Source: Hymenobacter edaphi
GTDB taxonomy: Bacteria > Bacteroidota > Bacteroidia > Cytophagales > Hymenobacteraceae
Length of the DNA stretch: 64,000 nt
Assembly (NCBI RefSeq): GCF_003258365.1
Contig: NZ_QHKM01000001.1
Location: 930,001 to 994,000 of the forward strand
Direction of reading: 5' to 3'
In this document: one piece after another, positions 1 through 64,000 of the stretch
How positions within the stretch are numbered: position 1 is the stretch's first letter
How the letters are laid out: every line of letters begins with the position of its first letter
Program-made: the position numbers and the translations under genes
The notes under the pieces: generated by a model
What the model was told of the DNA's origin: nothing
Databases searched by the model: none
What the model saw: only the letters and a program-made list of their open reading frames with translations

Positions 1-420
1 GTCCTGCAGGGTGAGGCCCTGAGCCAGGGCAAACTCCTGGGCGCCCTCGGCCGTGAGGAAGGTGTGTTTGCATTTCTCCATCACCAGCCGGGCCAGCCGA
101 ACGGGGTTTTTCACCAGCTTGAGCCCGCTCACGGCGCCGCCGCGCAGCGTAAGGCCATCGATGATGGAAGCTTCGGTTTCCACTTCGCCATTGAGGTTGA
201 ACATGGCCCCCCGGCCGGCGTTGAACAACTCGTTGTCTTCCAGGCTCATCACCGCAGCTTCCACCGCATCGAGGGCTGTGCCGCCGCGTTGCAGGATTTC
301 CCAGCCGGCCGTCAGGGCATTGTGCAGACCCTTTTTGAGCTGTTCTTCCTTCTCGGGCGGAATGGTGCCCGGGTCGGTGTTGACGGCCCCGCCGTGGATG
401 ATGATGACGTACTTGCCCAT
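1..420 (-). CDS. Isoaspartyl peptidase / L-asparaginase, N-terminal part
   Basis: The first 140 residues of an Ntn-hydrolase of the plant-type asparaginase (isoaspartyl dipeptidase) family; the rest lies left of the window. The frame opens with MGKYVIIIHGGAV, the usual first strand and HGGA of the family, followed by the TALDAVEAAV helix and NAGRGAMFN...VETEASIIDG, which matches the conserved GRGAxFN...E.DASIMDG region. The family hydrolyses isoaspartyl dipeptides and asparagine after self-cleavage in front of a catalytic Thr. That Thr would lie beyond the window edge, so activity cannot be judged. No signal peptide is visible in this part, so a cytoplasmic form is possible. Start is the ATG at 420-418. 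Confidence 0.88.
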   Translation of the reverse strand, partial: MGKYVIIIHGGAVNTDPGTIPPEKEEQLKKGLHNALTAGWEILQRGGTALDAVEAAVMSLEDNELFNAGRGAMFNLNGEVETEASIIDGLTLRGGAVSGLKLVKNPVRLARLVMEKCKHTFLTAEGAQEFALAQGLTLQD

Positions 421-548
421 AACTCGGTGCTGATTGGGAAGGAGGAAGGTGCGGCTAACGAGCAATGCGGCGTGCCGTTGGTACGGCCGGCCCGGCGGAT
501 GGTTGGCGCCCGGGCAGGGCGGATGACTGACCGCCGCCACCTGGGCAA

Positions 549-579
549 CAAAAAAGCCCGGCTTCGGCCGGGCTTTTTG
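549..579 (-). terminator. Intrinsic terminator after msrA
   Basis: A GC-rich stem (AAGCCCGGC/GCCGGGCTT, TTCG-type loop) sits about 20 bases downstream of the msrA stop. It is followed on the minus strand by a run of six T. The A run on the other side means it could work in both directions. Confidence 0.75.
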
Positions 580-601
580 CAGTTGCGGGCAGTGCAGTGG
601 G

Positions 602-1141
602 CTACTGCACGGACGTTTTGAGCTTCTCCCCGAACAAGGCCTTCACCTTGTCCACCTTGGGCTTGGCCACAAACTGGCAGTAGGGCTGCGAGCTGTTCAG
701 GTTGTAGTAGTTCTGGTGGTAGGCCTCAGCTTTGTAGAACGGGCCGGCGGGCAGAATTTCCGTCACCACCGGCTGCTCAAAGGCGTGGGCTTCGTTGAGC
801 TTCTGCTTGTAGCCTTCGGCCAGGCGCTTCTGCTCGTCGTTGTGGTAGTAGATGCCCGAGCGGTACTGGGTGCCCACGTCGTTGCCCTGGCGGTTCAGGG
901 TCGTCGGGTCGTGGGTTTTCCAGAAGATTTCGAGCAGCTCCTCGAAACTGATGATCTGCGGATCGAAGGTGAGCTGAATCACCTCGTTGTGGCCCGTGAG
1001 GCCCGAGCAGACTTCCTTGTAGGTGGGGTTGGCAATGCGGCCACCGGTGTAGCCCGATTCAACTTTCTCGACGCCATTCAGATTCTGAAATACGGCTTCG
1101 ACGCACCAGAAGCAGCCGGCCCCGAAGGTTGCTAATTCCAT
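602..1141 (-). CDS. msrA: Peptide-methionine (S)-S-oxide reductase MsrA
   Basis: Reduces the S-epimer of methionine sulfoxide in proteins, repairing oxidative damage in the cytoplasm. The 179-residue protein starts MELATFGAGCFWC. GCFW carries the catalytic Cys at residue 10, and the family's usual N-terminal block follows (VEAVF, VESGYTGG). Further family landmarks are HNEVIQLTFDP, FWKTHDPTT, QGNDVGTQYRSGIYY and HQNYY near the C-terminus. Length fits free-standing MsrA with no MsrB fusion. I chose the ATG at 1141 over an upstream in-frame start at 1276 because homology begins exactly there and the extra 45 residues are low-complexity. It is a single gene with its own terminator. Confidence 0.95.
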   Translation of the reverse strand: MELATFGAGCFWCVEAVFQNLNGVEKVESGYTGGRIANPTYKEVCSGLTGHNEVIQLTFDPQIISFEELLEIFWKTHDPTTLNRQGNDVGTQYRSGIYYHNDEQKRLAEGYKQKLNEAHAFEQPVVTEILPAGPFYKAEAYHQNYYNLNSSQPYCQFVAKPKVDKVKALFGEKLKTSVQ

Positions 1142-1333
1142 GAAGGGAGGGAAATAAGGTGTGGAATGATGGTTAAGCGTAATTCCGCCGGGAAGGTTGC
1201 AGCAGCGGCTGCGAAGCCCCCCGCCGGCGTGCTCACCGCTGCCCCCGACCATACAAATACCAGGCCCCGACACCACAGGGGCGTCGGGGCCTGACAGACC
1301 CGCCAGAATGGCGGTAAGCAGCAGCGGATCAGC

Positions 1334-2224
1334 TTACTTGCGGAAGCGCGGGGCCACCACCAGCTCCTTGGAGCCGGGCGTCCAGCTGTAGAACCCCTCG
1401 CCCGACTTGGCGCCCAGGCGGCCGGCCGTCACCATGTTTACCAGCAGCGGGCAGGCGGCGTATTTCTGATTGCCCAGTCCGTCGTAGAGTACGTTCAGAA
1501 TGGCCAGGCACACGTCGAGACCAATGAAGTCGGCCAGCTGCAGCGGGCCCATCGGGTGGGCCATGCCCAGCTTCATCACCGTGTCGATTTCCTCCACGCC
1601 GGCCACGCCCTCGTGCAGGGTGATGATGGCCTCGTTGATCATCGGCATCAGGATGCGGTTGGCCACGAAGCCGGGGTAGTCGTTGACCTCCGTAGGCACC
1701 TTCTCCAGCTGCCGCGACAGGTCCATGACCTGCTTCGTTACCTCATCCGAGGTGGCGTAGCCGCGGATAACTTCCACCAGCTTCATCACCGGCACCGGGT
1801 TCATGAAGTGCATGCCAATGATTTTGTCGGGGCGCTGGGTGGCGGCGGCAATGCGCGTGATGCTGATGGAACTGGTGTTGGTGGCCAGGATGCAGCTGGC
1901 CTTGGTCAGTTCGTCGAGCTGGCGGAAGAGGTCGAGCTTGATGCTCACGTTTTCGGTAGCGGCTTCCACCACCAGGTCGGCGTCGCGCACGCCGTCGGCC
2001 AGGGAGGTGCTGCGCTGCAGGCGGCCCAGGGTGGCGTTTTTGGCGTCTTCGCTCAGGCCGCCCTTGGCCACCTGCCGGTCCAGGTTCTTGCCGATGGTGG
2101 TCCAGGCCTTGTCGAGGGCCGTCTGGTTGAGGTCGATAAGGGTAACGGGGAAACCGTGCTGGGCAAACACGTGGGCAATGCCATTGCCCATGGTGCCCGA
2201 GCCAATGACGGCGACGTTCAGCAT
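1334..2224 (-). CDS. 3-hydroxybutyryl-CoA / 3-hydroxyacyl-CoA dehydrogenase
   Basis: NAD-dependent oxidation of 3-hydroxyacyl-CoA to 3-ketoacyl-CoA (fatty-acid or butanoate metabolism, cytoplasm). The 296-residue protein opens with the Rossmann motif VIGSGTMGNGIA. It contains ATNTSSISIT, the catalytic-His region GMHFMNPVPVMKLVEVI, and the C-terminal dimerisation half with PGFVANRILMPMINEA and HPMGPLQLADFIGLD, all typical of the short single-domain Hbd/PaaH type. The ATG at 2224 is preferred to an in-frame start 62 codons upstream because the Rossmann strand begins there. No operon partner adjoins it, so the pathway cannot be assigned from context. Confidence 0.94.
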   Translation of the reverse strand: MLNVAVIGSGTMGNGIAHVFAQHGFPVTLIDLNQTALDKAWTTIGKNLDRQVAKGGLSEDAKNATLGRLQRSTSLADGVRDADLVVEAATENVSIKLDLFRQLDELTKASCILATNTSSISITRIAAATQRPDKIIGMHFMNPVPVMKLVEVIRGYATSDEVTKQVMDLSRQLEKVPTEVNDYPGFVANRILMPMINEAIITLHEGVAGVEEIDTVMKLGMAHPMGPLQLADFIGLDVCLAILNVLYDGLGNQKYAACPLLVNMVTAGRLGAKSGEGFYSWTPGSKELVVAPRFRK

Positions 2225-2584
2225 GTGTGGGAGGGGGAGGGGGATTGGGCAAATAAACAGCGCTCGGCGGCTCCGGGCGGCGGCAAAGCTAAGCCAAAGC
2301 CGCCGATGCCCAAGCCAGGGCGCCCCGCCCCGCATAAGCGCCGCGCCGCCTAACCGAAAAAAAATGGAATTGTTTGAGCGCAGATAACCAAGTCGCTGGC
2401 ATAGCCGCACAACTATGTATCGAAATATTTTTTGCCCGCGGATATCCTTTTGTACAACCCCGCGTACAAACCCGCAGAACGCCCCGCCAATGGCCTTCCT
2501 AACTAGGATGCAACCGGGGCGCCGAACACCCGTTCACAACCAACTCTCTCAACCAACCTCTCACCTTAAAACCTTCCCCGAGTC
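2225..2584. other. Intergenic region between divergent genes
   Basis: A 360-base spacer between the dehydrogenase (minus) and the small membrane protein (plus). The middle (about 2360-2470) is AT-richer than its flanks and probably holds promoters for both sides. I found no clean TTG / TAnnTTTG pair, no RNA gene and no credible ORF. Confidence 0.4.
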
Positions 2585-2746
2585 ATGGGCAACCTACTGT
2601 ACATCATCGCCGTCATCCTGGTCATCATCTGGCTTCTCGGCTTCCTGGGCTTCAACAGCTTCGGCATGGGCAACCTGATTCACGTCCTGCTGGTCATTGC
2701 CATTATCGCCGTCGTGCTGCGCCTGATACGCGGCAGCGCGGTGTAG
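2585..2746 (+). CDS. Lmo0937-family (DUF5670) small membrane protein
   Basis: A 53-residue ORF starting MGNLLYIIAVILVIIWLLGF and ending RLIRGSAV. It has two hydrophobic segments (about residues 4-22 and 31-46) separated by a short GFNSFGMGN turn. The pattern GNLLYxIAVILVIIWLLGF followed by a Gly-rich turn and IHVLLVIAIIAVVLRL is the signature of the lmo0937 family, which is found across Bacteroidota and Firmicutes; no biochemical role is known to me. Such proteins are often encoded near general stress genes, but here it stands alone with a clear hairpin behind it. Confidence 0.8.
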   Translation: MGNLLYIIAVILVIIWLLGFLGFNSFGMGNLIHVLLVIAIIAVVLRLIRGSAV

Positions 2747-2769
2747 CTACCGCCACTGTAGTCTGAAAA

Positions 2770-2815
2770 ACACGCAACGGGCGGCTTCCCACCAGGGAGG
2801 CCGCCCGTTGCGTGT
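2770..2815 (-). terminator. Strong intrinsic terminator
   Basis: Long perfect stem (CACGCAACGGGCGGC paired with GCCGCCCGTTGCGTG). Read on the minus strand it is followed by TTTTTC, so it ends the beta-barrel gene at 2834. It also lies just behind the small plus-strand gene ending at 2746. Confidence 0.75.
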
Positions 2816-2833
2816 GTTAGGCAGTGGCCCTGC

Positions 2834-3748
2834 TTACTTGCCGCCCAGGTTATACACCAGGCTCAGGCGCTGAATCAGGATGCCGTAGTAGTTGGAATTG
2901 ACGTTCGTGTTGTAGAGCAGCGTGCCTTCCACGGCAAACCGGTCGCCGAGGCGCTGGCGGTAGCCCGCGCCCACCAGGAAGGCCTGGGTGTTGAATTTCA
3001 CCTCGTAGGCTTCGTACTGCTGCCCGCGCACCAGCTCATTGACGCCGTAGTCCTGCGAGCGGGTCGACTCGTACTCGGCGTGCAGGAAGATGTTCTTGTA
3101 CACCGTAAACTGCGCCAGGCCCCGCATGCCCAGGTCCTTGAACTTGTACCCCCCGGACGGCAGGCCCAGGCTGGTCGCGTCGGGCCCGAAATCGGCGCTG
3201 TGGTACACGAACACCGGGCCCGCCGCCACCGACAGCCGCTCGGTGAGGCGGTAGCCCAGCGCGGGCGCAAAGCCGGCCGAGAAGTCCACCCCGTTGAAGA
3301 TGTTGCTGCTCAGCCCGAAGCGCAGCAGGCTGCCGTACAGGAACAGCTTGCCCGGCTGGTATTCCGACTGCAGCGTGGCGCCGGGCACGGTGCCGTTTTG
3401 CGGCAGCGTCTGGGCCGGGCGCCCGTCGTCGTCGATGCCCCCACCGGGGCGCTGGGGCGTGGCCGGGGCCGCGGGCGTCGCCGGGCGGCTGCCGGGCAGC
3501 GGCTGGGCCGAGCGCCCGTCGTCATCGATGCCCCCGCTGGGGCGCACCGGCTGGGTGGGCTGCGTCGGTTGCTGGGGCGGCGTGTACACCGGGCGCGTGG
3601 GCTGCGCGGGCGCCGGCGGCGGCACCGCCGGCGGGCCGGTGGGCAGCTGGGGCTTCACGTAGGTGGTGTCGGTGCGCTGGGCCAGCGCATCGGTGGCAGC
3701 GAACAGTCCGGCGACGCCAAGGGCAGTGGCCAGTAACAAACGCTTCAT
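2834..3748 (-). CDS. Outer-membrane beta-barrel protein with Pro-rich linker
   Basis: A 304-residue exported protein of unknown function. It has a signal peptide (about residues 1-24, cut after ALAQ) and a Pro/Gln/Thr-rich, probably disordered segment (about 33-120). The rest (about 130-304) shows alternating aromatic and hydrophobic strands such as LFLYGSLLRFGLSS, NIFLHAEYESTR and LIQRLSLVYNLGGK, ending in a strand typical of Bacteroidota porin-like barrels. Inside the linker the octapeptide GGIDDDGR occurs twice (about residues 72-79 and 103-110), each time followed by AQ.LP, so part of the linker arose by duplication. The acidic DDD could bind cations, but that is a guess. Confidence 0.75.
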   Translation of the reverse strand: MKRLLLATALGVAGLFAATDALAQRTDTTYVKPQLPTGPPAVPPPAPAQPTRPVYTPPQQPTQPTQPVRPSGGIDDDGRSAQPLPGSRPATPAAPATPQRPGGGIDDDGRPAQTLPQNGTVPGATLQSEYQPGKLFLYGSLLRFGLSSNIFNGVDFSAGFAPALGYRLTERLSVAAGPVFVYHSADFGPDATSLGLPSGGYKFKDLGMRGLAQFTVYKNIFLHAEYESTRSQDYGVNELVRGQQYEAYEVKFNTQAFLVGAGYRQRLGDRFAVEGTLLYNTNVNSNYYGILIQRLSLVYNLGGK

Positions 3749-3787
3749 AGGAGTGAGCAGGAAAGGTCGTACGAATAGTAAGTAACG

Positions 3788-3820
3788 AAAAGGCCGCGGA
3801 TGGTTGTATCCGCGGCCTTC
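3788..3820 (-). terminator. Intrinsic terminator after ABC-F gene
   Basis: Perfect 11-bp stem AAGGCCGCGGA/TCCGCGGCCTT with an 8-base loop, about 14 bases beyond the minus-strand stop at 3834. It is followed on the minus strand by TTTTCGTT. Confidence 0.7.
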
Positions 3821-3833
3821 CCGATTGCAAGCG

Positions 3834-5459
3834 TTAGGCGCCTACCGTCTGGTACATGCGCTGGCGCTGGGCCTTAATGGTCTCGTCGGCAAGGTATTCC
3901 TCATACGACATCCGCTTGTCAATAATTCCCTCCGGCGTCAGTTCGATGATGCGGTTGGCAATGGTGTCGATGAACTGCAAGTCGTGCGAGGCGAAGAGCA
4001 TGGAGCCCGGAAAGTCGCGCAGCGAGTTGTTCAGGGCCGTGATGCTTTCCAGGTCGAGGTGGTTGGTCGGGTCGTCGAGCACGAGCACGTTGCCGGCCTC
4101 CATCATCATCTTGGAGAGCATGCAGCGCACTTTCTCGCCCCCGCTGAGCACGTTCGACTTCTTCTGCGACTCCTCGCCCGAGAAGAGCATGCGGCCCAGG
4201 AAGCCGCGGATAAACGACTCATCCTTCTCCGTCGAGTACTGACGCAGCCAGTCCACCAGATTCAGGTCGGTGTCGAAGAACTCGGTGTTTTCCTTCGGGA
4301 AGTAGCTGGGCGTGATGGTGGTGCCCCAGCTGAAGGTGCCCTTGTCGGCCTTGCGCTGCTCAAACAGGATGTCGAACAGCAGCGAGGCGGCGCGGTCGTC
4401 GCGGCTCACGATGGCCACTTTGTCCTTCTTGTCGAGGGTGAAGTGCACGTCGCGGAAAATCACCTCGCCGTCCACCGTCGCCGACAGATTGTCCACCGTC
4501 AGCAGCTGGTTGCCGGCCTCGCGCTCCGCTTTGAAGGCGATGTACGGGTACTTGCGCGACGACGGCTTAATCTCCTCCAGCGTGAGTTTCTGCAGCAGCT
4601 TCTGGCGCGAAGTCGCCTGCTTGGACTTGGAGGCGTTGGCCGAGAAGCGGCGCACAAACTCCTCCAGCTCCTTGCGCTTGTCCTCGGTCTTCTTGTTCAC
4701 CTCCTGGCGCTGGCGCAGGGCCAGTTGGCTCGACTCGTACCAGAACGAGTAGTTGCCGGGGTACATGGTGATTTTGGAGAAGTCCAGGTCGGCCATGTAG
4801 TTACACACCGCGTCGAGGAAGTGACGGTCGTGGCTCACCACAATTACCGTGTTCTGGAACGAGTCGAGGAAGTTCTCCAGCCAGAGCACCGTTTCGGCGT
4901 CGAGGCCGTTGGTCGGTTCGTCGAGCAGCAGCACGTCGGGGTTGCCGAACAGGGCCTGGGCCAGCAGCACGCGCACCTTGTCGGAGGTGCCCAGGTCGCC
5001 CATCAGGGTGTAGTGCTTGTCTTCGCCGATGCCGAGGCCCGAGAGCAGCTCGGCCGCTTCGTAGTCGGCGTTCCAGCCTTCCAGGTCGGCAAACTCGCCT
5101 TCCAGCACGGCCGCCCGCTCGCCGTCGGCGTCGGAGAAATCCGGCTTGGCGTAGATGGCGTCCTTTTCTTCCATCACCTTCCAGAGGCGCTGGTGGCCCA
5201 TAATCACGGTCTGGAGCACCGGGTACTGGTCGTGGGCAAACTGGTCCTGCTTCAGCACCGACAGGCGGGCGCCCTTGGGCATGTCCACCGAGCCGGTGTT
5301 GGCCTCGATTTCGCCCGAGAGAATCTTCAGGAACGTCGATTTGCCTGCGCCGTTGGCCCCGATAAGGCCGTACACGTTGCCGGGCATGAATTTGATGGTG
5401 ACGTCTTCAAACAACACGCGCTTGCCGTAGCGCAGGCTGACATTGGTAGTGCTGATCAT
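3834..5459 (-). CDS. ABC-F family ATPase (YbiT-like), one site degenerate
   Basis: A 541-residue cytoplasmic protein with two ABC domains joined by a charged linker and no membrane segments, as in the ABC-F translation factors that act at the ribosomal E site. Domain 1 has a normal Walker A (GANGAGKST, residues 34-42) and Walker B/catalytic Glu (LLLDEPTNGLD, E181), but its signature reads LGTSDK (156-161). Domain 2 has a perfect signature LSGGE (438-442), but its P-loop reads VSRDDRAAS (351-359) with no Gly-Lys-Ser/Thr, and its catalytic Glu is Asp (VLDDPTNHLD, D463). All three defects belong to the same composite site. The start ATG at 5459 is where homology begins; an upstream extension of 105 residues is rejected. 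Confidence 0.92.
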   Translation of the reverse strand: MISTTNVSLRYGKRVLFEDVTIKFMPGNVYGLIGANGAGKSTFLKILSGEIEANTGSVDMPKGARLSVLKQDQFAHDQYPVLQTVIMGHQRLWKVMEEKDAIYAKPDFSDADGERAAVLEGEFADLEGWNADYEAAELLSGLGIGEDKHYTLMGDLGTSDKVRVLLAQALFGNPDVLLLDEPTNGLDAETVLWLENFLDSFQNTVIVVSHDRHFLDAVCNYMADLDFSKITMYPGNYSFWYESSQLALRQRQEVNKKTEDKRKELEEFVRRFSANASKSKQATSRQKLLQKLTLEEIKPSSRKYPYIAFKAEREAGNQLLTVDNLSATVDGEVIFRDVHFTLDKKDKVAIVSRDDRAASLLFDILFEQRKADKGTFSWGTTITPSYFPKENTEFFDTDLNLVDWLRQYSTEKDESFIRGFLGRMLFSGEESQKKSNVLSGGEKVRCMLSKMMMEAGNVLVLDDPTNHLDLESITALNNSLRDFPGSMLFASHDLQFIDTIANRIIELTPEGIIDKRMSYEEYLADETIKAQRQRMYQTVGA

Positions 5460-5772
5460 GCAGAAAGAAAAAGCGGAATAAGGGCGGACCGCCACGCAAA
5501 AAAACCGCGCAAAGGTAGGCAAAAAAGCCCGCTTCGGGTGCCCGGCCAGGAGCTTTAACAGCACCAGTGCCCGAAAAAATCCCGGCGGCTGAAAGTTCAT
5601 TGTCAGCGGGTTGGCCCAAAGAAACCGGCGAAAAAGCGGCCAAGCCGGCAACCGGCGGCTGAGAATAGCAGTATTATGGGAGAAACCGCTGAGTACCAGG
5701 GCCGCCCCGGCGCCCGGAACCGGTGGTGCCCGGTCCCTCTCTCTAACAACTACCCAAAACTCCTCTCGCCTC

Positions 5773-6246
5773 ATGGCTGATCAACACATTTCCCCCGAGC
5801 GCAACGGCGTGCGCTACGGCCTGTTTACGGCCGTCGGCATGGCCCTCTACTTTATCGTCGCCAGCCTGCTGGGCCTGGCCGATAATATCATGTACAGCTA
5901 CGGCAACATCGTGATTCTGGGCATCGGTGCCTGCGCCGCCATCTCGCACTACAAGCGCGTGCGGCACGACCGGATGCCTTACCTGCAGGGCTTCGGCACC
6001 GGCATTATTACCACGGCCGTGGCCAGCGTCGCTTTCGCCCTGTTCTTCGTGCTCTACACGGTGATTAGCCCCAGCCTGATGGAGCAGCTGCGCGCCTCCG
6101 ACCTGTTCGGCTTTGAACTGTCGGTAACCATTGCCTTCCTGGCCATCCTGCTGCAGGGCGTCATGTCCGGCGTGATTATCTCGCTCATTGCCATGCAATA
6201 CTTCAAAAGCCCCGACCACAACCCGCTGCAGCAGCACGTGGAATAG
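5773..6246 (+). CDS. DUF4199 membrane protein
   Basis: A 157-residue integral membrane protein with four predicted hydrophobic segments (about residues 17-38, 44-62, 76-100, 117-145) and the layout of the DUF4199 family, which is common in Bacteroidota and has no known function. The central loop KRVRHDRMPYLQGFGTGI resembles the family's conserved part between segments 2 and 3. The ATG at 5773 is chosen because the charged leader MADQHISPERNGVRYG is typical; an earlier in-frame start would run through the divergent promoter region. It is a single gene, divergent from the ABC-F gene and followed by a terminator. Confidence 0.85.
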   Translation: MADQHISPERNGVRYGLFTAVGMALYFIVASLLGLADNIMYSYGNIVILGIGACAAISHYKRVRHDRMPYLQGFGTGIITTAVASVAFALFFVLYTVISPSLMEQLRASDLFGFELSVTIAFLAILLQGVMSGVIISLIAMQYFKSPDHNPLQQHVE

Positions 6247-6263
6247 GCTTCCTCTGAACAGCT

Positions 6264-6297
6264 AAAAAAGGCCCTGCAGCTTGCTGCAGGGCCTTTT
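6264..6297 (+). terminator. Intrinsic terminator after DUF4199 gene
   Basis: Stem AAGGCCCTGCAG/CTGCAGGGCCTT with a tetraloop followed by TTTTT, 18 bases after the stop. Confidence 0.85.
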
Positions 6298-6332
6298 TGC
6301 TTGTAACCCCGCGCCCTAATCCCATTATGAAC

Positions 6333-6355
6333 AATGTTCCCGAAATGGGAACATT
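6333..6355. repeat. Perfect 9-bp inverted repeat (operator-like)
   Basis: AATGTTCCC and GGGAACATT are separated by five bases, in an otherwise AT-rich intergenic stretch about 55 bases upstream of the predicted promoter of the next gene. There is no T run, so a regulator binding site is as likely as a hairpin. Confidence 0.5.
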
Positions 6356-6386
6356 TTGTGGTCAAGCAAATGTTTATCTAATTGAC

Positions 6387-6416
6387 TTGCATTGAAACTT
6401 TAATAATATATATTTG
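6387..6416 (+). promoter_or_regulatory. Bacteroidota-type promoter
   Basis: A -33-like TTG (6387-6389), 19 bases, then TATATTTG (6409-6416), which fits the TAnnTTTG -7 box exactly. It would start transcription near 6424 with a leader of about 60 bases before the ATG at 6485. Confidence 0.5.
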
Positions 6417-6484
6417 GATTAAAAGCAGCTAAAAGGAAATATAATGCTGCTTAAGTCCAATATAAACCACCAACCTTTTCCACC

Positions 6485-6889
6485 ATGACGAAGGCCCTTA
6501 CCCTCGCCCTGATTCTGAGCGGCATCACCGTAGCCGCTTCGGCTCAAATGAAAGACCGGATTGCGGCGGTGCCCGGCGGGCAGCCCCAGCCCGTTACGTC
6601 GGCGGCCGAGCTGACCCGGCAAATGAGCAACCGATTGAAGCTCAACGAAGCGCAGTACATCCGCCTGCGCGCCATCAACCAGGTCAAACTGGCCCGGATG
6701 GACGAAATCCAGTGGCAGCACCAGCAGGACCCAGCCGAACGACAACGGCTGTTGACGGAGCTGGAAGCCCAGTACGAGCAGGAGTGCCAGCGCATCCTCA
6801 CGCCGTCGCAGATCAGCCTGATGCGCGACGAGCTGAAGCGCGACGCCGTGCCCACGCCGACCACGCCGGCCGGCAACGGCCTTGGCTAA
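6485..6889 (+). CDS. Small secreted helical protein (Spy/CpxP-like)
   Basis: A 134-residue exported protein: signal peptide (about residues 1-20, ending AASAQ), then mostly charged amphipathic helix. It contains LKLNEAQYIRLRAIN and ILTPSQISLMRDEL, two LxxxQ-type segments spaced like those of Spy/CpxP periplasmic proteins, so a chaperone or envelope-stress role is possible. Sequence similarity is too weak to be certain. It has its own promoter and terminator. The palindrome upstream could make it a regulated stress gene. Confidence 0.65.
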   Translation: MTKALTLALILSGITVAASAQMKDRIAAVPGGQPQPVTSAAELTRQMSNRLKLNEAQYIRLRAINQVKLARMDEIQWQHQQDPAERQRLLTELEAQYEQECQRILTPSQISLMRDELKRDAVPTPTTPAGNGLG

Positions 6890-6915
6890 ACCGGGTTCGT
6901 TAGCTTCGACTGCCT

Positions 6916-6950
6916 GCGGGTGGCCTTCTTCGGAAGGCCACCCGTTTTTT
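6916..6950 (+). terminator. Intrinsic terminator
   Basis: Stem CGGGTGGCCTT/AAGGCCACCCG with a TTCG-type loop and six T. The T run reaches the stop codon of the convergent lipoprotein gene at 6949. Confidence 0.85.
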
Positions 6951-7344
6951 ATGGCCGGCCGGCCGGGGTGGTGTACAGTACTTCCGTCACGGTGCCGAGG
7001 GAGCCAAAGCGCACCGACAGGCGCCGGGTGGCTGCGGCCGGCCGGCCGGGGGCGCACTGCGGGCCGGGCGCCACGTAATAGTAGTACACGCGCTGGGTCT
7101 GTTCCTGCAGTTCCTCTTCGTCGGGGCGGCCGAGCAGCCTGGCCACGGCATCGACGTGGACGTTGTAAAGGGCTTCGCGGTGCTGGTCGAGAGCCGGAAG
7201 CTGGGCCTGCCGCAGGCCGGCGCAGCCGCGCACGTCGCGGCGCCAGGCGGCCCCGTCGAAGCCCGGCAAGGATGGCTGGGAGTGGCCGCAGCTGCCGAGC
7301 AGGAGCAGCGCACACGAAAAAACAAAGGCCGGGCGTTGAAACAT
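6949..7344 (-). CDS. Predicted lipoprotein, possibly BamE-like fold
   Basis: A 131-residue protein with a lipoprotein signal (MFQRPAFVFSCALLLLGSC, lipid Cys at residue 19). The mature part has a helix followed by LLGRPDEEEL...YYYYVAPGPQC and a final strand pair LSVRFGSLGTVTEVLYTT. The helix-LLGxP-strand-strand order resembles BamE/OmlA domains, but the family is not certain. I chose the ATG at 7344; an in-frame start at 7395 would bury the signal peptide behind 17 extra residues. It converges on and nearly touches the preceding gene's terminator. Confidence 0.65.
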   Translation of the reverse strand: MFQRPAFVFSCALLLLGSCGHSQPSLPGFDGAAWRRDVRGCAGLRQAQLPALDQHREALYNVHVDAVARLLGRPDEEELQEQTQRVYYYYVAPGPQCAPGRPAAATRRLSVRFGSLGTVTEVLYTTPAGRP

Positions 7345-7401
7345 CGGGGGAACCAGCAAAGCCAACGGGCGGTTAGGAGGCCTGCGGTTGGACAAAACTA
7401 C

Positions 7402-7409
7402 TATTTTTG
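7402..7409 (+). promoter_or_regulatory. Candidate -7 box TATTTTTG
   Basis: Matches TAnnTTTG and lies 49 bases upstream of the L,D-transpeptidase ATG. No TTG occurs at the right distance upstream, so only half the promoter is visible. Confidence 0.3.
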
Positions 7410-7457
7410 TCTTTGCGCCGGCTTGCGGTCCGCTAGTACCTTCTGCTCCACCACTCT

Positions 7458-8234
7458 ATGAAGCTTTTTCGCTCTTGCCTGGCCTGGCTGCTCCTGCTCA
7501 GCGCGGGGCTACGGCCGGCCCTGGCCGCCGCCCCGCCCGCCCAGGTGCCGACCGCGTCGCAGACCGTCGCCGTGGCCGCGTTTGAGCAGTTTCTGGTGCG
7601 CACCTACGCCGGGGCCCGGCTGGCGCAGACGGGCATGAGCGTGCAGGTGCTGCGCAACGCGCTGATCGGCTACTTCAATCTGCGCGGCCGCGGGCTGGCC
7701 AAGCGGCCGGTGCTGACGGTTATCGACTTCAGCCGCCCGAGCCGGCAGAACCGCCTGTGGGTTATCGATTTGAGCCGCACCCGCCTGCTGTACCACACGC
7801 TGGTGGCCCACGGCAAAAACTCGGGCGGCGACCTGGCGCAGACGTTTTCCAACCGCGAAGGCTCGGAAATGAGCAGCCTGGGCTTTTACGTCACCGGCGA
7901 CACGTACCAGGGCAAGCACGGCCTGTCGCTGAAGCTGCAGGGGCTGGATGCGCGCTACAACTCGCACGCGGCCGAGCGCGCGGTGGTGGTTCACGGGGCC
8001 GACTACGTGGGCGAGGAGTTCATCCGGCAAAACGGCCGCCTGGGCCGCAGCCAGGGCTGCCCGGCGCTGCCGCCCGCCCAGTCGGCCGGCATCATCAAAA
8101 CGATTAAAAGCGGCTCGGTGCTCTACGTGCAGGGCCCCAGCACCGCGGCCTACGCCTCCGACTGGCTGAACCTGAACGCGGCGCTGCCGGCCTTTATGCG
8201 CACAATGGACGTAGCCAGCAGCACCGGCCAGTAG
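7458..8234 (+). CDS. Murein L,D-transpeptidase catalytic domain protein (YkuD_2)
   Basis: A 258-residue exported enzyme. Signal peptide about residues 1-24, then a helical region, then the YkuD_2-type catalytic domain. The active site is visible as HGADYV (His179) and GRSQGCPALP (Cys201), the H...S-x-GC arrangement of Cys-dependent L,D-transpeptidases. The substrate would be peptidoglycan stem peptides in the periplasm, with cross-linking or lipoprotein attachment as possible outcomes. FNLRGRG, LSRTRLLYHTLVAHGKNSG and YQGKHGLSLKLQGLD are also typical of this branch. It is transcribed alone and ends at a strong hairpin. Confidence 0.9.
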   Translation: MKLFRSCLAWLLLLSAGLRPALAAAPPAQVPTASQTVAVAAFEQFLVRTYAGARLAQTGMSVQVLRNALIGYFNLRGRGLAKRPVLTVIDFSRPSRQNRLWVIDLSRTRLLYHTLVAHGKNSGGDLAQTFSNREGSEMSSLGFYVTGDTYQGKHGLSLKLQGLDARYNSHAAERAVVVHGADYVGEEFIRQNGRLGRSQGCPALPPAQSAGIIKTIKSGSVLYVQGPSTAAYASDWLNLNAALPAFMRTMDVASSTGQ

Positions 8235-8266
8235 CCTCCGCTCGAAACGCCCGCTACCAAAACGAA

Positions 8267-8302
8267 CGGCCCGCCTCCGATGCTTCGGAGGCGGGCCGCT
8301 TT
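8267..8302 (+). terminator. Intrinsic terminator after L,D-transpeptidase gene
   Basis: Perfect 14-bp stem CGGCCCGCCTCCGA/TCGGAGGCGGGCCG with a four-base loop, then CTTTGCTT. Confidence 0.7.
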
Positions 8303-8334
8303 GCTTAGGAGCTGATAGGAGGGCGCAAAGGGCC

Positions 8335-8523
8335 TCAGGCCCGGTCGCCGGTGGCGCGCACCAGGCTGATGCCGGCGAAAAAGAAAATCAGGCCGACGCC
8401 GAGCGGAACAAAGGAGTTGATTTTGCTCAGGGCCACCATGCCGAGCAGGCCCATGGCGCCGTAGATGATGCCCGCAATGCCGAGCAGGGTAAGCAGGGAG
8501 CCGAACGTGCGTTTCTGATTCAT
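8335..8523 (-). CDS. Small two-segment membrane protein, function unknown
   Basis: A 62-residue protein with a basic N-terminus (MNQKRTFG) and two hydrophobic stretches (about residues 9-32 and 39-54), ending in RATGDRA. The composition fits a small inner-membrane protein. I do not recognise a family with confidence. It is divergent from the M48 protease gene that starts at 8712. Confidence 0.6.
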   Translation of the reverse strand: MNQKRTFGSLLTLLGIAGIIYGAMGLLGMVALSKINSFVPLGVGLIFFFAGISLVRATGDRA

Positions 8524-8711
8524 GAGTCGGGAAGAGTAGTGGAGAAACAGCCGGGCCGGCCCGCGGGCCGGCGGCTTTTGTGCCTGATACGCAAGCCTGG
8601 CGGATTTGGGTGTTTCGGGGGGTACAACCCTGCTGCGCAGGGCGCGTTAGACTCCTTGCCGCCGGCCTACGGCGGTTTTCCTTCTCCCACACCCCCGACC
8701 TTTTCCATCCC

Positions 8712-9524
8712 ATGAGAGGCAGCCTGCGTTACATCATAGCCCTGCTGGTAGCAGGGTTTTCCTTCATCACCTACTACTGCAACCGGCAGACCAACCCCGT
8801 GACGGGCGAGGTGCAGCACGTGAGCATGACCGCCGAGCAGGAAATAGCGCTGGGGCTGCAGGCCGCGCCCCAAATGGCCCAGCAGTACGGCGGATTGCAC
8901 CCGGATCAGCGGGCCCAGGTCGAGGTGGACCGCATCGGGCAGCAGCTGGTGCAGTCGTCGGGCGCCACCAAGTCGCCCTACAAGTTCGACTTTCACCTGC
9001 TGGCGGATGAAAACACCATCAACGCCTTTGCCCTGCCGGGCGGGCAGGTGTTCATCACTGCCGGGCTGCTGAAAAACCTGAAGACCGAAGGCCAGGTGGC
9101 CGGGGTGCTGGGCCACGAAATCGGCCACGTCATCGGGCGACACTCGGCCGAGCAGCTGGCCAAGTCGCGGCTGACGCAGGGCCTGGCCGGCGCGGCCGGC
9201 ATTGCCGCCTACGACCCCGACCGCCCGGGCGGCTCGATAGCCAATGCGGCGGTGGCCGCGGCCATTGCCAAAGTCGTCAGCCTGCGCTTCGGCCGCGAAG
9301 ACGAGCTGGAGGCCGACCGCGACGCGGTGCAGTACACCGCCGAGGCCGGCTACGACCCGCGCGCCATGATTCAGGTGATGCAGATTCTGCAGCAGGCCGG
9401 CGGCCGCAGCGGTGGCCCCGAGTTCCTGAGCACCCACCCCGACCCGGGCAACCGCATCGGGGTGCTGGAGCGCCAGATCCAGGAGGAATTCCCCAACGGC
9501 GTGCCCAGCAACCTCAAGCCGTAA
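8712..9524 (+). CDS. M48 family metalloprotease
   Basis: A 270-residue zinc protease. An N-terminal hydrophobic segment (about residues 7-21) anchors or exports it. The catalytic HEIGH motif starts at residue 135, preceded by NAFALPGGQVFITAGLL, the family's usual substrate-strand region. The third zinc ligand lies in EDELEADRDAV, and FLSTHPDPGNRI is the usual C-terminal landmark. Such proteins (BepA/LoiP-like) degrade misassembled envelope proteins. The ATG at 8712 is chosen because the hydrophobic leader starts there. A second M48 protein is encoded at 25073-25897, so the strain has at least two. Confidence 0.92.
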   Translation: MRGSLRYIIALLVAGFSFITYYCNRQTNPVTGEVQHVSMTAEQEIALGLQAAPQMAQQYGGLHPDQRAQVEVDRIGQQLVQSSGATKSPYKFDFHLLADENTINAFALPGGQVFITAGLLKNLKTEGQVAGVLGHEIGHVIGRHSAEQLAKSRLTQGLAGAAGIAAYDPDRPGGSIANAAVAAAIAKVVSLRFGREDELEADRDAVQYTAEAGYDPRAMIQVMQILQQAGGRSGGPEFLSTHPDPGNRIGVLERQIQEEFPNGVPSNLKP

Positions 9525-9575
9525 GCCCCGGCCGGCGCTGGCCGCCGCCCGCTCCGTATTTCCGGCAACCGACAG

Positions 9576-9604
9576 CGGCCGAAGCTCCTGCTTCGGCCGT
9601 TTTG
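9576..9604 (+). terminator. Intrinsic terminator after M48 gene
   Basis: Stem CGGCCGAAG/CTTCGGCCG with a six-base loop followed by TTTTGG. Confidence 0.65.
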
Positions 9605-9669
9605 GCGTCCGGTGCGTTATTGTCCTTACTTTCCTCCCCGGGCGGGATTGCCGCCGCCCCCTGCTCTCC

Positions 9670-10578
9670 ATGCCTACTGCCCCTTCCATATTGCGCCGGC
9701 TGCTGTTTGTGATGAACCCGATTTCGGGCGACATCGACAAAGCCAGCGTGCAAGAGCTGATCGAAACCATCTGCGCCGAGCGCGGCCGCACGGCGCATTT
9801 CTACGAAACCAGCGGCGAGGACGACCTCAACCGCCTGCGCGCCTACCTGCAGCAGCACCCGCAGGACGCCGTGTTTGCCGCCGGCGGCGACGGCACCGTG
9901 AACCTGGTGGCGCAGGCCCTCAGCGACACCGAGCTGCCGCTGGGCATCGTGCCGCTGGGCTCGGGCAACGGCCTGTCGAAGGATTTGGGCATTCCGCAGG
10001 ACGTGGAAGAGGCGCTGCAGCTGATCTGGCAGCACGAGGTGCTGCGCGTCGATACCTTGATGGTGAGCGGCCACTTCACGGCTCACCTGGCCGATCTGGG
10101 CTTCAATGCGCTGATTGTGGAACGGTTTGCCGAAGGCGACACCCGCGGGCCCGGCGCCTACGTGCGCATTGCCCTGCAGGAATACATGCGCTACCAGCCC
10201 GCCCGCTACCGCGTGGTGACGGATAGCGAAACCTGGGAAGGCGAGGCGTTTATGCTCACCGTGGCCAACGCCCGCACTTTCGGCAGCAACGTGGTCATCA
10301 ACCCCGCCAGCCGCATGGACGACGGCCGCTTCGAGGTGTGCGTCATCGAGCCGTTTCCGGCCACGGCGGCCCCCGGCATCCTCTACCAGCTCTACACCGA
10401 CGGCTTCGACGAATCGGCGTACACGCGGCGGCTGCAGTGCCGCTGGGTGCGCATCGAGGTGGTGGGCGAAACGGCGGTGCGCGTGCAGGTCGACGGGGAG
10501 CCGCTGCACCTGCCCACGCCGGTGGAAGCCACGATTAACCCGCAGAACCTGCGGGTGCTGGTGCCGGCGGCGGGGTAG
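9670..10578 (+). CDS. Diacylglycerol kinase family lipid kinase
   Basis: A 302-residue soluble lipid kinase of the DagK/YegS/BmrU group. It opens with LLFVMNPISGDIDK, the family's NPxSG nucleotide-binding strand. It carries the glycine-rich AAGGDGTVN (about residues 70-78) and PLGSGNGLSKDLGIP, both characteristic, and a C-terminal beta-sandwich domain with NPASRMDDGRFEVCVIE. It phosphorylates a lipid alcohol (diacylglycerol or sphingoid base) at the inner membrane; which one cannot be told from sequence. Its last 44 bases overlap the 3' end of the convergent phosphoesterase gene. Confidence 0.92.
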   Translation: MPTAPSILRRLLFVMNPISGDIDKASVQELIETICAERGRTAHFYETSGEDDLNRLRAYLQQHPQDAVFAAGGDGTVNLVAQALSDTELPLGIVPLGSGNGLSKDLGIPQDVEEALQLIWQHEVLRVDTLMVSGHFTAHLADLGFNALIVERFAEGDTRGPGAYVRIALQEYMRYQPARYRVVTDSETWEGEAFMLTVANARTFGSNVVINPASRMDDGRFEVCVIEPFPATAAPGILYQLYTDGFDESAYTRRLQCRWVRIEVVGETAVRVQVDGEPLHLPTPVEATINPQNLRVLVPAAG

Positions 10579-11785
10579 CGGCCGGGGCGGGCACCGGCAC
10601 CAGGGGCCAGCGAAACGAGGTGGGAGCGGGCGTGCCCTGCTGATCGGCCGGCTCCCAGGTGTGCAGCCACAGCTGGCCGTCGGCGTAGTAATCGAGGCTG
10701 AAAAAGCCTTTCCGCTCGTGCACGAAGGTGGCTTTGCCGCCCGCCGCCACGTAGGCCGTCTTGCTGCCCGAGCCGCTGACGAGGTAATGCACGCCGCGGC
10801 GCAGGAAGTACTGCAGGTTGTGGTCGTGGCCGGCGGCGTACACGGTGCCCGGAAACTCGCGCAGCACCTGCAGCAGGCGGCGGCGCAGGCGGCGGTAGCG
10901 CGGGTGGGCCATGTCTTCGGCGGCCCCCAGCAGGCGGCGGTAGGCCGGAAACAGGGAGCCTAGCAGGGGCAGCGGGAGGTAAGCGCGCTTGTGGGCGGCC
11001 GTCAGCGGAAACACGTGCTGCTTGACGGTGAACTTGCCGCCGTGCATGGCATTGGAGTAGAGCGGGTGGTGGCCGGCCACCAGCAGCTGCTGCCCCGGGT
11101 ACTGCCGCAGCAGCTGCCGCAGCTGCGCGAAGGGCTGGCGGGCATCGTCGGCGCTGCAGCCGTGGGCGCGGCCCAGGGGGCGCGGGCCGCGCTGCACCCA
11201 CCACTGGGTGTTGAGCACCAGCAGCATCAGCCCTTCGGCCAAGGGCAGCGCTACCGGGCCGGGGCAGCCGTTTTCGGGCAGGTACAGGGCGCTAGGCAGG
11301 TGCTGGCGCACGTAGGCTTCCTGGGCCTGCAGGTAGGCGTAGCCGTCGGGGCGGCCCTTGTTCCAGTCGTGGTTGCCGCTCAGAAAGACGACCTGCCCCG
11401 CAAACTCGCGCAGCAGGTTCAGCTGCACGTCGAGGCGGCGCTCGGCGGCGGGGCGCAGCGGGTGCCCGACGGGCGGCAGGCCCACGGGATACACGTTGTC
11501 GCCGAGCATGACCACGGAGCCCTCGGCGCCGGCTTCCTGCATCCAGCGGCGCAGCAGGTTCAGCACCGGGTCGTGGCCGTCGGTGGCCACCGCGCCCAGG
11601 TCGCCGATAAAGCAGACGCGGTGCCGCGGCGCCGCGGCGGGCGGCGCGAGGGCGGGCCAGTGCCGCGCCGCCGCCGCCACGAACGGCCGGCGGCGGTGGC
11701 GGCGCTCCAGCGCAAAGCGGTACGCCAGCCAGCCAATGAGCAGGAGGGAAGCCGCAAGCAGCGGCCCGATGAGGTAGGACGTCAC
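10535..11785 (-). CDS. Calcineurin-like metallophosphoesterase, membrane-anchored
   Basis: A 416-residue protein with an N-terminal membrane segment (about residues 4-25), a basic stretch, and a dinuclear metallophosphatase domain. The motifs appear in order: FIGDLGAV, MLGDNVYPVG, LSGNHDWNKG, VAGHHPLYS and AAGHDHNLQ. This set matches Bacteroidota phosphoesterases that in other proteins are fused to a BamA-like barrel; here the protein ends after a Pro/Ala-rich tail, with no barrel. The substrate is unknown. The active site probably faces the periplasm. It overlaps the lipid kinase gene tail to tail by 44 bases. Confidence 0.88.
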   Translation of the reverse strand: MTSYLIGPLLAASLLLIGWLAYRFALERRHRRRPFVAAAARHWPALAPPAAAPRHRVCFIGDLGAVATDGHDPVLNLLRRWMQEAGAEGSVVMLGDNVYPVGLPPVGHPLRPAAERRLDVQLNLLREFAGQVVFLSGNHDWNKGRPDGYAYLQAQEAYVRQHLPSALYLPENGCPGPVALPLAEGLMLLVLNTQWWVQRGPRPLGRAHGCSADDARQPFAQLRQLLRQYPGQQLLVAGHHPLYSNAMHGGKFTVKQHVFPLTAAHKRAYLPLPLLGSLFPAYRRLLGAAEDMAHPRYRRLRRRLLQVLREFPGTVYAAGHDHNLQYFLRRGVHYLVSGSGSKTAYVAAGGKATFVHERKGFFSLDYYADGQLWLHTWEPADQQGTPAPTSFRWPLVPVPAPAATPPPAPAPAGSAG

Positions 11786-11859
11786 GCCCTACTGTACGGG
11801 CGCCGGGCCGCGGAGGTAGCCCCGCGCGGGCGGCCCGGCCGGCTTTTTTCCGGGTTGCC

Positions 11860-12492
11860 CTAGAAATTGGGGGGCGTCAGGTGCTTGAAATGGCCGTTTT
11901 GGCGCACGCGCTCCTTGAGCCGCTCGGTTTCGAGCACCACCGGCAGAATGTGCTCTAGGTGCGTCAGCACGTACTGCTGCCGCTCGGGCTCGGTGGGCAG
12001 CTGCAGCAACTCAAACTCCTGCTCGGTGGACAGGCCCAGGTGGTGCGCCACGTCGAAGGTGCGGTAGTCGGGGGGCAGCTCGATGAACAGTTTCTGCAGG
12101 CTCAGCGCCCCGTAGAGCTGCTCGACCTGCCGGCTGATGCGCAGCTTGAGCGCCGGGTCTTCGGGCGTATCGTCGGGCAGGTCCTCCACCTGCCCGGCCG
12201 CGTAGAGCTTGCCCGGCGCCTCGCGCAGCATGTCCACGATGCGGAAGCGGCCCACGGCCTGGGTACGGATGTCCGACTCGCCGCCGGGGTAGCTGCGCTC
12301 TACTTTCAGCAGGCGCATTTCGGTGCCGATGAGCTGCACCTGGTCGTTGAGAAACGGCGGAATGCCGAAGGTCTGGCCTGTCTCGAGGCAATCAGTGACC
12401 AGCTGGCGGTAGCGCGGCTCGAAGATGTGCAGGTTGAGCTTTTCGCCGGGGAATACGACCAGGTTGAGCGGAAACAGCGGAAGAAGGTGCAT
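11860..12492 (-). CDS. Lon substrate-binding-domain (LON N) protein
   Basis: A 210-residue stand-alone version of the N-terminal domain of Lon protease, without ATPase or protease domains. It starts MHLLPLFPLNLVVFPGEKLNLHIFEPRYRQL, the family's standard opening, and has GGESDIRTQAVGRFRIV in the middle and a helical C-terminal half. Such proteins occur throughout Bacteroidota; they may bind substrates or act as adaptors, but the role is not established. The ATG at 12492 is used because homology starts there. Confidence 0.88.
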   Translation of the reverse strand: MHLLPLFPLNLVVFPGEKLNLHIFEPRYRQLVTDCLETGQTFGIPPFLNDQVQLIGTEMRLLKVERSYPGGESDIRTQAVGRFRIVDMLREAPGKLYAAGQVEDLPDDTPEDPALKLRISRQVEQLYGALSLQKLFIELPPDYRTFDVAHHLGLSTEQEFELLQLPTEPERQQYVLTHLEHILPVVLETERLKERVRQNGHFKHLTPPNF

Positions 12493-12811
12493 AGGGCGGC
12501 AAACATAGTGGGCAGCGGAACAGCCCGGGCCCAGCGGCGGCCCGGCGGCAAAGAAACCGCTGAAATTGCACTTTAAAATAGGACTTCCGCAGCCGCCTGC
12601 CCCAAAGCCCGGTCCCGGACTGCGCCCAGGGGGCCACTCACGGGCCTCTGCGGCCAGCCGGGGCCGCCGGCCGCCGCCGGGCATGACATAAATCATTGCC
12701 GCCGGTGCCTTTCGTCATGCCGCCTGCGCGGTCAAACTGCCATTTTCATAACGGTAGATCCGGCCGGTGCAGCCCGGTCGGGCTGGTTTACCCGCTGACG
12801 CATCAACCGTT
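12493..12811. other. Intergenic region between divergent genes
   Basis: A 319-base GC-rich spacer between the Lon-N gene and the BON/Usp/Mla block. It should hold the promoters of both. I see no clear TAnnTTTG box and no ORF or RNA gene. Confidence 0.35.
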
Positions 12812-14266
12812 ATGGAAACGCTCGAAACCACGCTCCAACCGGCGCCAGCCCTAGCCGATGGCGACATCACCGCCGCCGTGGAGCGCCTGCTGGCCCGCAA
12901 AAAGGGAGTGGCCCCGCACCTGGTGGACGTGGCCACTCAGCAGGGCATCGTCACGCTCAGCGGCTACGTGGATAGCCTGCTGGCCCGGGAGCGGGCCGAG
13001 GAAATTGCCAAGGCCGTGCGCGGGGTGCGCGGGGTCATCAACGAAGTCGGGGTGCGGGCCGTCGACCTGCCCGACGCCACGCTGCGCCGCGACGTGGAAG
13101 AAGCCTTGCTGCAGGACGCCGTGGCGAGCGAGTACGACATCTGCTGCACCGCCCGCGCGGGCGTGGTGATGCTGCTGGGCGAAGTGCCTTCCTGGCCGGA
13201 AAAGGAGCTGGTGCTGCGCGTGGCCAAGGGCGTGCGGGGCGTATGCAGCCTCGAAGACCACCTGCACTACCGCTACGGCCACCCGCCCAAAGCCGCGGCG
13301 GCAATCGGGGCCGAAATGGACGAGCTGCTGGCCTGGGACGTGCGCATCAACCACGCCCTCATCGAGGTGCGCACGCAGGAGCCCGGGCGCGTGGTGCTAC
13401 GCGGGGCGGTGGCCAGCGCGGCCGAGCGCAGCCTCGCCATTGCGGCGGCCTGGCGGGCGGGCGCCGCCGGCGTGGAGGCGGCCGAGCTGCGGGTGGCGCC
13501 CGAAACGCCCGGCCAGGAGCTGCGCGGCGACAAGTACCGCCCCCGCCCCGACGCGGCAATCCGTCAGGCCATCCAGGACAGCTTGCGGGCCGACCCGCGG
13601 GTGCGCACCCACGCGGCCGAAATCGACGTGCGGCGGGGCCTGGTCACGCTGCGCGGCACCGTGGGCAACCTGCGGGCCTGCCGCGCCGCCGAGCAGGACG
13701 CGCTGGGCATCGTGGGCGTGACGATGGTCAGCAACTACCTGCGCGTGCGGCCCGCCCGGCCCACGCCCGACGCCGAGATGCAGCGCCGCACGCGGGCCGC
13801 CCTGCAGCGCGACGCCTACCTGCACCGCGTGGCGGTGGAGGTGGTCGTCGACAACGGCAAGGTGAGCCTCTACGGCACGGTGGATTCGCAGTTTGACAAG
13901 CAGCACGCCGAACAGGTGGCCGCCGGCATCAGCGGCGTCATTGCCGTCGACAACCGGCTGGTGGTGCCGGCCTGGAACACCACGCCCGACGGCGAGTACT
14001 TTGCCTGCCACGTGGCCTTCAGCCAGCCACTGCCCGGCCGGCTGCCCACCGATGCGGCCATCCGACAGGCCATCCGGGACCACCTGGCCTGGACGCCGGG
14101 CCTGAGCGAGCAGGCCATCCGGGTGAGTGTGGCCAACGGCCGGGCCACCCTGACGGGCACCGTGGCCACGCGCCAGGAGCAGCAGCTGGCCACGCTCTGC
14201 GCCTACGACGGCGGCGCCCGGGCCGTCGGCAACCGGCTGCAGGTGCGCCCCGAGGCCTCGCCGTGA
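12812..14266 (+). CDS. Six-BON-domain protein (copy 1)
   Basis: A 484-residue protein built almost wholly from BON domains, roughly at residues 17-83, 88-152, 164-227, 247-312, 320-384 and 423-480. Each shows the pattern D..I...I...L...P.....I.V.V.G.V.L.G.V.s...r..a...a..v.GV..V.N.L. BON domains bind phospholipid surfaces in OsmY and DolP. No signal peptide or lipobox is visible from the ATG at 12812, so the protein is either cytoplasmic or exported in an unknown way. It heads a run with a Usp gene and MlaE/F/D. A paralog with the same six-domain plan lies at 18784-20217 in opposite orientation. Confidence 0.88.
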   Translation: METLETTLQPAPALADGDITAAVERLLARKKGVAPHLVDVATQQGIVTLSGYVDSLLARERAEEIAKAVRGVRGVINEVGVRAVDLPDATLRRDVEEALLQDAVASEYDICCTARAGVVMLLGEVPSWPEKELVLRVAKGVRGVCSLEDHLHYRYGHPPKAAAAIGAEMDELLAWDVRINHALIEVRTQEPGRVVLRGAVASAAERSLAIAAAWRAGAAGVEAAELRVAPETPGQELRGDKYRPRPDAAIRQAIQDSLRADPRVRTHAAEIDVRRGLVTLRGTVGNLRACRAAEQDALGIVGVTMVSNYLRVRPARPTPDAEMQRRTRAALQRDAYLHRVAVEVVVDNGKVSLYGTVDSQFDKQHAEQVAAGISGVIAVDNRLVVPAWNTTPDGEYFACHVAFSQPLPGRLPTDAAIRQAIRDHLAWTPGLSEQAIRVSVANGRATLTGTVATRQEQQLATLCAYDGGARAVGNRLQVRPEASP

Positions 14267-14315
14267 GCGGCGCCCGTCCCGCGGCTACTTCCCCGAACCT
14301 CTTCCGTTTTGTGCG

Positions 14316-15206
14316 ATGAAACCGACGTTTGTGGTCCTGACTGATCTGTCGCCCGGCGCGGCGCGGGCGGCGCATGTGGCGGCGCTGCTGGCCGCCGCCG
14401 CCGGGGCGGAGCTGGTGCTGCTGCACCTGGAAGCCGAGCCCGTGGTGGAGCCCGAATTCGGCCTGCTGCCGCTGCCGGCCCACTACCTCGACCAGCAACA
14501 GCGCGACACGGTGGCGGCCCTGGCCGCGCTGGCCCGCAGCCTCGCGGCCCCGGTGCGCGTGCAGCCCAACCGCGGCGGCCTGCACGACACGCTGCAACTG
14601 GTAATTCGGCGCCAGATGCCGCTGCTGCTGGTGCTGGGCCTCGCGCCCGAGCACGCCCTTATCGACCAGCTGCTCTACAGCTACGCCCTGCCGGTGCTGC
14701 GCGCCACCCACCTGCCGCTGCTGCTGGTGCCCGCCGCCGGACTCCCGGAAGAGGCCCAACTGCCCCGTCAGGTTGCCCTGGCCATCGACGGGGAGCGGTT
14801 TCAGCTCAGCGCGGCTTCGTGCCGGGTGGCGGCGCTGGTGGAAAGCTGGCAGGCCGAGTACACCGTGGTGCACGTGGCCCCGCCCGACGGCCCCACCCTG
14901 AACATGCACGACGTGGTGACCACCGCCCACGACGGGGGCCTGCTCTCGGCGCGGGTCATTAGCAGCTCCACCTACCAGCTGCGCCACGCCGTGTGCGGAG
15001 CGGGGCTGGTGCAGGCCGTCGTCGACACGCAGGCCGACCTGCTGGTGCTGGTGGCCCGGCCGCGCAGCTTCCTCGACGAGCTGTTTCACCGCAGCGCCAC
15101 GGCCGAGGTGCTGCCGCGCAGCCCGGTGCCGGTGCTGCTGCTGCCCGCGGCGGCCGTGGCGGCACCCACGGCCGCGCGCCAGGCCGCCGACGGGCTGCTG
15201 TACTGA
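14316..15206 (+). CDS. Tandem universal stress protein (copy 1)
   Basis: A 296-residue protein of two UspA domains (about residues 1-140 and 150-280), starting MKPTFVVLTDLSPGAARAAHVAALLA. Each half ends with a PLLLV.-type strand. The G-2x-G-9x-G[ST] ATP-binding motif of MJ0577-type Usps is absent from both halves (first half reads LVLGLAPEHALIDQLL, second VLVARPRSFLDELFHRS), so it resembles the non-nucleotide-binding UspA class. It lies 49 bases after the BON gene and 81 before mlaE. The matching Usp on the far side of the transporter (17877-18743) suggests the pair belongs with the lipid transporter. Confidence 0.85.
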   Translation: MKPTFVVLTDLSPGAARAAHVAALLAAAAGAELVLLHLEAEPVVEPEFGLLPLPAHYLDQQQRDTVAALAALARSLAAPVRVQPNRGGLHDTLQLVIRRQMPLLLVLGLAPEHALIDQLLYSYALPVLRATHLPLLLVPAAGLPEEAQLPRQVALAIDGERFQLSAASCRVAALVESWQAEYTVVHVAPPDGPTLNMHDVVTTAHDGGLLSARVISSSTYQLRHAVCGAGLVQAVVDTQADLLVLVARPRSFLDELFHRSATAEVLPRSPVPVLLLPAAAVAAPTAARQAADGLLY

Positions 15207-15287
15207 TCCGGCCCTTGCGCCTCCGGGCGCGGCCGCTCGTTTCCGCCGCCGCGGTCCGCGGCGCTTCACCCTTCATTCCCGCGTATC

Positions 15288-16046
15288 ATGCTCGAACAGC
15301 CCTTATTGACCGAAGCCGGCGGCATGGCCCATTTCGCCGGGCGTTTCTTCCGCGAGGGGTTTCGCCCGCGCTACGAAGTGGGCGAGTGGCTGTACCAGTG
15401 CTACGTCATTGGCTACCAGTCCCTGCCGCTGGTGGGCGTGACGGGCTTTATCATGGGCATGGTGCTGACGCTGCAGAGCCGCCCCACCATGGCCCAGTTC
15501 GGGGCCGAGTCGTGGATTCCGGCCATGGTGGGGCTGACCATCATTCGCGAGATGGGGCCAATTATCACCGCGCTGATTTTCGCCGGCAAAATTGGCTCCA
15601 GCATCGGGGCCGAGCTGGGCTCGATGCGCGTCACGGAGCAGATTGACGCCATGGAAGTGTCGGGCACCAACCCGTTTAAGTACCTGGTGGTGACGCGGGT
15701 GCTGGCCACCACGCTCATGCTGCCGGTGCTCACCCTGCTGGCCGATGCCATTGCCCTGTTTGCCTCCTTCGTGGGCCTGAACATGCGCGGCGTGACCACC
15801 CTGGCGCTGTACGCCAACAACGTCCTCTCGCGCCTGGCTTTCGGCGACGTGCTGCCGGCCTTCATCAAGACCTTCTTCTTCGGCTTTGCCGTGGGCCTGA
15901 TCGGCTGCTACAAGGGCTACCACGCCGACAAGGGCACCGAGGGCGTGGGGCAGGCCGCCAACTCGGCCGTGGTGGTGTCGTCGCTGGTCATTTTCGTGCT
16001 CGACCTGCTGGCCGTGCAAATTACCGGCCTGCTGGGCCTCAACTAG
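15288..16046 (+). CDS. mlaE: MlaE-family permease of an MCE lipid ABC transporter
   Basis: A 252-residue polytopic inner-membrane protein of the MlaE/DUF140 family. It moves phospholipid or other lipids between the inner membrane and the periplasmic MCE ring. Landmarks include VGVTGFIMGMVLTLQSRPTM, IIREMGPIITALIFAGKIGSS, GAELGSMRVTEQIDAMEVSG, the family's amphipathic coupling region, and GCYKGYHADKGTEGVGQAAN near the C-terminus. The next gene (ATPase) starts 9 bases after its stop. Length and motifs are complete. Confidence 0.95.
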   Translation: MLEQPLLTEAGGMAHFAGRFFREGFRPRYEVGEWLYQCYVIGYQSLPLVGVTGFIMGMVLTLQSRPTMAQFGAESWIPAMVGLTIIREMGPIITALIFAGKIGSSIGAELGSMRVTEQIDAMEVSGTNPFKYLVVTRVLATTLMLPVLTLLADAIALFASFVGLNMRGVTTLALYANNVLSRLAFGDVLPAFIKTFFFGFAVGLIGCYKGYHADKGTEGVGQAANSAVVVSSLVIFVLDLLAVQITGLLGLN

Positions 16047-16055
16047 CACTGCCCC

Positions 16056-16844
16056 ATGCTGCCCGAACCCGAAACGCTGCCTGCCGCGCCGCCCGCCCCG
16101 GCCGAAATGGCCACTCCGGAAACGGTGCTGGCGGTGGAGCACGTGGTAAAGTCCTTCGGCGACAACCACGTGCTGCAGGACTTTTCGCTGGCCCTGCACC
16201 GGGGCGAAAACGTGGTGGTGCTCGGCAAGTCGGGCTCGGGCAAGTCGGTGCTCATCAAGTGCGTCATCGGCCTGCTGGTGCCCGATGCGGGCCGCATTAC
16301 GGTGCTGGGCCAGGACGTGACCCGGCTCGACCACGCGGCCATGGACCAGCTGCGCGCCCGCGTGGGCTTCCTGTTCCAGAGCAATGCGCTCTACGACTCG
16401 ATGACCGTGCGCGACAACCTGCTGTTTCCGCTGCGCCGCCACTGGCTGGCCCACCGCCGCGCCGAGGAGGCTGCGCTGGTGCGCCAGGCCCTGGAAGACG
16501 TAGGCCTGGGCCACACCGCCGACATGATGCCCGCCGAGCTGTCGGGGGGCATGCGCAAGCGCGTGGCCCTGGCCCGCACGCTCATTCTGCGGCCCGACAT
16601 CCTGCTCTACGACGAGCCCACCACCGGCCTCGACCCGGTCACCTCGCGCGAAATCAGCCACCTCATTCGCGAGGTGCAGCAGAAGTACGGCACCGCCGCC
16701 CTCATCATCTCGCACGACATGAGCTGCGTGCGCCTCACCGCCGACCGGGTGGCCCTGCTCGTCGACGGCCGCTGCTACGCCGAGGGCACCTACGCGCAGC
16801 TGCAGGCCCTGCCGGACCCGCGCATTCACGAATTCTTCGCCTAA
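16056..16844 (+). CDS. mlaF: MlaF-family ATPase of an MCE lipid ABC transporter
   Basis: A 262-residue cytoplasmic ABC ATPase that would drive the MlaE permease. Walker A is GKSGSGKSV, the signature LSGGMRKRVALAR, and Walker B LLYDEPTTGLDP; the LSGGMRKR form is typical of Mla/Ttg2 ATPases. A 25-residue Pro/Ala-rich leader precedes the domain. The switch His is in IISHDM. It is tightly spaced (9 and 12 bases) between mlaE and mlaD, so it is almost certainly cotranscribed. Confidence 0.95.
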   Translation: MLPEPETLPAAPPAPAEMATPETVLAVEHVVKSFGDNHVLQDFSLALHRGENVVVLGKSGSGKSVLIKCVIGLLVPDAGRITVLGQDVTRLDHAAMDQLRARVGFLFQSNALYDSMTVRDNLLFPLRRHWLAHRRAEEAALVRQALEDVGLGHTADMMPAELSGGMRKRVALARTLILRPDILLYDEPTTGLDPVTSREISHLIREVQQKYGTAALIISHDMSCVRLTADRVALLVDGRCYAEGTYAQLQALPDPRIHEFFA

Positions 16845-16856
16845 CCCCCGCCCACC

Positions 16857-17849
16857 ATGGCCCAACGCTCTGCCAGCAACCATGCGCGCCTCGGCCTGTT
16901 CGTGCTGGCGGGCCTGAGTTGCCTGATTGTGACCTTGTTTATGCTCGGCCGCCAGCAGAACCTGTTCAGCCGCAGCCTGCTCGTCGAGGCCGACTTCCGC
17001 AACGTGTCGGGCCTGCTCACCGGCAACAACGTGCGCCTGGGCGGCATCCCGGTGGGCACCGTGCGCCGGATTCAGATCATCAACGACACCACCATCCGGG
17101 TGACGCTGAGCTTGAGCCGCGACGCGCAGCCCTTCGTGCGCCGCAACGCCGTGGCCACCATCGGCACCGACGGGCTGGTGGGCAATACCATCATCAACCT
17201 GACCGCCCAGCCCGCGCCCGCCCCGCCGGTGCGGGCCGGCGACCGGCTGCCCACCCGCACCCTGCCCGGCATCGACGACCTGCTCAGCACCCTGAGCGTG
17301 TCGAACCGCAACCTGGTCGGCATCACCCAGGACATGCACGAAATCACCCGCAAGCTCAACCGCAGCGACGCGTTCTGGCAGCTGCTCAACGACCAGCAGC
17401 TGGCCCAGCACGTGCGCGGCACGCTGCGCAACGCCGCCACCGCCACCGGGCAGCTGCAGGTGGCCGCCCACGACGTGCAGCTGATGACCCGCGGCATCCG
17501 GCGCGGCGAAGGCCTGGCCGGCTACCTGCTCACCGATACCGTTATGGCCGGCCGCCTGGGCCATGCCACCCGGCAGCTGGCCGGCACTTCCGATACCTTG
17601 GCCGCCACCCTGGCCGGGCTGAAGCGGCAGGTGCAGACGGGCGCCGGCCCACTCAATACCCTGCTCGCCGACACCGCCTTCAGCCGGCAGCTGCGCCAGA
17701 GCATGCAGCACGTGGAGCAGGGTACGGCTGGCTTCAGCCGCAGCATGGAGGCCCTGCAGCACAACTTCCTACTGCGCGGCTACCTCAAGCGCCAGCAGAA
17801 AAAGCAGGCCCGGGCCGCCTACCAGTCCGGCCAGAGCGCCCGGCCGTGA
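16857..17849 (+). CDS. mlaD: MlaD-family MCE-domain protein
   Basis: A 330-residue protein with one N-terminal membrane helix (about residues 11-30) and an MCE domain (about 38-115, with the typical VSGLLTGNNVRLGGIPVG and GLVGNTIINL). A long helical C-terminal region follows, ending NFLLRGYLKRQQKK. MCE proteins form a periplasmic ring that passes lipids between membranes. The ending (LLRGY plus a Lys-rich tail) is common in Bacteroidota MlaD. MlaA, MlaB and MlaC are not encoded nearby, which is usual for this phylum. Confidence 0.93.
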   Translation: MAQRSASNHARLGLFVLAGLSCLIVTLFMLGRQQNLFSRSLLVEADFRNVSGLLTGNNVRLGGIPVGTVRRIQIINDTTIRVTLSLSRDAQPFVRRNAVATIGTDGLVGNTIINLTAQPAPAPPVRAGDRLPTRTLPGIDDLLSTLSVSNRNLVGITQDMHEITRKLNRSDAFWQLLNDQQLAQHVRGTLRNAATATGQLQVAAHDVQLMTRGIRRGEGLAGYLLTDTVMAGRLGHATRQLAGTSDTLAATLAGLKRQVQTGAGPLNTLLADTAFSRQLRQSMQHVEQGTAGFSRSMEALQHNFLLRGYLKRQQKKQARAAYQSGQSARP

Positions 17850-17876
17850 CCGGGAGGGCGAAGCAGCGTACAGGCC

Positions 17877-18743
17877 TCAAGCCGCGGCGGGCAGTACCAG
17901 CACGGGCACGGGGCTGCGCGCCAGCAGGGCGCTGATGACGCTGTGGTGAAACAGCGCGCCCAGGAGGCCATGCTCACGCGCCAGGAGCAGCAACCAGTTG
18001 GCGCCGGTGGCGGGCAGGGCCTGCAGCAGCCCCGCGGCGGGGTGCTGGGCATAAAACCCCGCTACCTGGGGGCTAGGCCCGGTCGCCGGCAGCACCCCGC
18101 TCCGGCGCACGTGCTCCAGGGCTTCGGCGCAGCGCTCATCGGCCTGCGCGGGCGTCACCGTCACCACGGTAACGCGGGCCGGCGGCAGCTGCTGCAGCAA
18201 CTGCCGGCCCGCGGCGCCGCCGGCCGCCACGGCAAACGGCTCGGCGTCGGCGGCAACGGCCAGGTGCTGGGGCGCCGCGGGGCCCGGGTAGGTTTCGGGC
18301 ACCAGCAGCAGCGGCACCCGGGCGGCGCGCAGCACGTCCAGCAACACCGCGCCGGCATCGAAATCGGCGCGGTCATCGGCCGGGCGGCCGAGCACGAACA
18401 GCGCCGGGTGGTACTCGTTCACCAGGGCGTCCAGCGCATCCGGGAGCTGGTCGTTGATCAGGGCCAGGTCGGTGGGCACGGGTTGCTGATCGGCCAGGGC
18501 CTGCAGGGCCTCGTGCAGTTGCCCGGCGGCCTCGGGCGAGGCGGGCCCGGGCACTTCCACGTTGAGCACGGTCAGCTGATCGAGGTGGACCAGCACCAGG
18601 CGGGCGCCCAGCGGCCGGGCCAGCTCGGCGGCCAGCCGCAGGGCCCGCCGGCTTTCGGGAAAGAAGCTGGTGAAAACCAGCAGCGACAAACTCCGGGCCG
18701 GGGCGGCAGCCGGGGCCGCCGGCAGGGTGGGCGCGGTAGACAT
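17877..18743 (-). CDS. Tandem universal stress protein (copy 2)
   Basis: A 288-residue protein with two Usp-like halves, convergent with mlaD (27 bases between stops). It starts MSTAPTLPAAPAAAPARSL, then LVFTSFFPESRRALRLAAELA. As in copy 1, the ATP-binding G-rich loop is missing (FVLGRPADDRADFDAG; LLLAREHGLLGALFHHSV). The second-half ending HSVISALLARSPVPVLVLP mirrors the HRSATAEVLPRSPVPVLLLP of copy 1. The ATG at 18743 is chosen over an upstream frame that would run through the intergenic spacer. The next gene on the same strand upstream is the second BON protein. Confidence 0.82.
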   Translation of the reverse strand: MSTAPTLPAAPAAAPARSLSLLVFTSFFPESRRALRLAAELARPLGARLVLVHLDQLTVLNVEVPGPASPEAAGQLHEALQALADQQPVPTDLALINDQLPDALDALVNEYHPALFVLGRPADDRADFDAGAVLLDVLRAARVPLLLVPETYPGPAAPQHLAVAADAEPFAVAAGGAAGRQLLQQLPPARVTVVTVTPAQADERCAEALEHVRRSGVLPATGPSPQVAGFYAQHPAAGLLQALPATGANWLLLLAREHGLLGALFHHSVISALLARSPVPVLVLPAAA

Positions 18744-18783
18744 AGGGCATCGGGGGAGAGGCAGTAAGCGGATGCATCCGGAG

Positions 18784-20217
18784 CTAGCACGGCCCGCCCC
18801 GGCCCCAGGCGGCCAGCCGCAGGTGGTTGTTGACGTCGCGGGCGCCGCAGGCCCGGGCTTGCTGGGCGGCAATGCGCCGCTGCCAGTGCGTATCGACGGT
18901 GCCGATGAGCGTCACGCGGCCCTCGCGCACCCGGATGTCGAGGTCCTGGTCGTGGAGCAGGGCCGACCAGTAATAGTGGTTGCGCAGGCGCTGCTCCAGG
19001 GCGTGGTCGGGCTCGGGGTGGCCGGCAGCGCCGCTGCGGCGGGCGGCCGGGGTGGCCGCGGGGCCGTGCTGCACGTGGTTGTCGAGGGTGACCACGCCCG
19101 CGACGCTGGCGGCCACATCGGCGGCGCGCTCCTGCTCGAAGTGGGTGTTGACGGTGCCGTAGAGCTGGACCTTGCCGTTGCTCACGTTCACCGTGAAGGC
19201 ATACGGGCTCACGTAGGCGTCGCAGGCCAGCGCGGCCTTGATGTGCTGCTGGGTGGCGGCATCGGGAGCGGGGTAGTGGGTTGCCACCTGCAGCAAGTTG
19301 TGCACCTCGCGCACGCCCACGATGTTTTCGGCGTCGCGCTCGGCTGCCTGCTGCGCCAGCAGGTTGCTCACGGCCCCGGCCAGCGTGGCCACGCCGTCGC
19401 GCACGCGCACGGTGGGCCCGAAGGCGCGCACCCGCGGGTCGAGGCGCAGGGCGTCGCGCACGGCCTGGGCAACATCCTCGTCGGCACGGCGCACGAATTT
19501 CTCCCGGCGCAGCGACTTGTCGAGGGCCCAGCGGGCCACGAACAGGTCGCGGGCGTTGACGTGGGTGGCGCCGGCCTGGTAGGCCGTGGCCACCGCGAAG
19601 TCGCGCTCGGCGGGCGTGCCCACGGTGCCCGCCAGGTGCACCACGCCGTGCGCCGTGCGGATGCTCACCAGCTCGCTCTGCACCCGAATGTCCCAGTTCA
19701 GCAACTCGCGGATCTGAACGGTAATTTCCGAGTCGGAATTGGTGATTTCGCCCCGGTGCACGTCGAGCTTGTTGTGAATGGCCGTCACGCCGCGCACGCC
19801 CCGCAGCGCCTGCAGCACCAGCTGCTGCTCGGCCCAGGACTGCACGGCGCCCTCCACCGTCACCTCGCCGCAGCTGGCGTGGCAGCGCACGTTGTAGCCG
19901 GTGGTGGCCGGGTCGCGGGCCAGGGCCGCGTCCACGGCGCTGCGCAGGGCCGGGTCGGGTACGTCGGGGGCTCGGATGATGACCTCGTTGATGACCCCGC
20001 GCACCCCGCGCACGGCCTGGGCCAGGGCCGTGGCTCGCTCGCGCTCCAGCAAGGTGCCGGCAAAGCCCGTCAGCTCCACGATGCCGTCGTGGGTGACGAC
20101 TTCAATCAGCGGCGCCGCCATGCCTTTCTTGGTAAAAATGAATCGTTCGACGGCCGTCGTGATGTCGTCATCGGCCAGGCGCTCAACTGGCGCCGGGGGG
20201 GAAGCGGGGAGAGGCAT
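18784..20217 (-). CDS. Six-BON-domain protein (copy 2)
   Basis: A 477-residue paralog of the protein at 12812-14266, with BON domains at about residues 17-82, 88-153, 163-225, 245-311, 318-381 and 402-468. The shared stretches AVRGVRGVINEV (residues 68-79), KKGM and a C-terminal GRVTLIGTVDTHW make the common origin clear, but the two copies have diverged strongly. It is transcribed on the minus strand ahead of the second Usp gene, 40 bases apart, so BON-Usp is a repeated two-gene unit. No signal peptide is visible. The ATG at 20217 is chosen because the extra 96 upstream codons are low-complexity Arg/Pro/Ala. Confidence 0.87.
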   Translation of the reverse strand: MPLPASPPAPVERLADDDITTAVERFIFTKKGMAAPLIEVVTHDGIVELTGFAGTLLERERATALAQAVRGVRGVINEVIIRAPDVPDPALRSAVDAALARDPATTGYNVRCHASCGEVTVEGAVQSWAEQQLVLQALRGVRGVTAIHNKLDVHRGEITNSDSEITVQIRELLNWDIRVQSELVSIRTAHGVVHLAGTVGTPAERDFAVATAYQAGATHVNARDLFVARWALDKSLRREKFVRRADEDVAQAVRDALRLDPRVRAFGPTVRVRDGVATLAGAVSNLLAQQAAERDAENIVGVREVHNLLQVATHYPAPDAATQQHIKAALACDAYVSPYAFTVNVSNGKVQLYGTVNTHFEQERAADVAASVAGVVTLDNHVQHGPAATPAARRSGAAGHPEPDHALEQRLRNHYYWSALLHDQDLDIRVREGRVTLIGTVDTHWQRRIAAQQARACGARDVNNHLRLAAWGRGGPC

Positions 20218-20753
20218 GACAGGGGAGCAGGAAAAAGTGGGTGGAGGGCGAGCCGGGAAAAAAGCAGCAGCTCGGGCGGCCTGGCTGGCCGCGGGCAACG
20301 GGGCAAAGCGGGCCGCGGCAGACCGGGCACGCGGCGCCGGCCGGGGCAAAGCGGGCCGGCCGTCAGGCCCGGGGGCGGGCTCAGGACGGCCGGCGGTGGG
20401 GAAACGAACAAACGCGGGCCGGAGCGCCGGCCGGGTAGGCAAATATGTTGGTTGCCCACGGCCAATGCGTTGACCGTCGTCGTCGTATCGGGTGACAGAC
20501 GTCATCTTTTTGCCGGGCCACGTCCGCCAACCCGGGGCAGGGCCGGCACGCCGTTTCCGAGTGCCGGCGCCGTCTGCTCTGGGCCGAGCATCAGCCGCTG
20601 CGCAGGTCAGGAGGCTGGGAAGATGGTCGGGTTAACAGAGCCTGGTGTAGGGCGCCTGCTTGCGTCTCGTCGTTAGCCGATTTCGCCCCATGAACAGACG
20701 CGAAAAGGCGTTTCAGCACCTTGCTGAACCATTTTGCCAACGACAGCCGCTGC
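20218..20753. other. Intergenic region with a repeat copy
   Basis: A 536-base spacer between the BON gene (start) and gpmA (end), both minus. The left part is very GC-rich with no believable ORF. The minus-strand string CATATTTG near 20440 is one mismatch from a -7 box and could serve the BON gene. The right end holds the repeat at 20644-20752. Confidence 0.35.
20644..20752 (+). repeat. Dispersed intergenic repeat, copy 1
   Basis: Shares CTTGCGTCTCGTCGT, AGACGCGA..GGCG, TCAGCACC and CGACAGCCG, in the same order and spacing class, with 21579-21713. The two copies are direct repeats flanking gpmA. The motif TTGCGTCTC with an upstream GAGAC-like half suggests a decayed hairpin element. Confidence 0.6.
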
Positions 20754-21359
20754 TTACAGGTCCGCCATCGAGGTAATGACCAGCGCCGGGCTCAGCTCGT
20801 AGGCGCGGATGCCGCCGGTGGGAATTTCCAGCGCTTCCACCTGGGCCACCGTCAGGCCTTCCAGTTGCATGCGCAGGGCCCGCAGGGTATTGCCGTGCGA
20901 CACCACCAGCAGGCGCTGGCCCGCCCGCAGCGCGGGCACCAGCACCTCGTTGTAGTAGGCCACCACGCGGTCGAGGGTGTGGTGCAGGGTTTCGCCTTCG
21001 GGCGGGGCGTCTTCGTAGCTGCGGCGCCAGCGCGTGACCTGCTCCAAGCCGTAGCGGGCAATGGTTTCGGCTTTGTTGAGGCCCTGCAGCGCGCCGTACA
21101 TCCGCTCACGCAGGGCGTCGGCGGCGTGGATTGCCAGGCTGGCCTGGTTCAGCTCGGCCAGAATCAGCTCCAGGGTGCGGCGCGAGCGAACCAGCGTGGA
21201 GCAGTAAGCCGCGTCGAAGTGAAAATCGTGGAGGCGGCGGCCGGCCCCGCGGGCTTCGGCCTCGCCCCGGGGCGTCAGCGGCACGTCGAGCCAGCCGGTG
21301 AAGACGCCCGCCCGGTTGGCTTCCGATTGGCCGTGGCGGACCAGCACGAGTTGGGACAT
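20754..21359 (-). CDS. gpmA: 2,3-bisphosphoglycerate-dependent phosphoglycerate mutase
   Basis: Interconverts 3- and 2-phosphoglycerate in glycolysis and gluconeogenesis (cytoplasm). The 201-residue protein starts MSQLVLVRHGQSEAN; the His in RHG is phosphorylated. It carries GWLDVPLTPRG, ALRERMYGALQGLNKAE, the dPGM hallmark that separates it from other histidine phosphatases, and VVSHGNTLRAL with the second active-site His. It is shorter than the E. coli enzyme (250 residues), as common in Bacteroidota. The ATG at 21359 is the homology start. It is flanked on both sides by related intergenic repeats. Confidence 0.92.
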   Translation of the reverse strand: MSQLVLVRHGQSEANRAGVFTGWLDVPLTPRGEAEARGAGRRLHDFHFDAAYCSTLVRSRRTLELILAELNQASLAIHAADALRERMYGALQGLNKAETIARYGLEQVTRWRRSYEDAPPEGETLHHTLDRVVAYYNEVLVPALRAGQRLLVVSHGNTLRALRMQLEGLTVAQVEALEIPTGGIRAYELSPALVITSMADL

Positions 21360-21578
21360 GGGAAGAAGCGTAGCGTCGGCGGTAAATCGAAAACGAAGCT
21401 CGGCCCGGCAGGTGGATTTTGGGTGAAGACGCGGCGGAAGCCCGCAGGTCAGCCGGGCGGCAAACGGGGGCCGTTGGAAGAACGTCTTCCCGGCCTGACC
21501 GCATTGGGAACAACCGGGTTGGCCGGCGGGCGGTATGCTGCACGAAAGCTGTACTCGTTTCCTGAACGGGGCATCAGG

Positions 21579-21713
21579 CGTGTAGAGACCCGTACTTGCG
21601 TCTCGTCGTCTGCGCGTGTCGATGATAAGACGCGAGGCGTAGGAAGGCCCGGTCAATACGCGGCTCAGCACCGTTCATAAACCGCTACGCCGGGGCAGCA
21701 CGACAGCCGTTGG
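21579..21713 (+). repeat. Dispersed intergenic repeat, copy 2
   Basis: Fuller copy of the element at 20644-20752. It contains GAGACCCGTACTTGCGTCTC, an imperfect palindrome, then AGACGCGAGGCG, TCAGCACCG and CGACAGCCG. It lies in the 491-base spacer (21360-21850) upstream of both gpmA and mtgA, in which I see no ORF or RNA gene. Confidence 0.6.
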
Positions 21714-21850
21714 AACGCCCGCAAGTGGCGAAAAAATCAACCGGCAGCTGCATTCCACCGCGCGGGTGCACTATTGGGTGGTGGCCGTTTGTAATTTCGC
21801 CGCGGGTGGGCCGCCTTCGGACCACCTAATTTCTTGAACTGATCCTGCGC

Positions 21851-22597
21851 ATGGCAGAATTTGCGACCCAGCTGCGGCTGGCGCGGCGCGTGGCGCTGCA
21901 AGTGCTGGCTTCTTTGTTTCTGGTGTCGCTGGCCTGGGTGCTGGTGTACCGCTGGGTGTCGCCGCCGGCCACCTGGCTGATGCTGGAGCGCCGCAGCCAC
22001 CGCCCCGAGGCCAACTACGGCGGCCTGCTGCCCGAAGACGCCTCGCGCAAGATTCACTACCGCTTCGTCACGCTCCGCGAAGTATCGCCGCAGCTGCCGC
22101 TGGCCCTGGTGGCGGCCGAAGACCAGCGCTTCCTGATGCACCACGGCTTCGATACCGACGCCATCATCAAGGCCGCCAAGCACAACTTCGGGGAGAAGGG
22201 CGGGGGCATCCGCGGGGGCAGCACCATCTCGCAGCAGGTGGCTAAAAACGTATTTCTCTGGCAGGGCCGCAGCTACGTGCGTAAGGCCGCCGAAGCCTAC
22301 TTCACGGTGCTCATCGAGCTGCTCTGGGGCAAGGAGCGCATTCTGGAAGTCTACCTGAATATCGCCGAAATGGGCGACTGTGTGTTCGGGGCCGAAGCCG
22401 CCGCCCAGAAGCACTTCGGCCGCTCGGCCAAGAGCCTCACGCCCAGCCAGGCTGCGCTGCTGGCCGCCGTGCTGCCCAACCCGCTGAAGTTTCAGGCCGG
22501 GCACCCGGGCCCGCAGGCCCGCACCAAGCAGCAGCGCGTGCTGCGCAACATGCGCCGCCTCGGCGGCACCAAATTCATCGGCGCCATCCTCGACTAA
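21851..22597 (+). CDS. mtgA: Monofunctional peptidoglycan transglycosylase
   Basis: A 248-residue inner-membrane enzyme that polymerises lipid II into glycan strands. One N-terminal membrane helix (about residues 14-35) is followed by a GT51 domain with its motifs in order: AAEDQRFLMHHGFD (catalytic Glu), RGGSTISQQVAKN, and KERILEVYLNIAEMG. GAEAAAQKHFGRSAKSL and TPSQAALLAAVLPNP follow as usual. There is no transpeptidase domain, so this is MtgA and not a class A PBP. The downstream lipoprotein gene begins 3 bases after the stop, so the two are probably cotranscribed. Confidence 0.94.
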   Translation: MAEFATQLRLARRVALQVLASLFLVSLAWVLVYRWVSPPATWLMLERRSHRPEANYGGLLPEDASRKIHYRFVTLREVSPQLPLALVAAEDQRFLMHHGFDTDAIIKAAKHNFGEKGGGIRGGSTISQQVAKNVFLWQGRSYVRKAAEAYFTVLIELLWGKERILEVYLNIAEMGDCVFGAEAAAQKHFGRSAKSLTPSQAALLAAVLPNPLKFQAGHPGPQARTKQQRVLRNMRRLGGTKFIGAILD

Positions 22598-22600
22598 GCC

Positions 22601-23101
22601 ATGCGCACTGCCTTCTACCTGCCCGGCCTGGCGCTGGCCGTCCTGCTGCTGCTGCTGCCGGCCTGCGGCCCCGGCTCACCCACCAAGCCCGAGGGCCCCG
22701 CCACGACGGCCGTAGCTGCCCCGGCCTTTACCGCCGCCGACGTGCAGCAAATCCGCACCGTGCTCGGCACCCAGGCCGCCGCCTGGAACCGCGGCGACCT
22801 GCCCGCCTACATGCAGGGCTACTGGCAGAGCGACTCGTTGCTGTTCATCGGCAAAAACGGCCCCCAGCACGGCTGGCAGCGCACCCTGGCCAACTACCAG
22901 CGCAGCTACCCCGATGCCGCCGCCATGGGGCAGCTGGACTTCTCGCAGCTGCGCATCAACCCCATCGGGGCCGAAGCCGCGCACGTAGTCGGCCGCTGGC
23001 ACCTGGCCCGCCCGCAAAAGGGCAACCTGCAGGGCTGGTTCACGCTTATCTTCCGCAAGCTCGACGGAAAGTGGGTTATCGTGGCGGATCATTCGAGTTA
23101 A
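22601..23101 (+). CDS. NTF2/SnoaL-like (DUF4440-type) lipoprotein
   Basis: A 166-residue lipoprotein: signal with LLLLLPAC (Cys22), a Pro/Thr-rich linker, then an NTF2-like domain of about 125 residues. The pattern VQQIRTVLGTQAAAWNRGDLPAYMQGYWQSDSL with C-terminal GWFTLIFRKLDGKWVIVADHSS matches DUF4440 / SnoaL-like proteins, a cone-shaped pocket fold with varied small-molecule roles. The specific function is unknown. Its start is 3 bases after mtgA, which hints at a link with the cell envelope. Confidence 0.85.
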   Translation: MRTAFYLPGLALAVLLLLLPACGPGSPTKPEGPATTAVAAPAFTAADVQQIRTVLGTQAAAWNRGDLPAYMQGYWQSDSLLFIGKNGPQHGWQRTLANYQRSYPDAAAMGQLDFSQLRINPIGAEAAHVVGRWHLARPQKGNLQGWFTLIFRKLDGKWVIVADHSS

Positions 23102-23138
23102 ATGGCCAGATGGCGGGTCGTTCAATCAGCGGCCAATG

Positions 23139-23173
23139 CAAAAGGTCCTTCCCGCGCGGGAAGGACCTTTTTT
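23139..23173 (+). terminator. Intrinsic terminator after mtgA operon
   Basis: Stem AAAGGTCCTTCCCGC/GCGGGAAGGACCTTT with almost no loop, followed by a T run. Confidence 0.8.
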
Positions 23174-23209
23174 ATAACCCGTTGTGGCGCAGGTAATACG
23201 CTTTAGCCA

Positions 23210-24376
23210 TTATTTCTTCCCTTCTTCCTCGGCCACGTCGCCGGGGTCTTCGGGGGTGGCTTCATCCTTCTGCTTTTCGGCTTCCACGGCGGGCACGGCC
23301 TCCACGTACACCAGACCGGTGGCGGCGGCGTGCTCGGCGGCGTGCACGGTGTCTTTCACCAGCAGCATTTCCACCTTGTCGTTGCGCAATTCCTCGGCCA
23401 CGCGCTGCACCATCACGGTGCGCTCGGGCAGGTTCACGTCGCGGATGTAGATGGCCAGCACCCGGCCGGGGTGGCGGCGCACCACCTCGCGGTAGATGTT
23501 GGCGTCTTCCTGGCCCGAGTCGCCGATGAGCACGAAGGGCAGCTGCGGGTAGGTCAGTAGCAGGTTGTCGATTTCCTTGAGCTTGTGGCCGTGGTGCTCG
23601 GAGGTGTCAGTGGCGGATTTGCGCTTCAGGGCCATGTCGCGCAGCAGCAGCGGGCCGGGCGGAATCTCGTTCAGGGCCAGGAAGTCCTCGAGCAGGTCGT
23701 AGAGGTTCCAGGGCGACGACGAGACGTAGAAGAAGGGGTTGTTGCGCTTGCCGTTGCGGCCCAGCTGCAGCTGCCGGTAAAACTCGGCCACGCCCTTGAA
23801 GGGCATGCGCGAGCGGGCGTTGCGCAGCAGCACGGTGCGGGCCATGCGCAGCAGGTCGGTGGCCGAGGTCTGAATGACCGTGTCGTCGAGGTCGGAGATG
23901 ATGCCGTACTCCGCGTCGGGCGGCGGCACCAGCACGGGCGCGTGCACGGCGCGCTGCTGGGGCAGCGGCCCGGGCGCGTGCAGCAGCTCCACTTCCACCG
24001 GGTGCCAGAGGAAATCCACCGCCGGGCTGAGCTGGCGCGGCTCGATGTTGAGGGTGAAGTAGCCTTCCTCGTCGGTCACCACGGGGTGCTCGGTACCGTC
24101 GCCGGGGCGGATGACGAGCTGGGCGCCGGGCATTTCCTGCGAATCGAAGCGGCGGTACATGTTCAGCAGGTTGTGCCAGCGCGAGTCCGAGGGGTCGGGC
24201 TCGCTGATGCCTTTGTCGGTGAGCACGCGGCCTTTCACGTAAAGGCGGTCGGGGGTGCCGTAGCTGCGGTAGGGCAGTACGTGCACCTGGTGCAGCAGGC
24301 CCAGGCGGGTGCGGGCGCGGCGCAGCAGGTCGTCGGCGTCTTCGGCCAGGTTGCTGAGGCGGTCGAGGAAGGACAT
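23210..24376 (-). CDS. APP1-family phosphatidate phosphatase-like protein (DUF2183)
   Basis: A 388-residue protein whose C-terminal half is a HAD-type APP1/DUF2183 domain. ISDLDDTVIQTS carries the DxDxT nucleophile motif (about residue 160), SSSPWNLYDLLEDFL the second motif, and LIGDSGQEDANIYREV the acidic motif. The N-terminal half (YRSYGTPDRLYVKGRVL ... FTLNIEP) is a beta-rich domain usual for bacterial members. Yeast App1 dephosphorylates phosphatidate; bacterial homologues are not well characterised, so a lipid substrate is inference. The acidic tail EEGKK is low-complexity. The ATG at 24376 is chosen over an earlier start. Confidence 0.88.
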   Translation of the reverse strand: MSFLDRLSNLAEDADDLLRRARTRLGLLHQVHVLPYRSYGTPDRLYVKGRVLTDKGISEPDPSDSRWHNLLNMYRRFDSQEMPGAQLVIRPGDGTEHPVVTDEEGYFTLNIEPRQLSPAVDFLWHPVEVELLHAPGPLPQQRAVHAPVLVPPPDAEYGIISDLDDTVIQTSATDLLRMARTVLLRNARSRMPFKGVAEFYRQLQLGRNGKRNNPFFYVSSSPWNLYDLLEDFLALNEIPPGPLLLRDMALKRKSATDTSEHHGHKLKEIDNLLLTYPQLPFVLIGDSGQEDANIYREVVRRHPGRVLAIYIRDVNLPERTVMVQRVAEELRNDKVEMLLVKDTVHAAEHAAATGLVYVEAVPAVEAEKQKDEATPEDPGDVAEEEGKK

Positions 24377-24466
24377 AAGCGGAAGCGGAATAAGGAGGTG
24401 CGAAACTAGGTAACGGGCCGCATAGCGCCGTAGTTGGGTTCGGTGCGCTTTACGTAAGTTCGACTG

Positions 24467-25021
24467 ATGATCAAACCGGTATTCTCCTGCGCTATTCTGG
24501 CAACGATTCTGACGGGCTGCGGCGGGACCAACCGGCTCACTGTTTCCGGGCCGCCAGCCGAAGTGCAGCTTAGGCCCGCCGCCGACTCTGCTTTCAACCT
24601 CGTCTGGCTGCGCATCACAATCCGCAACACCAGTCGCCGCCCGCTGTGGCTGCTCAACGCGGCCGATAGTATCACCGTGCCTTGCGGTGCCTACAGCAGC
24701 TTTCAACTAATCGGCCGCACGCCCGCCGGGCGGGAGCTGTTTCTGTGCCCTTGCGTGCAGCCTTCGCGTGCCCGCTTCAAGCCCGTCTTGCGTTCCTGCA
24801 GGCTTGCGCCGGGCCAGCAGCTACGTACCGCCGTGCGCCTCGACTTCAACCAAGTATTCCCGCGCACCGGCTCGCCCGCCGATACCACGTGCGCCCGCTT
24901 TGTGAACCGCACCACTGGCGCCTATACCTTTCGTCTCGTGACGCGGCTGCTGACTAAGCCCAACGGATACTACTTACAAGCTGACACCAGCCAAACGGTC
25001 ACCGTGTACCGCAAAAATTAA
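24467..25021 (+). CDS. Predicted lipoprotein, function unknown
   Basis: A 184-residue protein with a lipoprotein signal ending ILTGC (Cys18). The mature domain is beta-rich: LRITIRNTSRRPLWLLN, then YSSFQLIGRTPAG and a final TGAYTFRLVTRL. It resembles the immunoglobulin-like small lipoproteins common in this phylum, but I do not recognise a named family. It contains four Cys in CPCVQP, RSCRLAP and TTCARF, which could form disulfides. It is divergent from the APP1 gene and convergent with the M48 gene. Confidence 0.65.
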   Translation: MIKPVFSCAILATILTGCGGTNRLTVSGPPAEVQLRPAADSAFNLVWLRITIRNTSRRPLWLLNAADSITVPCGAYSSFQLIGRTPAGRELFLCPCVQPSRARFKPVLRSCRLAPGQQLRTAVRLDFNQVFPRTGSPADTTCARFVNRTTGAYTFRLVTRLLTKPNGYYLQADTSQTVTVYRKN

Positions 25022-25050
25022 GGCCAGCCGCCCGAAAGCAGCTGGCCTTA
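25019..25050. terminator. Bidirectional terminator overlapping a stop codon
   Basis: Perfect 10-bp stem TAAGGCCAGC/GCTGGCCTTA. Its first three bases are the TAA stop of the lipoprotein gene. It sits between two convergent genes. Confidence 0.6.
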
Positions 25051-25072
25051 TCAAATTTAGAAACGAAGCTGA

Positions 25073-25897
25073 TTACAGCAGGCGCTGCAGCTCTCGCAGG
25101 TCGCTGCTGTTTACCGTGCGGTTGCGGCAGTTCAGCTCGGTAGCCTTGGTCTGGATGGCCTGGATGCGGTTGTCCGGGTTGGGGTGGGTGCTCAGAAACT
25201 CGGGCGGGCTGGCCTGGCCCTGGCTCTGGGCCTTGATGAAGAAGCCGGCCGCGCCGTCGCAGGCGTAGTAGCCGGGGCCGTTCAGGTAGATGACCGAGTA
25301 CTGGTCGGCCTCGTTTTCGAAGTCGCGGCTGAACTTGAGGCTGCCCAGGCCGGCCAGGCCCGAGGCAATCTGCGCGGCGGTGCTCTCGCTGTTGCCCAGG
25401 GCCACGCTCAGCAGCAGCTGAATGCCGTACTGGTTTTGCAGCTGGCGCGAAGTGTGGCGGCGGTCGGCGTGGGCAATTTCGTGGCCCAGCACCCCGGCCA
25501 GCTGGCTTTCGTCGTCGAGGTACTTGATCAGGCCGGTAAACACATAAATGTGCCCGCCGGGGGTGGCAAACGCGTTCTGCGTCGAGTCCTCCTTGATGAT
25601 CTTCACGTCCCAGGCGAAGTCGTTGCGGTGCTGGATGTCGGAGGAGTTGAGCACGCGGTTCACCACGGCGTCGAGCAGCTGGTAGGCGCGGGCGTTGCTG
25701 GCGCGCTCCACCAGCTTGCCCTGGGCGCGGTACGTGGAGTCGGTTTCGGCCGCTACCTGGTCGCCTAGGGCAATGTCGTCTTCGAGGCTGAAGAGGAGGG
25801 GGTTGCCGTCTTTATCGGTGCAGGAAGAGGCGGCGAAGCCCAGCGGCAGGGCCAGGGCGGCCAGCAGGCCAAAGCGGGAAAAAAAGCGTCGGAACAT
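25073..25897 (-). CDS. M48 family metalloprotease, lipoprotein
   Basis: A 274-residue zinc protease anchored as a lipoprotein (FAASSC, Cys26). HEIAH (His139, Glu140, His143) is the catalytic motif. NAFATPGGHIYVFTGLI precedes it, the third ligand is in DFENEADQYSV, and FLSTHPNPDNRI ends the domain, the same layout as the M48 protein at 8712-9524. Unlike that one it has a clear lipobox, so the two may work in different places (outer versus inner membrane face). The ATG at 25897 is chosen because the signal peptide starts there. Confidence 0.92.
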   Translation of the reverse strand: MFRRFFSRFGLLAALALPLGFAASSCTDKDGNPLLFSLEDDIALGDQVAAETDSTYRAQGKLVERASNARAYQLLDAVVNRVLNSSDIQHRNDFAWDVKIIKEDSTQNAFATPGGHIYVFTGLIKYLDDESQLAGVLGHEIAHADRRHTSRQLQNQYGIQLLLSVALGNSESTAAQIASGLAGLGSLKFSRDFENEADQYSVIYLNGPGYYACDGAAGFFIKAQSQGQASPPEFLSTHPNPDNRIQAIQTKATELNCRNRTVNSSDLRELQRLL

Positions 25898-26190
25898 GCG
25901 AGGGGAGTGGAAAAAGTCGGTGGTGAAAAGCGCGGCTGCGCGGCCCAAAGAAAAAACGGTGCCAAACCCGCCTGGGCCCCGATACGCACGCCGGTAACGT
26001 CCGGTTGAGGCCTGCAGGCATATTTCAGGCGTAGCTCGGCCGTTTCGCGGGTCGTTTTCAGGCCGATAGTTTTTACCGGCCGCGGGCACCAGGGCGCGGT
26101 GCCGGTGCCGCAGGCAGCCGCCGCGCCCGCGCCTGCGTACAGGACACGCCAGGGCCCGGCTTCTTCGGGCACCTTCTCGCTTTTCCGCCC

Positions 26191-27312
26191 ATGCCCACCA
26201 CTGCCGCCACCCCGCGCCTCAAAGTCCGCAAAAAGAAACTCGTGCCCGTGGAGGCCGATGTGCACGAACTCTACAAAGACCCCGCCCGGCAGGCCGAGCT
26301 GGCGGGCCTGCGCTATTTCCCCGACACCAAGCCCGGCCTGACCCGCAAGCTGGGCCGCAACGCCCACTTTCAGTACCTCGACGCCCGGGGCGGGAAAATC
26401 ACCGACGAGAAGGTACTGGCCCGCATCCAGGGCTTCGTCATTCCCCCGGCCTGGACCGACGTCTGGATTGCGCCCTCGCCCAACGCCCACCTGCAGGTGA
26501 CCGGCCGCGACGCCAAGGGCCGCAAACAGTACATCTACCACCCGCTCTGGGACCAGGCCCGCTCGCTGACCAAGTTCAGCCGCCTGCGCGCCTTCGGCGA
26601 AAAGCTGGCCGAGCTGCGCCAGCAGCTGCAAAAGGACCTGAAACGCCCCGAACTGGACAAGCCGAAAGTGGTGGCCCTGGTGCTGACGCTGATGGACCAG
26701 TCGTTTATCCGGGTGGGCAACCGCGAGTACGCCAAAAAGAACAAGAGCTACGGCCTGACGACGCTGCGCGACCGGCACGTGCAGGTCGACGGCGCCGACG
26801 TGCGCTTCGTGTTCGTCGGCAAGAAGGGCGTGGCCCACGACGTGACCCTGCACGACCGGAAGCTGGCGCGGCTGGTGCAGAAGTGCAAGGAAATTCCCGG
26901 GCAGCACCTCTTTCAGTACTACAACGCCGCGGGCCAGCGCCAGGAGCTGGAGTCGGGCGACGTGAACGACTACCTGCGCGAGGCCACCGGCCTGCCGCTT
27001 TCGGCCAAGGACTTCCGCACCTGGGGCGGTACCGTGCGCATGGTGCAGTGCCTGGAGCAGGTACTGCAGGCCGAGCCCGAGCTGCCCAAGGAAAAAGCCC
27101 TGAAAACGGCCGTGAAGGACGTAGCCAAGGACCTCGGCAACACGCCCACCGTGTGCTCCAAGTACTACATTCACCCGCAGGTGGTGGAGCTGTTTCAGTC
27201 CGACAAGCTCATCGAGTACCTGCGCCGCCACGACGCCGACCCCGGCGACCAGGACCAGCTCAGCCCGACCGAGCACCTGGTGCTGGATATGTTGTCTGCG
27301 ACGGTGAAATAG
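26191..27312 (+). CDS. DNA topoisomerase IB
   Basis: A 373-residue eukaryote-type topoisomerase IB, which relaxes DNA by nicking one strand through a 3'-phosphotyrosine link. The bacterial/poxvirus form is visible: N-terminal domain with YFPDTKPGLTRKLGRNAHFQYLDARG and IPPAWTDVWIAPSPNAHLQVTGRDAKGRKQYIYHP; catalytic domain with FIRVGNREYAKKNKSYGLTTLRDRHV; TPTVCSKYYIHPQVV with the likely catalytic Tyr326. All blocks are present. The stop TAG at 27310 is already part of the inverted repeat that fills the gap to the next gene. Confidence 0.95.
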   Translation: MPTTAATPRLKVRKKKLVPVEADVHELYKDPARQAELAGLRYFPDTKPGLTRKLGRNAHFQYLDARGGKITDEKVLARIQGFVIPPAWTDVWIAPSPNAHLQVTGRDAKGRKQYIYHPLWDQARSLTKFSRLRAFGEKLAELRQQLQKDLKRPELDKPKVVALVLTLMDQSFIRVGNREYAKKNKSYGLTTLRDRHVQVDGADVRFVFVGKKGVAHDVTLHDRKLARLVQKCKEIPGQHLFQYYNAAGQRQELESGDVNDYLREATGLPLSAKDFRTWGGTVRMVQCLEQVLQAEPELPKEKALKTAVKDVAKDLGNTPTVCSKYYIHPQVVELFQSDKLIEYLRRHDADPGDQDQLSPTEHLVLDMLSATVK

Positions 27313-27405
27313 TGAGATGGTGAACTGGTGAGTTTGACGTTCTGGCGGCGCAAACTGCGCGGTTCTGGCCTCCCCAACATCAAACTCACCAGTTCACCAT
27401 CTCAC
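27312..27405. repeat. Long hairpin repeat, copy 1 (8-bp periodic arms)
   Basis: Two perfect 26-base inverted arms (27312-27337 and 27380-27405) around a 42-base loop. The arm reads as 8-base units GTGAGATG, GTGAACTG, GTGAGTTT. The element fills the whole gap between the convergent stop codons of topoisomerase IB and the next gene and overlaps the TAG stop. A second copy with diverged arms but a conserved loop part lies at 31696-31806. Confidence 0.85.
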
Positions 27406-27411
27406 CACTTG

Positions 27412-28998
27412 CTACCGTCCCGACCCGTCTCGGTCGAAGGCGTGGGTGGTTACGCCGCTTTCAGTGTTGATTTTCAGTTCCGGCGCGGGCTCCACCTGGT
27501 TGTTGCGCTTGGTGTCGTAGAAGCGCGTCATCCGGCGCGGGCCGGCCACGCGTGAGCTGTCGGCCACGGTGTCCTCGCCGGGGCCGCCGTAGATGTCGAT
27601 GCGGGGGGAGCGGCGCACCTGCCCGCGGAGCACGAATTCATCCTTGCCGCCGAGGCCGTGCAGCAGCACCAGCTTGGTTTCGGCGGGATGGAAGCCGCGG
27701 CGGTAAAGCAGGGTGGCGGCTTTGTCGCGGCTGAAGACGGACACCACCGTGAGCGAGTCGCTCAGCCGCTCCACCACGAACCGCTCGGCCTCGTCGGTAC
27801 CCGGCACCACCACTTCTTCGGCGTGGCGGCGGTAAAACTCGGCCGTGGCCTGGGGCAGCGCGGCCCGGCGGGCCCGCAGCGCGGCCACCAGGCGCGCCCC
27901 TTCCAGGCGGTACACTTCCGGCGGCAGCCGCCGCGCCGCCCGCTCGATTACCTCGTCGGTGAGGGCCTGCTGCAGGGCCGCGGCGGTGGCCGCGTACTGC
28001 TGGCGCGTCAGTTCGTTCAGGGCCCGCGCGTCGATAAAGCGGGCGTTGCGGGTGTAGCCGCCGATGCTCTGGTACTCGGGCCCGAAGGTGCGGAACTTGC
28101 GCACGGCTTTGCTCACCAGCCAGGAAATCAGCCCGTCGTCGAAGCGGAAAAATACCTGGTCCCGGTCGATGGGAATGGGGCGGTAGAGCGTGCGCGCCTC
28201 TTGCTGCACGGCCACCCAGTCCCACTGACCCTCGTGCCGGTCCCAGTCGCCCAGCCAGAGGTCGAGCAGGCGGGCGCGCAGAAAGGCGGGCTGGTCGAAG
28301 CGGTGGCGGCCGTCGCGGTAAATCTGCTCCAGCGCGTCGTCGCTTTCCATCAAGTCCTGGGCGCCGGGGCCGAACGCGGGCACGAGGTTTTCCTTGCTCT
28401 CGTACTTCTCCTCCAGCAGCACCACCTTGCCCTGAAACCGCTCCGAGGCCTTGCCCAGGCCGGTTTCATCGGCCCGGATGTAGTAGGGGCGGGGCGTGGT
28501 GTGTAGCACGCCCGCGGCCTGGGCCAGCGGCGGCACCACGAAGGCCCCGTAGGGCGTGCCGGCCGAAGTGGCGTCGCGCACTACGTTCAGGGCGAAGGTG
28601 TGGCGCAGAAACTTCGACAGCGTTTTGTAGGGGTCTTTGTCGAGGCTGCGCAGGGCGTAGGTGCGGCCGTTGGCGCCGTTCAGCGTCATGCTGGTGGTCT
28701 GGAAGCCGCCGCCCATCTTGCCGGGCTGCAGGCCACCGGGCGCGGCCTGCGGCAGGCTGAGCACGGGCAGGGTGACGGGCTGGGCCCAGGCCGCGCGGTA
28801 GTGCTGGCCAAACAACAGCCGGCCCGACCAGCCGCGGCGGTAGTGGCGGCCGGCCGTTACGCGGGCGCTGTCGGGGCCCACGGCGGCCTGGGCGGCGGTA
28901 TCAGGAATGCGGGCATCGGGCTGGAAGAAGTGCTGCCGGGCGCAGCCTGTCGTGAGCAGGCCGAGCAGCAGCACAGCGCCGGAAGAGCAGCGCGTCAT
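27412..28998 (-). CDS. Envelope lipoprotein with kinase-like motifs (paralog A)
   Basis: A 528-residue predicted lipoprotein (LLTTGC, Cys19) of no named family known to me. Shared with its divergent neighbour at 29165 are the blocks RHYRRGWSG.L.FG.HYR..WA.PVT, PGGL.P.K.GG.FQT, and LRSLDKD (116-122). Also shared are PYGAFVVPPLAQAAGVLHT, LWLGDWDRHEGQW (247-259), PIDRDQVFF (276-284), EFYRR...VPGTDEAERFVVE and GLGGKDEF. The order Lys strand, GDWDRHxxQ loop, DRD resembles the catalytic elements of HipA/PI4K/Fam20-type kinases; this is inference. In larger Bacteroidota proteins similar regions seem to precede a barrel, absent here. The start ATG at 28998 fits the lipoprotein signal. Confidence 0.7.
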   Translation of the reverse strand: MTRCSSGAVLLLGLLTTGCARQHFFQPDARIPDTAAQAAVGPDSARVTAGRHYRRGWSGRLLFGQHYRAAWAQPVTLPVLSLPQAAPGGLQPGKMGGGFQTTSMTLNGANGRTYALRSLDKDPYKTLSKFLRHTFALNVVRDATSAGTPYGAFVVPPLAQAAGVLHTTPRPYYIRADETGLGKASERFQGKVVLLEEKYESKENLVPAFGPGAQDLMESDDALEQIYRDGRHRFDQPAFLRARLLDLWLGDWDRHEGQWDWVAVQQEARTLYRPIPIDRDQVFFRFDDGLISWLVSKAVRKFRTFGPEYQSIGGYTRNARFIDARALNELTRQQYAATAAALQQALTDEVIERAARRLPPEVYRLEGARLVAALRARRAALPQATAEFYRRHAEEVVVPGTDEAERFVVERLSDSLTVVSVFSRDKAATLLYRRGFHPAETKLVLLHGLGGKDEFVLRGQVRRSPRIDIYGGPGEDTVADSSRVAGPRRMTRFYDTKRNNQVEPAPELKINTESGVTTHAFDRDGSGR

Positions 28999-29164
28999 GC
29001 GGTCGGAGTAGGGCAGAGGTAAGGCATACGGTTCAGGTGTCCTTACGCAAGCGTGCCGGAAACGGACGAACCGGGCCGCCGCGGGCAACCGCTCCGCCGC
29101 CGCCGCGGTATAAGAGGCAGCCTTTCGGGTCGGGGCCGCCGCTGGCCCCACTACCGTTGCCGCC

Positions 29165-30766
29165 TTGCTGACCTTGCTACCCACGTACCGTTTGCTGCTG
29201 TTGGCGCTGAGCCTGCCGGCCGCTTCTTCCCGCGCGCAGGCGCAGGCTCCGCCGCCGTCCGTTATTCCCGCCGATTCGCTGGTGCACGTGGCGGCCGGCC
29301 CGCAGTACCGCCGCGGCTGGCTGCACCAGCTGATGTGGGGCTTTCACTACCGCCAGGAGTGGGCCGAGCCCGTTACGGCGCCGGTGTTCAACCTGCGCAC
29401 GGCCGTGCCCGGCGGGCTGAAGCCGGTGAAGGAAGGCGGCAGCTTCCAGACGCGCAACCTGCGCCTGGTGGCCGCCGACGGCCGCCAGTACGTGCTGCGC
29501 TCGGTCGACAAGGACGCCACGGCCGCGCTGCCCGAAGACCTGCGCAACGGCTGGATCGGGCGGCTGATGAAGGATCAGACCAGCGTCATTCACCCCTACG
29601 GCGCCTACATCGTGCCGCGACTGGCCCAGGCCGCCGGCGTGTACCACACCAACCCGCGCCTCTATTTCCTGCCCGACGACCCCGCCCTGGGCGAGTTCCG
29701 CTCGGCCTTCGCCAACGCGCTCTACCTCTTCGAGGAGCGGCCCGAGGGCGACCAGCGCATGGTCAGCAGCTTCGGCGCCTCCGACCGGGTTATCAGCTCC
29801 AAGCACGCGTTTACCCAGCTGGTGGCCACGCCCCGGGTCCACGTCGATGCCCGCCACTACCTGCGCAGCCGCCTCTTCGATATGTGGCTGGGCGACTGGA
29901 GCCGGCGCGAGGACCAGTGGCGCTGGGCCGCCTTTCCCGGCCCCGACAGCACCACCGTGCTCCGCGCCATTCCGCGCGACCGGGACCACGCCTTTTTCAA
30001 GTTCGACGACGGCGTGCTCACGCGCATCGTGAGCTTTGTGAAGACCAACTACCAGACCTTCACGCGCGACATCAAGCTGCACGACGTGGAGGGCCTCAAC
30101 CGCGCCGCGCGGCCCATGGACAAGTCCCTGCTGGTGTACCTCAGCGAGCAGGACTTCCACCAGGTGGCCGACTCCATGCGCCTGGCCCTCACCGATAAAG
30201 TTATTGCCGAGGCCCTGCAGGTGTGGCCCAAGGAGGTGTACGCGCTGTCGGGCGAGGAATTTCAGCAGAAGCTGCAGAGCCGCCGCGAGCAGCTGCCCCG
30301 CGTGGCCGAGGAGTTTTACCGCCAGCTGGCCCGCGACGTGGAAATTCCGGGCACCGACCAGCCCGAGCGGTTTGTGGTGGAGGCCGCCGGCCCCTGGCAG
30401 GCCTGGGTGCGCGTGTACGCCCTGCGCCCCGACGGCACCAACGGCCGCCTGATCGGCCAGCGCCTCTTCGACGCCCGCCAGACCGGCAGCGTGAGCCTCT
30501 TCGGCCTCGGCGGCAACGACGAGTTTCAGCTCGTGGGCCAGCCCGACCGCCGCCTGCGCATCCACCTCTACGACGGCCAGGGCCAGGACCTGGTGCAGCA
30601 GCTGCAGGTGCTGCCCCGCGCCCTCAAAACGCGCGTAACCATCCACGATTCCGGCGACGGCAACCTGCTGAAAATCGACAAAAAGCAGGTCGACCTCGAA
30701 GCCTACCAGCCCAAAGCCAACGAATACGACGGCTACGGCTGGCTGCTGCGCCACCGGCTGTATTAA
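29165..30766 (+). CDS. Envelope protein with kinase-like motifs (paralog B), TTG start
   Basis: A 533-residue exported protein paralogous to 27412-28998 along its whole length: QYRRGWLHQLMWGFHYRQEWAEPVT, LRSVDKD (111-117), PYGAYIVPRLAQAAGVYHT, WLGDWSRREDQW (231-242), PRDRDHAFF (260-268), PGTDQPERFVVE. It differs from paralog A in the loop (SRRED in place of DRHEG), so any catalytic activity might be lost in one of the pair. The N-terminus is a normal signal peptide (about 1-26, ending AQAQ). No ATG exists between the in-frame stop at 29111 and the signal peptide, so translation must begin at TTG 29165 or a nearby non-ATG codon. Confidence 0.7.
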   Translation: MLTLLPTYRLLLLALSLPAASSRAQAQAPPPSVIPADSLVHVAAGPQYRRGWLHQLMWGFHYRQEWAEPVTAPVFNLRTAVPGGLKPVKEGGSFQTRNLRLVAADGRQYVLRSVDKDATAALPEDLRNGWIGRLMKDQTSVIHPYGAYIVPRLAQAAGVYHTNPRLYFLPDDPALGEFRSAFANALYLFEERPEGDQRMVSSFGASDRVISSKHAFTQLVATPRVHVDARHYLRSRLFDMWLGDWSRREDQWRWAAFPGPDSTTVLRAIPRDRDHAFFKFDDGVLTRIVSFVKTNYQTFTRDIKLHDVEGLNRAARPMDKSLLVYLSEQDFHQVADSMRLALTDKVIAEALQVWPKEVYALSGEEFQQKLQSRREQLPRVAEEFYRQLARDVEIPGTDQPERFVVEAAGPWQAWVRVYALRPDGTNGRLIGQRLFDARQTGSVSLFGLGGNDEFQLVGQPDRRLRIHLYDGQGQDLVQQLQVLPRALKTRVTIHDSGDGNLLKIDKKQVDLEAYQPKANEYDGYGWLLRHRLY

Positions 30767-30784
30767 ATCTCGAGCACGTAAATC

Positions 30785-30838
30785 AGAACGCCATTCGTCG
30801 CTGCGACGAATCCCGCGTGCTGACGTCTGGAATGACGT
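30785..30838 (-). repeat. Single arm of the CGTCATTCC repeat family
   Basis: On the minus strand: CAGCACGCGGGATTC, then GACGAATG.CGTTCT, matching in order the right arm of the full element at 52287-52404 with scattered changes. A loose ACGTCATTCC occurs next to it. It looks like a decayed or half copy between the paralog B gene and the MbnP gene. Confidence 0.55.
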
Positions 30839-30856
30839 GCCACAGCTTCGTCGGAC

Positions 30857-31618
30857 TCAGTTGCCGTGAATGTGGTCGATGCGGAACATGCCGGCGGCCA
30901 GGTTGTCGGCCAGCCGCTGCGACTCAGCCCCGCCGGCGGCCGTGCTCAGCTGGGCAAAGCGCACCGGCTGCGGGCCATCAAACAGCTTGAGCACGTTGGC
31001 TTTCAGGTGCATTTCCGGCGCGCCGCCTTCCCTGATGTGCAGGGCCGCAGTGCCCGCGGGCAGCGGCAGGGTCAGCGTGCGGATGTTGTTGTACGGGTCG
31101 CGGAAGCCGGCCACGTCGAAGAACAGGCCGCCGTTGCCGGGCGCCTTCGACGAGCTGCCGTTCAGCCGCAGGAAGATGTAGCCCGTCGTCCAGTCCCAGA
31201 TCATCTGGTGGGCCGGGTCCAGCGCGCCGGTCTGCGCCCCGGCGGTGTTGCGCGCCACATCCACCCCGATGGTGATGCGCAGGGCCGTGTAGTCGCCCAC
31301 CGGCACATCCTCGATGGCCAGGTGCTGCGAGGCAGTCTTGGCCTGATCGATGAGGTAGTAGCTTTCCGGCTCGGCCCACACCGAGCCGTCGGCGCGCACC
31401 AGCTGCACGTTGGAAACGTAATAGCGCAGCTCCGTGACCTTAAAATCGTCGCCGGCCGCCGTGGTGTAGGCAGTGTTGTAGGCCAGCGGGCTGCTGCCTA
31501 CCACGTTTTCCACGTGCATTTCCAGCTCGCCCACCTCCTCCTTGGGCGACACGTGCTTGTTTTCGCAGGCCAGCAAGGCTAGCAGGCCGACCAGGGCCGG
31601 GTACAGAATGCGTTTCAT
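30857..31618 (-). CDS. MbnP-family lipoprotein
   Basis: A 253-residue lipoprotein (LLALLAC, Cys18) of the MbnP family, whose founding member is linked to copper-binding methanobactin loci; most Bacteroidota members have unknown roles. The blocks match: VTELRYYVSNVQLVRADGS, SYYLIDQAKTASQHLAIEDVPVGDYTALRITIGVD, HQMIWDWTTGYIFLRLNGSS, FFDVAGFRDPYNNIRTLTLPLP, and the His-containing C-terminus FRIDHIHGN. The usual partners (di-haem peroxidase MbnH/CcpA or a TonB receptor) are not adjacent, so it is an orphan here. Confidence 0.88.
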   Translation of the reverse strand: MKRILYPALVGLLALLACENKHVSPKEEVGELEMHVENVVGSSPLAYNTAYTTAAGDDFKVTELRYYVSNVQLVRADGSVWAEPESYYLIDQAKTASQHLAIEDVPVGDYTALRITIGVDVARNTAGAQTGALDPAHQMIWDWTTGYIFLRLNGSSSKAPGNGGLFFDVAGFRDPYNNIRTLTLPLPAGTAALHIREGGAPEMHLKANVLKLFDGPQPVRFAQLSTAAGGAESQRLADNLAAGMFRIDHIHGN

Positions 31619-31695
31619 AGGCAGCTGGGCGGCGGGCTGAGAGAAACCACCGCGCCAGCTCCTGACTCGGAGGAACAGCCCCGCAGGGTTGCCTG

Positions 31696-31806
31696 GGTGG
31701 TGCGGTGGTGAAATGGGGGAGTGTTGTGCTTATTGCGCAGGCGGCGCCGCTTTGGCCTTCCGAACCTCAAACTCACTACTTCACCACCGCACCAGTTCCC
31801 CACTCA
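31696..31806. repeat. Long hairpin repeat, copy 2 (8-bp periodic arms)
   Basis: Inverted arms at about 31699-31724 and 31766-31793 with some mismatches. The better arm reads on the minus strand as units GTGCGGTG, GTGAAGTA, GTGAGTTT. The following GGTTCGGAAGGCCAAA closely matches the same part of copy 1 (27312-27405). The repeat begins inside the TGA stop of the exonuclease gene (31804-31806). Confidence 0.75.
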
Positions 31807-33285
31807 GGCAAACACCTTCACCTTGTCCTTGTGCTTGGTGCGCATGTACTGGCGGATGATCTGCTGCACGTCCTTGTTGTCGACCTGCGCCTTGATGACG
31901 TCCTTGAACGCCTCCAGGCGCCGCGCCGTGAACGTCTCGTCGATGTAGCCGAAGCCCAGGTAGCGGCCGTGCTCCACCACCACTACCGACCGCTCACCCG
32001 CCCGGCGCCCCTCGCCCACGATGACAAAGCTCTGGTGCTCGTAGGTGATGCTCTCGATGGCCTCGTCCACGCGCTGGTTGTACGCCTCGGCCGGCTCCAG
32101 CCCGATGCAGGCGCCCTTGCAGCGGTGCACCTGGTAGTCGAAGCAGGAGCTGCTGCTCTTGTACAGGTCGCAGAGCTTCTGGCAGAGGTTGTACTTGGCT
32201 ACTTTGTGGTACAGGAAGCCCTTGGCCTTGAACTGGTTGCCCAGCGCGATGATGGGAATTTCCTGGTTGTTGGCGTCGGCGCGGCCGTAGTAGAGGCGCT
32301 TGTAGCCGTTCTCGTCCACGCGCATGTAGATGCCGGCCGGAAACACCGAGCGGCGCTGCGCCCGGTTGTAGTGGGGCTTCAGCCGCTTGATTTCTGACGA
32401 CTCGTGCAGCAGCGCCACCAGCTCCGAGCCGGTCAGCTCCCAGGTGATGTCGGCAATGGAGTTCTTGAAATCCATTGATTTACGCGACTTATAATCCACC
32501 GCGAAGTGCTGCTGAATGCGCTTGTAGATGTTGATGCTCTTGCCCACGTAGATAACCTCGCCGTGCTCGTCGTGGAAGTAGTACACCCCCGCCTCCTGGG
32601 GCAGCGCGGCCACTTTCTCGGGCGTAATCAGCGGCGGCAGCAGGGCCGTCTTGATGGCCTGCTGCACGGCCGCCACCTTGCGGGCCGAGGGCTTCTTCAG
32701 GGCCGGGCGCTGGCCCATGGGCGCGGCCGCGTCCACGGCCATCAGCTTGTCGGCCGCGGCGGCCTGCTCGTAGCCGGGCGCCTCGGCCTCCTGGCTGATT
32801 TTGAGCAGGCGGTCGAACAGAATGGCCGTGGCCTCGGCGTCGCCGGCGGCGCGGTGGCGGTTGTTGAGCGGAATGCCGATGTTCTGGCACAGCTTGCCCA
32901 GCGAGTAGCTCGGCTGGCCCGGAATCAAAGAGCGGCTCAGGCGCACGGTGCACAGGGTCTTGCGCGAGTAGGTGTAGCCCAGGTCGGCAAACTCCTTTTT
33001 CAGAAACGAGTAGTCGAAGCGCACGTTGTGGGCCACGAACACGCAGCCCTCGGTCATCTGCACCACCTTCTTGGCCACCTCGTGGAAGCGCGGCGCCTCT
33101 TTCACCATCTCATCGGTAATGCCGGTGAGCTGCTGAATGTAGAAGGGGATGGGCCGGCCGGGGTTGAGCAGCGTCGCGTAAGAATCGACCACCTGGTCGC
33201 CGTCGTGGATGTAGATGGCAATTTCGGTGATGCGGTCCTGCGTGGGCTGGCCCCCAGTGGTTTCAAGGTCGATGATGGCGTACAA
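31804..33285 (-). CDS. DEDDh exonuclease fused to UvrC-like GIY-YIG nuclease
   Basis: A 493-residue two-nuclease protein. Residues about 1-170 form a PolC/DnaQ-type 3'-5' exonuclease: IIDLETTGG (first acidic pair), VAHNVRFDYSFL, and HRAAGDAEATA (catalytic His and Asp). After a linker, residues about 215-300 form a GIY-YIG endonuclease (GVYYFHDEHGEVIYVGKSINIYKRIQQHF). A UvrC/Cho-like region with several Cys follows (CQKLCDLYKSSSSCFDYQVHRCKGACIG). The same fusion, sometimes annotated as DNA polymerase III epsilon, is common in Bacteroidota and Actinobacteria; a DNA-repair role is inferred. The ATG at 33285 gives the exact exonuclease start. Confidence 0.92.
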   Translation of the reverse strand: MYAIIDLETTGGQPTQDRITEIAIYIHDGDQVVDSYATLLNPGRPIPFYIQQLTGITDEMVKEAPRFHEVAKKVVQMTEGCVFVAHNVRFDYSFLKKEFADLGYTYSRKTLCTVRLSRSLIPGQPSYSLGKLCQNIGIPLNNRHRAAGDAEATAILFDRLLKISQEAEAPGYEQAAAADKLMAVDAAAPMGQRPALKKPSARKVAAVQQAIKTALLPPLITPEKVAALPQEAGVYYFHDEHGEVIYVGKSINIYKRIQQHFAVDYKSRKSMDFKNSIADITWELTGSELVALLHESSEIKRLKPHYNRAQRRSVFPAGIYMRVDENGYKRLYYGRADANNQEIPIIALGNQFKAKGFLYHKVAKYNLCQKLCDLYKSSSSCFDYQVHRCKGACIGLEPAEAYNQRVDEAIESITYEHQSFVIVGEGRRAGERSVVVVEHGRYLGFGYIDETFTARRLEAFKDVIKAQVDNKDVQQIIRQYMRTKHKDKVKVFA

Positions 33286-33485
33286 ACGGGCAGCAGCTAA
33301 AGGATATCCGACGTGGTGACGGTGGATAACAAAGTTAGCCGCCGAAAAGGTGCCGGCTGCTAAAAGGGCGTGCTGCTAAAACGGCTAGCATTGCCGGCTC
33401 ATAAAATTGTTTCCTGCGGCTTGCCCTGACTTCCTGCGTTCTATTCGCACGGTAGTCACCCCGCCAACGCGTCGTCTGCAAAGAC

Positions 33486-33517
33486 GAAGCCCCGGCTGGG
33501 CTACCAACCGGGGCTTC
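33486..33517. terminator. Strong hairpin, possible terminator
   Basis: Perfect 10-bp stem GAAGCCCCGG/CCGGGGCTTC with a 12-base loop. Read on the minus strand it is followed by GTCTTTGC, a weak T run. Confidence 0.45.
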
Positions 33518-33725
33518 AAGAAGTGGGTGAGTCAAGCCCCCTTACTTCTGAGCAATGAAAAAGGGCGTGCGAAAAAGAAGTCGTTGCTACGCGGCTTCTT
33601 CCAAAAACCTGTGGCTTCAGTTCTTCGGAGCAGCAGTGCGAGTCGGGTTGGAATAGTCCTCAAGCCAGCAGCTTGACTGCTACAGATGATGCGCCAGTGT
33701 GTGCAGATGGAATTGAGCTGTAATA

Positions 33726-33768
33726 CAAAAAAGAACGGCCCGCCTTTCGACGGACCGTCCCTTCTCTC
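33726..33768 (-). terminator. Terminator after the DUF2383 gene
   Basis: On the minus strand an imperfect GACGGTCCG.../CGGGCCGTTC stem is followed by TTTTTTG, about 20 bases after the stop at 33785. Confidence 0.65.
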
Positions 33769-33784
33769 AACAGCCAGGTTAACC

Positions 33785-34261
33785 CTAGCGGTTGGATGCT
33801 TTCCACTGCGTGACCTGGTTTTTAGCAGCCAGGATTTCGCTGTGTTGCTTTTGGATAACCGAAGACGCTTCCGCGGGTACGCTTTGCGACTTCAGGGCCG
33901 ATTCATAGGCCTCCAGGGCTACTTTGTCCCCGGTTTCACACTCGCCCAAAATGGCCGAGTCGTCTTGGCCGGTAATGGCCGATTTTACGTTGATCCAGCC
34001 GCGGTGAACGGCGGCGGCGGCGTCGGTCAGGGCACCTTCGATGGTACCTTCATTGCTGGGAGCTTCTACACCCAGCCGACGGGCTTGTTGTTCAAGTTCG
34101 GCCGCAAACTGGGCGCGTTGCTGGCTTAGGCGGCTCAGCTCGGCTTTCAGTTGCGGGTCCGAAACGCCTTCGGCTGCTTCTTGGTAGCCTTTGGCACCGG
34201 TCTTGTTCACTTCTACCAGGTCATTGAAGACCCGGGCGGATTCAGGTGTTATGGCTGGCAT
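33785..34261 (-). CDS. PA2169-family four-helix-bundle protein (DUF2383)
   Basis: A 158-residue soluble protein, all alpha-helical, starting MPAITPESARVFNDLVEVNKTGAKGYQEAAEGV. The DUF2383/PA2169 family is a ferritin-like four-helix bundle with a conserved N-terminal L..L.....D...GY..AAE pattern, seen here. The second half (AITGQDDSAILGECETGDKVALEAYESAL) matches the family's G.dd..IL.ecE.GEd.A...Y region. Members are often stress-induced; metal binding is possible but not shown. The ATG at 34261 is preferred to one 13 codons earlier. Confidence 0.86.
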   Translation of the reverse strand: MPAITPESARVFNDLVEVNKTGAKGYQEAAEGVSDPQLKAELSRLSQQRAQFAAELEQQARRLGVEAPSNEGTIEGALTDAAAAVHRGWINVKSAITGQDDSAILGECETGDKVALEAYESALKSQSVPAEASSVIQKQHSEILAAKNQVTQWKASNR

Positions 34262-34393
34262 GGTCGTGTCTTGGTTGGTGGTGGTACCGAAGCGCGGCAA
34301 GTGGAGGAAACGGTGCGCTTGCGGTTTCTGTAGGGCTTATACTTCGGGCCGCGCTGCGGGGTTACGCCGCGGCGCGGAATTTCTTGCGCGGGG

Positions 34394-35578
34394 CTACTTG
34401 CCGATCATGTGCCAGAAGCGCCGGTACCACGGTCGGATTTCTTCCTCCGCCTGCTTTTTGCTGGTCAGGTTGTCTTCGCCGTCGGCCACGTCGCCGAGCA
34501 GGAAGCCGAACGGCTCCAAGGGTTTGTAGGCGTCGAAGATGACTTTCAGAATGGCCGTGAGCGGAATGCTCAGAATCATGCCCGGCGTGCCCCACAGCGC
34601 CCCGCCCAGAATCAGCGCCAGAATGGCCGCCAGCGGATTAATGCTCACCTGCGAGCCGGTAATCATGGGCGTGATAAAATTGCCCTCCAGAAACTGCACC
34701 ACCACGAACACCCCAATCACGGCCAGCGCCTGCAGCGGGGAGCCGGTTTCGACCAGCGTGATGATGGCCGGCACGGTGGCCCCGATCATGATGCCGATGT
34801 AGGGAATGACGGCCAGCACCGAGGCGAAAATGGCGAAGAACACCGCGAACTTCACGCCCAGCGCCAGCAGCCCGATGGCGTTCAGGATGCTGACGATGAC
34901 AATGACCTTCAGCAGCCCCGAAATGTAGGCCTGCACCACCGTCTGAATACTATCGACGGTGTTGAGCATCATCGTGCGCTTGTCGGGGGCCACGAAGCGG
35001 AACATGAACTGGCGCAGATGGTCGCGGTAATACAGAAAGCAGAAGATGTAGATGAGCACCTGGGCCAGGTTGCTGAGCACGTCGGTGGTGGTGTTCAGGG
35101 TGGTGCCCAGGTAGGTGGTGCCCGATTTTTTGAGGGCTTTCACCGTCGACTCCTTCACCTCCTCGATGCTCATGGGCACGTAGCCGAACCGGTCGTGGGC
35201 CCAGGCCTGGGCCTGGTTGAAGATTTCCATCATCTTGACCTGCAGCTTGGGAATCTCGTCGCGAAACTGGGTGAGCTGCGAGCCAAACCCTAGGATGACG
35301 CCGGCAAACAAAAGCAGCACCAGCAGTAGGCAGATGATGATGGCCAGCACCCGGGGCACCCGGTGCGCTTCCAGCCAGCGGCTGACCGGGAGCAGCAGCA
35401 GCGTGAACACCGCCGAAAAGGCAATGGGCAGCAGAATGTCGTCGAGCTTGTGGAGCACAAACACCAGCAGCGTGAGCCCGATGAGCACAAACGTGTAGTG
35501 AATCACCGGGGCCTGCTTCACTTCGGGCATCTGGTTCGGGTGCTGCGGCCGGTTAAAATTGTTGGGAGGAGGAAGCAT
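34394..35578 (-). CDS. AI-2E family transporter (PerM-like)
   Basis: A 394-residue polytopic inner-membrane protein of the PerM/AI-2E/TqsA superfamily, with about eight hydrophobic segments: two at the N-terminus, a large extracytoplasmic loop (about residues 110-170), then the conserved bundle. Landmarks are VIPYIGIMIGATVPAIITL, VVQFLEGNFITPMITGSQVSINPLAAILALILGGALWGTPGMILSIPLTAILKVI. Family members export small molecules (autoinducer-2 for TqsA) or ions; the substrate is not predictable. It ends in a charged tail EEEIRPWYRRFWHMIGK. It is divergent from parE. Confidence 0.9.
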   Translation of the reverse strand: MLPPPNNFNRPQHPNQMPEVKQAPVIHYTFVLIGLTLLVFVLHKLDDILLPIAFSAVFTLLLLPVSRWLEAHRVPRVLAIIICLLLVLLLFAGVILGFGSQLTQFRDEIPKLQVKMMEIFNQAQAWAHDRFGYVPMSIEEVKESTVKALKKSGTTYLGTTLNTTTDVLSNLAQVLIYIFCFLYYRDHLRQFMFRFVAPDKRTMMLNTVDSIQTVVQAYISGLLKVIVIVSILNAIGLLALGVKFAVFFAIFASVLAVIPYIGIMIGATVPAIITLVETGSPLQALAVIGVFVVVQFLEGNFITPMITGSQVSINPLAAILALILGGALWGTPGMILSIPLTAILKVIFDAYKPLEPFGFLLGDVADGEDNLTSKKQAEEEIRPWYRRFWHMIGK

Positions 35579-35788
35579 TTGCTAAAATTATTGGGAGAAA
35601 GGTGTGGTCGGTATGCGCGGGTCTGGTGGTTTTTTCGCAAATTTGGGTGAACCTACGCCGGCCAATGCCGGTTAGGGAATGGCTCGTTTTGCCAATGTCA
35701 ATAGCAGGCGGGCCAAACGCGGCCGAGGTGGAAACCCTGCCTTTTCTGCGTTATTTTACCGCTTAAACGTACTGAAGGATATTACCCA

Positions 35789-37738
35789 ATGGCTGAGCAG
35801 CAACTGCCTCTCGAAAGCGCGCAAACCGCCCCCGTCGACCACGGCTACAACGAGGATTCCATCCGTTCGTTGGACTGGCGGGAGCATATCCGCCTGCGCC
35901 CGGGCATGTACATCGGCAAGCTGGGCGACGGCAGCTCGCCCGACGACGGCATTTACATCCTGGTCAAGGAGGTCATCGACAACTCCATCGACGAGCACAT
36001 GATGGGCTACGGCCGCACCATCGAGGTCAAAATCACCGAGCAGCGCGTGACCGTGCGCGACTACGGCCGCGGCATTCCGCTGGGCAAGGTGGTCGACGTG
36101 GTCAGCAAAATCAACACCGGCGGCAAGTACGACTCGAAGGTGTTTCAGAAGTCGGTGGGGCTGAACGGGGTGGGTACCAAGGCGGTGAATGCCCTGAGCA
36201 CCAACTTCGTGGTGCAGAGCGTGCGCGAGGGCATGATGAAGTCGGCCGAGTTTCAGGGCGGCAAGCTCATCAGCGACCCGAAACCCGTCAAGACCTCCCA
36301 GCGCAACGGGACGATGATGGCCTTCGAGCCCGACCCGACCATCTTCCGCAACTACCGCTTCATCCCGGATTTCCTGGAAAGCCAGTTCTGGAACTACGCC
36401 TACCTGAACGCGGGCCTCACCATCAACTTCAACGGCCAGAAGTTTCACTCCGAAAACGGCCTGCGCGACCTGCTGGAGCGCAAAACCGACCCCGAGGCCA
36501 TCCGCTACCCGGTCATTCACCTCAAGGGCACGGACATCGAAATGGCCCTGACCCACGGCAACGACTACGGCGAGGAGTACTACTCCTTCGTCAACGGGCA
36601 GTACACCACCCAGGGCGGCACCCACCTGGCGGCCTTCCGCGAGGGCATCGTGAAAACCCTGCGCGAGTTCTACAAGAAGGACTACGACGCCACCGACATC
36701 CGCGCCAGCATCGTGGGCGCCATTGCCATCCGGGTGCAGGAGCCCGTGTTCGAGTCGCAGACCAAGACCAAGCTGGGCTCGATTACGATGGAGCCCGAGG
36801 GCGCCGTGACGGTGCGCAACTTCGTGGTCGACTTCGTGAAGGAGCACCTCGACAACTACCTGCACAAAAACCCCGAGGCGGCCGAGGGCCTCAAGCGCCG
36901 CATCGAGCAGAGCGAGCGGGAGCGGAAGGACATGGCCGGCGTGAAAAAGCTGGCCAACCAGCGCGCCAAAAAAGCCAGCCTGCACAACCGCAAGCTGCGC
37001 GACTGCCGCTTCCACTTCGGCGAGGGCAAGACCCTGGACAAGGAAGGCCTGACCACCCTGTTCATCACCGAGGGCGACTCCGCCTCGGGCTCCATCACCA
37101 AGAGCCGCAACGTGGAGCTGGAGGCCGTGTTCAGCCTGCGCGGCAAGCCGCTGAACTGCTTCGGGATGAAAAAGAAAATCGTCTACGAAAACGAGGAGCT
37201 GAACCTGCTGCAGCACGCGCTGAACATCGAGGAAGGCCTGGAAGGGCTGCGCTACAACCGCGTGGTCATTGCCACCGACGCCGACGTGGACGGCATGCAC
37301 ATTCGCCTGCTTCTGCTCACCTTCTTCCTGCAGTTCTTCCCCGACCTGGTGCGCAACGGCCACGTCTACATCCTGGAAACCCCGCTGTTCCGGGTGCGCA
37401 ACAAGAAGCAGACGATTTACTGCTACGACGAGCGCGAAAAGCAGGCCGCCATCCGCAAGCTGGGCCGCAACCCGGAAATCACCCGCTTCAAGGGCCTGGG
37501 CGAAATCAGCCCCGACGAGTTCGGCAAGTTCATCGGCGACAACATCCGCCTGGAGCCGGTGATTCTGCAGTCGGACCGCTCCATCCAGAAGCTGCTGACT
37601 TACTACATGGGCAAAAACACGCCCGCCCGCCAGGAATTCATCATCGACCACCTGCGCATCGAGAAGGACTTGGTGACTTCCGATACGCTGCCCGCCAGCG
37701 AAACCATCGTGCCCGCCGCCGAGGCGGAACTGGTGTAA
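35789..37738 (+). CDS. parE: DNA topoisomerase IV subunit B
   Basis: A 649-residue ATPase subunit of the type IIA enzyme that decatenates chromosomes. GHKL ATPase: [29 protein letters not shown] (catalytic Glu), [24 protein letters not shown]. The TOPRIM domain starts at [16 protein letters not shown] (Glu428), with [10 protein letters not shown] holding the metal-binding Asp pair and YKGLGE-type [12 protein letters not shown] afterwards. ParE identity, not GyrB, rests on length, absence of the GyrB insertion and the ParE-like Bacteroidota form. Its partner parC lies 5.6 kb downstream; the kai operon lies between them. Confidence 0.93.
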
Positions 37739-37829
37739 GGCCCGTCATCCTCAGCGCAGTGCAGGACCTTCCTGGCACCCTGCCGGGGCCGCTGGCTAGA
37801 CGTATCACCGCCCAAAGAGAAGCAGCAAC

Positions 37830-37876
37830 AAGAAGAGCCGCTCCTGCCATTCAAGCGGTGGGGGGCGGCTCTTCTT
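37830..37876 (+). terminator. Hairpin after parE
   Basis: Perfect 12-bp stem AAGAAGAGCCGC/GCGGCTCTTCTT with a 23-base loop. There is no long T run, so termination is only likely. Confidence 0.5.
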
Positions 37877-38133
37877 AATGACCGCGTATTCCGGCAGCTC
37901 AACCCGCCCAATGAAGGGGAGCCGCTATACTGGCAGTGGCCCGCGGCAGGCTGGTACGTTGGCACCCGCATCACCTGGCATCAACCACTTTGGTCTGGCC
38001 CCTAACCAGCAGGCGCTGGATGCCGCCTTTGGAATGGTGCTGCAGGGCACCCGACGCGGGAATGCGGGCCAGCTACGCATGGCTCGATGAGGCCGAGCCC
38101 TGCCTGTACCGGTGGGTACGGGCGCAGCTCTAA
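37873..38133 (+). pseudogene. Possible decayed ORF
   Basis: One frame from 37873 reads RQLNPPNEGEPLYWQWPAAG and WYVGTRITWHQPLW before a stop. Another frame ending at 38133 reads YAWLDEAEPCLYRWVRAQL. The two stretches are protein-like (aromatic-rich, no low complexity) and would join by a frameshift. I do not recognise the family and cannot exclude chance. Confidence 0.25.
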
Positions 38134-38253
38134 ACAGCCCCCGTGCCGATAAAACCGTACCTTGCCCGTCTGACTGCTTCCGAAACCGGTCCTTTAGCCG
38201 TTCGTAAAGCCGTCGAGCCGCCACCTTACCTTGCCGTTACCGCACACCGCCGT

Positions 38254-39984
38254 ATGACCGCTGCCCCCGCGCTGCCCCAGTTACCCAAAGCCCCCACGGG
38301 CATCGATGGGCTCGATGAAATTACCAACGGCGGCCTGCCCCTGGGCCGGCCCACCCTGCTCTGCGGCTCGGCCGGCTGCGGCAAGACGCTGATGAGCGTG
38401 GAGTTCCTGGTGCGCGGCATCCAGGAGTTCGACGAGCCAGGCGTGCTGATGGCCTTCGAGGAAACCGCCGACGAGCTGGCCGCCAACGTCACCTCCCTGG
38501 GCTTCGACCTCAAGCAGCTGGTGGCCGACAAGAAGCTGCGCCTCGACCACGTCCACGTCGACCGCTCCGAAATCGAGGAAACCGGCGAGTACGACCTGGA
38601 AGGCCTGTTTATCCGCCTGGGCTACGCCATCGACTCCATCGGGGCCAAGCGCGTGGTGCTCGATACCATTGAGTCGTTGTTTTCGGGCTTCTCCAACCAG
38701 GCCGTGCTCCGCTCCGAAATCCGCCGGCTGTTTCGCTGGCTGAAGGACAAGGGCGTCACCACCATCATCACCGCCGAGCGGGGCGAGGGCAGCCTGACGC
38801 GGCAGGGGCTGGAAGAGTACGTGTCGGACTGCGTGATTCTGCTCGACAACCGGGTTATCAACCAGATTACCACCCGCCGCCTGCGCATCGTGAAGTACCG
38901 CGGCAGCATCCACGGCACCAACGAGTACCCCTACCTGATTACCGAGGACGGCATTTCGGTGCTGCCCGTGACGAGCCTGAAGCTGGAGCACGAGGTATCC
39001 AACGAGGTGGTGTCGACGGGCGTGCCGGGGCTGGACGAGATGTTCAAGAGCCGCGGGCTGTACCGCGGCAGCAGCACGCTCATCACCGGCACGGCGGGCA
39101 CGGCCAAGACCACGCTGGCCGCGGCCTTCAGCGCCGAGTCCTGCCGCCGCGGCGAGCGGTGCCTCTATTTCGCCTTCGAGGAGTCGCCGCAGCAGCTGAT
39201 TCGCAACATGCAGTCGGTGGGCATGGATCTGCAGCCCTTCGTGGAGCAGGGGCTGCTGCACATCGAAGCCTCGCGGCCCACGCTCAACGGGCTGGAGCAG
39301 CACCTGGTCACCATTCACAAGCTCATCGGCCAGTACCAGCCCCGCACCGTCGTCATCGACCCGATCAGCAACCTGGTGTCGGTGGGCAGCATCACGGAGG
39401 TGCGCGGCATGCTCACGCGCCTGATCGATTACCTGAAGGTGCAGGGCGTGACGGCCCTGTTTACGGCCCTGGTGAGCGGGCGCAACGCCAACCAGGAAAT
39501 GACCGAAGAGGGCGTCTCGTCGCTGGTGGATACCTGGATTCACGTGCGCGACCTGGAGGGCATCGGCGAGCGGAACCGCGGCGTGAGCATCCTCAAGGCC
39601 CGCGGTATGGCCCACTCCAACCAAGTGCGCGAGTTTCTGGTCACCGAGGAGGGCATCCGCCTGCTCGACGTGGTCATCGGCCCGGGCGGCATCGTGACGG
39701 GCGCCAGCCGCCACACCCAGTACCTGCAGGAGCAGGCCGCCTCGCTGGCCGCCGAGCAGGAAATCGAGCGGCGCGAGCGGGAGCTGGAGCGCAAGCGCCG
39801 GGTGCTGGAGGCCACCATTGCCAACCTGCGCACCGAGTTCGAATCGGTGGAGGAGGAGCTGCGCCGCAGCAATCAGGAGGAAGAGCAGCGCCACCAGGAA
39901 CTTGCCCAGGCCCGCCAGCAGATTGCGGCCGGGCACAACGCCCGCCCGGGTGCTCATTCGGCCGCCGCGCCCGCAAATTCGTAA
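38254..39984 (+). CDS. kaiC: KaiC-like double ATPase with C-terminal coiled coil
   Basis: A 576-residue protein with two RecA-like KaiC domains. CI: Walker A GSAGCGKT (38-45), catalytic FEE (68-70). CII: Walker A GTAGTAKT (279-286), FEE (308-310). The segment MTEEGVSSLVDTW (416-428) aligns with the cyanobacterial ITDSHISTITDT phosphorylation loop, giving T417, S422 and S423 as counterparts of T426, S431 and T432, so autophosphorylation is plausible. After the CII core (about 475) a charged coiled coil (about 490-560) replaces the short KaiA-binding tail. No kaiA is present. It heads a five-gene operon (next start 9 bases on). The ATG at 38254 is preferred to a GTG 37 codons upstream. Confidence 0.93.
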   Translation: MTAAPALPQLPKAPTGIDGLDEITNGGLPLGRPTLLCGSAGCGKTLMSVEFLVRGIQEFDEPGVLMAFEETADELAANVTSLGFDLKQLVADKKLRLDHVHVDRSEIEETGEYDLEGLFIRLGYAIDSIGAKRVVLDTIESLFSGFSNQAVLRSEIRRLFRWLKDKGVTTIITAERGEGSLTRQGLEEYVSDCVILLDNRVINQITTRRLRIVKYRGSIHGTNEYPYLITEDGISVLPVTSLKLEHEVSNEVVSTGVPGLDEMFKSRGLYRGSSTLITGTAGTAKTTLAAAFSAESCRRGERCLYFAFEESPQQLIRNMQSVGMDLQPFVEQGLLHIEASRPTLNGLEQHLVTIHKLIGQYQPRTVVIDPISNLVSVGSITEVRGMLTRLIDYLKVQGVTALFTALVSGRNANQEMTEEGVSSLVDTWIHVRDLEGIGERNRGVSILKARGMAHSNQVREFLVTEEGIRLLDVVIGPGGIVTGASRHTQYLQEQAASLAAEQEIERRERELERKRRVLEATIANLRTEFESVEEELRRSNQEEEQRHQELAQARQQIAAGHNARPGAHSAAAPANS

Positions 39985-39993
39985 CAGGCCGGT

Positions 39994-40317
39994 ATGCAGA
40001 TGACACTGGCCCCAACTCAATCAAGCATGGACGAGGAAACCTGGGAACTGCGCCTGTACGTGGCTGGCCAGACCGTGAAATCCGTTACCGCGCTGGCCAA
40101 CCTCAAAAAGTATTGCGAGGAGCACCTGTCCGGGCGTTACCGGCTGGAAGTCATCGACCTGCTGCAACACCCCCAGCTGGCCGAAGGGGACCAGATTCTG
40201 GCCATTCCCACGCTGGTGCGTAAGGTGCCGTCGCCCATCCGCAAAATCATCGGCGACCTGTCGAACCAGGAGCGGGTGCTGGTGGGCCTCGACATCCGCT
40301 CGGGGCTGCATAAGTAA
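39994..40317 (+). CDS. kaiB: KaiB, canonical type
   Basis: A 107-residue thioredoxin-like fold-switch protein. From [16 protein letters not shown] onward it follows cyanobacterial KaiB closely: [65 protein letters not shown]. KaiB binds the ADP state of the KaiC CI ring after refolding; the conserved C-terminal half makes that plausible here. Two starts are possible, ATG 39994 and ATG 40027; the second would begin at the conserved part. It lies between kaiC (9 bases) and a second kaiB (11 bases). Confidence 0.92.
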
Positions 40318-40328
40318 GCCCAGGCCCT

Positions 40329-40658
40329 ATGGAACCAGAGCAAGCCCCGGCTACCACGGGCCCGGAGTACGTGCTGCATCTCTTCATCACCGGCGCCACC
40401 CCCAACTCCACCCAGGCGGTGCGCAACCTGCAGGACATCTGCGAGCGGTACCTGCCGGGGCGCGTTGAGCTGCAGATTGTGGATATCTACCAACAACCCG
40501 AGCTGGCCCGGTCCGAGCGCATCGTGGCCGCCCCCACGCTCATCAAGAAGCAGCCCGGCCTGGTGCGCTTCCTGGTCGGCGACCTGTCGGACCGCCGCCG
40601 GGTGCTGTCCCTGCTCGGCCTCACGCCCGACCCCCTCGACCCCTACCTCCATGACTGA
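40329..40658 (+). CDS. KaiB-like protein, divergent second copy
   Basis: A 109-residue KaiB homologue with the same frame (LHLFITGATPNSTQAVRNLQDICERYLPGRVELQIVDIYQQPELA, then APTLIKKQPGLVRFLVGDLSDRRRVLSLLGL). Compared with the first copy it has FITG for YVAG, QIVD for EVID, RSERIVAAPTL for DQILAIPTL, and no PPxR before the GDLS motif. This is the KaiB2/KaiB3-like kind often found as a second gene in non-cyanobacterial Kai loci. It may act on the histidine kinase next to it and not on KaiC; this is inference. Its last 8 bases overlap the kinase gene. Confidence 0.88.
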   Translation: MEPEQAPATTGPEYVLHLFITGATPNSTQAVRNLQDICERYLPGRVELQIVDIYQQPELARSERIVAAPTLIKKQPGLVRFLVGDLSDRRRVLSLLGLTPDPLDPYLHD

Positions 40659-42366
40659 CCGCGGGCCGCGTAGCGCCGCGGCGCTGGCGCAGGAAAACGA
40701 GGCGCTGCGCCACCGGCTGCAGGAAGCCGAAGACCTCATCACGGCCATTCGCACCGGCACCATCGATGCGCTGGCCGTGCAGGCGCCCGAAGGCCCGCGC
40801 ATCTTCACCCTCGAAGGCGCCGACCAGAGCTACCGCAACCTCATCGAGCAGATGAGCGAGGGCGCGCTGCTGCTCAGCCAGAACGGCACCGTGCTCTACT
40901 GCAACGCCTGCCTGGCCGGCATGGTGAAGGCCCCGCTGCAGAGCATGATGGGCGTTTCGTTCCACGACTTTGTGCCCCTCGATTACCAGGAATACTGGCT
41001 GGAGCTGCTGAGCACGGCCTGGACGGGCAAAAGCAAGGGCGAAATGCCGTTGCAAGCCACCGACGGGCACCAGCACCCCGTGGCCCTGGCCCTGAACGTG
41101 CTGGTGTTCAACCAGACGCAGGTGCTGGCCGTCATCGTGACGGATGTATCGGAGCAGCGCGAAATCAGCGCCATTCGGGCGCGGGTATCCGAGCAGAACA
41201 CCCTGCTGGAACGCCAGCAGGAGACGCTGCGCACCCAGGCCCAGGCCCAGCGCGCCGCCGAGCAGACCGCCGCCGAAACCAGCCGCATCCTGGAGGGCAT
41301 GCCGCACATTGCCTGGACGGCCAGCCCCGCCGGCCTCAACACCTACCTCAACCGCCGCTGGTTTGAGTACACCGGCCACCACGCGCAGGCCGACCCCGCG
41401 CACAGCTTCAGCGCCCTCATCCACCCCGACGACCTGCCGGGTGCGGCGCAGCGCTGGCGCGAAGCCATTGCAAGCGGCGAAGCGCTGGAAATCGAGTGCC
41501 GCATCCGCAGCGCCACCGGCGAGTTTCGCTGGATGCTGGGCCGGGCCCTGCCCTCGCGCAACGAGCAGGGCGAGATTATCCAGTGGATCGGGGCCTATAC
41601 CGACATCCACGAGCACAAAGTCACCCAGGCCCGCGTGGCCGAAGCCCAGGAGCAGCTCCGCGCCAGCAACCAGCAGCTGCTGCGCATCAACCGCGACCTG
41701 GACAACTTCATCTACACCGCCTCCCACGACCTCAAAGCCCCCATCAACAACATCGAGGGCCTGCTCTCGGCGCTGCTCTCCGAACTGCCCGCCGAGCTGG
41801 TGAAGGGGGCCGCCATTCAGCCGCTGGTGGGCATGATGCAGGGGTCGGTGGACCGCTTCAAGCGCACCATCGAGCACCTGACCGAGGTGACGCGCCTGCA
41901 GAAGGAGCACGAGCAGCCCCAGGGCCTGATCGAGCTGGAGCCGGTGGTGCGCGCCGTGATGCTGGACCTGGCGCCGTTGCTGGAGTCTTCGGGGGCGCAG
42001 CTGGACGTGGAGGTGCAGCACTGCGCGCCGGTGTCGTTTTCGGAGAAAAACCTGCGCTCCGTCGTGTACAACCTGCTCAGCAACGCCCTCAAGTACCGCC
42101 ACCCCGCCCGCCCGCTCCGGGTGCGCGTGCGCTGCCACGCCACCGCCGAGTACCAGGTGCTGACCGTGCAGGACAACGGCCTGGGCTTGCAGGTGGCCGG
42201 CAACGCCAAGCTGTTTGCCATGTTTCAGCGCTTTCACGACCACGTCGAGGGCTCGGGCATCGGCCTCTACATGGTCAAGCGCATCATGGAAAACGCCGGC
42301 GGCCGGGTCGAGGTCGAAAGCACGGTCGGTACTGGGGCAACGTTTTCCGTGTACTTCCGCCGCTGA
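40651..42366 (+). CDS. PAS-domain sensor histidine kinase of the kai operon
   Basis: A 571-residue soluble kinase with no membrane segment. Order: N-terminal coiled coil (about 10-45), PAS 1 (60-170), coiled coil (175-210), PAS 2 plus PAC (208-325), HisKA with the phospho-acceptor in YTASHDLKAP (His359), and HATPase_c with LLSNALKYRH (N box), DNGLGL (G1) and GSGIGLYMVKRIMENAGG (G2). It is likely a cytoplasmic sensor. It overlaps the second kaiB by 8 bases, so they are translationally coupled. In cyanobacteria SasA, a KaiB-like-domain kinase, reads KaiC state; here the KaiB-like domain is a separate protein, and this kinase may play that output role. Confidence 0.92.
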   Translation: MTDRGPRSAAALAQENEALRHRLQEAEDLITAIRTGTIDALAVQAPEGPRIFTLEGADQSYRNLIEQMSEGALLLSQNGTVLYCNACLAGMVKAPLQSMMGVSFHDFVPLDYQEYWLELLSTAWTGKSKGEMPLQATDGHQHPVALALNVLVFNQTQVLAVIVTDVSEQREISAIRARVSEQNTLLERQQETLRTQAQAQRAAEQTAAETSRILEGMPHIAWTASPAGLNTYLNRRWFEYTGHHAQADPAHSFSALIHPDDLPGAAQRWREAIASGEALEIECRIRSATGEFRWMLGRALPSRNEQGEIIQWIGAYTDIHEHKVTQARVAEAQEQLRASNQQLLRINRDLDNFIYTASHDLKAPINNIEGLLSALLSELPAELVKGAAIQPLVGMMQGSVDRFKRTIEHLTEVTRLQKEHEQPQGLIELEPVVRAVMLDLAPLLESSGAQLDVEVQHCAPVSFSEKNLRSVVYNLLSNALKYRHPARPLRVRVRCHATAEYQVLTVQDNGLGLQVAGNAKLFAMFQRFHDHVEGSGIGLYMVKRIMENAGGRVEVESTVGTGATFSVYFRR

Positions 42367-42429
42367 ATTCCGTAAGCGTCCCTGCGCGGGTGCCCGACAC
42401 CCGCGGCCCACGCCCATTTTGCCGCTGCA

Positions 42430-42852
42430 ATGCCTCTTCCCCCCTGTATTCTGCTTGTCGACGACGACCAAACCACAAATTACCTTAACCGGCTGCTGCT
42501 GAAGCGCCTGGCCGTGGCCGATGAGTTGTTGACGGCCCAAAACGGGTTGGAGGCTCTGCAGATGCTGCAGGCGCACCACCAGCGCCCGGAGCTGAACGAG
42601 CCGGTGTTGGTGTTTCTGGACGTGAAAATGCCCGTGATGGACGGGTTTGAGTTTTTGCAGGCCTACGAGCAGCTGCCCGCGGCGCACAAAGCCGAAACCG
42701 TCATTGTGATGCTGACTACCTCCCTGCACCCGCAGGACGTGGAGCGCATGCAGCAGCTCAAGATTGCCGGGTTCCTGAACAAGCCCCTGACCAAGGAAAA
42801 AGTCGACGGCGTGCTGCTGCAGCATTTTCAGCACGAGATGCCGGTCGAATAG
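42430..42852 (+). CDS. Single-domain response regulator (Rcp1-like)
   Basis: A 140-residue receiver domain without an output domain. The acidic pocket is DDD at 11-13, the phospho-acceptor is Asp64 in FLDVKMPVMDG, the switch Thr is in MLTTS, and the Lys in FLNKPLT. The N-terminal LLVDDDQTTNYLNRLLLKRL and spacing match the short receivers that pair with PAS kinases in Bacteroidota. It is 63 bases downstream of the kinase gene and the last gene of the operon; it is likely the kinase's partner. It carries no DNA-binding domain, so output must go through protein contact. Confidence 0.92.
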   Translation: MPLPPCILLVDDDQTTNYLNRLLLKRLAVADELLTAQNGLEALQMLQAHHQRPELNEPVLVFLDVKMPVMDGFEFLQAYEQLPAAHKAETVIVMLTTSLHPQDVERMQQLKIAGFLNKPLTKEKVDGVLLQHFQHEMPVE

Positions 42853-42868
42853 CCCCGCCTGCTTTGCT

Positions 42869-42920
42869 GGCCGCCCGCCGGCGCACTACCCCGAGGAGTG
42901 CGCCGGCGGGCGGCCGCGTT
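42869..42920 (+). terminator. Very strong hairpin closing the kai operon
   Basis: Perfect 19-bp stem (42869-42887 with 42897-42915) and a 9-base loop, starting 17 bases after the response-regulator stop. The T run is weak (GTTTAAG). Confidence 0.65.
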
Positions 42921-43344
42921 TAAGAGCAGTCGGTAGGGCCGGGCCGCTGGCCGGGCGAGGCAGCGCGTCGCGTCGTCCACCGGGCTGCGGGCGGCAAATA
43001 AAGCTTGCTAATAGTATTAGTTTTTCCGGGAAGCTGTTTTTGCGCTTTTGCAGCGTGATTTGGTTGTGAGGTTCGGTAATGACTAATTTTTTTAGGAACT
43101 TTATGTGCGCCACCGGGCTTTCGGGGTGTTGTGCTCTGCCCGGCAAACGGTACTTTTGAAGGCCATTGGCGCGGCCTGATCAGTACCGAGGCTGAGCGGG
43201 CGTTGCTGCATTTTCCTGGCTTTTACGTTTCTCTGATGAGTTAACCCCTACGTTTGCGGCCTGCGCACTAATCCCGCGGCAGGCGTGTTTAAAGGAGCCT
43301 TTGGCGGTTCGGCGCCGCCAAGGAGAGGTACAAGAACAATAACC
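42921..43344. other. AT-rich leader region upstream of parC
   Basis: About 420 bases without a gene. An AT-rich stretch (43000-43110) with several T runs precedes the predicted parC promoter at 43129-43158, so the transcript would have a leader of about 180 bases to the GTG at 43345. I see no riboswitch that I recognise. Confidence 0.4.
43129..43158 (+). promoter_or_regulatory. Bacteroidota-type promoter for parC
   Basis: TTG (43129-43131), 19 bases, TACTTTTG (43151-43158): an exact TAnnTTTG box with the preferred spacing. Predicted start near 43165. Confidence 0.5.
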
Positions 43345-46329
43345 GTGGCCCAAGCCACCCCGCGCGTGTCAAACGACAACCACACCCCCTACGAGCAGAA
43401 CCTGAACGGCCAAGACCCCGAGTTGTTCGGCGTCGGGGATACCATCGATTTTGGGGCCGCACCCGCCGCGGCCGATAATGACGAAGCCGCCGCCCCGGAA
43501 GCTGCCCTCGGCCCCGATGGCGAGTTGCTGGCCGAAGCCGACGAGCTGAGCCCCGACGAGGCCGACGCCTCCGACGAGTCGGCCGATGAGCTGGCCCTGG
43601 TCGTGCCGGCCGAGGAAGGCGACTTCCGGCCCGGCGAAACCATCCACGACATCAGCAGCATCGGCGGCATGTACCAGAACTGGTTTCTGGAATACGCCTC
43701 CTACGTGATTCTGGAGCGCGCCGTGCCTGCTATCGAGGATGGCCTCAAGCCCGTGCAGCGCCGCATCCTGCACGCGATGAAGGAAATGGACGACGGCCGC
43801 TTCAACAAGGTGGCCAACGTCATCGGGCAGACCATGCAGTACCACCCGCACGGTGACGCCAGCATCGGCGACGCCATCGTGAACCTGGGTCAGAAGGACC
43901 TGCTGATCGAAACCCAGGGCAACTGGGGCGACGTGCGCACCGGCGACGGCGCTGCCGCGCCCCGCTACATCGAAGCCCGCCTCTCAAAGTTTGCCCTCGA
44001 CGTGGTGTTCAACCCCGACACCACCGAGTGGCAGGCCAGCTACGACGGCCGCAAGCGGGAGCCGGTGACCTTGCCGGTGAAGTTTCCGCTGCTGCTCGCG
44101 CAGGGCATCGAAGGCATTGCCGTAGGCCTCTCGACCAAGATCATGCCCCACAACTTCCGCGAGTTGTGCAAGGCCTCGATTGACGTGCTCAAGGGCCGCG
44201 ACATCATCCTGTACCCGGACTTCCCGACCGGCGGCCTCTGCGACATTTCCAACTACAACGGGGGGCTGCGGGGCGGCAAGCTGCGCCTGCGCGCCACCAT
44301 CGAGAAGGTCGACAAAACCATGCTCATCATCCGCGACGTGCCCTACGGGACCACGACCACCGGCGTGATGGAAAGCATCGTGAAGGCCTCGGAAGCCAAC
44401 AAAATCAAGATCAAGAAGGTGGTGGACAACACCGCCGCCGTGGTCGAAATCCAGGTGCACCTGCCCGCGGGCGTGTCGCCGGACTTGACCATGGACGCGC
44501 TGTACGCCTTCACCGACTGCGAAATCAGCATCTCGCCCAACACCTGCGTCATCATCGACGAGAAGCCGCGCTTCGTGGCGGTGGAGGACATGCTGCGGCT
44601 GAGCACCAGCAAGACGCTGCGCCTGCTGGAGCGCGAGCTGGAAATCCGGCAGGACGAGCTGCAGGAGCGGTGGCATTCGGCCTCGCTGGAGAAAATCTTC
44701 ATCGAAAACCGCATCTACCGCAAGATCGAAGAGTGCGAAACCTGGGAGCAGATTCTGGAAACCATCGACGCCGGGCTGAAAAAGTACGTGCGCATCGACG
44801 GGGAGCGGGAAAAGGCCAATGACACGCGCATCGTGCTGCGCCGCGCCATTACGGAGGAGGATCTGACCCGCCTGACCGAAATCCGCATCAAGCGCATTTC
44901 CAAGTACGACGGCTTCAAAGCCGACGAGTACATTCAGAAGCTGGAAGCCGAGCTGGCCGAAGTGGCCGACAACCTCGCCAACCTCACGCGCTACGCCATC
45001 CGCTACTTCGAGGGCCTGCTCAAGAAATACGGCGACGCGAAGGAGCGCAAAACCGAGCTGCGCACCTTCGACGTGGTGACGGCCCAGAAAGTGGCCGTGG
45101 CCAACCAGAAGCTGTACGTGAACCGGCAGGACGGCTTCGTGGGCCACGGGCTGAAGAAGGACGAGTTCGTGTGCGACTGCTCCGATTTGGACGACATCAT
45201 TGCCATCCGCCGCGACGGCTCGTTCGTGGTGACCCGCATTGCGGAGAAGACCTTCGTGGGCAAGGACCTGCTGCACGTGGGCGTCTACAACAAGAACGAC
45301 GACCGGCTGGTGTACAACATGATCTACGTGGACGGCCCCTCGCAGGTCAGCTACGCCAAGCGTTTCCTGGTGACGGGCATCACCCGCGACAAATCCTACG
45401 ATCTGACGAAGGGCGGGAAGAACTCCAAGGTGCTCTACATGACGGCCAATCCCAATTCGGAGTCGGAAATTGTGTCGGTGCAGCTCTCCGACAAGGCGCC
45501 GGCCCGGGTGAAGCAGTTCGACTTCGACTTTGCCGAGCTGGCCATCAAGGGCAAGGGCTCGATGGGCAACATCGTGACCAAGCAGCCGGTGAAGAAGATT
45601 ACCCAGAAGTCGAAGGGCGACTCCACGCTCGGCGGTCGGGAGGTGTTCTTCGACGAAGTGGTGGGCCGCCTCAACACCGGCGGGCACGGCCGCTTCCTGG
45701 GCACCTTCGATACCGACGACGCGGTGCTGGCCATCTACAAGGACGGCAGCTACGAGCTGACCGCGCCCGACCCGGCCATTCACTTCGTGATGCGCGACCT
45801 GGTGCTGCTGCGCAAGTTCGAGCCCGACACGGTTATCAACGCGGTGTACCTGGAAGGCGAAACCAAGACGCATTTCGTCAAGCGGTTCCGCATCGAGACG
45901 AGCACCTTGGCCAAGAAATTCCTCTTTATTCCCGAAACCAAGGGCACGCATCTGCTGGTGGCTACCTGCGGCGTGGCGCCCGAAATCGAGGTGAAGGTGC
46001 AGAAGGAAAAGAAAGGGGAGAAGCTCGCGGAGCGCCTGCACCTGCACGAGTTCATCGACGTGAAGGGCTGGAAGGCCATGGGCAACAAGCTCAACTACTT
46101 CAAGGTGCTTGGGGTGGAGCTGCTCACCGACGAAGGTCCCGAGCCGGAGCGCAAGGCCCAGGCCAAGCGCAAGGGCCCGGCCATCATTCCGCGCCCCGCG
46201 TCGGCCGCCGCGCCCGAAGACGGCCCGCTGCCCGAGCACGACGGCCCGGTGGAAATTTCGGCCGAGGAAGTGGCGCAGGCCCAGGCCCTGCTGCAGCGCA
46301 AGCCCAAGTCGCAGATGACCCTGTTTTAG
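43345..46329 (+). CDS. parC: DNA topoisomerase IV subunit A, acidic N-terminal extension
   Basis: A protein of about 994 residues, the DNA-cleaving partner of ParE. The conserved part starts at GMYQNWFLEYASYVILERAVPAIEDGLKPVQRRILHAM, the winged-helix domain has APRYIEARLS with catalytic Tyr208, and the rest holds the coiled-coil gate and a beta-pinwheel C-terminal domain. It ends in a basic and Pro/Ala-rich tail (QAKRKGPAIIPRP ... QMTLF). About 105 residues precede the conserved start, rich in Asp and Glu. No ATG is in frame before Met of GMYQ; GTG 43345 (VAQATPRVS) follows AGGAGAGG, and GTG 43285 is the alternative. Confidence 0.9.
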   Translation: MAQATPRVSNDNHTPYEQNLNGQDPELFGVGDTIDFGAAPAAADNDEAAAPEAALGPDGELLAEADELSPDEADASDESADELALVVPAEEGDFRPGETIHDISSIGGMYQNWFLEYASYVILERAVPAIEDGLKPVQRRILHAMKEMDDGRFNKVANVIGQTMQYHPHGDASIGDAIVNLGQKDLLIETQGNWGDVRTGDGAAAPRYIEARLSKFALDVVFNPDTTEWQASYDGRKREPVTLPVKFPLLLAQGIEGIAVGLSTKIMPHNFRELCKASIDVLKGRDIILYPDFPTGGLCDISNYNGGLRGGKLRLRATIEKVDKTMLIIRDVPYGTTTTGVMESIVKASEANKIKIKKVVDNTAAVVEIQVHLPAGVSPDLTMDALYAFTDCEISISPNTCVIIDEKPRFVAVEDMLRLSTSKTLRLLERELEIRQDELQERWHSASLEKIFIENRIYRKIEECETWEQILETIDAGLKKYVRIDGEREKANDTRIVLRRAITEEDLTRLTEIRIKRISKYDGFKADEYIQKLEAELAEVADNLANLTRYAIRYFEGLLKKYGDAKERKTELRTFDVVTAQKVAVANQKLYVNRQDGFVGHGLKKDEFVCDCSDLDDIIAIRRDGSFVVTRIAEKTFVGKDLLHVGVYNKNDDRLVYNMIYVDGPSQVSYAKRFLVTGITRDKSYDLTKGGKNSKVLYMTANPNSESEIVSVQLSDKAPARVKQFDFDFAELAIKGKGSMGNIVTKQPVKKITQKSKGDSTLGGREVFFDEVVGRLNTGGHGRFLGTFDTDDAVLAIYKDGSYELTAPDPAIHFVMRDLVLLRKFEPDTVINAVYLEGETKTHFVKRFRIETSTLAKKFLFIPETKGTHLLVATCGVAPEIEVKVQKEKKGEKLAERLHLHEFIDVKGWKAMGNKLNYFKVLGVELLTDEGPEPERKAQAKRKGPAIIPRPASAAAPEDGPLPEHDGPVEISAEEVAQAQALLQRKPKSQMTLF

Positions 46330-46397
46330 AGTAGCTAGTAATAGGTAATCAGGAGGAGTAGGACGGAATGGTCCTTGTCCGACTACCCGCTACTGAA
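46330..46397. repeat. Imperfect hairpin with 7-bp periodic arms after parC stop
   Basis: Starts at the base after the TAG stop. Left arm reads AGTAGCT, AGTAATA, GGTAATC; the right arm on the other strand AGTAGCG, GGTAGTC, GGACAAG. It is a different sequence from the 8-bp family at 27312 and 31696 but has the same position relative to a stop codon. Confidence 0.45.
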
Positions 46398-46472
46398 TTA
46401 AACTGCGGCCCGGTTTTGTTGTCTAGCCAAACGGCGGACAGCAAGGCCGGGCCGCCCTGCGTTTGCAGCCTT

Positions 46473-46500
46473 TTGGCCGCGAAACCGTATCTTACCCTTG
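46473..46500 (+). promoter_or_regulatory. Candidate promoter
   Basis: TTG (46473-46475), 17 bases, TACCCTTG (46493-46500), one mismatch from TAnnTTTG. It lies 35 bases upstream of the ATG at 46535. Confidence 0.35.
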
Positions 46501-46534
46501 CCGAATCACCCGCCGGCGCTCCTGTTTGACCGTT

Positions 46535-47356
46535 ATGCTTTCCGCCCGCCTGCGTTTGTTAGTGCCGCGCCGCCTCCTGCTGGGCCTGGCGTGCTGCTGC
46601 CTGCCGAGCCTGGCCGCGCGCGCCGACGACCCCAAGGATGCGCCCAACTCGGTGGACGTGGCGGCGCTGCTGCGCGAGGCCCGCGCCCTGCAGCTGCAGT
46701 ACCGCGAATCGGCTGCGTTGGCCCGTTACGAGCAGGTGCTGGGCGCCTTCCCGCGCAACTACGAAGCGCTGTGGCAGGCCGCCGTGCTCAGCGTCAACAT
46801 CGGCACGCGCTACACCGACGAAAGCCGCCGCGGGGCCTATTACACCTCTGCCCGGCAGTTTGCCGACCGCGCTTACGCCGTCAATCCCAAGGGCGGGGAG
46901 GCCAACTACGCCGTGGCCCTGACGCTGGCCCAGCAGGCCACCATTCGCAGTGCCCGCGACCGGCTTAGCCTCTACAAGAGCATGAAACCATACGTGCAGC
47001 GGGCCGTGGAATACAGCCCCGCTATGCCCGAAGCCTGGCAGGTGCTGGGCCGCTGGCACTACCGCGTAGCGCACCTGAACCTGGTGGAACGCGCCTACTG
47101 CCGGCTGTTTCTGGGCGGCCCGCCCACCGGCGCCTCCAACACCAAAGCCATGGAAGCCCTGCGCAAGGCCCACGCCCTGGACCCCTGCCGCATTCAGTAC
47201 TGCTACGATCTGGCCCGGGTCTACCAGAACCAGCGTCTGCAGCAGTCGGCCCGCGAGGTGCTGCAGGAGGCCGCTGAAGTGCAGCCTATGACCGGTGAAG
47301 AGCTGGAAATCAGCCGCCGCTGCCGCAAGATGCTGGAGCAGCTCGGTGGCGGCTGA
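46535..47356 (+). CDS. Exported TPR-like protein
   Basis: A 273-residue protein with a signal peptide (about residues 1-30, ending AARA) and an all-helical mature region of TPR-type helices. Blocks include AALLREARALQLQYRESAALARYEQVLGAFPRNYEALW, ARQFADRAYAVNPKGGEANYAVAL and AMEALRKAHALDPCRIQYCYDLARVYQNQ. The pattern with YAVNPKGGEANYAVALTLAQ resembles the bacterial relatives of the RMD1 family, but a specific role is not known. The ATG at 46535 is chosen over an upstream start because the signal peptide begins there. Confidence 0.78.
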   Translation: MLSARLRLLVPRRLLLGLACCCLPSLAARADDPKDAPNSVDVAALLREARALQLQYRESAALARYEQVLGAFPRNYEALWQAAVLSVNIGTRYTDESRRGAYYTSARQFADRAYAVNPKGGEANYAVALTLAQQATIRSARDRLSLYKSMKPYVQRAVEYSPAMPEAWQVLGRWHYRVAHLNLVERAYCRLFLGGPPTGASNTKAMEALRKAHALDPCRIQYCYDLARVYQNQRLQQSAREVLQEAAEVQPMTGEELEISRRCRKMLEQLGGG

Positions 47357-47501
47357 GGCGCCGGTCTGCTTACCTGCTTTTCCCGCCGGAGGGCCCGCCA
47401 GCCGTCCGGTTTTTATTTGCCGGGCTCCAATCGATTCCCGCAAATTAGGGTTAACTTATTAGCCAGTACGGCCGGCTACTTTCCGGCTGGGCTGCGGCCT
47501 C

Positions 47502-48944
47502 ATGCGCCAATCAATAGGAGCAAAGCTGCGCGTCTGTGTCGGAATGCTGGCCTGTCTGGGACTGAGTGGGCCCGCCGCGGCCCAGTCGGATGCCGAGGTA
47601 GCCGCGCAGCTGCGTCAGCAGCTGCGCGCGCTGCCGGGCGGGCAGGCCGAGGTAGCAGAACAGGTGCAGCGCTTCTACCGCCAGGCAAACTATCAACCAG
47701 TCTGGACAACCGGCACCGGCCCGCGGCCCGCGGCCCGGGCCGGCGCCCGGCTGCTGCGGCAGGCCCCCGACTACGGCTTGCGGCCCGATACGCTGGCCAA
47801 TCAGGCCGTGGCGCGGGCCATCGACTCGCTGGCGCTGCCCGGTGCCGCGCCGGCACAGCTGCTGGGCCGCCGGGTGCGCGCCGAATTGCTGCTGACGGCC
47901 GGGCTGCTGCAGCTTATCAGCCAACTGCGACGGGGCCAACTGCGCCCCGAGAGCCTGCAGCCCACGTCCTGCGCCGCCGATTCGGTTTTCGACCCCGTGT
48001 TCTGGCTGCTTTCGGCCCGGCAGTGCCCCGATTTCAGCCGGCAGGTGCTGGCCGCCCAGCCCCGCAGCCGCAGCTACGTGCGCCTGCTCGGGGCCTGGCA
48101 GCGCCTGCTGCGCACCGACTCGGTGGCGGCGCGGCGGCAGCGGTGGCTGGTAGCCGCCAATCTGCAGCGCCTGCGCTGGGAGCCGGTAGCCGACTCGATT
48201 TACTGCGTGGTCAACATTCCGGCCTACACCCTGCAGGTGGTGCGCCACGCGAAGGTGCTGCGCACGTTTCGGGTGGTAGTAGGGGCGCCCACCACGCCCA
48301 CGCCCGAGCTGCGCAGCCGCATCCGCTTCTTTGAAACCTCGCCGCGCTGGAACGTGCCCCGTAGCATTGCCACCCGCGAAATGCTGCCCCAGCTGCGCCG
48401 CAACCCCGGCTTCCTCGACGCCAACAACTACATCCTCTACGACCAGCGGGGTCGCGTACCTAATCCGCGGCGCATCGACTGGAAAAGTGTATCCGCCGAG
48501 GCGTTTCCCTACGTTATCCGGCAGGCCGCTACCAGCGACAATGCCCTGGGCAACGTGGTGTTCCGCTTTCCCAATCCGCACGACATTTTCCTGCACGACA
48601 CGCCCGCCCGCCGCGTGTTCAACCTCCCGAAGCGCGCCCTCAGCCACGGCTGCATCCGGCTGCAGAACCCGCTGCAGCTGGCCGTCTTCCTGCTGCGCCA
48701 CGATCAGGCCGCCCAGCCCGAGCGCGCCCAGCGCAACGTCGAGCGGATGTGGGACAGCGTCTACGGCGGCTACAGCAAGTATTTGCCGCTGCGCTACCCC
48801 ATGCCCATCTACGTGCGCTACCTCACCTGCCACGCCGACGAGGGCCCCACGCTGCGCCTGCTGCCCGACATCTACGGCCGCGATAGGGCGCTGATGGCGG
48901 CCCTGCGCGGCGACGCGGCCCCGGCCGACGTGGCTGGGGAGTAG
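47502..48944 (+). CDS. L,D-transpeptidase, YcbB/LdtD-like
   Basis: A 480-residue exported enzyme. Signal peptide about residues 1-27, ending AAAQ. A helical scaffold region follows, including FYRQANYQPVWTTGTGP, typical of YcbB-type proteins. The YkuD domain is in the second half: VVNIPAYTLQVVRHAKVLRTFRVVVGAP, NPHDIFLHDTP, then LSHGCIRLQNP with His382 and Cys384 as catalytic pair. The substrate is peptidoglycan, making 3-3 cross-links. It is the second L,D-transpeptidase-type gene in the window (compare 7458-8234). It is unlike the DUF5675-like tip at 63790-64000, which also has an H...GC pair. Confidence 0.93.
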   Translation: MRQSIGAKLRVCVGMLACLGLSGPAAAQSDAEVAAQLRQQLRALPGGQAEVAEQVQRFYRQANYQPVWTTGTGPRPAARAGARLLRQAPDYGLRPDTLANQAVARAIDSLALPGAAPAQLLGRRVRAELLLTAGLLQLISQLRRGQLRPESLQPTSCAADSVFDPVFWLLSARQCPDFSRQVLAAQPRSRSYVRLLGAWQRLLRTDSVAARRQRWLVAANLQRLRWEPVADSIYCVVNIPAYTLQVVRHAKVLRTFRVVVGAPTTPTPELRSRIRFFETSPRWNVPRSIATREMLPQLRRNPGFLDANNYILYDQRGRVPNPRRIDWKSVSAEAFPYVIRQAATSDNALGNVVFRFPNPHDIFLHDTPARRVFNLPKRALSHGCIRLQNPLQLAVFLLRHDQAAQPERAQRNVERMWDSVYGGYSKYLPLRYPMPIYVRYLTCHADEGPTLRLLPDIYGRDRALMAALRGDAAPADVAGE

Positions 48945-48964
48945 CGGGCTTGGGGCGAGGTGCG

Positions 48965-48972
48965 TACCTTTG
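48965..48972 (+). promoter_or_regulatory. Candidate -7 box TACCTTTG
   Basis: Exact TAnnTTTG match 27 bases upstream of the GTG at 48999. There is no TTG at the right distance, so only half is visible. If used, it rules out the longer reading frame start at 48960. Confidence 0.35.
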
Positions 48973-48998
48973 CCGCCTCTGCCTTACCCCCAAACCCC

Positions 48999-50180
48999 GT
49001 GCTTCGACCCGTTTGCCGTTTGCTGCCGCTGGTGCTGGCGCCGTGGGTGCTGGCCTGCAGCAACGCCACGCCCGGCGAAGAACAGCCCGATACCATGGTT
49101 GATCTGCCGACGGTGCGCAGCGGGCCCGAAATCCAGGCCAACGAGCTGAACGGCGCCATTGCCCGCCAGCCGCGCAACCCCGTGCTGTACGCCCGCCGGG
49201 CCGATTTTCGCGTGAAGGACGGCCAGCTCGATGCCGCCCTGCGCGACATCAACCAAGCCATTGAGCTGGACGACGACGCGCCCGGGGAGTTTTTCCTGAC
49301 CAAAGCCCGCGTGCTCCGGGCCCAGGGCCAGCTGCAGGCCGCCATCGACGCCACGGCCCAGGCCCAGCAGCGCGGCTACAACCCGCCCGAGCTGCACCTG
49401 CTGCTCGGCGAAACCAACCTGGCCGCCCGCCGCTACACCACCGCCCTCGACTACCTCGACCGCGTGCTGCGCGAAGATGCCGACAACGCCGCCGCGCTGT
49501 TCTACAAGGGCCTCGTGTACTCCGCGCTGCGCGACACCGTGCAGGCCCTCGACTACCTGCGCGCCAGCGCCGCCCGCGCCCCGCGCCTGCCCGAAGTGCT
49601 GCACCAGACGGCCTACCTGCTCAACGCCAACCGCCAGCCGCTGGCCGCCGCGCCCTACATCGAGAGCGGCCTGCGCGCCGACCGCAGCTACGCCGCCCTC
49701 TGGTACGACCGGGGCCGGGTGTTCGACTTCGCTGGCCAGCCCGACAGCGCCGCCCGCCAGTACGCCCGCGCCACCCGCCTCGACACCACGCTCTACCGCG
49801 CCGACTACCGCCTCGGCCTCTACCACTACAAGGGCAAGCGCTACGCCCAGGCCATCCGCCCGCTCAGCCGCGCCCGCCGCCGCAGCCAGTACCTGCCCGA
49901 CGTGGGCCTGATGCTGGCCGAGAGCTACGAGTGGGTGGGGCAGACGCAGGCGGCCTGGATTGCCTACCGGGCTTTGGTCAAGCAGTTTCCCGGCAACCGG
50001 CACTATACCTACAAAGTCTGGAAAGTGGGCCAGCGCCTGCCCGGCCGGCAGCTGGATTCGCTGAAGCTGGTGTACGGGGCGCCGCCCCTGCCGCAGCCGC
50101 GCCGCGTGCCCACCACCGTCCCGACCACCATCGAGCCGCTGGAAGTCAAGCCGCCAACCTTGATTACGCCGACCAACTAG
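48999..50180 (+). CDS. TPR lipoprotein
   Basis: A 393-residue predicted outer-membrane or periplasmic lipoprotein with signal MLRPVCRLLPLVLAPWVLAC (GTG start, Cys20). The mature region is a row of TPRs: NPVLYARRADFRVKDGQLDAALRDINQAIELD, LLLGETNLAARRYTTALDYLDRVL, AALWYDRGRVFDFAGQPDSAARQYARAT and YRLGLYHYKGKRYAQAIRPLSRA. Its C-terminus is a Pro/Thr-rich tail. The GTG at 48999 is preferred to one at 48960, because it directly begins the lipoprotein signal and the earlier one would overlap a -7 box. A scaffold function is likely, without a known partner. Confidence 0.82.
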   Translation: MLRPVCRLLPLVLAPWVLACSNATPGEEQPDTMVDLPTVRSGPEIQANELNGAIARQPRNPVLYARRADFRVKDGQLDAALRDINQAIELDDDAPGEFFLTKARVLRAQGQLQAAIDATAQAQQRGYNPPELHLLLGETNLAARRYTTALDYLDRVLREDADNAAALFYKGLVYSALRDTVQALDYLRASAARAPRLPEVLHQTAYLLNANRQPLAAAPYIESGLRADRSYAALWYDRGRVFDFAGQPDSAARQYARATRLDTTLYRADYRLGLYHYKGKRYAQAIRPLSRARRRSQYLPDVGLMLAESYEWVGQTQAAWIAYRALVKQFPGNRHYTYKVWKVGQRLPGRQLDSLKLVYGAPPLPQPRRVPTTVPTTIEPLEVKPPTLITPTN

Positions 50181-50309
50181 CGGGGCAACTTAACGCGCCC
50201 GCAGCGGCGTTATCAGTCCGGTAAAGCCCAATTCTCCGCTTCCGGCGCGGTTTCTGCGTTTGAAGCTGCTAACTTGCGGGCTACCGCAATTTTTTGCACG
50301 TTTCATCTA

Positions 50310-52271
50310 ATGATTAACATCACGCTCCCCGACGGCTCCGTGCGTCAGTTCGAAGCGGGTGTGAGCGGCTACGACGTAGCCGCCAGCATCAGCGAAGGCC
50401 TGGCCCGTAATGCCTTGGCCGTGCGCGTCAACGGCGAAGTCCGCGACCTGCACCGCCCCATCCAAGACTCCGCCAACCTGGAGATTCTCACATGGAACGA
50501 CGAGGCGGGGAAGAATACCTTCTGGCACTCCTCGGCCCACTTGCTGGCCGAGGCGCTGGAAGCCTTGTACCCGGGCATTAAGTTCGGCATCGGCCCGCCC
50601 ATCGAAAACGGTTTCTACTACGACGTGGACCTGGGCGAAGGCCGCAGCATCGGCCCCGACGACTTTGCCAAGATCGAGCAGAAAATGCTGGAGCTGGCCA
50701 AGAACAAGAGCCGCTACGAGCGCCGCGAGGTGTCGAAAGCCGACGCCGTGGCCTACTTCACCGAGAAAGGCGACCCGTACAAGCTGGACCTCTTGGAAGG
50801 CCTTGAAGACGGCAGCATCACCTTCTACGAGCAGGGCAACTTCACCGACCTCTGCCGCGGCCCGCACATTCCGGATACCTCCGGCATCAAGGCGGCCAAA
50901 CTGCTGAATGTGGCTGGCGCGTACTGGCGCGGCAACGAGAAAAACAAGCAGCTCACCCGCATCTACGCCATTACCTTCCCCAAGGACAAGGAGCTGAAGG
51001 AATACCTGCACAAGCTGGAGGAAGCGCGCAAGCGCGACCACCGCAAGCTGGGCAAGGAGCTGGAGCTGTTTGCGTTTTCGGAGCGGGTAGGAGCGGGGCT
51101 GCCCCTGTGGCTGCCCAAGGGCACCGCCCTGCGCGAGCGGCTGGAGCAGTTCATGCGCCGCGCGCAGGTAAAGGCCGGCTACCAGCCCGTCGTCACGCCG
51201 CACATCGGGGCCAAGGAGCTGTACGTCACCTCGGGCCACTACGAGAAGTACGGCGCCGACTCGTTCCAGCCCATCAAGACGCCGAACCCGGGCGAGGAGT
51301 TCTTCCTCAAGCCCATGAACTGCCCGCACCACTGCGAGATTTACAAAACCAAGCCGCGCTCTTACCGCGACCTGCCCTTGCGCCTGGCCGAGTTCGGCAC
51401 GGTGTACCGCTACGAGCAGTCGGGCGAGCTGCACGGCCTGACCCGCGTGCGCGGCTTCACGCAGGACGACGCCCACATCTTCTGCCGCCAGGACCAGGTG
51501 AAGGAGGAGTTCCTGAAGGTGATTGACCTGGTGCTGTACACCTTCAAAGCCCTGGGCTTTGAGGACTACACCGCCCAGATTTCGCTGCGCGACCCGGAAA
51601 ACAAGCAGAAGTACATCGGCACCGACGAGAACTGGGCCGCCGCCGAATCGGCTATCCAGGAGGCGGCGCTGGAGCGCGGCCTGCGCACCGTCACGGAGCT
51701 GGGCGAAGCGGCCTTCTACGGCCCCAAGCTCGACTTCATGGTGCGCGACGCCCTCGGCCGCAAGTGGCAGCTCGGCACCATCCAGGTCGACTACAACCTG
51801 CCCGAGCGGTTCGAGCTGGAGTACGTGGCCCCGGACAACTCGCGCCAGCGCCCGGTGATGCTGCACCGCGCCCCGTTCGGCTCTTTGGAGCGGTTCGTGG
51901 CCGTGCTCATCGAGCACTGCGCCGGCAACTTCCCCTTGTGGCTGGCCCCGGAGCAGTTCATCATCCTGCCGATTTCGGAGAAGTACCACGACTACGCCCA
52001 GCAGGTGCTGGCCCAGCTGCAGCAGGCCGACCTGCGCGGCAGCACGGATGAGCGCGACGAGCGAATCGGCCGCAAAATCCGCGACGCCGAGATGCAGAAG
52101 ATTCCCTACCTGCTGGTGGTGGGCGAGAAGGAAGCCGAAAACGGCATCGTCTCGGTCCGCCGCCACGGCGAAGGCGACCTGGGCTCCATGCCCATCGAGC
52201 TGTTCATCCGCAACTTCCAGGAGCAGGTCGAAGAAATGATGAGCGGCCGCGCCGTAACGGCGCATTCGTAA
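50310..52271 (+). CDS. thrS: Threonyl-tRNA synthetase
   Basis: Charges tRNA-Thr in the cytoplasm. The 653-residue protein has the complete domain order: TGS (about 1-62, [14 protein letters not shown]), the editing domain with [17 protein letters not shown] (HxxxH), and the class II core with motif 2-type [26 protein letters not shown]. The zinc site includes [11 protein letters not shown]. The C-terminal anticodon domain is present ([15 protein letters not shown]...). The ATG at 50310 is chosen over a start 12 codons upstream because TGS homology begins there. Followed by infC after a repeat-containing spacer of 360 bases, the usual thrS-infC order. Confidence 0.97.
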
Positions 52272-52286
52272 GAGCGAGGCCTCCCG

Positions 52287-52404
52287 AACGTCATTCCGAG
52301 CGAAGCCGAGGAATCTCGCGTGTTTAGTCTGCTAGTGACCTCAACGTGAAGGATGCTATCAGGAGTCAGCACGCGAGATTCCTCGACAAGCTCGGAATGA
52401 CGTT
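52287..52404. repeat. CGTCATTCCGAG long inverted repeat
   Basis: Arms at 52287-52322 and 52370-52404, about 35 bases each, nearly complementary: AACGTCATTCCGAGC ... GAGGAATCTCGCGTG on both arms. They differ by GCGAAGCCGAGG against GCTTGTCGAGG. The loop of about 47 bases is also partly self-similar. This sequence family is dispersed in many Bacteroidota genomes. It sits between thrS and infC and could act as terminator or attenuator. Confidence 0.8.
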
Positions 52405-52630
52405 CTATTTTAATCGTTCTTCTTTTCCCGACGGTTGTGGAATAGAACTAATCCCGCGCCTCAGTCGTTAAAACCCTTGCAGCCCGCCGGAAACACGGTT
52501 TTCGGCGCGCTGAATTTTGTCATTCGGGAAAATTGCCGGATATTCGCCCGCTCAAATAGTTGGCGGCGCTGATTTACAGCTGCTTCCCAGCCGTTGACCC
52601 GACCACGTTTCACCTAAACTCTGAAGTCTT
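52405..52630. other. Rest of the thrS-infC spacer
   Basis: No gene seen. It should contain the infC operon promoter, but I find no clean TAnnTTTG box. The in-frame TGA just upstream of infC (52622-52624) limits where translation can begin. Confidence 0.35.
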
Positions 52631-53263
52631 ATCAGAACCCCTAACCGCCGCCTCCCTCCGCGCCAAGTGGAGGAGCCGTTCAAAATCAATGGCAAGATTA
52701 CGGCCCGCGAAGTCCGCCTGGTAGGCGACAACGTGGAGCAGGGCATTTACCCCACCGAGCAAGCCCGCCGCATGGCGGAAGCGCAAAGCCTGGACCTCGT
52801 GGAGATTTCTCCCACGGCCGTTCCGCCGGTATGCCGCGTTATCGACTACTCGAAATTCAAGTACGAGCAGAAGAAGCGCACGCGCGAAATGAAGGCCAAG
52901 CAGACCAAGGTGGTGGTCAAAGAAATTCGTTTCGGCCCCAACACCGACGACCACGACTTCGCTTTCAAGCTCAAGCACGCCCAGGAATTCCTGCGCGAAG
53001 GTGCTAAGATCAAGGCTTATGTGCATTTCGTAGGCCGTAGCATCGTCTTCAAGGAGCGCGGCGAAATCCTGCTGCTCAAGTTTGCCCAGGCCCTCGAGGA
53101 TCTGGCCAAAGTAGAGCAGCTACCCAAGCTCGAAGGCAAGCGCATGTTCCTCTACCTCGCGCCCAAGGCCGTGGTGGTGAAGCCTGCCGGCTCGCCGGCT
53201 CCCAAGCCCGCCGCGGAAGGCAAGGCTCCCAAAGCTGCGGCTTCCAACGAAGCGGCCGAATAA
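52631..53263 (+). CDS. infC: Translation initiation factor IF-3, AUC start
   Basis: IF-3 binds the 30S subunit and checks start-codon choice. The 210-residue form reads [50 protein letters not shown], then the C-terminal domain [40 protein letters not shown] Pro/Ala/Lys tail follows. A GTG at 52667 could start it, but codons upstream ([14 protein letters not shown]) continue the usual Bacteroidota N-terminus [15 protein letters not shown], and an in-frame TGA at 52622 leaves the ATC at 52631 as the likely start. Rare AUU/AUC/AUA starts are known from infC autoregulation in E. coli. It is followed by rpmI and rplT. Confidence 0.93.
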
Positions 53264-53356
53264 GTTACTCCAGCGCGGCGTGAGCCGCTCCGTTGTTCAG
53301 GCGAGCCGGCCCTAGGCAGCCGGCCGCCGATGTTTTACCCTTCAACCTTTCTCACA

Positions 53357-53551
53357 ATGCCGAAAATGAAAACCAAGTCCGGCGCCAAAAAGCGTTTCTC
53401 GCTGACCGGCACGGGCAAAGTAAAGCGTAAGCACGCGTACAAGTCGCACATTCTGACCAAGAAGAGCACGAAGCGTAAGCGCGCCCTGACCCATGTCACC
53501 CTGGTTAGCTCTGCTGACATGAACCGGGTGAAGGACATGCTGGTCCTCTAA
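53357..53551 (+). CDS. rpmI: Ribosomal protein bL35
   Basis: A 64-residue basic protein of the large ribosomal subunit: [40 protein letters not shown], the standard L35 pattern. The ATG at 53357 is chosen because [14 protein letters not shown] is the conserved N-terminus. It is the second gene of infC-rpmI-rplT; in other bacteria L20 represses this operon through an RNA structure, but I cannot see it here. Confidence 0.97.
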
Positions 53552-53658
53552 GCGGCGGCCTTCGAGCTCCCGCAGTAATTTTTTTCAACCCGGCGTCCGG
53601 TTATTCGCCAAGCCCCTTCAGAATGAGGGAGGCACCGGCCGCCAAAAACAAGTAGGTT

Positions 53659-54006
53659 ATGCCAAGAAGCGTCAATAACGTGGCCTCGCGCCACCGTCGC
53701 AAAAAGGTAATGCGTCTGGCCAAAGGTTACTTCGGCCGCCGCAAGAATGTCTGGACCGTTGCCAAAAACGCGGTTGAGAAAGGTCTGCTCTATGCTTACC
53801 GCGACCGGAAAGCCAAGAAGCGCGACTTCCGTGCCCTGTGGATCCAGCGTATCAACGCCGGGGCCCGCATCCACGGCCTGTCGTACTCGCAGTTCATGGG
53901 CGGCCTGAAAAAGGCTGGTATCGACCTGAACCGTAAGGTGCTGGCCGACCTCGCCCTGAACCACCCCGAAGCCTTCAAAGGCATCGTGGAGAAAGTGAAA
54001 GCCTAA
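53659..54006 (+). CDS. rplT: Ribosomal protein bL20
   Basis: A 115-residue early 50S assembly protein: [70 protein letters not shown], then [18 protein letters not shown]. This is full-length and highly conserved. Last gene of the infC operon, with a terminator 30 bases on. Confidence 0.98.
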
Positions 54007-54029
54007 GCTTTCCGCCTCGCGCGACATAA

Positions 54030-54060
54030 AGAAGCCCGGCCATTTGGCCGGGCTTTTTTG
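54030..54060 (+). terminator. Terminator of the infC operon
   Basis: Stem AAGCCCGGCC/GGCCGGGCTT with a short loop and six T. Confidence 0.88.
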
Positions 54061-54101
54061 TTGTGCCCTGACGTTGCCGGGCACTACGGGGCCAGGTAGC
54101 G

Positions 54102-54542
54102 TCAGCGCGCTTTTTTCATTAGTTCGATGATGGTCTGCCGGTCGTCGGCCAACTGCTTGTAGGTTTCGGCCTTTTCCTTCCAGATGGCTAGTTCGCGCTG
54201 GCATTCCGCCAGGGCTGCTTGAAGGCCTGGGTCTTCGCGCTGAGGTTTGCCGAGCGGTTTGATGTCCGGCTCGCTGACCCCTGCCACGGACGACTCGCTG
54301 ACCGGGTAGAGGGCGCCTCTGAGTGGCTGACCCGTGCCCATCACCAACCATTCCAGATTCACCTGCGGGTATTGGGCTTTGATTTTTTCCAGGGTATCAA
54401 AGCTGGGTTTGGACATGCGCCCCCCCAGCATATTAGCCAATACGGTGCTCCGAACCCCTATAGAGGCGGCAAACGCACTTACTGACTTCGCACCGACAAT
54501 CTTGATTAGCTCTTGTAAGCGCTCAGCCGCAGAAGGTCCCAT
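54102..54542 (-). CDS. XRE/CI-like helix-turn-helix regulator
   Basis: A 146-residue predicted repressor. N-terminal HTH (about residues 5-60: AERLQELIKIVGAKSVSAFAASIG, then RSTVLANMLGGRMSKPSFDTLEKI) and the phage-repressor-like YPQVNLEWLVMGTGQPLRG. A linker and a C-terminal coiled coil (about 108-144: LQAALAECQRELAIWKEKAETYKQLADDRQTIIELMKK) follow, likely for oligomerisation. It lacks the LexA/CI peptidase domain. It is divergent from the RHS locus, with two dyads in the 294-base spacer (54543-54836), so autoregulation and control of the RHS genes are possible. Composition of the spacer is AT-rich. Confidence 0.82.
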   Translation of the reverse strand: MGPSAAERLQELIKIVGAKSVSAFAASIGVRSTVLANMLGGRMSKPSFDTLEKIKAQYPQVNLEWLVMGTGQPLRGALYPVSESSVAGVSEPDIKPLGKPQREDPGLQAALAECQRELAIWKEKAETYKQLADDRQTIIELMKKAR

Positions 54543-54567
54543 ACTTGAGAAAAAAATATTTTCAAGT
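54543..54567. promoter_or_regulatory. Operator-like dyad next to the XRE start
   Basis: ACTTGA(g)AAAA facing TTTTCAAGT around a short AT spacer. It starts one base upstream of the regulator's ATG, so a bound protein would block its translation start or transcription. Confidence 0.4.
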
Positions 54568-54579
54568 GATGAGTATTTT

Positions 54580-54598
54580 TATACACATATGATGTATA
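54580..54598. promoter_or_regulatory. Second dyad, possible operator
   Basis: TATACA and TGTATA are perfect 6-bp arms around CATATGA, itself nearly palindromic. It lies about 40 bases upstream of the XRE start. Confidence 0.35.
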
Positions 54599-54836
54599 AT
54601 TGCCTCAGCACCGAGAGTCCACACAAAAAGTACGAAAACTAATCAACAGTAGAAGCTGACTATACATCCCTGACAAGCCCCTTTTACCACCTTTTAGCAA
54701 GTTCAGCAATGGCTGCGTGGTAATTACTCACGTGGGCGGTAAAGCAATATTTTAACAGCATTTGAATTTAGTGCAACCTCAATCCAGCTGCGAATCGGCT
54801 GGAGCAGCCATCTGTGCCTGATGATTATTTCATTTG

Positions 54837-57800
54837 ATGCGATTATTTATCATTTGCATAAAGCCAACCACTAATAGTTCTCTTATGCTAACATGGATCT
54901 ACCAAACTTTTGCCAGATGCAATAAATGGCTCGGGCAACACCCTGCTGCAAGACCCCATTATCTCCCGAGCCGGCTCGGACAATGGGTTATCATGCTGAC
55001 GTTAGGCATTGTGGCACGCGCCCAGACGCCCCCGGCCACCTCCGCTGGCCTTTTGCCAGCTTCCTTTCTGCCAAAGTCGCCTACGGTTAGCACGTTGACT
55101 CGATTCGATGCCCAGCAACTGGTCAATCTGCCTACCGGGGCCGCGCAACTCGCTGTGCCGCTACTGGATGTGCGGTGTGGTAGTCTGCAGTTGCCGGTTT
55201 CGCTGAATTATTCCTACACGGGGCTGCAGGTGTATCAGCCATGGGAGCTGGTGGGGCTGGGCTGGTCGCTGCAAGCTGGTAGCTGCATTTCATTACAGGT
55301 CAGCGGCCTGCTGGATGCAGCGGCCACCAGCCCCGTCGACCGGTACAATCCGGACTCCATCGTTGCTTCGAGCCAGCGCTATTTGCGCCGCGCCACCGCC
55401 CGCGACGTGGACACCGGTCCGGATCTGTATTCCTATGCCGTGCCGGGCGGGCTTTCCGGGCGCTTTCGCCTGCTCGACACAACGGTAGTGCTGGTTCCCC
55501 GCCAGCCGGTGCATATCCGGATGCTGCGCTCGGTGGGCGGCGGGTTTCAGGTAACCACCGAAGACGGGGTTCGGTACCAGTTTCAGGCCCCGGAAACCAC
55601 GCACAGCGGCAGCGAATTTGGGCTGGGCAATTTCACCTCGTCCTGGCAGCTGACGCGCGTCATCTCCGCCGGCAATGCCGATACCATCCGGCTCTACTAT
55701 TCGCAGGGCAACCACCTGCCCACCCCCCGGCGTTGCGCCACCACCACGGGGCGGTATTCGGAAAGTTACTTCGGCACCAACGAGCCGGGTATGAACGCCT
55801 GCAATAATCTGCTCACGTACCAGTTTACCAACCAAACGGCCCGCACCACGCTGCTGTCACCGCAGTTCCTGGACTCCATTGTTGTGCGCGGGGCCCGGGT
55901 GCTGTTGCAGCGCGACGCGGCGAAGGTGGTGCAGCACGTGCGGTTGGTGGCCACGGGCGGCCGGCGGCGCGAGGTGAAGCGCTTTGCCTTGTTTCAATCA
56001 TATTTCGAGGGCCGCAGCTCCTTTGACCGACGCCTGCGGCTGGACTCTCTGCGGGAAAGTGCCGGTTCGGTCAAGTTGCCCTGCTACCGGTTTCGCTACC
56101 TCAACGCGCGCATGCCTTCGCGCTGGAGCGCGGCGCAGGATTACTGGGGGTATTACAACGGCGCGGAAACCAACGGCGGTGATGCTGAAAATCCGGTCAA
56201 CGGCCCGGCGTTGCTGGCCGACCCCAAGCTGGGCAGCCTGATGCCCGACCGCGAGGCGCATTTCGAGTTGGCCGTAAGCGGCGCGCTGGAAGAAGTGACA
56301 TACCCCACCGGCGGGCGCACGCGGTGGGACTACGAGAGCGGCCGCATCGGCCCAACTGGCGCAACAGCGCCTACCACGCGCCGCGACACGCTTGGCCTGC
56401 AGGTGAGGGTGCAGTACGACCCAGACAATCGACACGCTGCGCCCACCGGGCCCAAGCTGGTGACCTACTCGGCGCTGCTGCCTTTTCAACTCCTGGAAGA
56501 GGGCACGGTGGTGCTGAACGCAAGCTGCGCCCCGCTGGACGGCAACCCCACGCACAAAAGCTTCTACCGCGAATTCAACCTCTGGCGCCTCGGGCCGGGC
56601 GGGGCCCGCACGTACGTAACGACTGCCCCGGATCCGGCCTACACCGTGGGCTATGGCCAGACGTTCCAGCGGTTCCGCTTTGACCTAGAGCCCGGGCAAT
56701 ACGAAGTGCAGTTGTACGCGGAAGCCAACGAGGATATTGAGGTGGGACTGCGTATTCCGCACACCGTGTCGTTGGCGGGCACGGCGGTGGAGGGCGAGCC
56801 GGGCGCCGGGGTGCGCGTGCGCCGCACCCGGACGTGGACCTCGGGCGCTGCACCGTTGGTAAAGTACTACGACTACCTGGTGCCCGACTCGGTCCGGCCG
56901 TATAGCTCGGGCGTGCAGATCAGCCGGACCCGGGGATTCACCTCCAATACCTTTCAAGAGTGGTGGGGCGACGCCATCAACACGGGCTGCGGCCATTGCA
57001 ACCAAATACATACGTCCTCCGACGTGTCGCAACTGGGCGATGAATTCAGCCGCTACCCCTTTTACTACAGCTGCGTGACGGTGCGCGACAGCGTACGCAA
57101 CGGCGCCACGGTGAGCTACTTTGGGCATTTCAGTTCCCAGTTCAACGACGTGCTGCAAGTCAAGCAGCAGGTGTTTCGGGAGCACCCGCAACATGCCGGG
57201 CAGTTGCAACTTGCCCAGCAGGAGGAAACCACGTACGGCACCGACAGCCTATCCTCCTTTCCCTTGTTGCGGGCCCGGCAGTCCCTGGTTTACCACGGCG
57301 GCGTGTGGTGCGTGGTGGCTAATACGTACGAAGGCGAACAAGGACTGCTGAACGTGGCGCTGACGCGGCCGCGCTACACGCGCCTGGTGCGCTACGATGA
57401 GCTTGGCAGCCGTTTCATCACCGAAACCCACCAGTCCTATCAGCAGCAGCAGGTGGTACGCACCAGCACCCGTACCAGTGCCGGCTGGACTGTGCAACGC
57501 TACAAGCGCCTGCACGAGTACGCCGCCACGCCGGCCGTCAACGCCCTGCGCGCCAGCTACTTTGATCCGGTAGTGGAAACCCAGACCTGGCGGCGCACCA
57601 GCGTCGGCGACTCAATGCTGATCGGAGGGCAACTGATGTTCTTCGACCCGGTACGACGTGCGCCGGCGGGGGCATGGTCGTTGCGGCTGGATCGGCCTGC
57701 CGCCCGGCCCAACGCTGAAGCAACGCGAAACGGCTATTTCACCAGCTTCAAAAGCGACTCGCGCTACCGCCCCGACGATAGTGTGCGCTACGACCCGGCC

Positions 57801-58196
57801 ACCGGGCTGCTCCAGCAACGCCAGCAGCCCAAGGCCGCGCCCATGGCCTACGTGTGGGGGTATGACCGCACCCAGGTAGTAGCGCAAGTGGAAAATGCTA
57901 CATCGGCTGCGGTGCGCGCGGTGCTTTCGCCTGCCACCATGGCCCGGCTGCTTAGCGCCAACCCGGGCACCGATGCCGAAGTGCGCCAACTGCTGGCGCC
58001 GCTGCGCAGTCAACTGCCGCAGGCCCGGGTCACGACTTACACCTATGCTCCACTGGTGGGCCTGACCTCGCAAACCGATCCAAGCGGGCGCACCAGCTAC
58101 TACGAATACGACGAATTGGGTCGCTTGCTGCGCATACGCGATGAGCAGGGACGCATTTTGAGCGAGCAGCAGTATCACTACGTCCGTCAACACTAA
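54837..58196 (+). CDS. RHS-related surface protein, first gene of the pair
   Basis: A protein of up to 1119 residues, first of a two-gene RHS locus. A long N-terminus is followed by a hydrophobic stretch and AQTPP (about residue 63), so the real signal peptide may begin at an internal ATG; the start is uncertain. The body is beta-rich, with NLPTGAAQLAVPLLDVRCGSLQLPVSLNYSYTGLQV, a typical start for Bacteroidota RHS relatives, and EVTYPTGGRTRWDYE. It ends with PLVGLTSQTDPSGRTSYYEYDELGRLLRIRDEQGRILSEQQYHY, the standard ending of these proteins. No toxin domain is seen. It is probably exported and lies 12 bases before the second gene. Confidence 0.8.
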   Translation: MRLFIICIKPTTNSSLMLTWIYQTFARCNKWLGQHPAARPHYLPSRLGQWVIMLTLGIVARAQTPPATSAGLLPASFLPKSPTVSTLTRFDAQQLVNLPTGAAQLAVPLLDVRCGSLQLPVSLNYSYTGLQVYQPWELVGLGWSLQAGSCISLQVSGLLDAAATSPVDRYNPDSIVASSQRYLRRATARDVDTGPDLYSYAVPGGLSGRFRLLDTTVVLVPRQPVHIRMLRSVGGGFQVTTEDGVRYQFQAPETTHSGSEFGLGNFTSSWQLTRVISAGNADTIRLYYSQGNHLPTPRRCATTTGRYSESYFGTNEPGMNACNNLLTYQFTNQTARTTLLSPQFLDSIVVRGARVLLQRDAAKVVQHVRLVATGGRRREVKRFALFQSYFEGRSSFDRRLRLDSLRESAGSVKLPCYRFRYLNARMPSRWSAAQDYWGYYNGAETNGGDAENPVNGPALLADPKLGSLMPDREAHFELAVSGALEEVTYPTGGRTRWDYESGRIGPTGATAPTTRRDTLGLQVRVQYDPDNRHAAPTGPKLVTYSALLPFQLLEEGTVVLNASCAPLDGNPTHKSFYREFNLWRLGPGGARTYVTTAPDPAYTVGYGQTFQRFRFDLEPGQYEVQLYAEANEDIEVGLRIPHTVSLAGTAVEGEPGAGVRVRRTRTWTSGAAPLVKYYDYLVPDSVRPYSSGVQISRTRGFTSNTFQEWWGDAINTGCGHCNQIHTSSDVSQLGDEFSRYPFYYSCVTVRDSVRNGATVSYFGHFSSQFNDVLQVKQQVFREHPQHAGQLQLAQQEETTYGTDSLSSFPLLRARQSLVYHGGVWCVVANTYEGEQGLLNVALTRPRYTRLVRYDELGSRFITETHQSYQQQQVVRTSTRTSAGWTVQRYKRLHEYAATPAVNALRASYFDPVVETQTWRRTSVGDSMLIGGQLMFFDPVRRAPAGAWSLRLDRPAARPNAEATRNGYFTSFKSDSRYRPDDSVRYDPATGLLQQRQQPKAAPMAYVWGYDRTQVVAQVENATSAAVRAVLSPATMARLLSANPGTDAEVRQLLAPLRSQLPQARVTTYTYAPLVGLTSQTDPSGRTSYYEYDELGRLLRIRDEQGRILSEQQYHYVRQH

Positions 58197-58208
58197 TCCC
58201 TTTTCATA

Positions 58209-61200
58209 ATGCTATTGCTACGTTCGTGGCAGCGATTGGTCGCTGCCCTTGGCCTGCTAGTGGCCTTGTTTGCCGAGCACTCGGCCTGGTCCCAGGGAAT
58301 GGTACCTGATTCTACGGAGTTACGCGTGTTGCGCCAATTCTACCACCACACCGGTGGAGCGCAGTGGACCGGACAGAGCGGTTGGCTGGGCCCGGCCAAC
58401 ACTATCGCCGATGTGGCGACCTGGCAGGGGCTGCGCGTGAACAACGGGGATGTAAGTGAAATTTATCTGCCGAATAATAACCTGCGCGGGGATATTCCGG
58501 CTTGCGTAGGGCTGTTGACGGGGCTGCAGGTGCTGCACTTGGGGGGCAATTCCGGGCTGGCCGGCTCCCAAGACTCCGGCACTTCTTGGCCAAGTGGCGC
58601 GTTGACAGGCTTGCCAAACCTGGCAGGGTTATATCTGTACGGATGCGGACTGCATGGCGAACTTGGAAATGAGTTTGATAACAAGCCAAATTTGGCTATT
58701 GTAGCGCTGGCCTATAACGAACTTACAGGGGAGTTGCCCTCTGCATTAGTTGCAGCTCCCGCTTTGCAAATAGTTGACCTAGCCTATAATAAGTTGAGGG
58801 GCCGCGTGCCTGCTACGTGGGCAAGTCGACGCGAGTTGACGGATCTTATTCTGGCTGGTAATCACTTCAGCGGCCCACTTCCTGCTGAATTGGGGCGGCT
58901 GGCTGCATTACGCTACCTCTGGCTATTCAACAACGAACTCTCTGGTCAACTGCCTGATTCGTTAGTACGCTGCACTCAACTCAAGGATGTGCAATTGGCT
59001 AATAATCGTTTCACCGGAGCACTCCCTACTGAATGGGGAAACTGGCAGCATGTCGTTCGTATCGATTTGGCTAATAATCTGCTCGAAGGCTCATTGCCTG
59101 CCGCCTGGAGGCAATTATCCACACTCTGTTATTTGCATTTGCCTTTTAACCGACTAACAGGGCCGCTGCCTCACAGCTGGAGTCAACTCGTAGCATTGAG
59201 ACAGATTGATATAAGCCATAACCAACTAAGCGGGGCTCTACCAGCTGGATGGTCTACTTTATCACCTCTGCAACTACTGGATATGTCAGCAAATCAGCTC
59301 AGCGGGCCCATTCCTGCCACTTGGAAGCAATGGTCATGTACGCTACGGCTGAATTTGGCTAAAAACCAGCTTTCGGGGGAGGTACCCGAAGGCATGAGTA
59401 GCCCGGTACTAGATCTTAGCTACAACCAGTTCTCTAAACGTCTACCGGTCAGTTACGCTACGGCTTGGCAGCAAGGCACGTACCGACTATGCCTGGAGGG
59501 CAATAGCCTAACCGGTATTCCTAGCTTTGTCCGCCCACCTGGTAGTGAATTATTTATAGGTCTGACAAATAACTACCTGCAATTTGATTCCTACGAAGCT
59601 AATCTGACTAACCCGGGCTCTGGTCAGTACCAGTTTTTTGATTACGGCCAACGCGTGCCCAGCCCAGCCGATACCCAGTATGTGGTGGCAGGTACCCGGC
59701 CGTGGCTGCGCCAACGCTTCGGTGGCGCACACAACCATTACCACTGGCAGCGGCAGGTAGGACAGGCATGGATCGATGTGGCGCCCACGCAGGACGCCGA
59801 CTCGCTCTTACTCCCCAACGTCACGGAATCGGTAGAAGGTACGTACCGCGTGCGGGTAACAAATGACTGGCTGCCATGGATGACCTTGTACACCAAAAGC
59901 GTGTATGTGTCGATGCTACCGTACACTGTGCCGGCGCGCAACGAGCCGGTCAACCAACCAAGTTCCTCCTTGGTTAATGCTGCGCCCGCCAACCGCACCG
60001 GCAGTGACGACCTCATCAATTACGTGCGGACCTACACGGCGCGGACGGCATTCACCGACCCGGAAGCGTTGCGGCAGGCGCCGGTTGAAGAAGCACAAAT
60101 CAAAACGGATTATCTCGATGGATTAGGCCGGCCCGTGCAAACCGTGCTGCACCAGGATTCGCCTGGCCGCCGCGATGTGGTGCATCCGCAAGCGCACGAT
60201 GAGCTAAACCGCCAGCCGAAGCAATATTTACCCTACACGGCCGCTGCCGGTAGCGGAGCTGCTGGCGCCTACCGGCCTAATGCTTTGCGCGAACAATACG
60301 ATTTTTATCGCACCCCGGTCATTCCCGGAATACCGGCCTCGGGTGTGGCGTTTGCCGAAACCCAGTTTGAAACTTCCCCGCTCAACCGGCCAATGGTCCA
60401 GGCTTCCCCCGGCGAAACGTGGCAGCTGCACGCCTTGGAAAACCACACGATACACCTGGAAGAGCGGTCCAATAATGCCGAACAGGACACCGTACGCCGT
60501 TGGCAGCCTGATTACGGCAGCGAACGTGAAAACCTGGATACGGCCGGTGTGTACGCCTCCGGTACCCTCTGGGTGAAGCAGACAACGGACGAGCAAGGCC
60601 AGGTGGCCCGCGAGTACTCGGACATGGAAGGCCGGGTCGTTCTCAAGCAGGTCAGCACGGGGCGGGTAGGGTACTATTCCGTTGTGCGCGGCACCGATTC
60701 GCTGCGCTACGAGCGTCGTGCCTGGCTCAGCACTTATTACGTCTACGACGACTTTGGCCGGCTCCGAGCCGTAATTCCCCCCTTGGCCGTACAGCGTTTA
60801 CGTCAGCACCGTTGGGTCGTCGACGGCGCTGGATTGGAACGCTTGCTGTTTCGTTACCACTACGACGATCAGGGCCGCTTGATTGAAAAGAAAATCCCCG
60901 ATCAGGACGGCTATACCTGCACGGTATACGACGGGCTGAACCGCCCCATCCTCGTGCAGGACCCCGGGCAGCGGGCGCAGCGCCAGTGGCTGGCTACCAA
61001 GTACGACACGCTGGGACGAGTCATATACACCGCGCTGCTCAGCGACCGGGGCCAAACCCGGGCGCAATGGCAAACGGCCGCTTCCGCTGCCACGGTATTG
61101 TGCGAACAACCGGCAACGGTGCCCGGACCCGGCGGGGCTTACTACACCAATCAGGCCTTCCCCGTCCTGCGTTCCACTGATCCGGTGCTGAGCACGACGG

Positions 61201-64000
61201 ATTACGATTCTTACGATTTCAACCACGACGGCGCTCCTGATGCGCAGTACCTCACGCGGCACGACGCATTGTTGGGCGATGCTTCTTACCAGGCCGCGCC
61301 GGATTTGCGCACCGTTGGGCTGCCTACCCGCTCCCGCGTCCGCGTGCTGGAAACGGCCGCCAACGCTCCGGGCGCGTGGCTGACCACCTCCAGCTTTGTC
61401 GATGAGAAGCTGCGTGCCCTGCAGGTCCAAAGCACCAATGCCCGCGGGTATCAAGACCTGGTTACCAACCGCTACGACTTTACGGGCAAGGTGCTGGGTA
61501 GCTACGCGGTACACCACGGCCCCCAGGGCGCCGGCGAAGATTCCGTGGCTGTAGCCGAAACTTCTTCCTATGACCACGCCGGCCGCTTGCTGGCCACGCT
61601 GCAGCGCCTGGGCAGCGGCCCCGCAGTAACGCTGGCCGCACACCGCTACAACGAGCTTGGCCAACTGCTGCAAAAGCACTTAGGCGATAGTACCGCCGCC
61701 AAAGCCCTGCAAACCGTGGACTTTAGCTACAACATCCGGGGCTGGCTGACGCAAGTGAACGACGCCCAACTTGCGCCGCAAGCCGGGCAGCGGCCCGACC
61801 TCTTCGGGCTCGAGCTTAGCTACGACCAGGGGTTCAGCACAAACCAATTCAACGGCAACATTGCCGGTCAGAAATGGCGCGCTGCCTCCGACAACGTAGA
61901 GCGAGCCTACGGCTACCGCTACGACCAACTCAGCCGCATTCTACAGGGCGACTTCGTTGCCCGCAACGCCGCCGGTACGTGGAGTGCCGAGCGCGACAAT
62001 TACCGCTTCTGGGCCGCCAGCTACGATGCCAACGGTAATTTCCTGACTGCCCGCCGCCGCGGGTTGGTACAGGACGCCAGCCGCACCACCCCGCGTCGGT
62101 ACGGCGAAATTGACAACCTGCGCTACCGCTATCAGGCCGACCTGAATAGTGCTTCAGCTGCCAGCAACCGGTTGCTGCGCGTTGATGATCTAGCTCCTGC
62201 AGTTGCCGAGTTTGGCCTCCGGCAGCCTACACGCCCCGATTTCCAGGATGGAGCCACGAGCGGCAGCTCCCAGCCCGACTACACCTACGACGATGCCGGC
62301 TCGCTCATCAGCGACCGTAACAAGGGCATCGATACCATCCGCTACAATCACCTGCACCTTCCCACCCGCATCGTGTGGGCCAATGGCAACCGGCTGGAAT
62401 TCCGCTACAGCGCCGCCGGGCAGAAAGTAGCCAAACTAGCCACGCCCGCAGGCAAGCTCACCGTCCGCACCGACTACCTGGGCGCTTGGCAATACGAAGG
62501 CGACTCGCTTCGGTGGCTGAATACCAGCGAAGGCCGCGCCCTGCGCTTTGTGCAACTGGATGCCGCGCGCCAGCCGCACGTACGCTACAGCTACGAATAT
62601 ACCATCAAGGACCACCTCGGCAACCTGCGCGTGGCCTTCCGCCGCGGCGACCGAGCCACTCACCGCGCAACGATGGAACTTGGCCTGGCGGAGCAGGAAG
62701 AAGCACAGTTCGATTACGTGCGCGAAACCCGGCTCCAGACCACCGATGCCGCGGCGGGCCAGTACGTTGCCCGCCTGAACGCCGCCGCTGGCAAACCGAT
62801 TGGTCCGTTGAAAACGTTGACCGTGCGCAAAGGCGATACGCTGCGAATTGAGGCGTTCGGCCGGTACAATCAGCCGGTTCACAATATCAACTACGGCTTC
62901 TCACTGCTAAGTTTTGTCACGTCGCTGCTGCAGCAACCTCCGGTAGCGGCGCCCGGTGATACTCGTTCGGCCCGTACACGCGCGCTACCCTTCCTTGGAG
63001 TGAGCCTGGCCCTGGTACCACAGCTCACCCAGCTTAGCAACGGCGTGCCCAAAAGCTACCTACGCGTGTTGGTTTTTGATCAAGATTCTGCCTTACTTAC
63101 CAGCTATACTCAGCAGCTCACCATGGCTGGCAAAAACAACTACCAACGGCTCAACATCGACCTGACAGCCCCGCAGGATGGCTTCGTGCAAGCCTATGTA
63201 GGTAATGAAAGTGACACCGACGTGTACTTTGATGACATCAGCGTTGACTATCAGCCGACGTTGCTGGTACAGGAGAATCAGTATGATCCGTTTGGTTTGG
63301 ATTTGATAGGTTTAAATCATATAGTCTGCTCAGGAAATGAATTTACTTTTAATGGTAAAGAGAAGTTGGATGATTTTGGAGTGAATTATAGTGCTTATGA
63401 AGCGAGACTATATGACCCGGTAATAGGAAGATGGATGACTGCAGACCCTTTGTCTGAGGAAGAGCCGAGCTGGAGCCTATATAGAGCTTTTTTTGATAAC
63501 CCTATTAAAAATATCGATCCTGATGGTAGATTGGAAGGCGAATTCAGGGATAGACAAGGTAATAACCTTGGCAATGATGGTATAAATGATGATAAGATAT
63601 ACCTGCTGAACGAAGGTGTAAGAGCTAGGACCGAAGATTGTTCGATAAATTGGGGAGGTGAACTGACTAAGAAGCAATCGGATCAATTGAAAAAATATTC
63701 TACGGAAGTTTGTGGGTTAATTATCATGGATCGAGTAGAAGAAGGTTCTGATTACACAATCAGCGACCTGAACACTACGGGTGAATCTTCTGTTACAGGG
63801 TACACTTTAGAGCCTGGCGGACCGTCAACCACTGAAAAGGAAAAAGACAAACGTATTCCTGAAGGAGTATATAATATCGATAATTATTCAAGCCAAAAGC
63901 ATCCTGATAATTTTATTATCTATAATGATCAAGTTTCTAAAGACAGGAAAATACTGCTTCATAGTGGTAATAGAGGTTCTCAAACAGAAGGATGTGTAAT
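58209..64000 (+). CDS. LRR-RHS (DUF6443) polymorphic-toxin-like protein, 3' end cut
   Basis: The first 1930 residues of a longer protein; the frame is open to the window end. Signal peptide (about 1-28). Plant-type leucine-rich repeats (about 37-445; repeats of the form L..L.L..N.LSG.LP). An Ig-like segment (about 494-569, EGTYRVRVTN). DUF6443 start with DYLDGLGRPVQTVLHQDSPG (about 630-660). RHS/YD-type repeats. RHS core with YDPFGLDL, YEARLYDPVIGRWMTADPL and NPIKNIDPDG (about 1692-1775). Last, a DUF5675-like domain: GYTLEP, RIPEGVYNI and ILLHSGN...EGCVI at the edge. DNA after 63283 is much AT-richer than before, as expected for an exchangeable tip. The first gene of the pair ends 12 bases upstream. 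Confidence 0.85.
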   Translation, partial: MLLLRSWQRLVAALGLLVALFAEHSAWSQGMVPDSTELRVLRQFYHHTGGAQWTGQSGWLGPANTIADVATWQGLRVNNGDVSEIYLPNNNLRGDIPACVGLLTGLQVLHLGGNSGLAGSQDSGTSWPSGALTGLPNLAGLYLYGCGLHGELGNEFDNKPNLAIVALAYNELTGELPSALVAAPALQIVDLAYNKLRGRVPATWASRRELTDLILAGNHFSGPLPAELGRLAALRYLWLFNNELSGQLPDSLVRCTQLKDVQLANNRFTGALPTEWGNWQHVVRIDLANNLLEGSLPAAWRQLSTLCYLHLPFNRLTGPLPHSWSQLVALRQIDISHNQLSGALPAGWSTLSPLQLLDMSANQLSGPIPATWKQWSCTLRLNLAKNQLSGEVPEGMSSPVLDLSYNQFSKRLPVSYATAWQQGTYRLCLEGNSLTGIPSFVRPPGSELFIGLTNNYLQFDSYEANLTNPGSGQYQFFDYGQRVPSPADTQYVVAGTRPWLRQRFGGAHNHYHWQRQVGQAWIDVAPTQDADSLLLPNVTESVEGTYRVRVTNDWLPWMTLYTKSVYVSMLPYTVPARNEPVNQPSSSLVNAAPANRTGSDDLINYVRTYTARTAFTDPEALRQAPVEEAQIKTDYLDGLGRPVQTVLHQDSPGRRDVVHPQAHDELNRQPKQYLPYTAAAGSGAAGAYRPNALREQYDFYRTPVIPGIPASGVAFAETQFETSPLNRPMVQASPGETWQLHALENHTIHLEERSNNAEQDTVRRWQPDYGSERENLDTAGVYASGTLWVKQTTDEQGQVAREYSDMEGRVVLKQVSTGRVGYYSVVRGTDSLRYERRAWLSTYYVYDDFGRLRAVIPPLAVQRLRQHRWVVDGAGLERLLFRYHYDDQGRLIEKKIPDQDGYTCTVYDGLNRPILVQDPGQRAQRQWLATKYDTLGRVIYTALLSDRGQTRAQWQTAASAATVLCEQPATVPGPGGAYYTNQAFPVLRSTDPVLSTTDYDSYDFNHDGAPDAQYLTRHDALLGDASYQAAPDLRTVGLPTRSRVRVLETAANAPGAWLTTSSFVDEKLRALQVQSTNARGYQDLVTNRYDFTGKVLGSYAVHHGPQGAGEDSVAVAETSSYDHAGRLLATLQRLGSGPAVTLAAHRYNELGQLLQKHLGDSTAAKALQTVDFSYNIRGWLTQVNDAQLAPQAGQRPDLFGLELSYDQGFSTNQFNGNIAGQKWRAASDNVERAYGYRYDQLSRILQGDFVARNAAGTWSAERDNYRFWAASYDANGNFLTARRRGLVQDASRTTPRRYGEIDNLRYRYQADLNSASAASNRLLRVDDLAPAVAEFGLRQPTRPDFQDGATSGSSQPDYTYDDAGSLISDRNKGIDTIRYNHLHLPTRIVWANGNRLEFRYSAAGQKVAKLATPAGKLTVRTDYLGAWQYEGDSLRWLNTSEGRALRFVQLDAARQPHVRYSYEYTIKDHLGNLRVAFRRGDRATHRATMELGLAEQEEAQFDYVRETRLQTTDAAAGQYVARLNAAAGKPIGPLKTLTVRKGDTLRIEAFGRYNQPVHNINYGFSLLSFVTSLLQQPPVAAPGDTRSARTRALPFLGVSLALVPQLTQLSNGVPKSYLRVLVFDQDSALLTSYTQQLTMAGKNNYQRLNIDLTAPQDGFVQAYVGNESDTDVYFDDISVDYQPTLLVQENQYDPFGLDLIGLNHIVCSGNEFTFNGKEKLDDFGVNYSAYEARLYDPVIGRWMTADPLSEEEPSWSLYRAFFDNPIKNIDPDGRLEGEFRDRQGNNLGNDGINDDKIYLLNEGVRARTEDCSINWGGELTKKQSDQLKKYSTEVCGLIIMDRVEEGSDYTISDLNTTGESSVTGYTLEPGGPSTTEKEKDKRIPEGVYNIDNYSSQKHPDNFIIYNDQVSKDRKILLHSGNRGSQTEGCV

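Follow-up and report, generated by a model that had tools for sequence, protein, structure and literature searches.

A two-KaiB, KaiA-free operon in Hymenobacter edaphi as one example of a signalling system of many bacteria and some archaea

Introduction

How might the state of KaiC be passed on in a bacterium that has no KaiA? The question is raised by a kaiC-kaiB-kaiB-kinase-receiver operon in a stretch of 64,000 nucleotides from Hymenobacter edaphi (contig NZ_QHKM01000001.1, positions 930,001 to 994,000; hereafter the window). Going by the published work examined, the transfer of KaiC state outside cyanobacteria is not settled. The KaiBC system of Rhodobacter sphaeroides (PDB 8DBA, 8FWI, 8FWJ) is treated by Pitsawong et al. 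(2023; PMC10076222), and the terms "histidine kinase", "SasA" and "operon" are absent from the text of that paper. That kaiC-kaiB operons may include a gene for a histidine kinase or a GGDEF/EAL protein was noted in 2011 in a passage of the Ramlibacter genome paper (PMC3164672). The passage describes the same gene context as here, with single receivers near some kaiC genes, and a KaiB/SasA-like N-terminus for the kinases of kaiB-less operons; it mentions neither a second KaiB nor a shared N-terminal module. An excerpt of Schmelling et al. (2017; PMC5520375) reports a Bacteroidetes group with only KaiB2/KaiC2-like proteins, and two kaiB genes in one operon are not mentioned there for this class.

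The two-KaiB operon is one example of a signalling system that occurs in many bacteria and some archaea. We propose that it encodes a KaiA-free KaiBC state switch with a dedicated KaiB-II relay, and put the probability of this explanation as a whole at roughly 0.5.

Operon layout and neighbourhood

The gene order given in the initial annotation, kaiC, kaiB, kaiB, PAS kinase and lone receiver with gaps of 9, 11, -8 and 63 nt, is exact (Table 1). The first two gaps hinge on start choice, since the kaiC frame stays open upstream as far as a GTG at 38143, and further in-frame ATGs occur in kaiB-I at 40000 and 40027. The hairpin described as closing the operon is present as a perfect stem (arms 42869-42887 and 42897-42915), but it lacks a T-run and terminator prediction did not call it, and a clear intrinsic terminator is therefore rejected. 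A different hairpin with a T-run stands at the same place in two of three sister loci; the third has no hairpin of at least 11 perfect pairs there. The operon does lie between parE and parC, as had been pointed out, but this location is merely local. It adjoins parC in four of five operon-bearing members of the genus and lies elsewhere in one, and the parE-parC slot holds other genes in three members without the operon. Insertion at this site is thus rejected as meaningful.

Table 1. Features of the operon and its neighbours (window coordinates).
Feature	Coordinates	Strand	Length	Remarks
parE-like topoisomerase B subunit	35789..37738	+		upstream neighbour, outside system
kaiC	38254..39984	+	576 aa	ORF and Pfam KaiC; structure match 8DBA
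kaiB-I (first KaiB)	39994..40317	+	107 aa	KaiB-I type; groups with R. sphaeroides KaiB
kaiB-II (second KaiB)	40329..40658	+	109 aa	KaiB-II type; 8-nt overlap with kinase gene
histidine kinase	40651..42366	+	571 aa	KaiB-linked module, PAS, PAS, HisKA (His359), HATPase_c
N-terminal KaiB-linked module of kinase	40684..40935	+	84 residues	helix, beta-hairpin, PAS start
core of module	40684-40866	+	61 residues	within kinase gene
single-domain response regulator	42430..42852	+	140 aa	phospho-acceptor Asp64, Lys118; accessory
hairpin	42869..42915	+		19-bp perfect stem, 9-nt loop, no T-run; possible terminator
parC-like topoisomerase A subunit	43285..46329	+		downstream neighbour, outside system

Recurrence across phyla

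Loci with the order kaiC-kaiB-kaiB-effector are found in Bacteroidota, Pseudomonadota, Verrucomicrobiota, Acidobacteriota, Chloroflexota and archaea, and the idea that these genes cluster by chance, or only locally, is therefore rejected. A search for the same order in relatives, proposed in the initial annotation, found these four genes in all 43 two-KaiB loci among L023-L089. A wider set consists of the best 80 of 536 confirmed loci, fetched with the KaiB-II profile, and so favours operons with KaiB-II. Two KaiBs are present in 72 of the 80 (the second KaiB of L158 is a 63-bit fragment); leaving out the 8 loci without a KaiB pair and 3 of the 72 without downstream DNA gives a set of 69. Locus counts throughout are not independent of ancestry. 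The effectors are of varied types, namely HisKA, HWE and HisKA_2 kinases, GGDEF-EAL proteins and proteins with PAS only. One scan of viral contigs yielded no relative of the kai cluster.

KaiC and the absence of KaiA

The two ATPase domains ascribed to KaiC are borne out by Pfam (KaiC match 3e-116, two ATPase stretches) as the RecA-like domains CI and CII. The closest solved relative is the KaiA-free KaiC of R. sphaeroides (8DBA; residues 10-553 aligned, E 2e-187). The C-terminal tail of about 110 residues (113 from TEEGIRLLD on; median 111 in an alignment of 129 KaiC rows) is aligned to the R. sphaeroides coiled coil through residue 553. Both Walker A motifs are kept; that of CII reads GTAGTAKT, with Ala replacing Gly, as in 33 of the 129 rows. 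The Ser-Ser phospho-dyad lies within EEGVSSLVDTW and is found in 117 of the 129 rows. KaiA (PF07688) has no match in the whole genome of the window, with S. elongatus matched as positive control, so that its absence, noted from the start, holds genome-wide and sets the locus apart from the cyanobacterial KaiABC clock.

The match of KaiC through the coiled-coil tail and the lack of KaiA mark the locus as a KaiBC operon of the Rhodobacter type that carries an additional KaiB. Both systems have a coiled-coil-tailed KaiC with the Ser-Ser dyad, no KaiA, kaiB after kaiC, and a PAS kinase after kaiB with the same N-terminal module (71 bits in R. sphaeroides). However, R. sphaeroides has one KaiB (type I) where there are two here, an HWE instead of a HisKA kinase, a module with a decayed hairpin half, and no annotated receiver in the 12 kb inspected around its operon. 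As the two KaiBs belong to separate groups, the locus represents a variant of the R. sphaeroides-type system rather than the same system. By analogy, KaiC would assemble into double rings held by the C-terminal coiled coil and would autophosphorylate on the Ser-Ser dyad independently of KaiA, with a reset by ATP/ADP. The operon would then encode a KaiBC switch like that of R. sphaeroides, and this switch would probably work as an hourglass that the ATP/ADP ratio sets.

A system without any role in timing, serving instead as a relay of stress or energy status like the one suggested for the Kai proteins of Legionella, is in our judgement rather unlikely. Such a role would agree with the stress response to which non-cyanobacterial KaiC2 homologues are tied in Legionella (excerpt of PMC5520375) and with the hosts, some of which are, judged by name, methanogens or other probable anaerobes. 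Against it, KaiC keeps both catalytic Glu pairs as well as the dyad, and the KaiC of R. palustris has been linked with adaptive growth in rhythmic conditions (excerpts of PMC5520375 and PMC4794148). A stress or energy relay is in itself compatible with an hourglass.

Two KaiB paralogues

Pfam KaiB matches twice (2.7e-28 and 6.7e-24), and KaiB-I matches chain M of the R. sphaeroides structure 8FWJ (E 8e-29). The two KaiBs, already called different in the initial annotation, are separate paralogues: first- and second-position KaiBs are unmixed in both trees, which have few columns for many rows, and all 85 first-position KaiBs form one group holding no second-position KaiB. KaiBs from Hymenobacter plasmids fall among the KaiB-II rows of family f1, and the single KaiB of L080 is type I in one tree and type II in the other. 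KaiB-II adjoins the effector gene on its upstream side; the automatically assigned effector start lies at most 80 nt from the KaiB-II stop in 66 of the 69 loci.

The predicted fold of KaiB-II is beta-alpha-beta-alpha-beta-beta-alpha (moderate confidence, pLDDT 73.8), and the model best matches fold-switched KaiB and KaiC-bound KaiB, while SasA follows at ranks 10 and 15. In sequence, KaiB-II is somewhat nearer to the SasA sensor domain than KaiB-I is. A grouping of SasA with KaiB-II is rejected, since the SasA rows form very long branches outside all KaiB rows. The kinase contains no KaiB domain by Pfam, and hence not the fusion of the SasA type; a KaiB-kinase fusion is likewise rejected for the best 80 of 536 loci, which hold no fused frame, and the longest frame around a KaiB among the matches listed is 360 aa (G668). 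As in the SasA-RpaA output of cyanobacteria, a KaiB-like protein, KaiC and a histidine kinase would share one pathway. Here, in contrast, the KaiB-like part is a separate gene, KaiA is missing, the kinase starts with a different module and the receiver has no DNA-binding domain.

A KaiB-linked module at the effector N-terminus

Despite their varied outputs, 68 of the 69 effectors start with one conserved helix-hairpin-PAS module, and a module protein lies just downstream in all 43 two-KaiB loci among L023-L089. The kinase of the window scores 112 bits with the module profile; this N-terminal part, which tracks kaiB, was absent from the first reading. The module occurs in at least 29 of 392 Bacteroidota genomes and in at least 12 of the 397 genomes from the phylum to which G588 belongs; G588 is a Pseudohoeflea, so this phylum is Pseudomonadota. 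At least 40 near-complete copies are present in 789 genomes, all 40 in KaiB-positive genomes and at most 300 nt 3' of kaiB (38 of them at most 100 nt, profile end to profile start); at most 16 candidates per genome were scored for the module and at most 13 for KaiB, so further copies are possible. A 24-bit match in the KaiB-negative genome G707 covers just the first 27 positions and was left out of the near-complete copies. Every candidate was scored in the plasmid search and in two further searches. Among 72,556 plasmid records there are 13 module-plus-PAS matches, nine of them from Cereibacter sphaeroides strains, and kaiB lies less than 100 nt upstream in all 13.

The module is usually single-copy per genome and directly behind kaiB. 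The link is one-way, since many KaiBs have no module: it is unmatched in 11 of 40 KaiB-positive Bacteroidota genomes and in 22 of 33 KaiB-positive Pseudomonadota genomes (at most 16 candidates per genome), and was not found at the orphan KaiBs L077, L079, L083 and L084 or the kaiC-kaiB pairs L081 and L082.

Module halves and KaiB type

Which Kai protein would the module read? The operons of R. sphaeroides, Falsirhodobacter and Sinorhizobium consist of KaiC, one KaiB-I and a module kinase, and the R. sphaeroides case implies that KaiB-II is not always needed. These operons favour a direct reading of the module by KaiC or KaiC-bound KaiB-I, in which KaiB-II would only tune the timer by competing with KaiB-I for the CI ring and would make no contact with the kinase, as does the competition of cyanobacterial KaiB and SasA for phosphorylated KaiC (described in part of PMC6769508). 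The helix half of the module, too, is equally strong without KaiB-II (42 bits with KaiB-I alone, 45 with both KaiBs). The hairpin half, however, is on average weaker, with a mean of 23 bits with KaiB-I alone (n=11) versus 52 with both (n=116), although the models behind the half-scores and KaiB types were trained on the very loci to which they are applied and the scores favour sequences resembling the training alignment, which has no clear KaiB-I-only row. Moreover, it is KaiB-II and not KaiB-I that adjoins the kinase, and L056 and L060 keep KaiB-II and the kinase while no KaiB-I was found at either locus. Taken with this evidence, direct reading appears improbable.

Against a link between hairpin and KaiB-II, the hairpin half is also weak (22-26 bits) in three of nine KaiB-II-only copies (L122, L123, L149). 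Two further loci count against such a link, namely L165, which has two KaiBs and no hairpin half (-1), and L080, whose single KaiB is of ambiguous type and whose hairpin half is full (56). Distance co-variation with the module is higher for KaiB-II (partial r 0.30) than for KaiB-I (0.18) and favours KaiB-II in 81.5% of 200 subsamples; as proof of a KaiB-II-module contact it is rejected as too weak.

Kinase, receiver and other outputs

Pfam finds PAS folds and HATPase_c in the kinase, with HisKA just below cut-off (23.7 versus 26.9 bits). The annotated positions of His359, within SHDLKAP, and of receiver Asp64 are correct, and the two-component boxes are intact (H, N, G1 and G2 in the kinase, Asp/Lys in the receiver). 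A usual membrane cut-off for the Kyte-Doolittle mean is 1.6. The most hydrophobic 19-residue stretch, from residue 144, would pass it with 1.80, but it sits in modelled PAS beta strands, and the kinase is thus probably soluble.

The receiver matches Pfam Response_reg, and its adjacency to the kinase suggests that it may accept the phosphate. The initial annotation counted it as part of a complete relay, a view that does not hold up: it stands directly 3' of the kinase in six of 24 two-KaiB loci, in genus g5, and in six of the wider 80 (best 80 of 536; sought with the window's receiver only), while L037 has a receiver past the kinase but on the opposite strand. Given these low counts, we regard the receiver as accessory and reject it as a core part. 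What stands of the earlier proposal of a KaiC-to-kinase operon with a separate KaiB-like sensor is the conserved, KaiA-free arrangement with KaiB-II kept beside the kinase; the receiver falls outside this core.

Thirteen of the 69 downstream proteins have 235-246 aa, the size of the module plus one PAS and no output domain, as judged by length with a Pfam check of four of the 13. A plain kinase-output model does not explain such PAS-only partners. They would fit a kinase on the input side, which would detect redox state, oxygen or a metabolite with its PAS domains and set KaiC by way of KaiB-II. Such an input role also agrees with the module protein, which in sequence and in fold is best matched by PAS sensors, DosP and FixL among them, and it was proposed for the kinase of the R. 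sphaeroides operon (Min 2005, via parts of PMC5520375 and PMC10931921). Against it, the lone receiver after the kinase here and in six of the best 80 of 536 loci and the GGDEF-EAL enzymes, which are outputs and replace the kinase in some loci, make this the least probable reading, and a doubtful one.

A proposed KaiB relay and its implications

The computation itself establishes the gene order, the two KaiB paralogues, the conserved module with its one-way tie to kaiB, and the range of outputs behind it. Returning to the KaiB-II relay, we infer its phosphorylation cycle, binding steps, signal direction and timing as follows. KaiB-I would bind the CI ring of KaiC and thereby drive dephosphorylation. 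KaiB-II would be a duplicate specialised for output, whose thioredoxin-like state may read KaiC as the N-terminal domain of SasA does in cyanobacteria. Made as a separate protein from a gene that overlaps that of the kinase, it would dock on the helix-hairpin-PAS module and set kinase activity, and in this operon the phosphate would then pass to the lone receiver.

A broader reading, which we advance tentatively and at slightly less than even odds, is that of an old, general and so far unrecognised KaiB relay in bacteria and archaea, in which KaiC works with two KaiBs of separate function and KaiB-II is a free-standing messenger that plugs into a KaiB-dedicated module, behind which evolution has placed HisKA, HWE and HisKA_2 kinases, c-di-GMP enzymes or no output at all. 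If this is true, the same relay principle would include the fused SasA of cyanobacteria as a special case. The small KaiB-linked domain with an adjacent second KaiB is a concrete candidate for KaiC output outside cyanobacteria. If right, it would supply a rule by which the KaiBC operons of many phyla, archaea included, can be read, and whether non-photosynthetic microbes have clocks or timers would become a matter for direct assays of binding and phosphotransfer.

The kai Operon of Hymenobacter edaphi

The initial annotation described a kaiC-kaiB-kaiB-kinase-receiver operon, and its five genes, their spacing, catalytic residues and closing hairpin all lie in the window sequence exactly as it placed them. 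Domain searches with Pfam and NCBIfam find a double-domain KaiC, the pair of KaiBs and a single receiver, and read the kinase as PAS-PAS-HisKA-HATPase without a KaiB domain. The reported absence of KaiA is borne out, with no match across the whole genome (6.04 Mb, 43 contigs, 99.96% complete). These two KaiBs are the only KaiB matches in the genome, which beyond kaiC holds three single, weaker KaiC ATPase family matches (47, 30, and 21 bits). We call the first and second kaiB products KaiB-I and KaiB-II; this numbering differs from that of Synechocystis.

Three sister genomes without kai genes (L028, L029, L030) have a BLUF-like small protein and a different PAS kinase between parE and parC; the L029 frame matches BLUF (Pfam E 3e-28), and similar frames occur in L028 and L030. 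A light-sensor pair here occupies the place that the Kai operon takes in other genomes.

Coordinates of the features discussed
Feature	Location	Position	Strand
kai operon, five genes	window	38254-42852	
kaiC	window	38254-39984	
CII Walker A motif, GTAGTAKT	window KaiC	residues 279-286	
BLUF-like protein	sister locus L029	5646-6107	
Third KaiB-like frame (74 bits)	kai locus L037	9390-9737	opposite to the usual pair

Distribution of the Gene Order

KaiB occurs in five of eight genus genomes, each time as a pair, and 136 of 200 family genomes have a KaiB match. Comparison loci were taken from part of these 136; the two-KaiB loci among L023-L089 come from the genus, family, order, class and phylum and from one alphaproteobacterial plasmid. 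All 43 have the order kaiC-kaiB-kaiB-module protein, where the module is the N-terminal segment described below, including one with a broken kaiC (L062) and one whose partner is a 238-aa frame (L074). Pararhizobium qamdonense has the same 8-nt kaiB-II/kinase overlap as the window.

A KaiB-II profile scan of genome contigs gave 536 confirmed loci, of which the best 80 were taken; 72 of these 80 carry the KaiB pair. According to record titles and tree labels, many of them of metagenome bins, the hosts of these pairs include Bacteroidota, Pseudomonadota, Thermodesulfobacteriota, Myxococcota, Verrucomicrobiota, Acidobacteriota, Planctomycetota, Chloroflexota, Gemmatimonadota, Bacillota and archaea (Methanoculleus, Methanoperedens, Methanomassiliicoccaceae). 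In two Methanoculleus loci (L133, L135) kaiC lies after the kinase rather than before it. Six of the best 80 loci have a lone receiver after the kinase; therefore, the five-gene form exists elsewhere, but as a minority.

A Shared N-Terminal Module Downstream of KaiB-II

Readable DNA was available for 69 proteins directly downstream of KaiB-II in the best 80 of the 536 loci. An 84-residue helix-hairpin-PAS module (core consensus LxxExxELRxRLxEAEETLxAIRxGEVDALVVxGxxGxQIFTLxxADxPYRxLxExMxEGA) begins 68 of them as well as the window's kinase, the one exception being a Methanoperedens locus (L138). What follows the module varies: ten Pfam-checked partners comprise three GGDEF-EAL proteins, two HWE kinases, one HisKA_2 kinase and four PAS-only proteins, and HisKA kinases occur at L085 and L105. 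Thirteen of the 69, every one in Bacteroidota (L092, L095, L097, L100, L101, L106, L121, L131, L134, L137, L139, L140, L145), are of PAS-only size (235-246 aa), i.e., the module plus one PAS, and an output domain is absent from the four that were checked.

In 15 module proteins no Pfam match starts before residue 52, and among the 60 of 86 matches of solved chains to the module profile that were listed, none starts before position 57, where the PAS fold begins. A confident model of a module protein (pLDDT 92) predicts a 27-residue helix and a β-hairpin (40-53), along with a PAS domain and a signalling helix; the structures that match it in fold are PAS and LOV sensors, e.g., DosP and FixL.

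The module is found in 29 of 392 Bacteroidota genomes, once each and always within the 40 KaiB-positive genomes. In the phylum of G588 (Pseudomonadota, since G588 is a Pseudohoeflea) it matches 12 of 397 genomes: 11 matches are near-complete and fall without exception in the 33 KaiB-positive genomes; a twelfth, partial and of 24 bits, lies in a KaiB-negative one. All 40 near-complete copies from both phyla lie ≤300 nt downstream of kaiB (38 of them ≤100 nt). Conversely, 11 of the 40 Bacteroidota and 22 of the 33 Pseudomonadota KaiB-positive genomes have no near-complete module. In these genomes the linkage is one-way: near-complete modules come with kaiB, but kaiB often stands without the module.

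In further samples the module occurs in 45 of 120 family genomes (one copy each) and in 11 of 12 named genomes, one of the 12 having an additional 26-bit partial match; Methyloversatilis has only the first 47 module positions, and the Methanoculleus sediminis kai locus (L136) has two module proteins about 3.1 kb apart, the second on the opposite strand. Among 72,556 plasmid records, 13 match module plus PAS, nine of them from Cereibacter sphaeroides strains; all 13 are among the 16 KaiB-matching plasmids, with the module <100 nt from KaiB. No module was found beside four orphan KaiBs (L077, L079, and the Hymenobacter plasmids L083 and L084), beside the family's other, cyanobacterial-like kaiC-kaiB pairs, or at L081 and L082. 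The stretches examined around the orphans hold no KaiC; the L079 KaiB is flanked by two kinase genes and that of L084 by a receiver and a PAS protein.

Two KaiB Paralogues

All 44 first-position copies in a tree of 108 KaiBs cluster together with support (96/87), in a group of 51 rows without any second-position copy. A 200-row tree of bacterial and archaeal KaiBs places 85/85 first-position copies in one group of 92 (SH-aLRT 95) and 83/85 second-position copies in its sister group of 96 (SH-aLRT 90), the remaining two being long-branched; both trees have few columns relative to their row number. Because the two positions fall in separate groups, the duplication is probably old, with both copies retained. 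The R. sphaeroides KaiB is type I in the tree. Copy number varies at some loci: L155 has three KaiBs, one before kaiC and two after (two type I, one type II), L037 has a third KaiB-like frame besides the usual pair, and L056 and L060 have kaiC, KaiB-II and a kinase, with no KaiB-I frame found and an apparent loss of the first KaiB.

KaiB-II evolves faster than KaiB-I between the window and three sister loci (identities of 94, 78, and 83% vs. 95, 91, and 90%). By profile and sequence comparison, KaiB-II also matches the SasA N-terminal domains better: for 1T4Y, E is 3.7e-5 with KaiB-II, and KaiB-I gives no match at E 1; for 6X61, E is 0.028 vs. 0.39; and the SasA family model scores 33.2 vs. 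26.0 bits. An AlphaFold2 model made for KaiB-II alone (pLDDT 73.8) orders its strands and helices as fold-switched KaiB does; in the PDB it best matches fold-switched KaiB, the KaiC-bound form of KaiB and Legionella Lpp1115, and SasA ranks lower.

To compare the paralogues' ties to the module, it was divided at DALVV and each half scored. The helix half averages 45 bits beside both KaiBs (116 copies), 38 beside KaiB-II only (n = 9) and 42 beside KaiB-I only (n = 11). The hairpin half averages 52, 43 and 23 bits, respectively; with no clear KaiB-I-only rows in the training set of the model, a somewhat lower score is to be expected there, though in both halves. Excluding L080, where the single KaiB is of doubtful type, gives KaiB-I-only means of 42 and 20. 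Since the hairpin score drops in KaiB-I-only copies and the helix score stays level, the hairpin half may serve KaiB-II, which the scores suggest without proving. The hairpin half is weak (22-26 bits) in three of the nine KaiB-II-only copies (L122, L123, L149) and missing from the two-KaiB locus L165. Distance co-variation also points weakly to a tie between KaiB-II and the module.

KaiC Resembles the R. sphaeroides Protein

Among solved structures, R. sphaeroides KaiC (8DBA) comes closest to the window KaiC: the alignment (E 2e-187) spans residues 10-553 and thus includes the C-terminal coiled coil. The second different protein, 8ZN5 (E 1e-111), reaches residue 483, and cyanobacterial KaiCs follow (E about 1e-98, to residue 484). 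The window KaiC has a Ser-Ser dyad, as do 117 of 129 rows in an alignment from all loci, and a tail of 113 residues counted from TEEGIRLLD (median 111). R. sphaeroides KaiC is described as a double hexamer held together by this coil, which autophosphorylates without KaiA, dephosphorylates with KaiB and acts as an hourglass set by the ATP/ADP ratio (PMC10076222). Judged by its anatomy, the window KaiC should operate likewise.

Its CII Walker A motif has Ala at the usual P-loop Gly, common to 33 of the 129 rows, 30 of them from the window's family. Five family loci (L055, L057, L058, L059, L061) hold a second, cyanobacterial-like kaiC-kaiB pair with no adjoining kinase, its KaiC having a short tail and an SP or ST dyad.

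A Putative Two-KaiB Relay

Most likely, KaiC would be a switch dependent on energy or time, KaiB-I its reset partner, KaiB-II a messenger and the module a socket on each organism's output protein; in the window, the output would be the kinase, which would feed the receiver. The initial annotation's observation was real and exact, and its interpretation right in part. As a rival, KaiC or KaiB-I might read the module kinase directly. The R. sphaeroides operon, with KaiB-I only, is one of the two cases fitting the messenger-and-socket reading least well. Alternatively, the PAS kinase might act as an input; the Bacteroidota PAS-only partners are the other poor fit to the messenger-and-socket reading. 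A pure stress relay is a further rival.

Operons of the kaiC-kaiB-kinase type are already known from R. sphaeroides, R. palustris and a Ramlibacter survey, as is a Bacteroidetes KaiB2/KaiC2 class. The literature covered, mostly the text of non-subscription papers, mentions neither two KaiBs in tandem nor the N-terminal module that their partner proteins share, and either may have been described before; a search for Hymenobacter, KaiC and circadian found no paper. The window operon represents a variant form of the KaiBC system of R. sphaeroides, from which it differs in having KaiB-II beside KaiB-I. The more interesting result is the putative general relay of two KaiBs and a module that this operon exposed.
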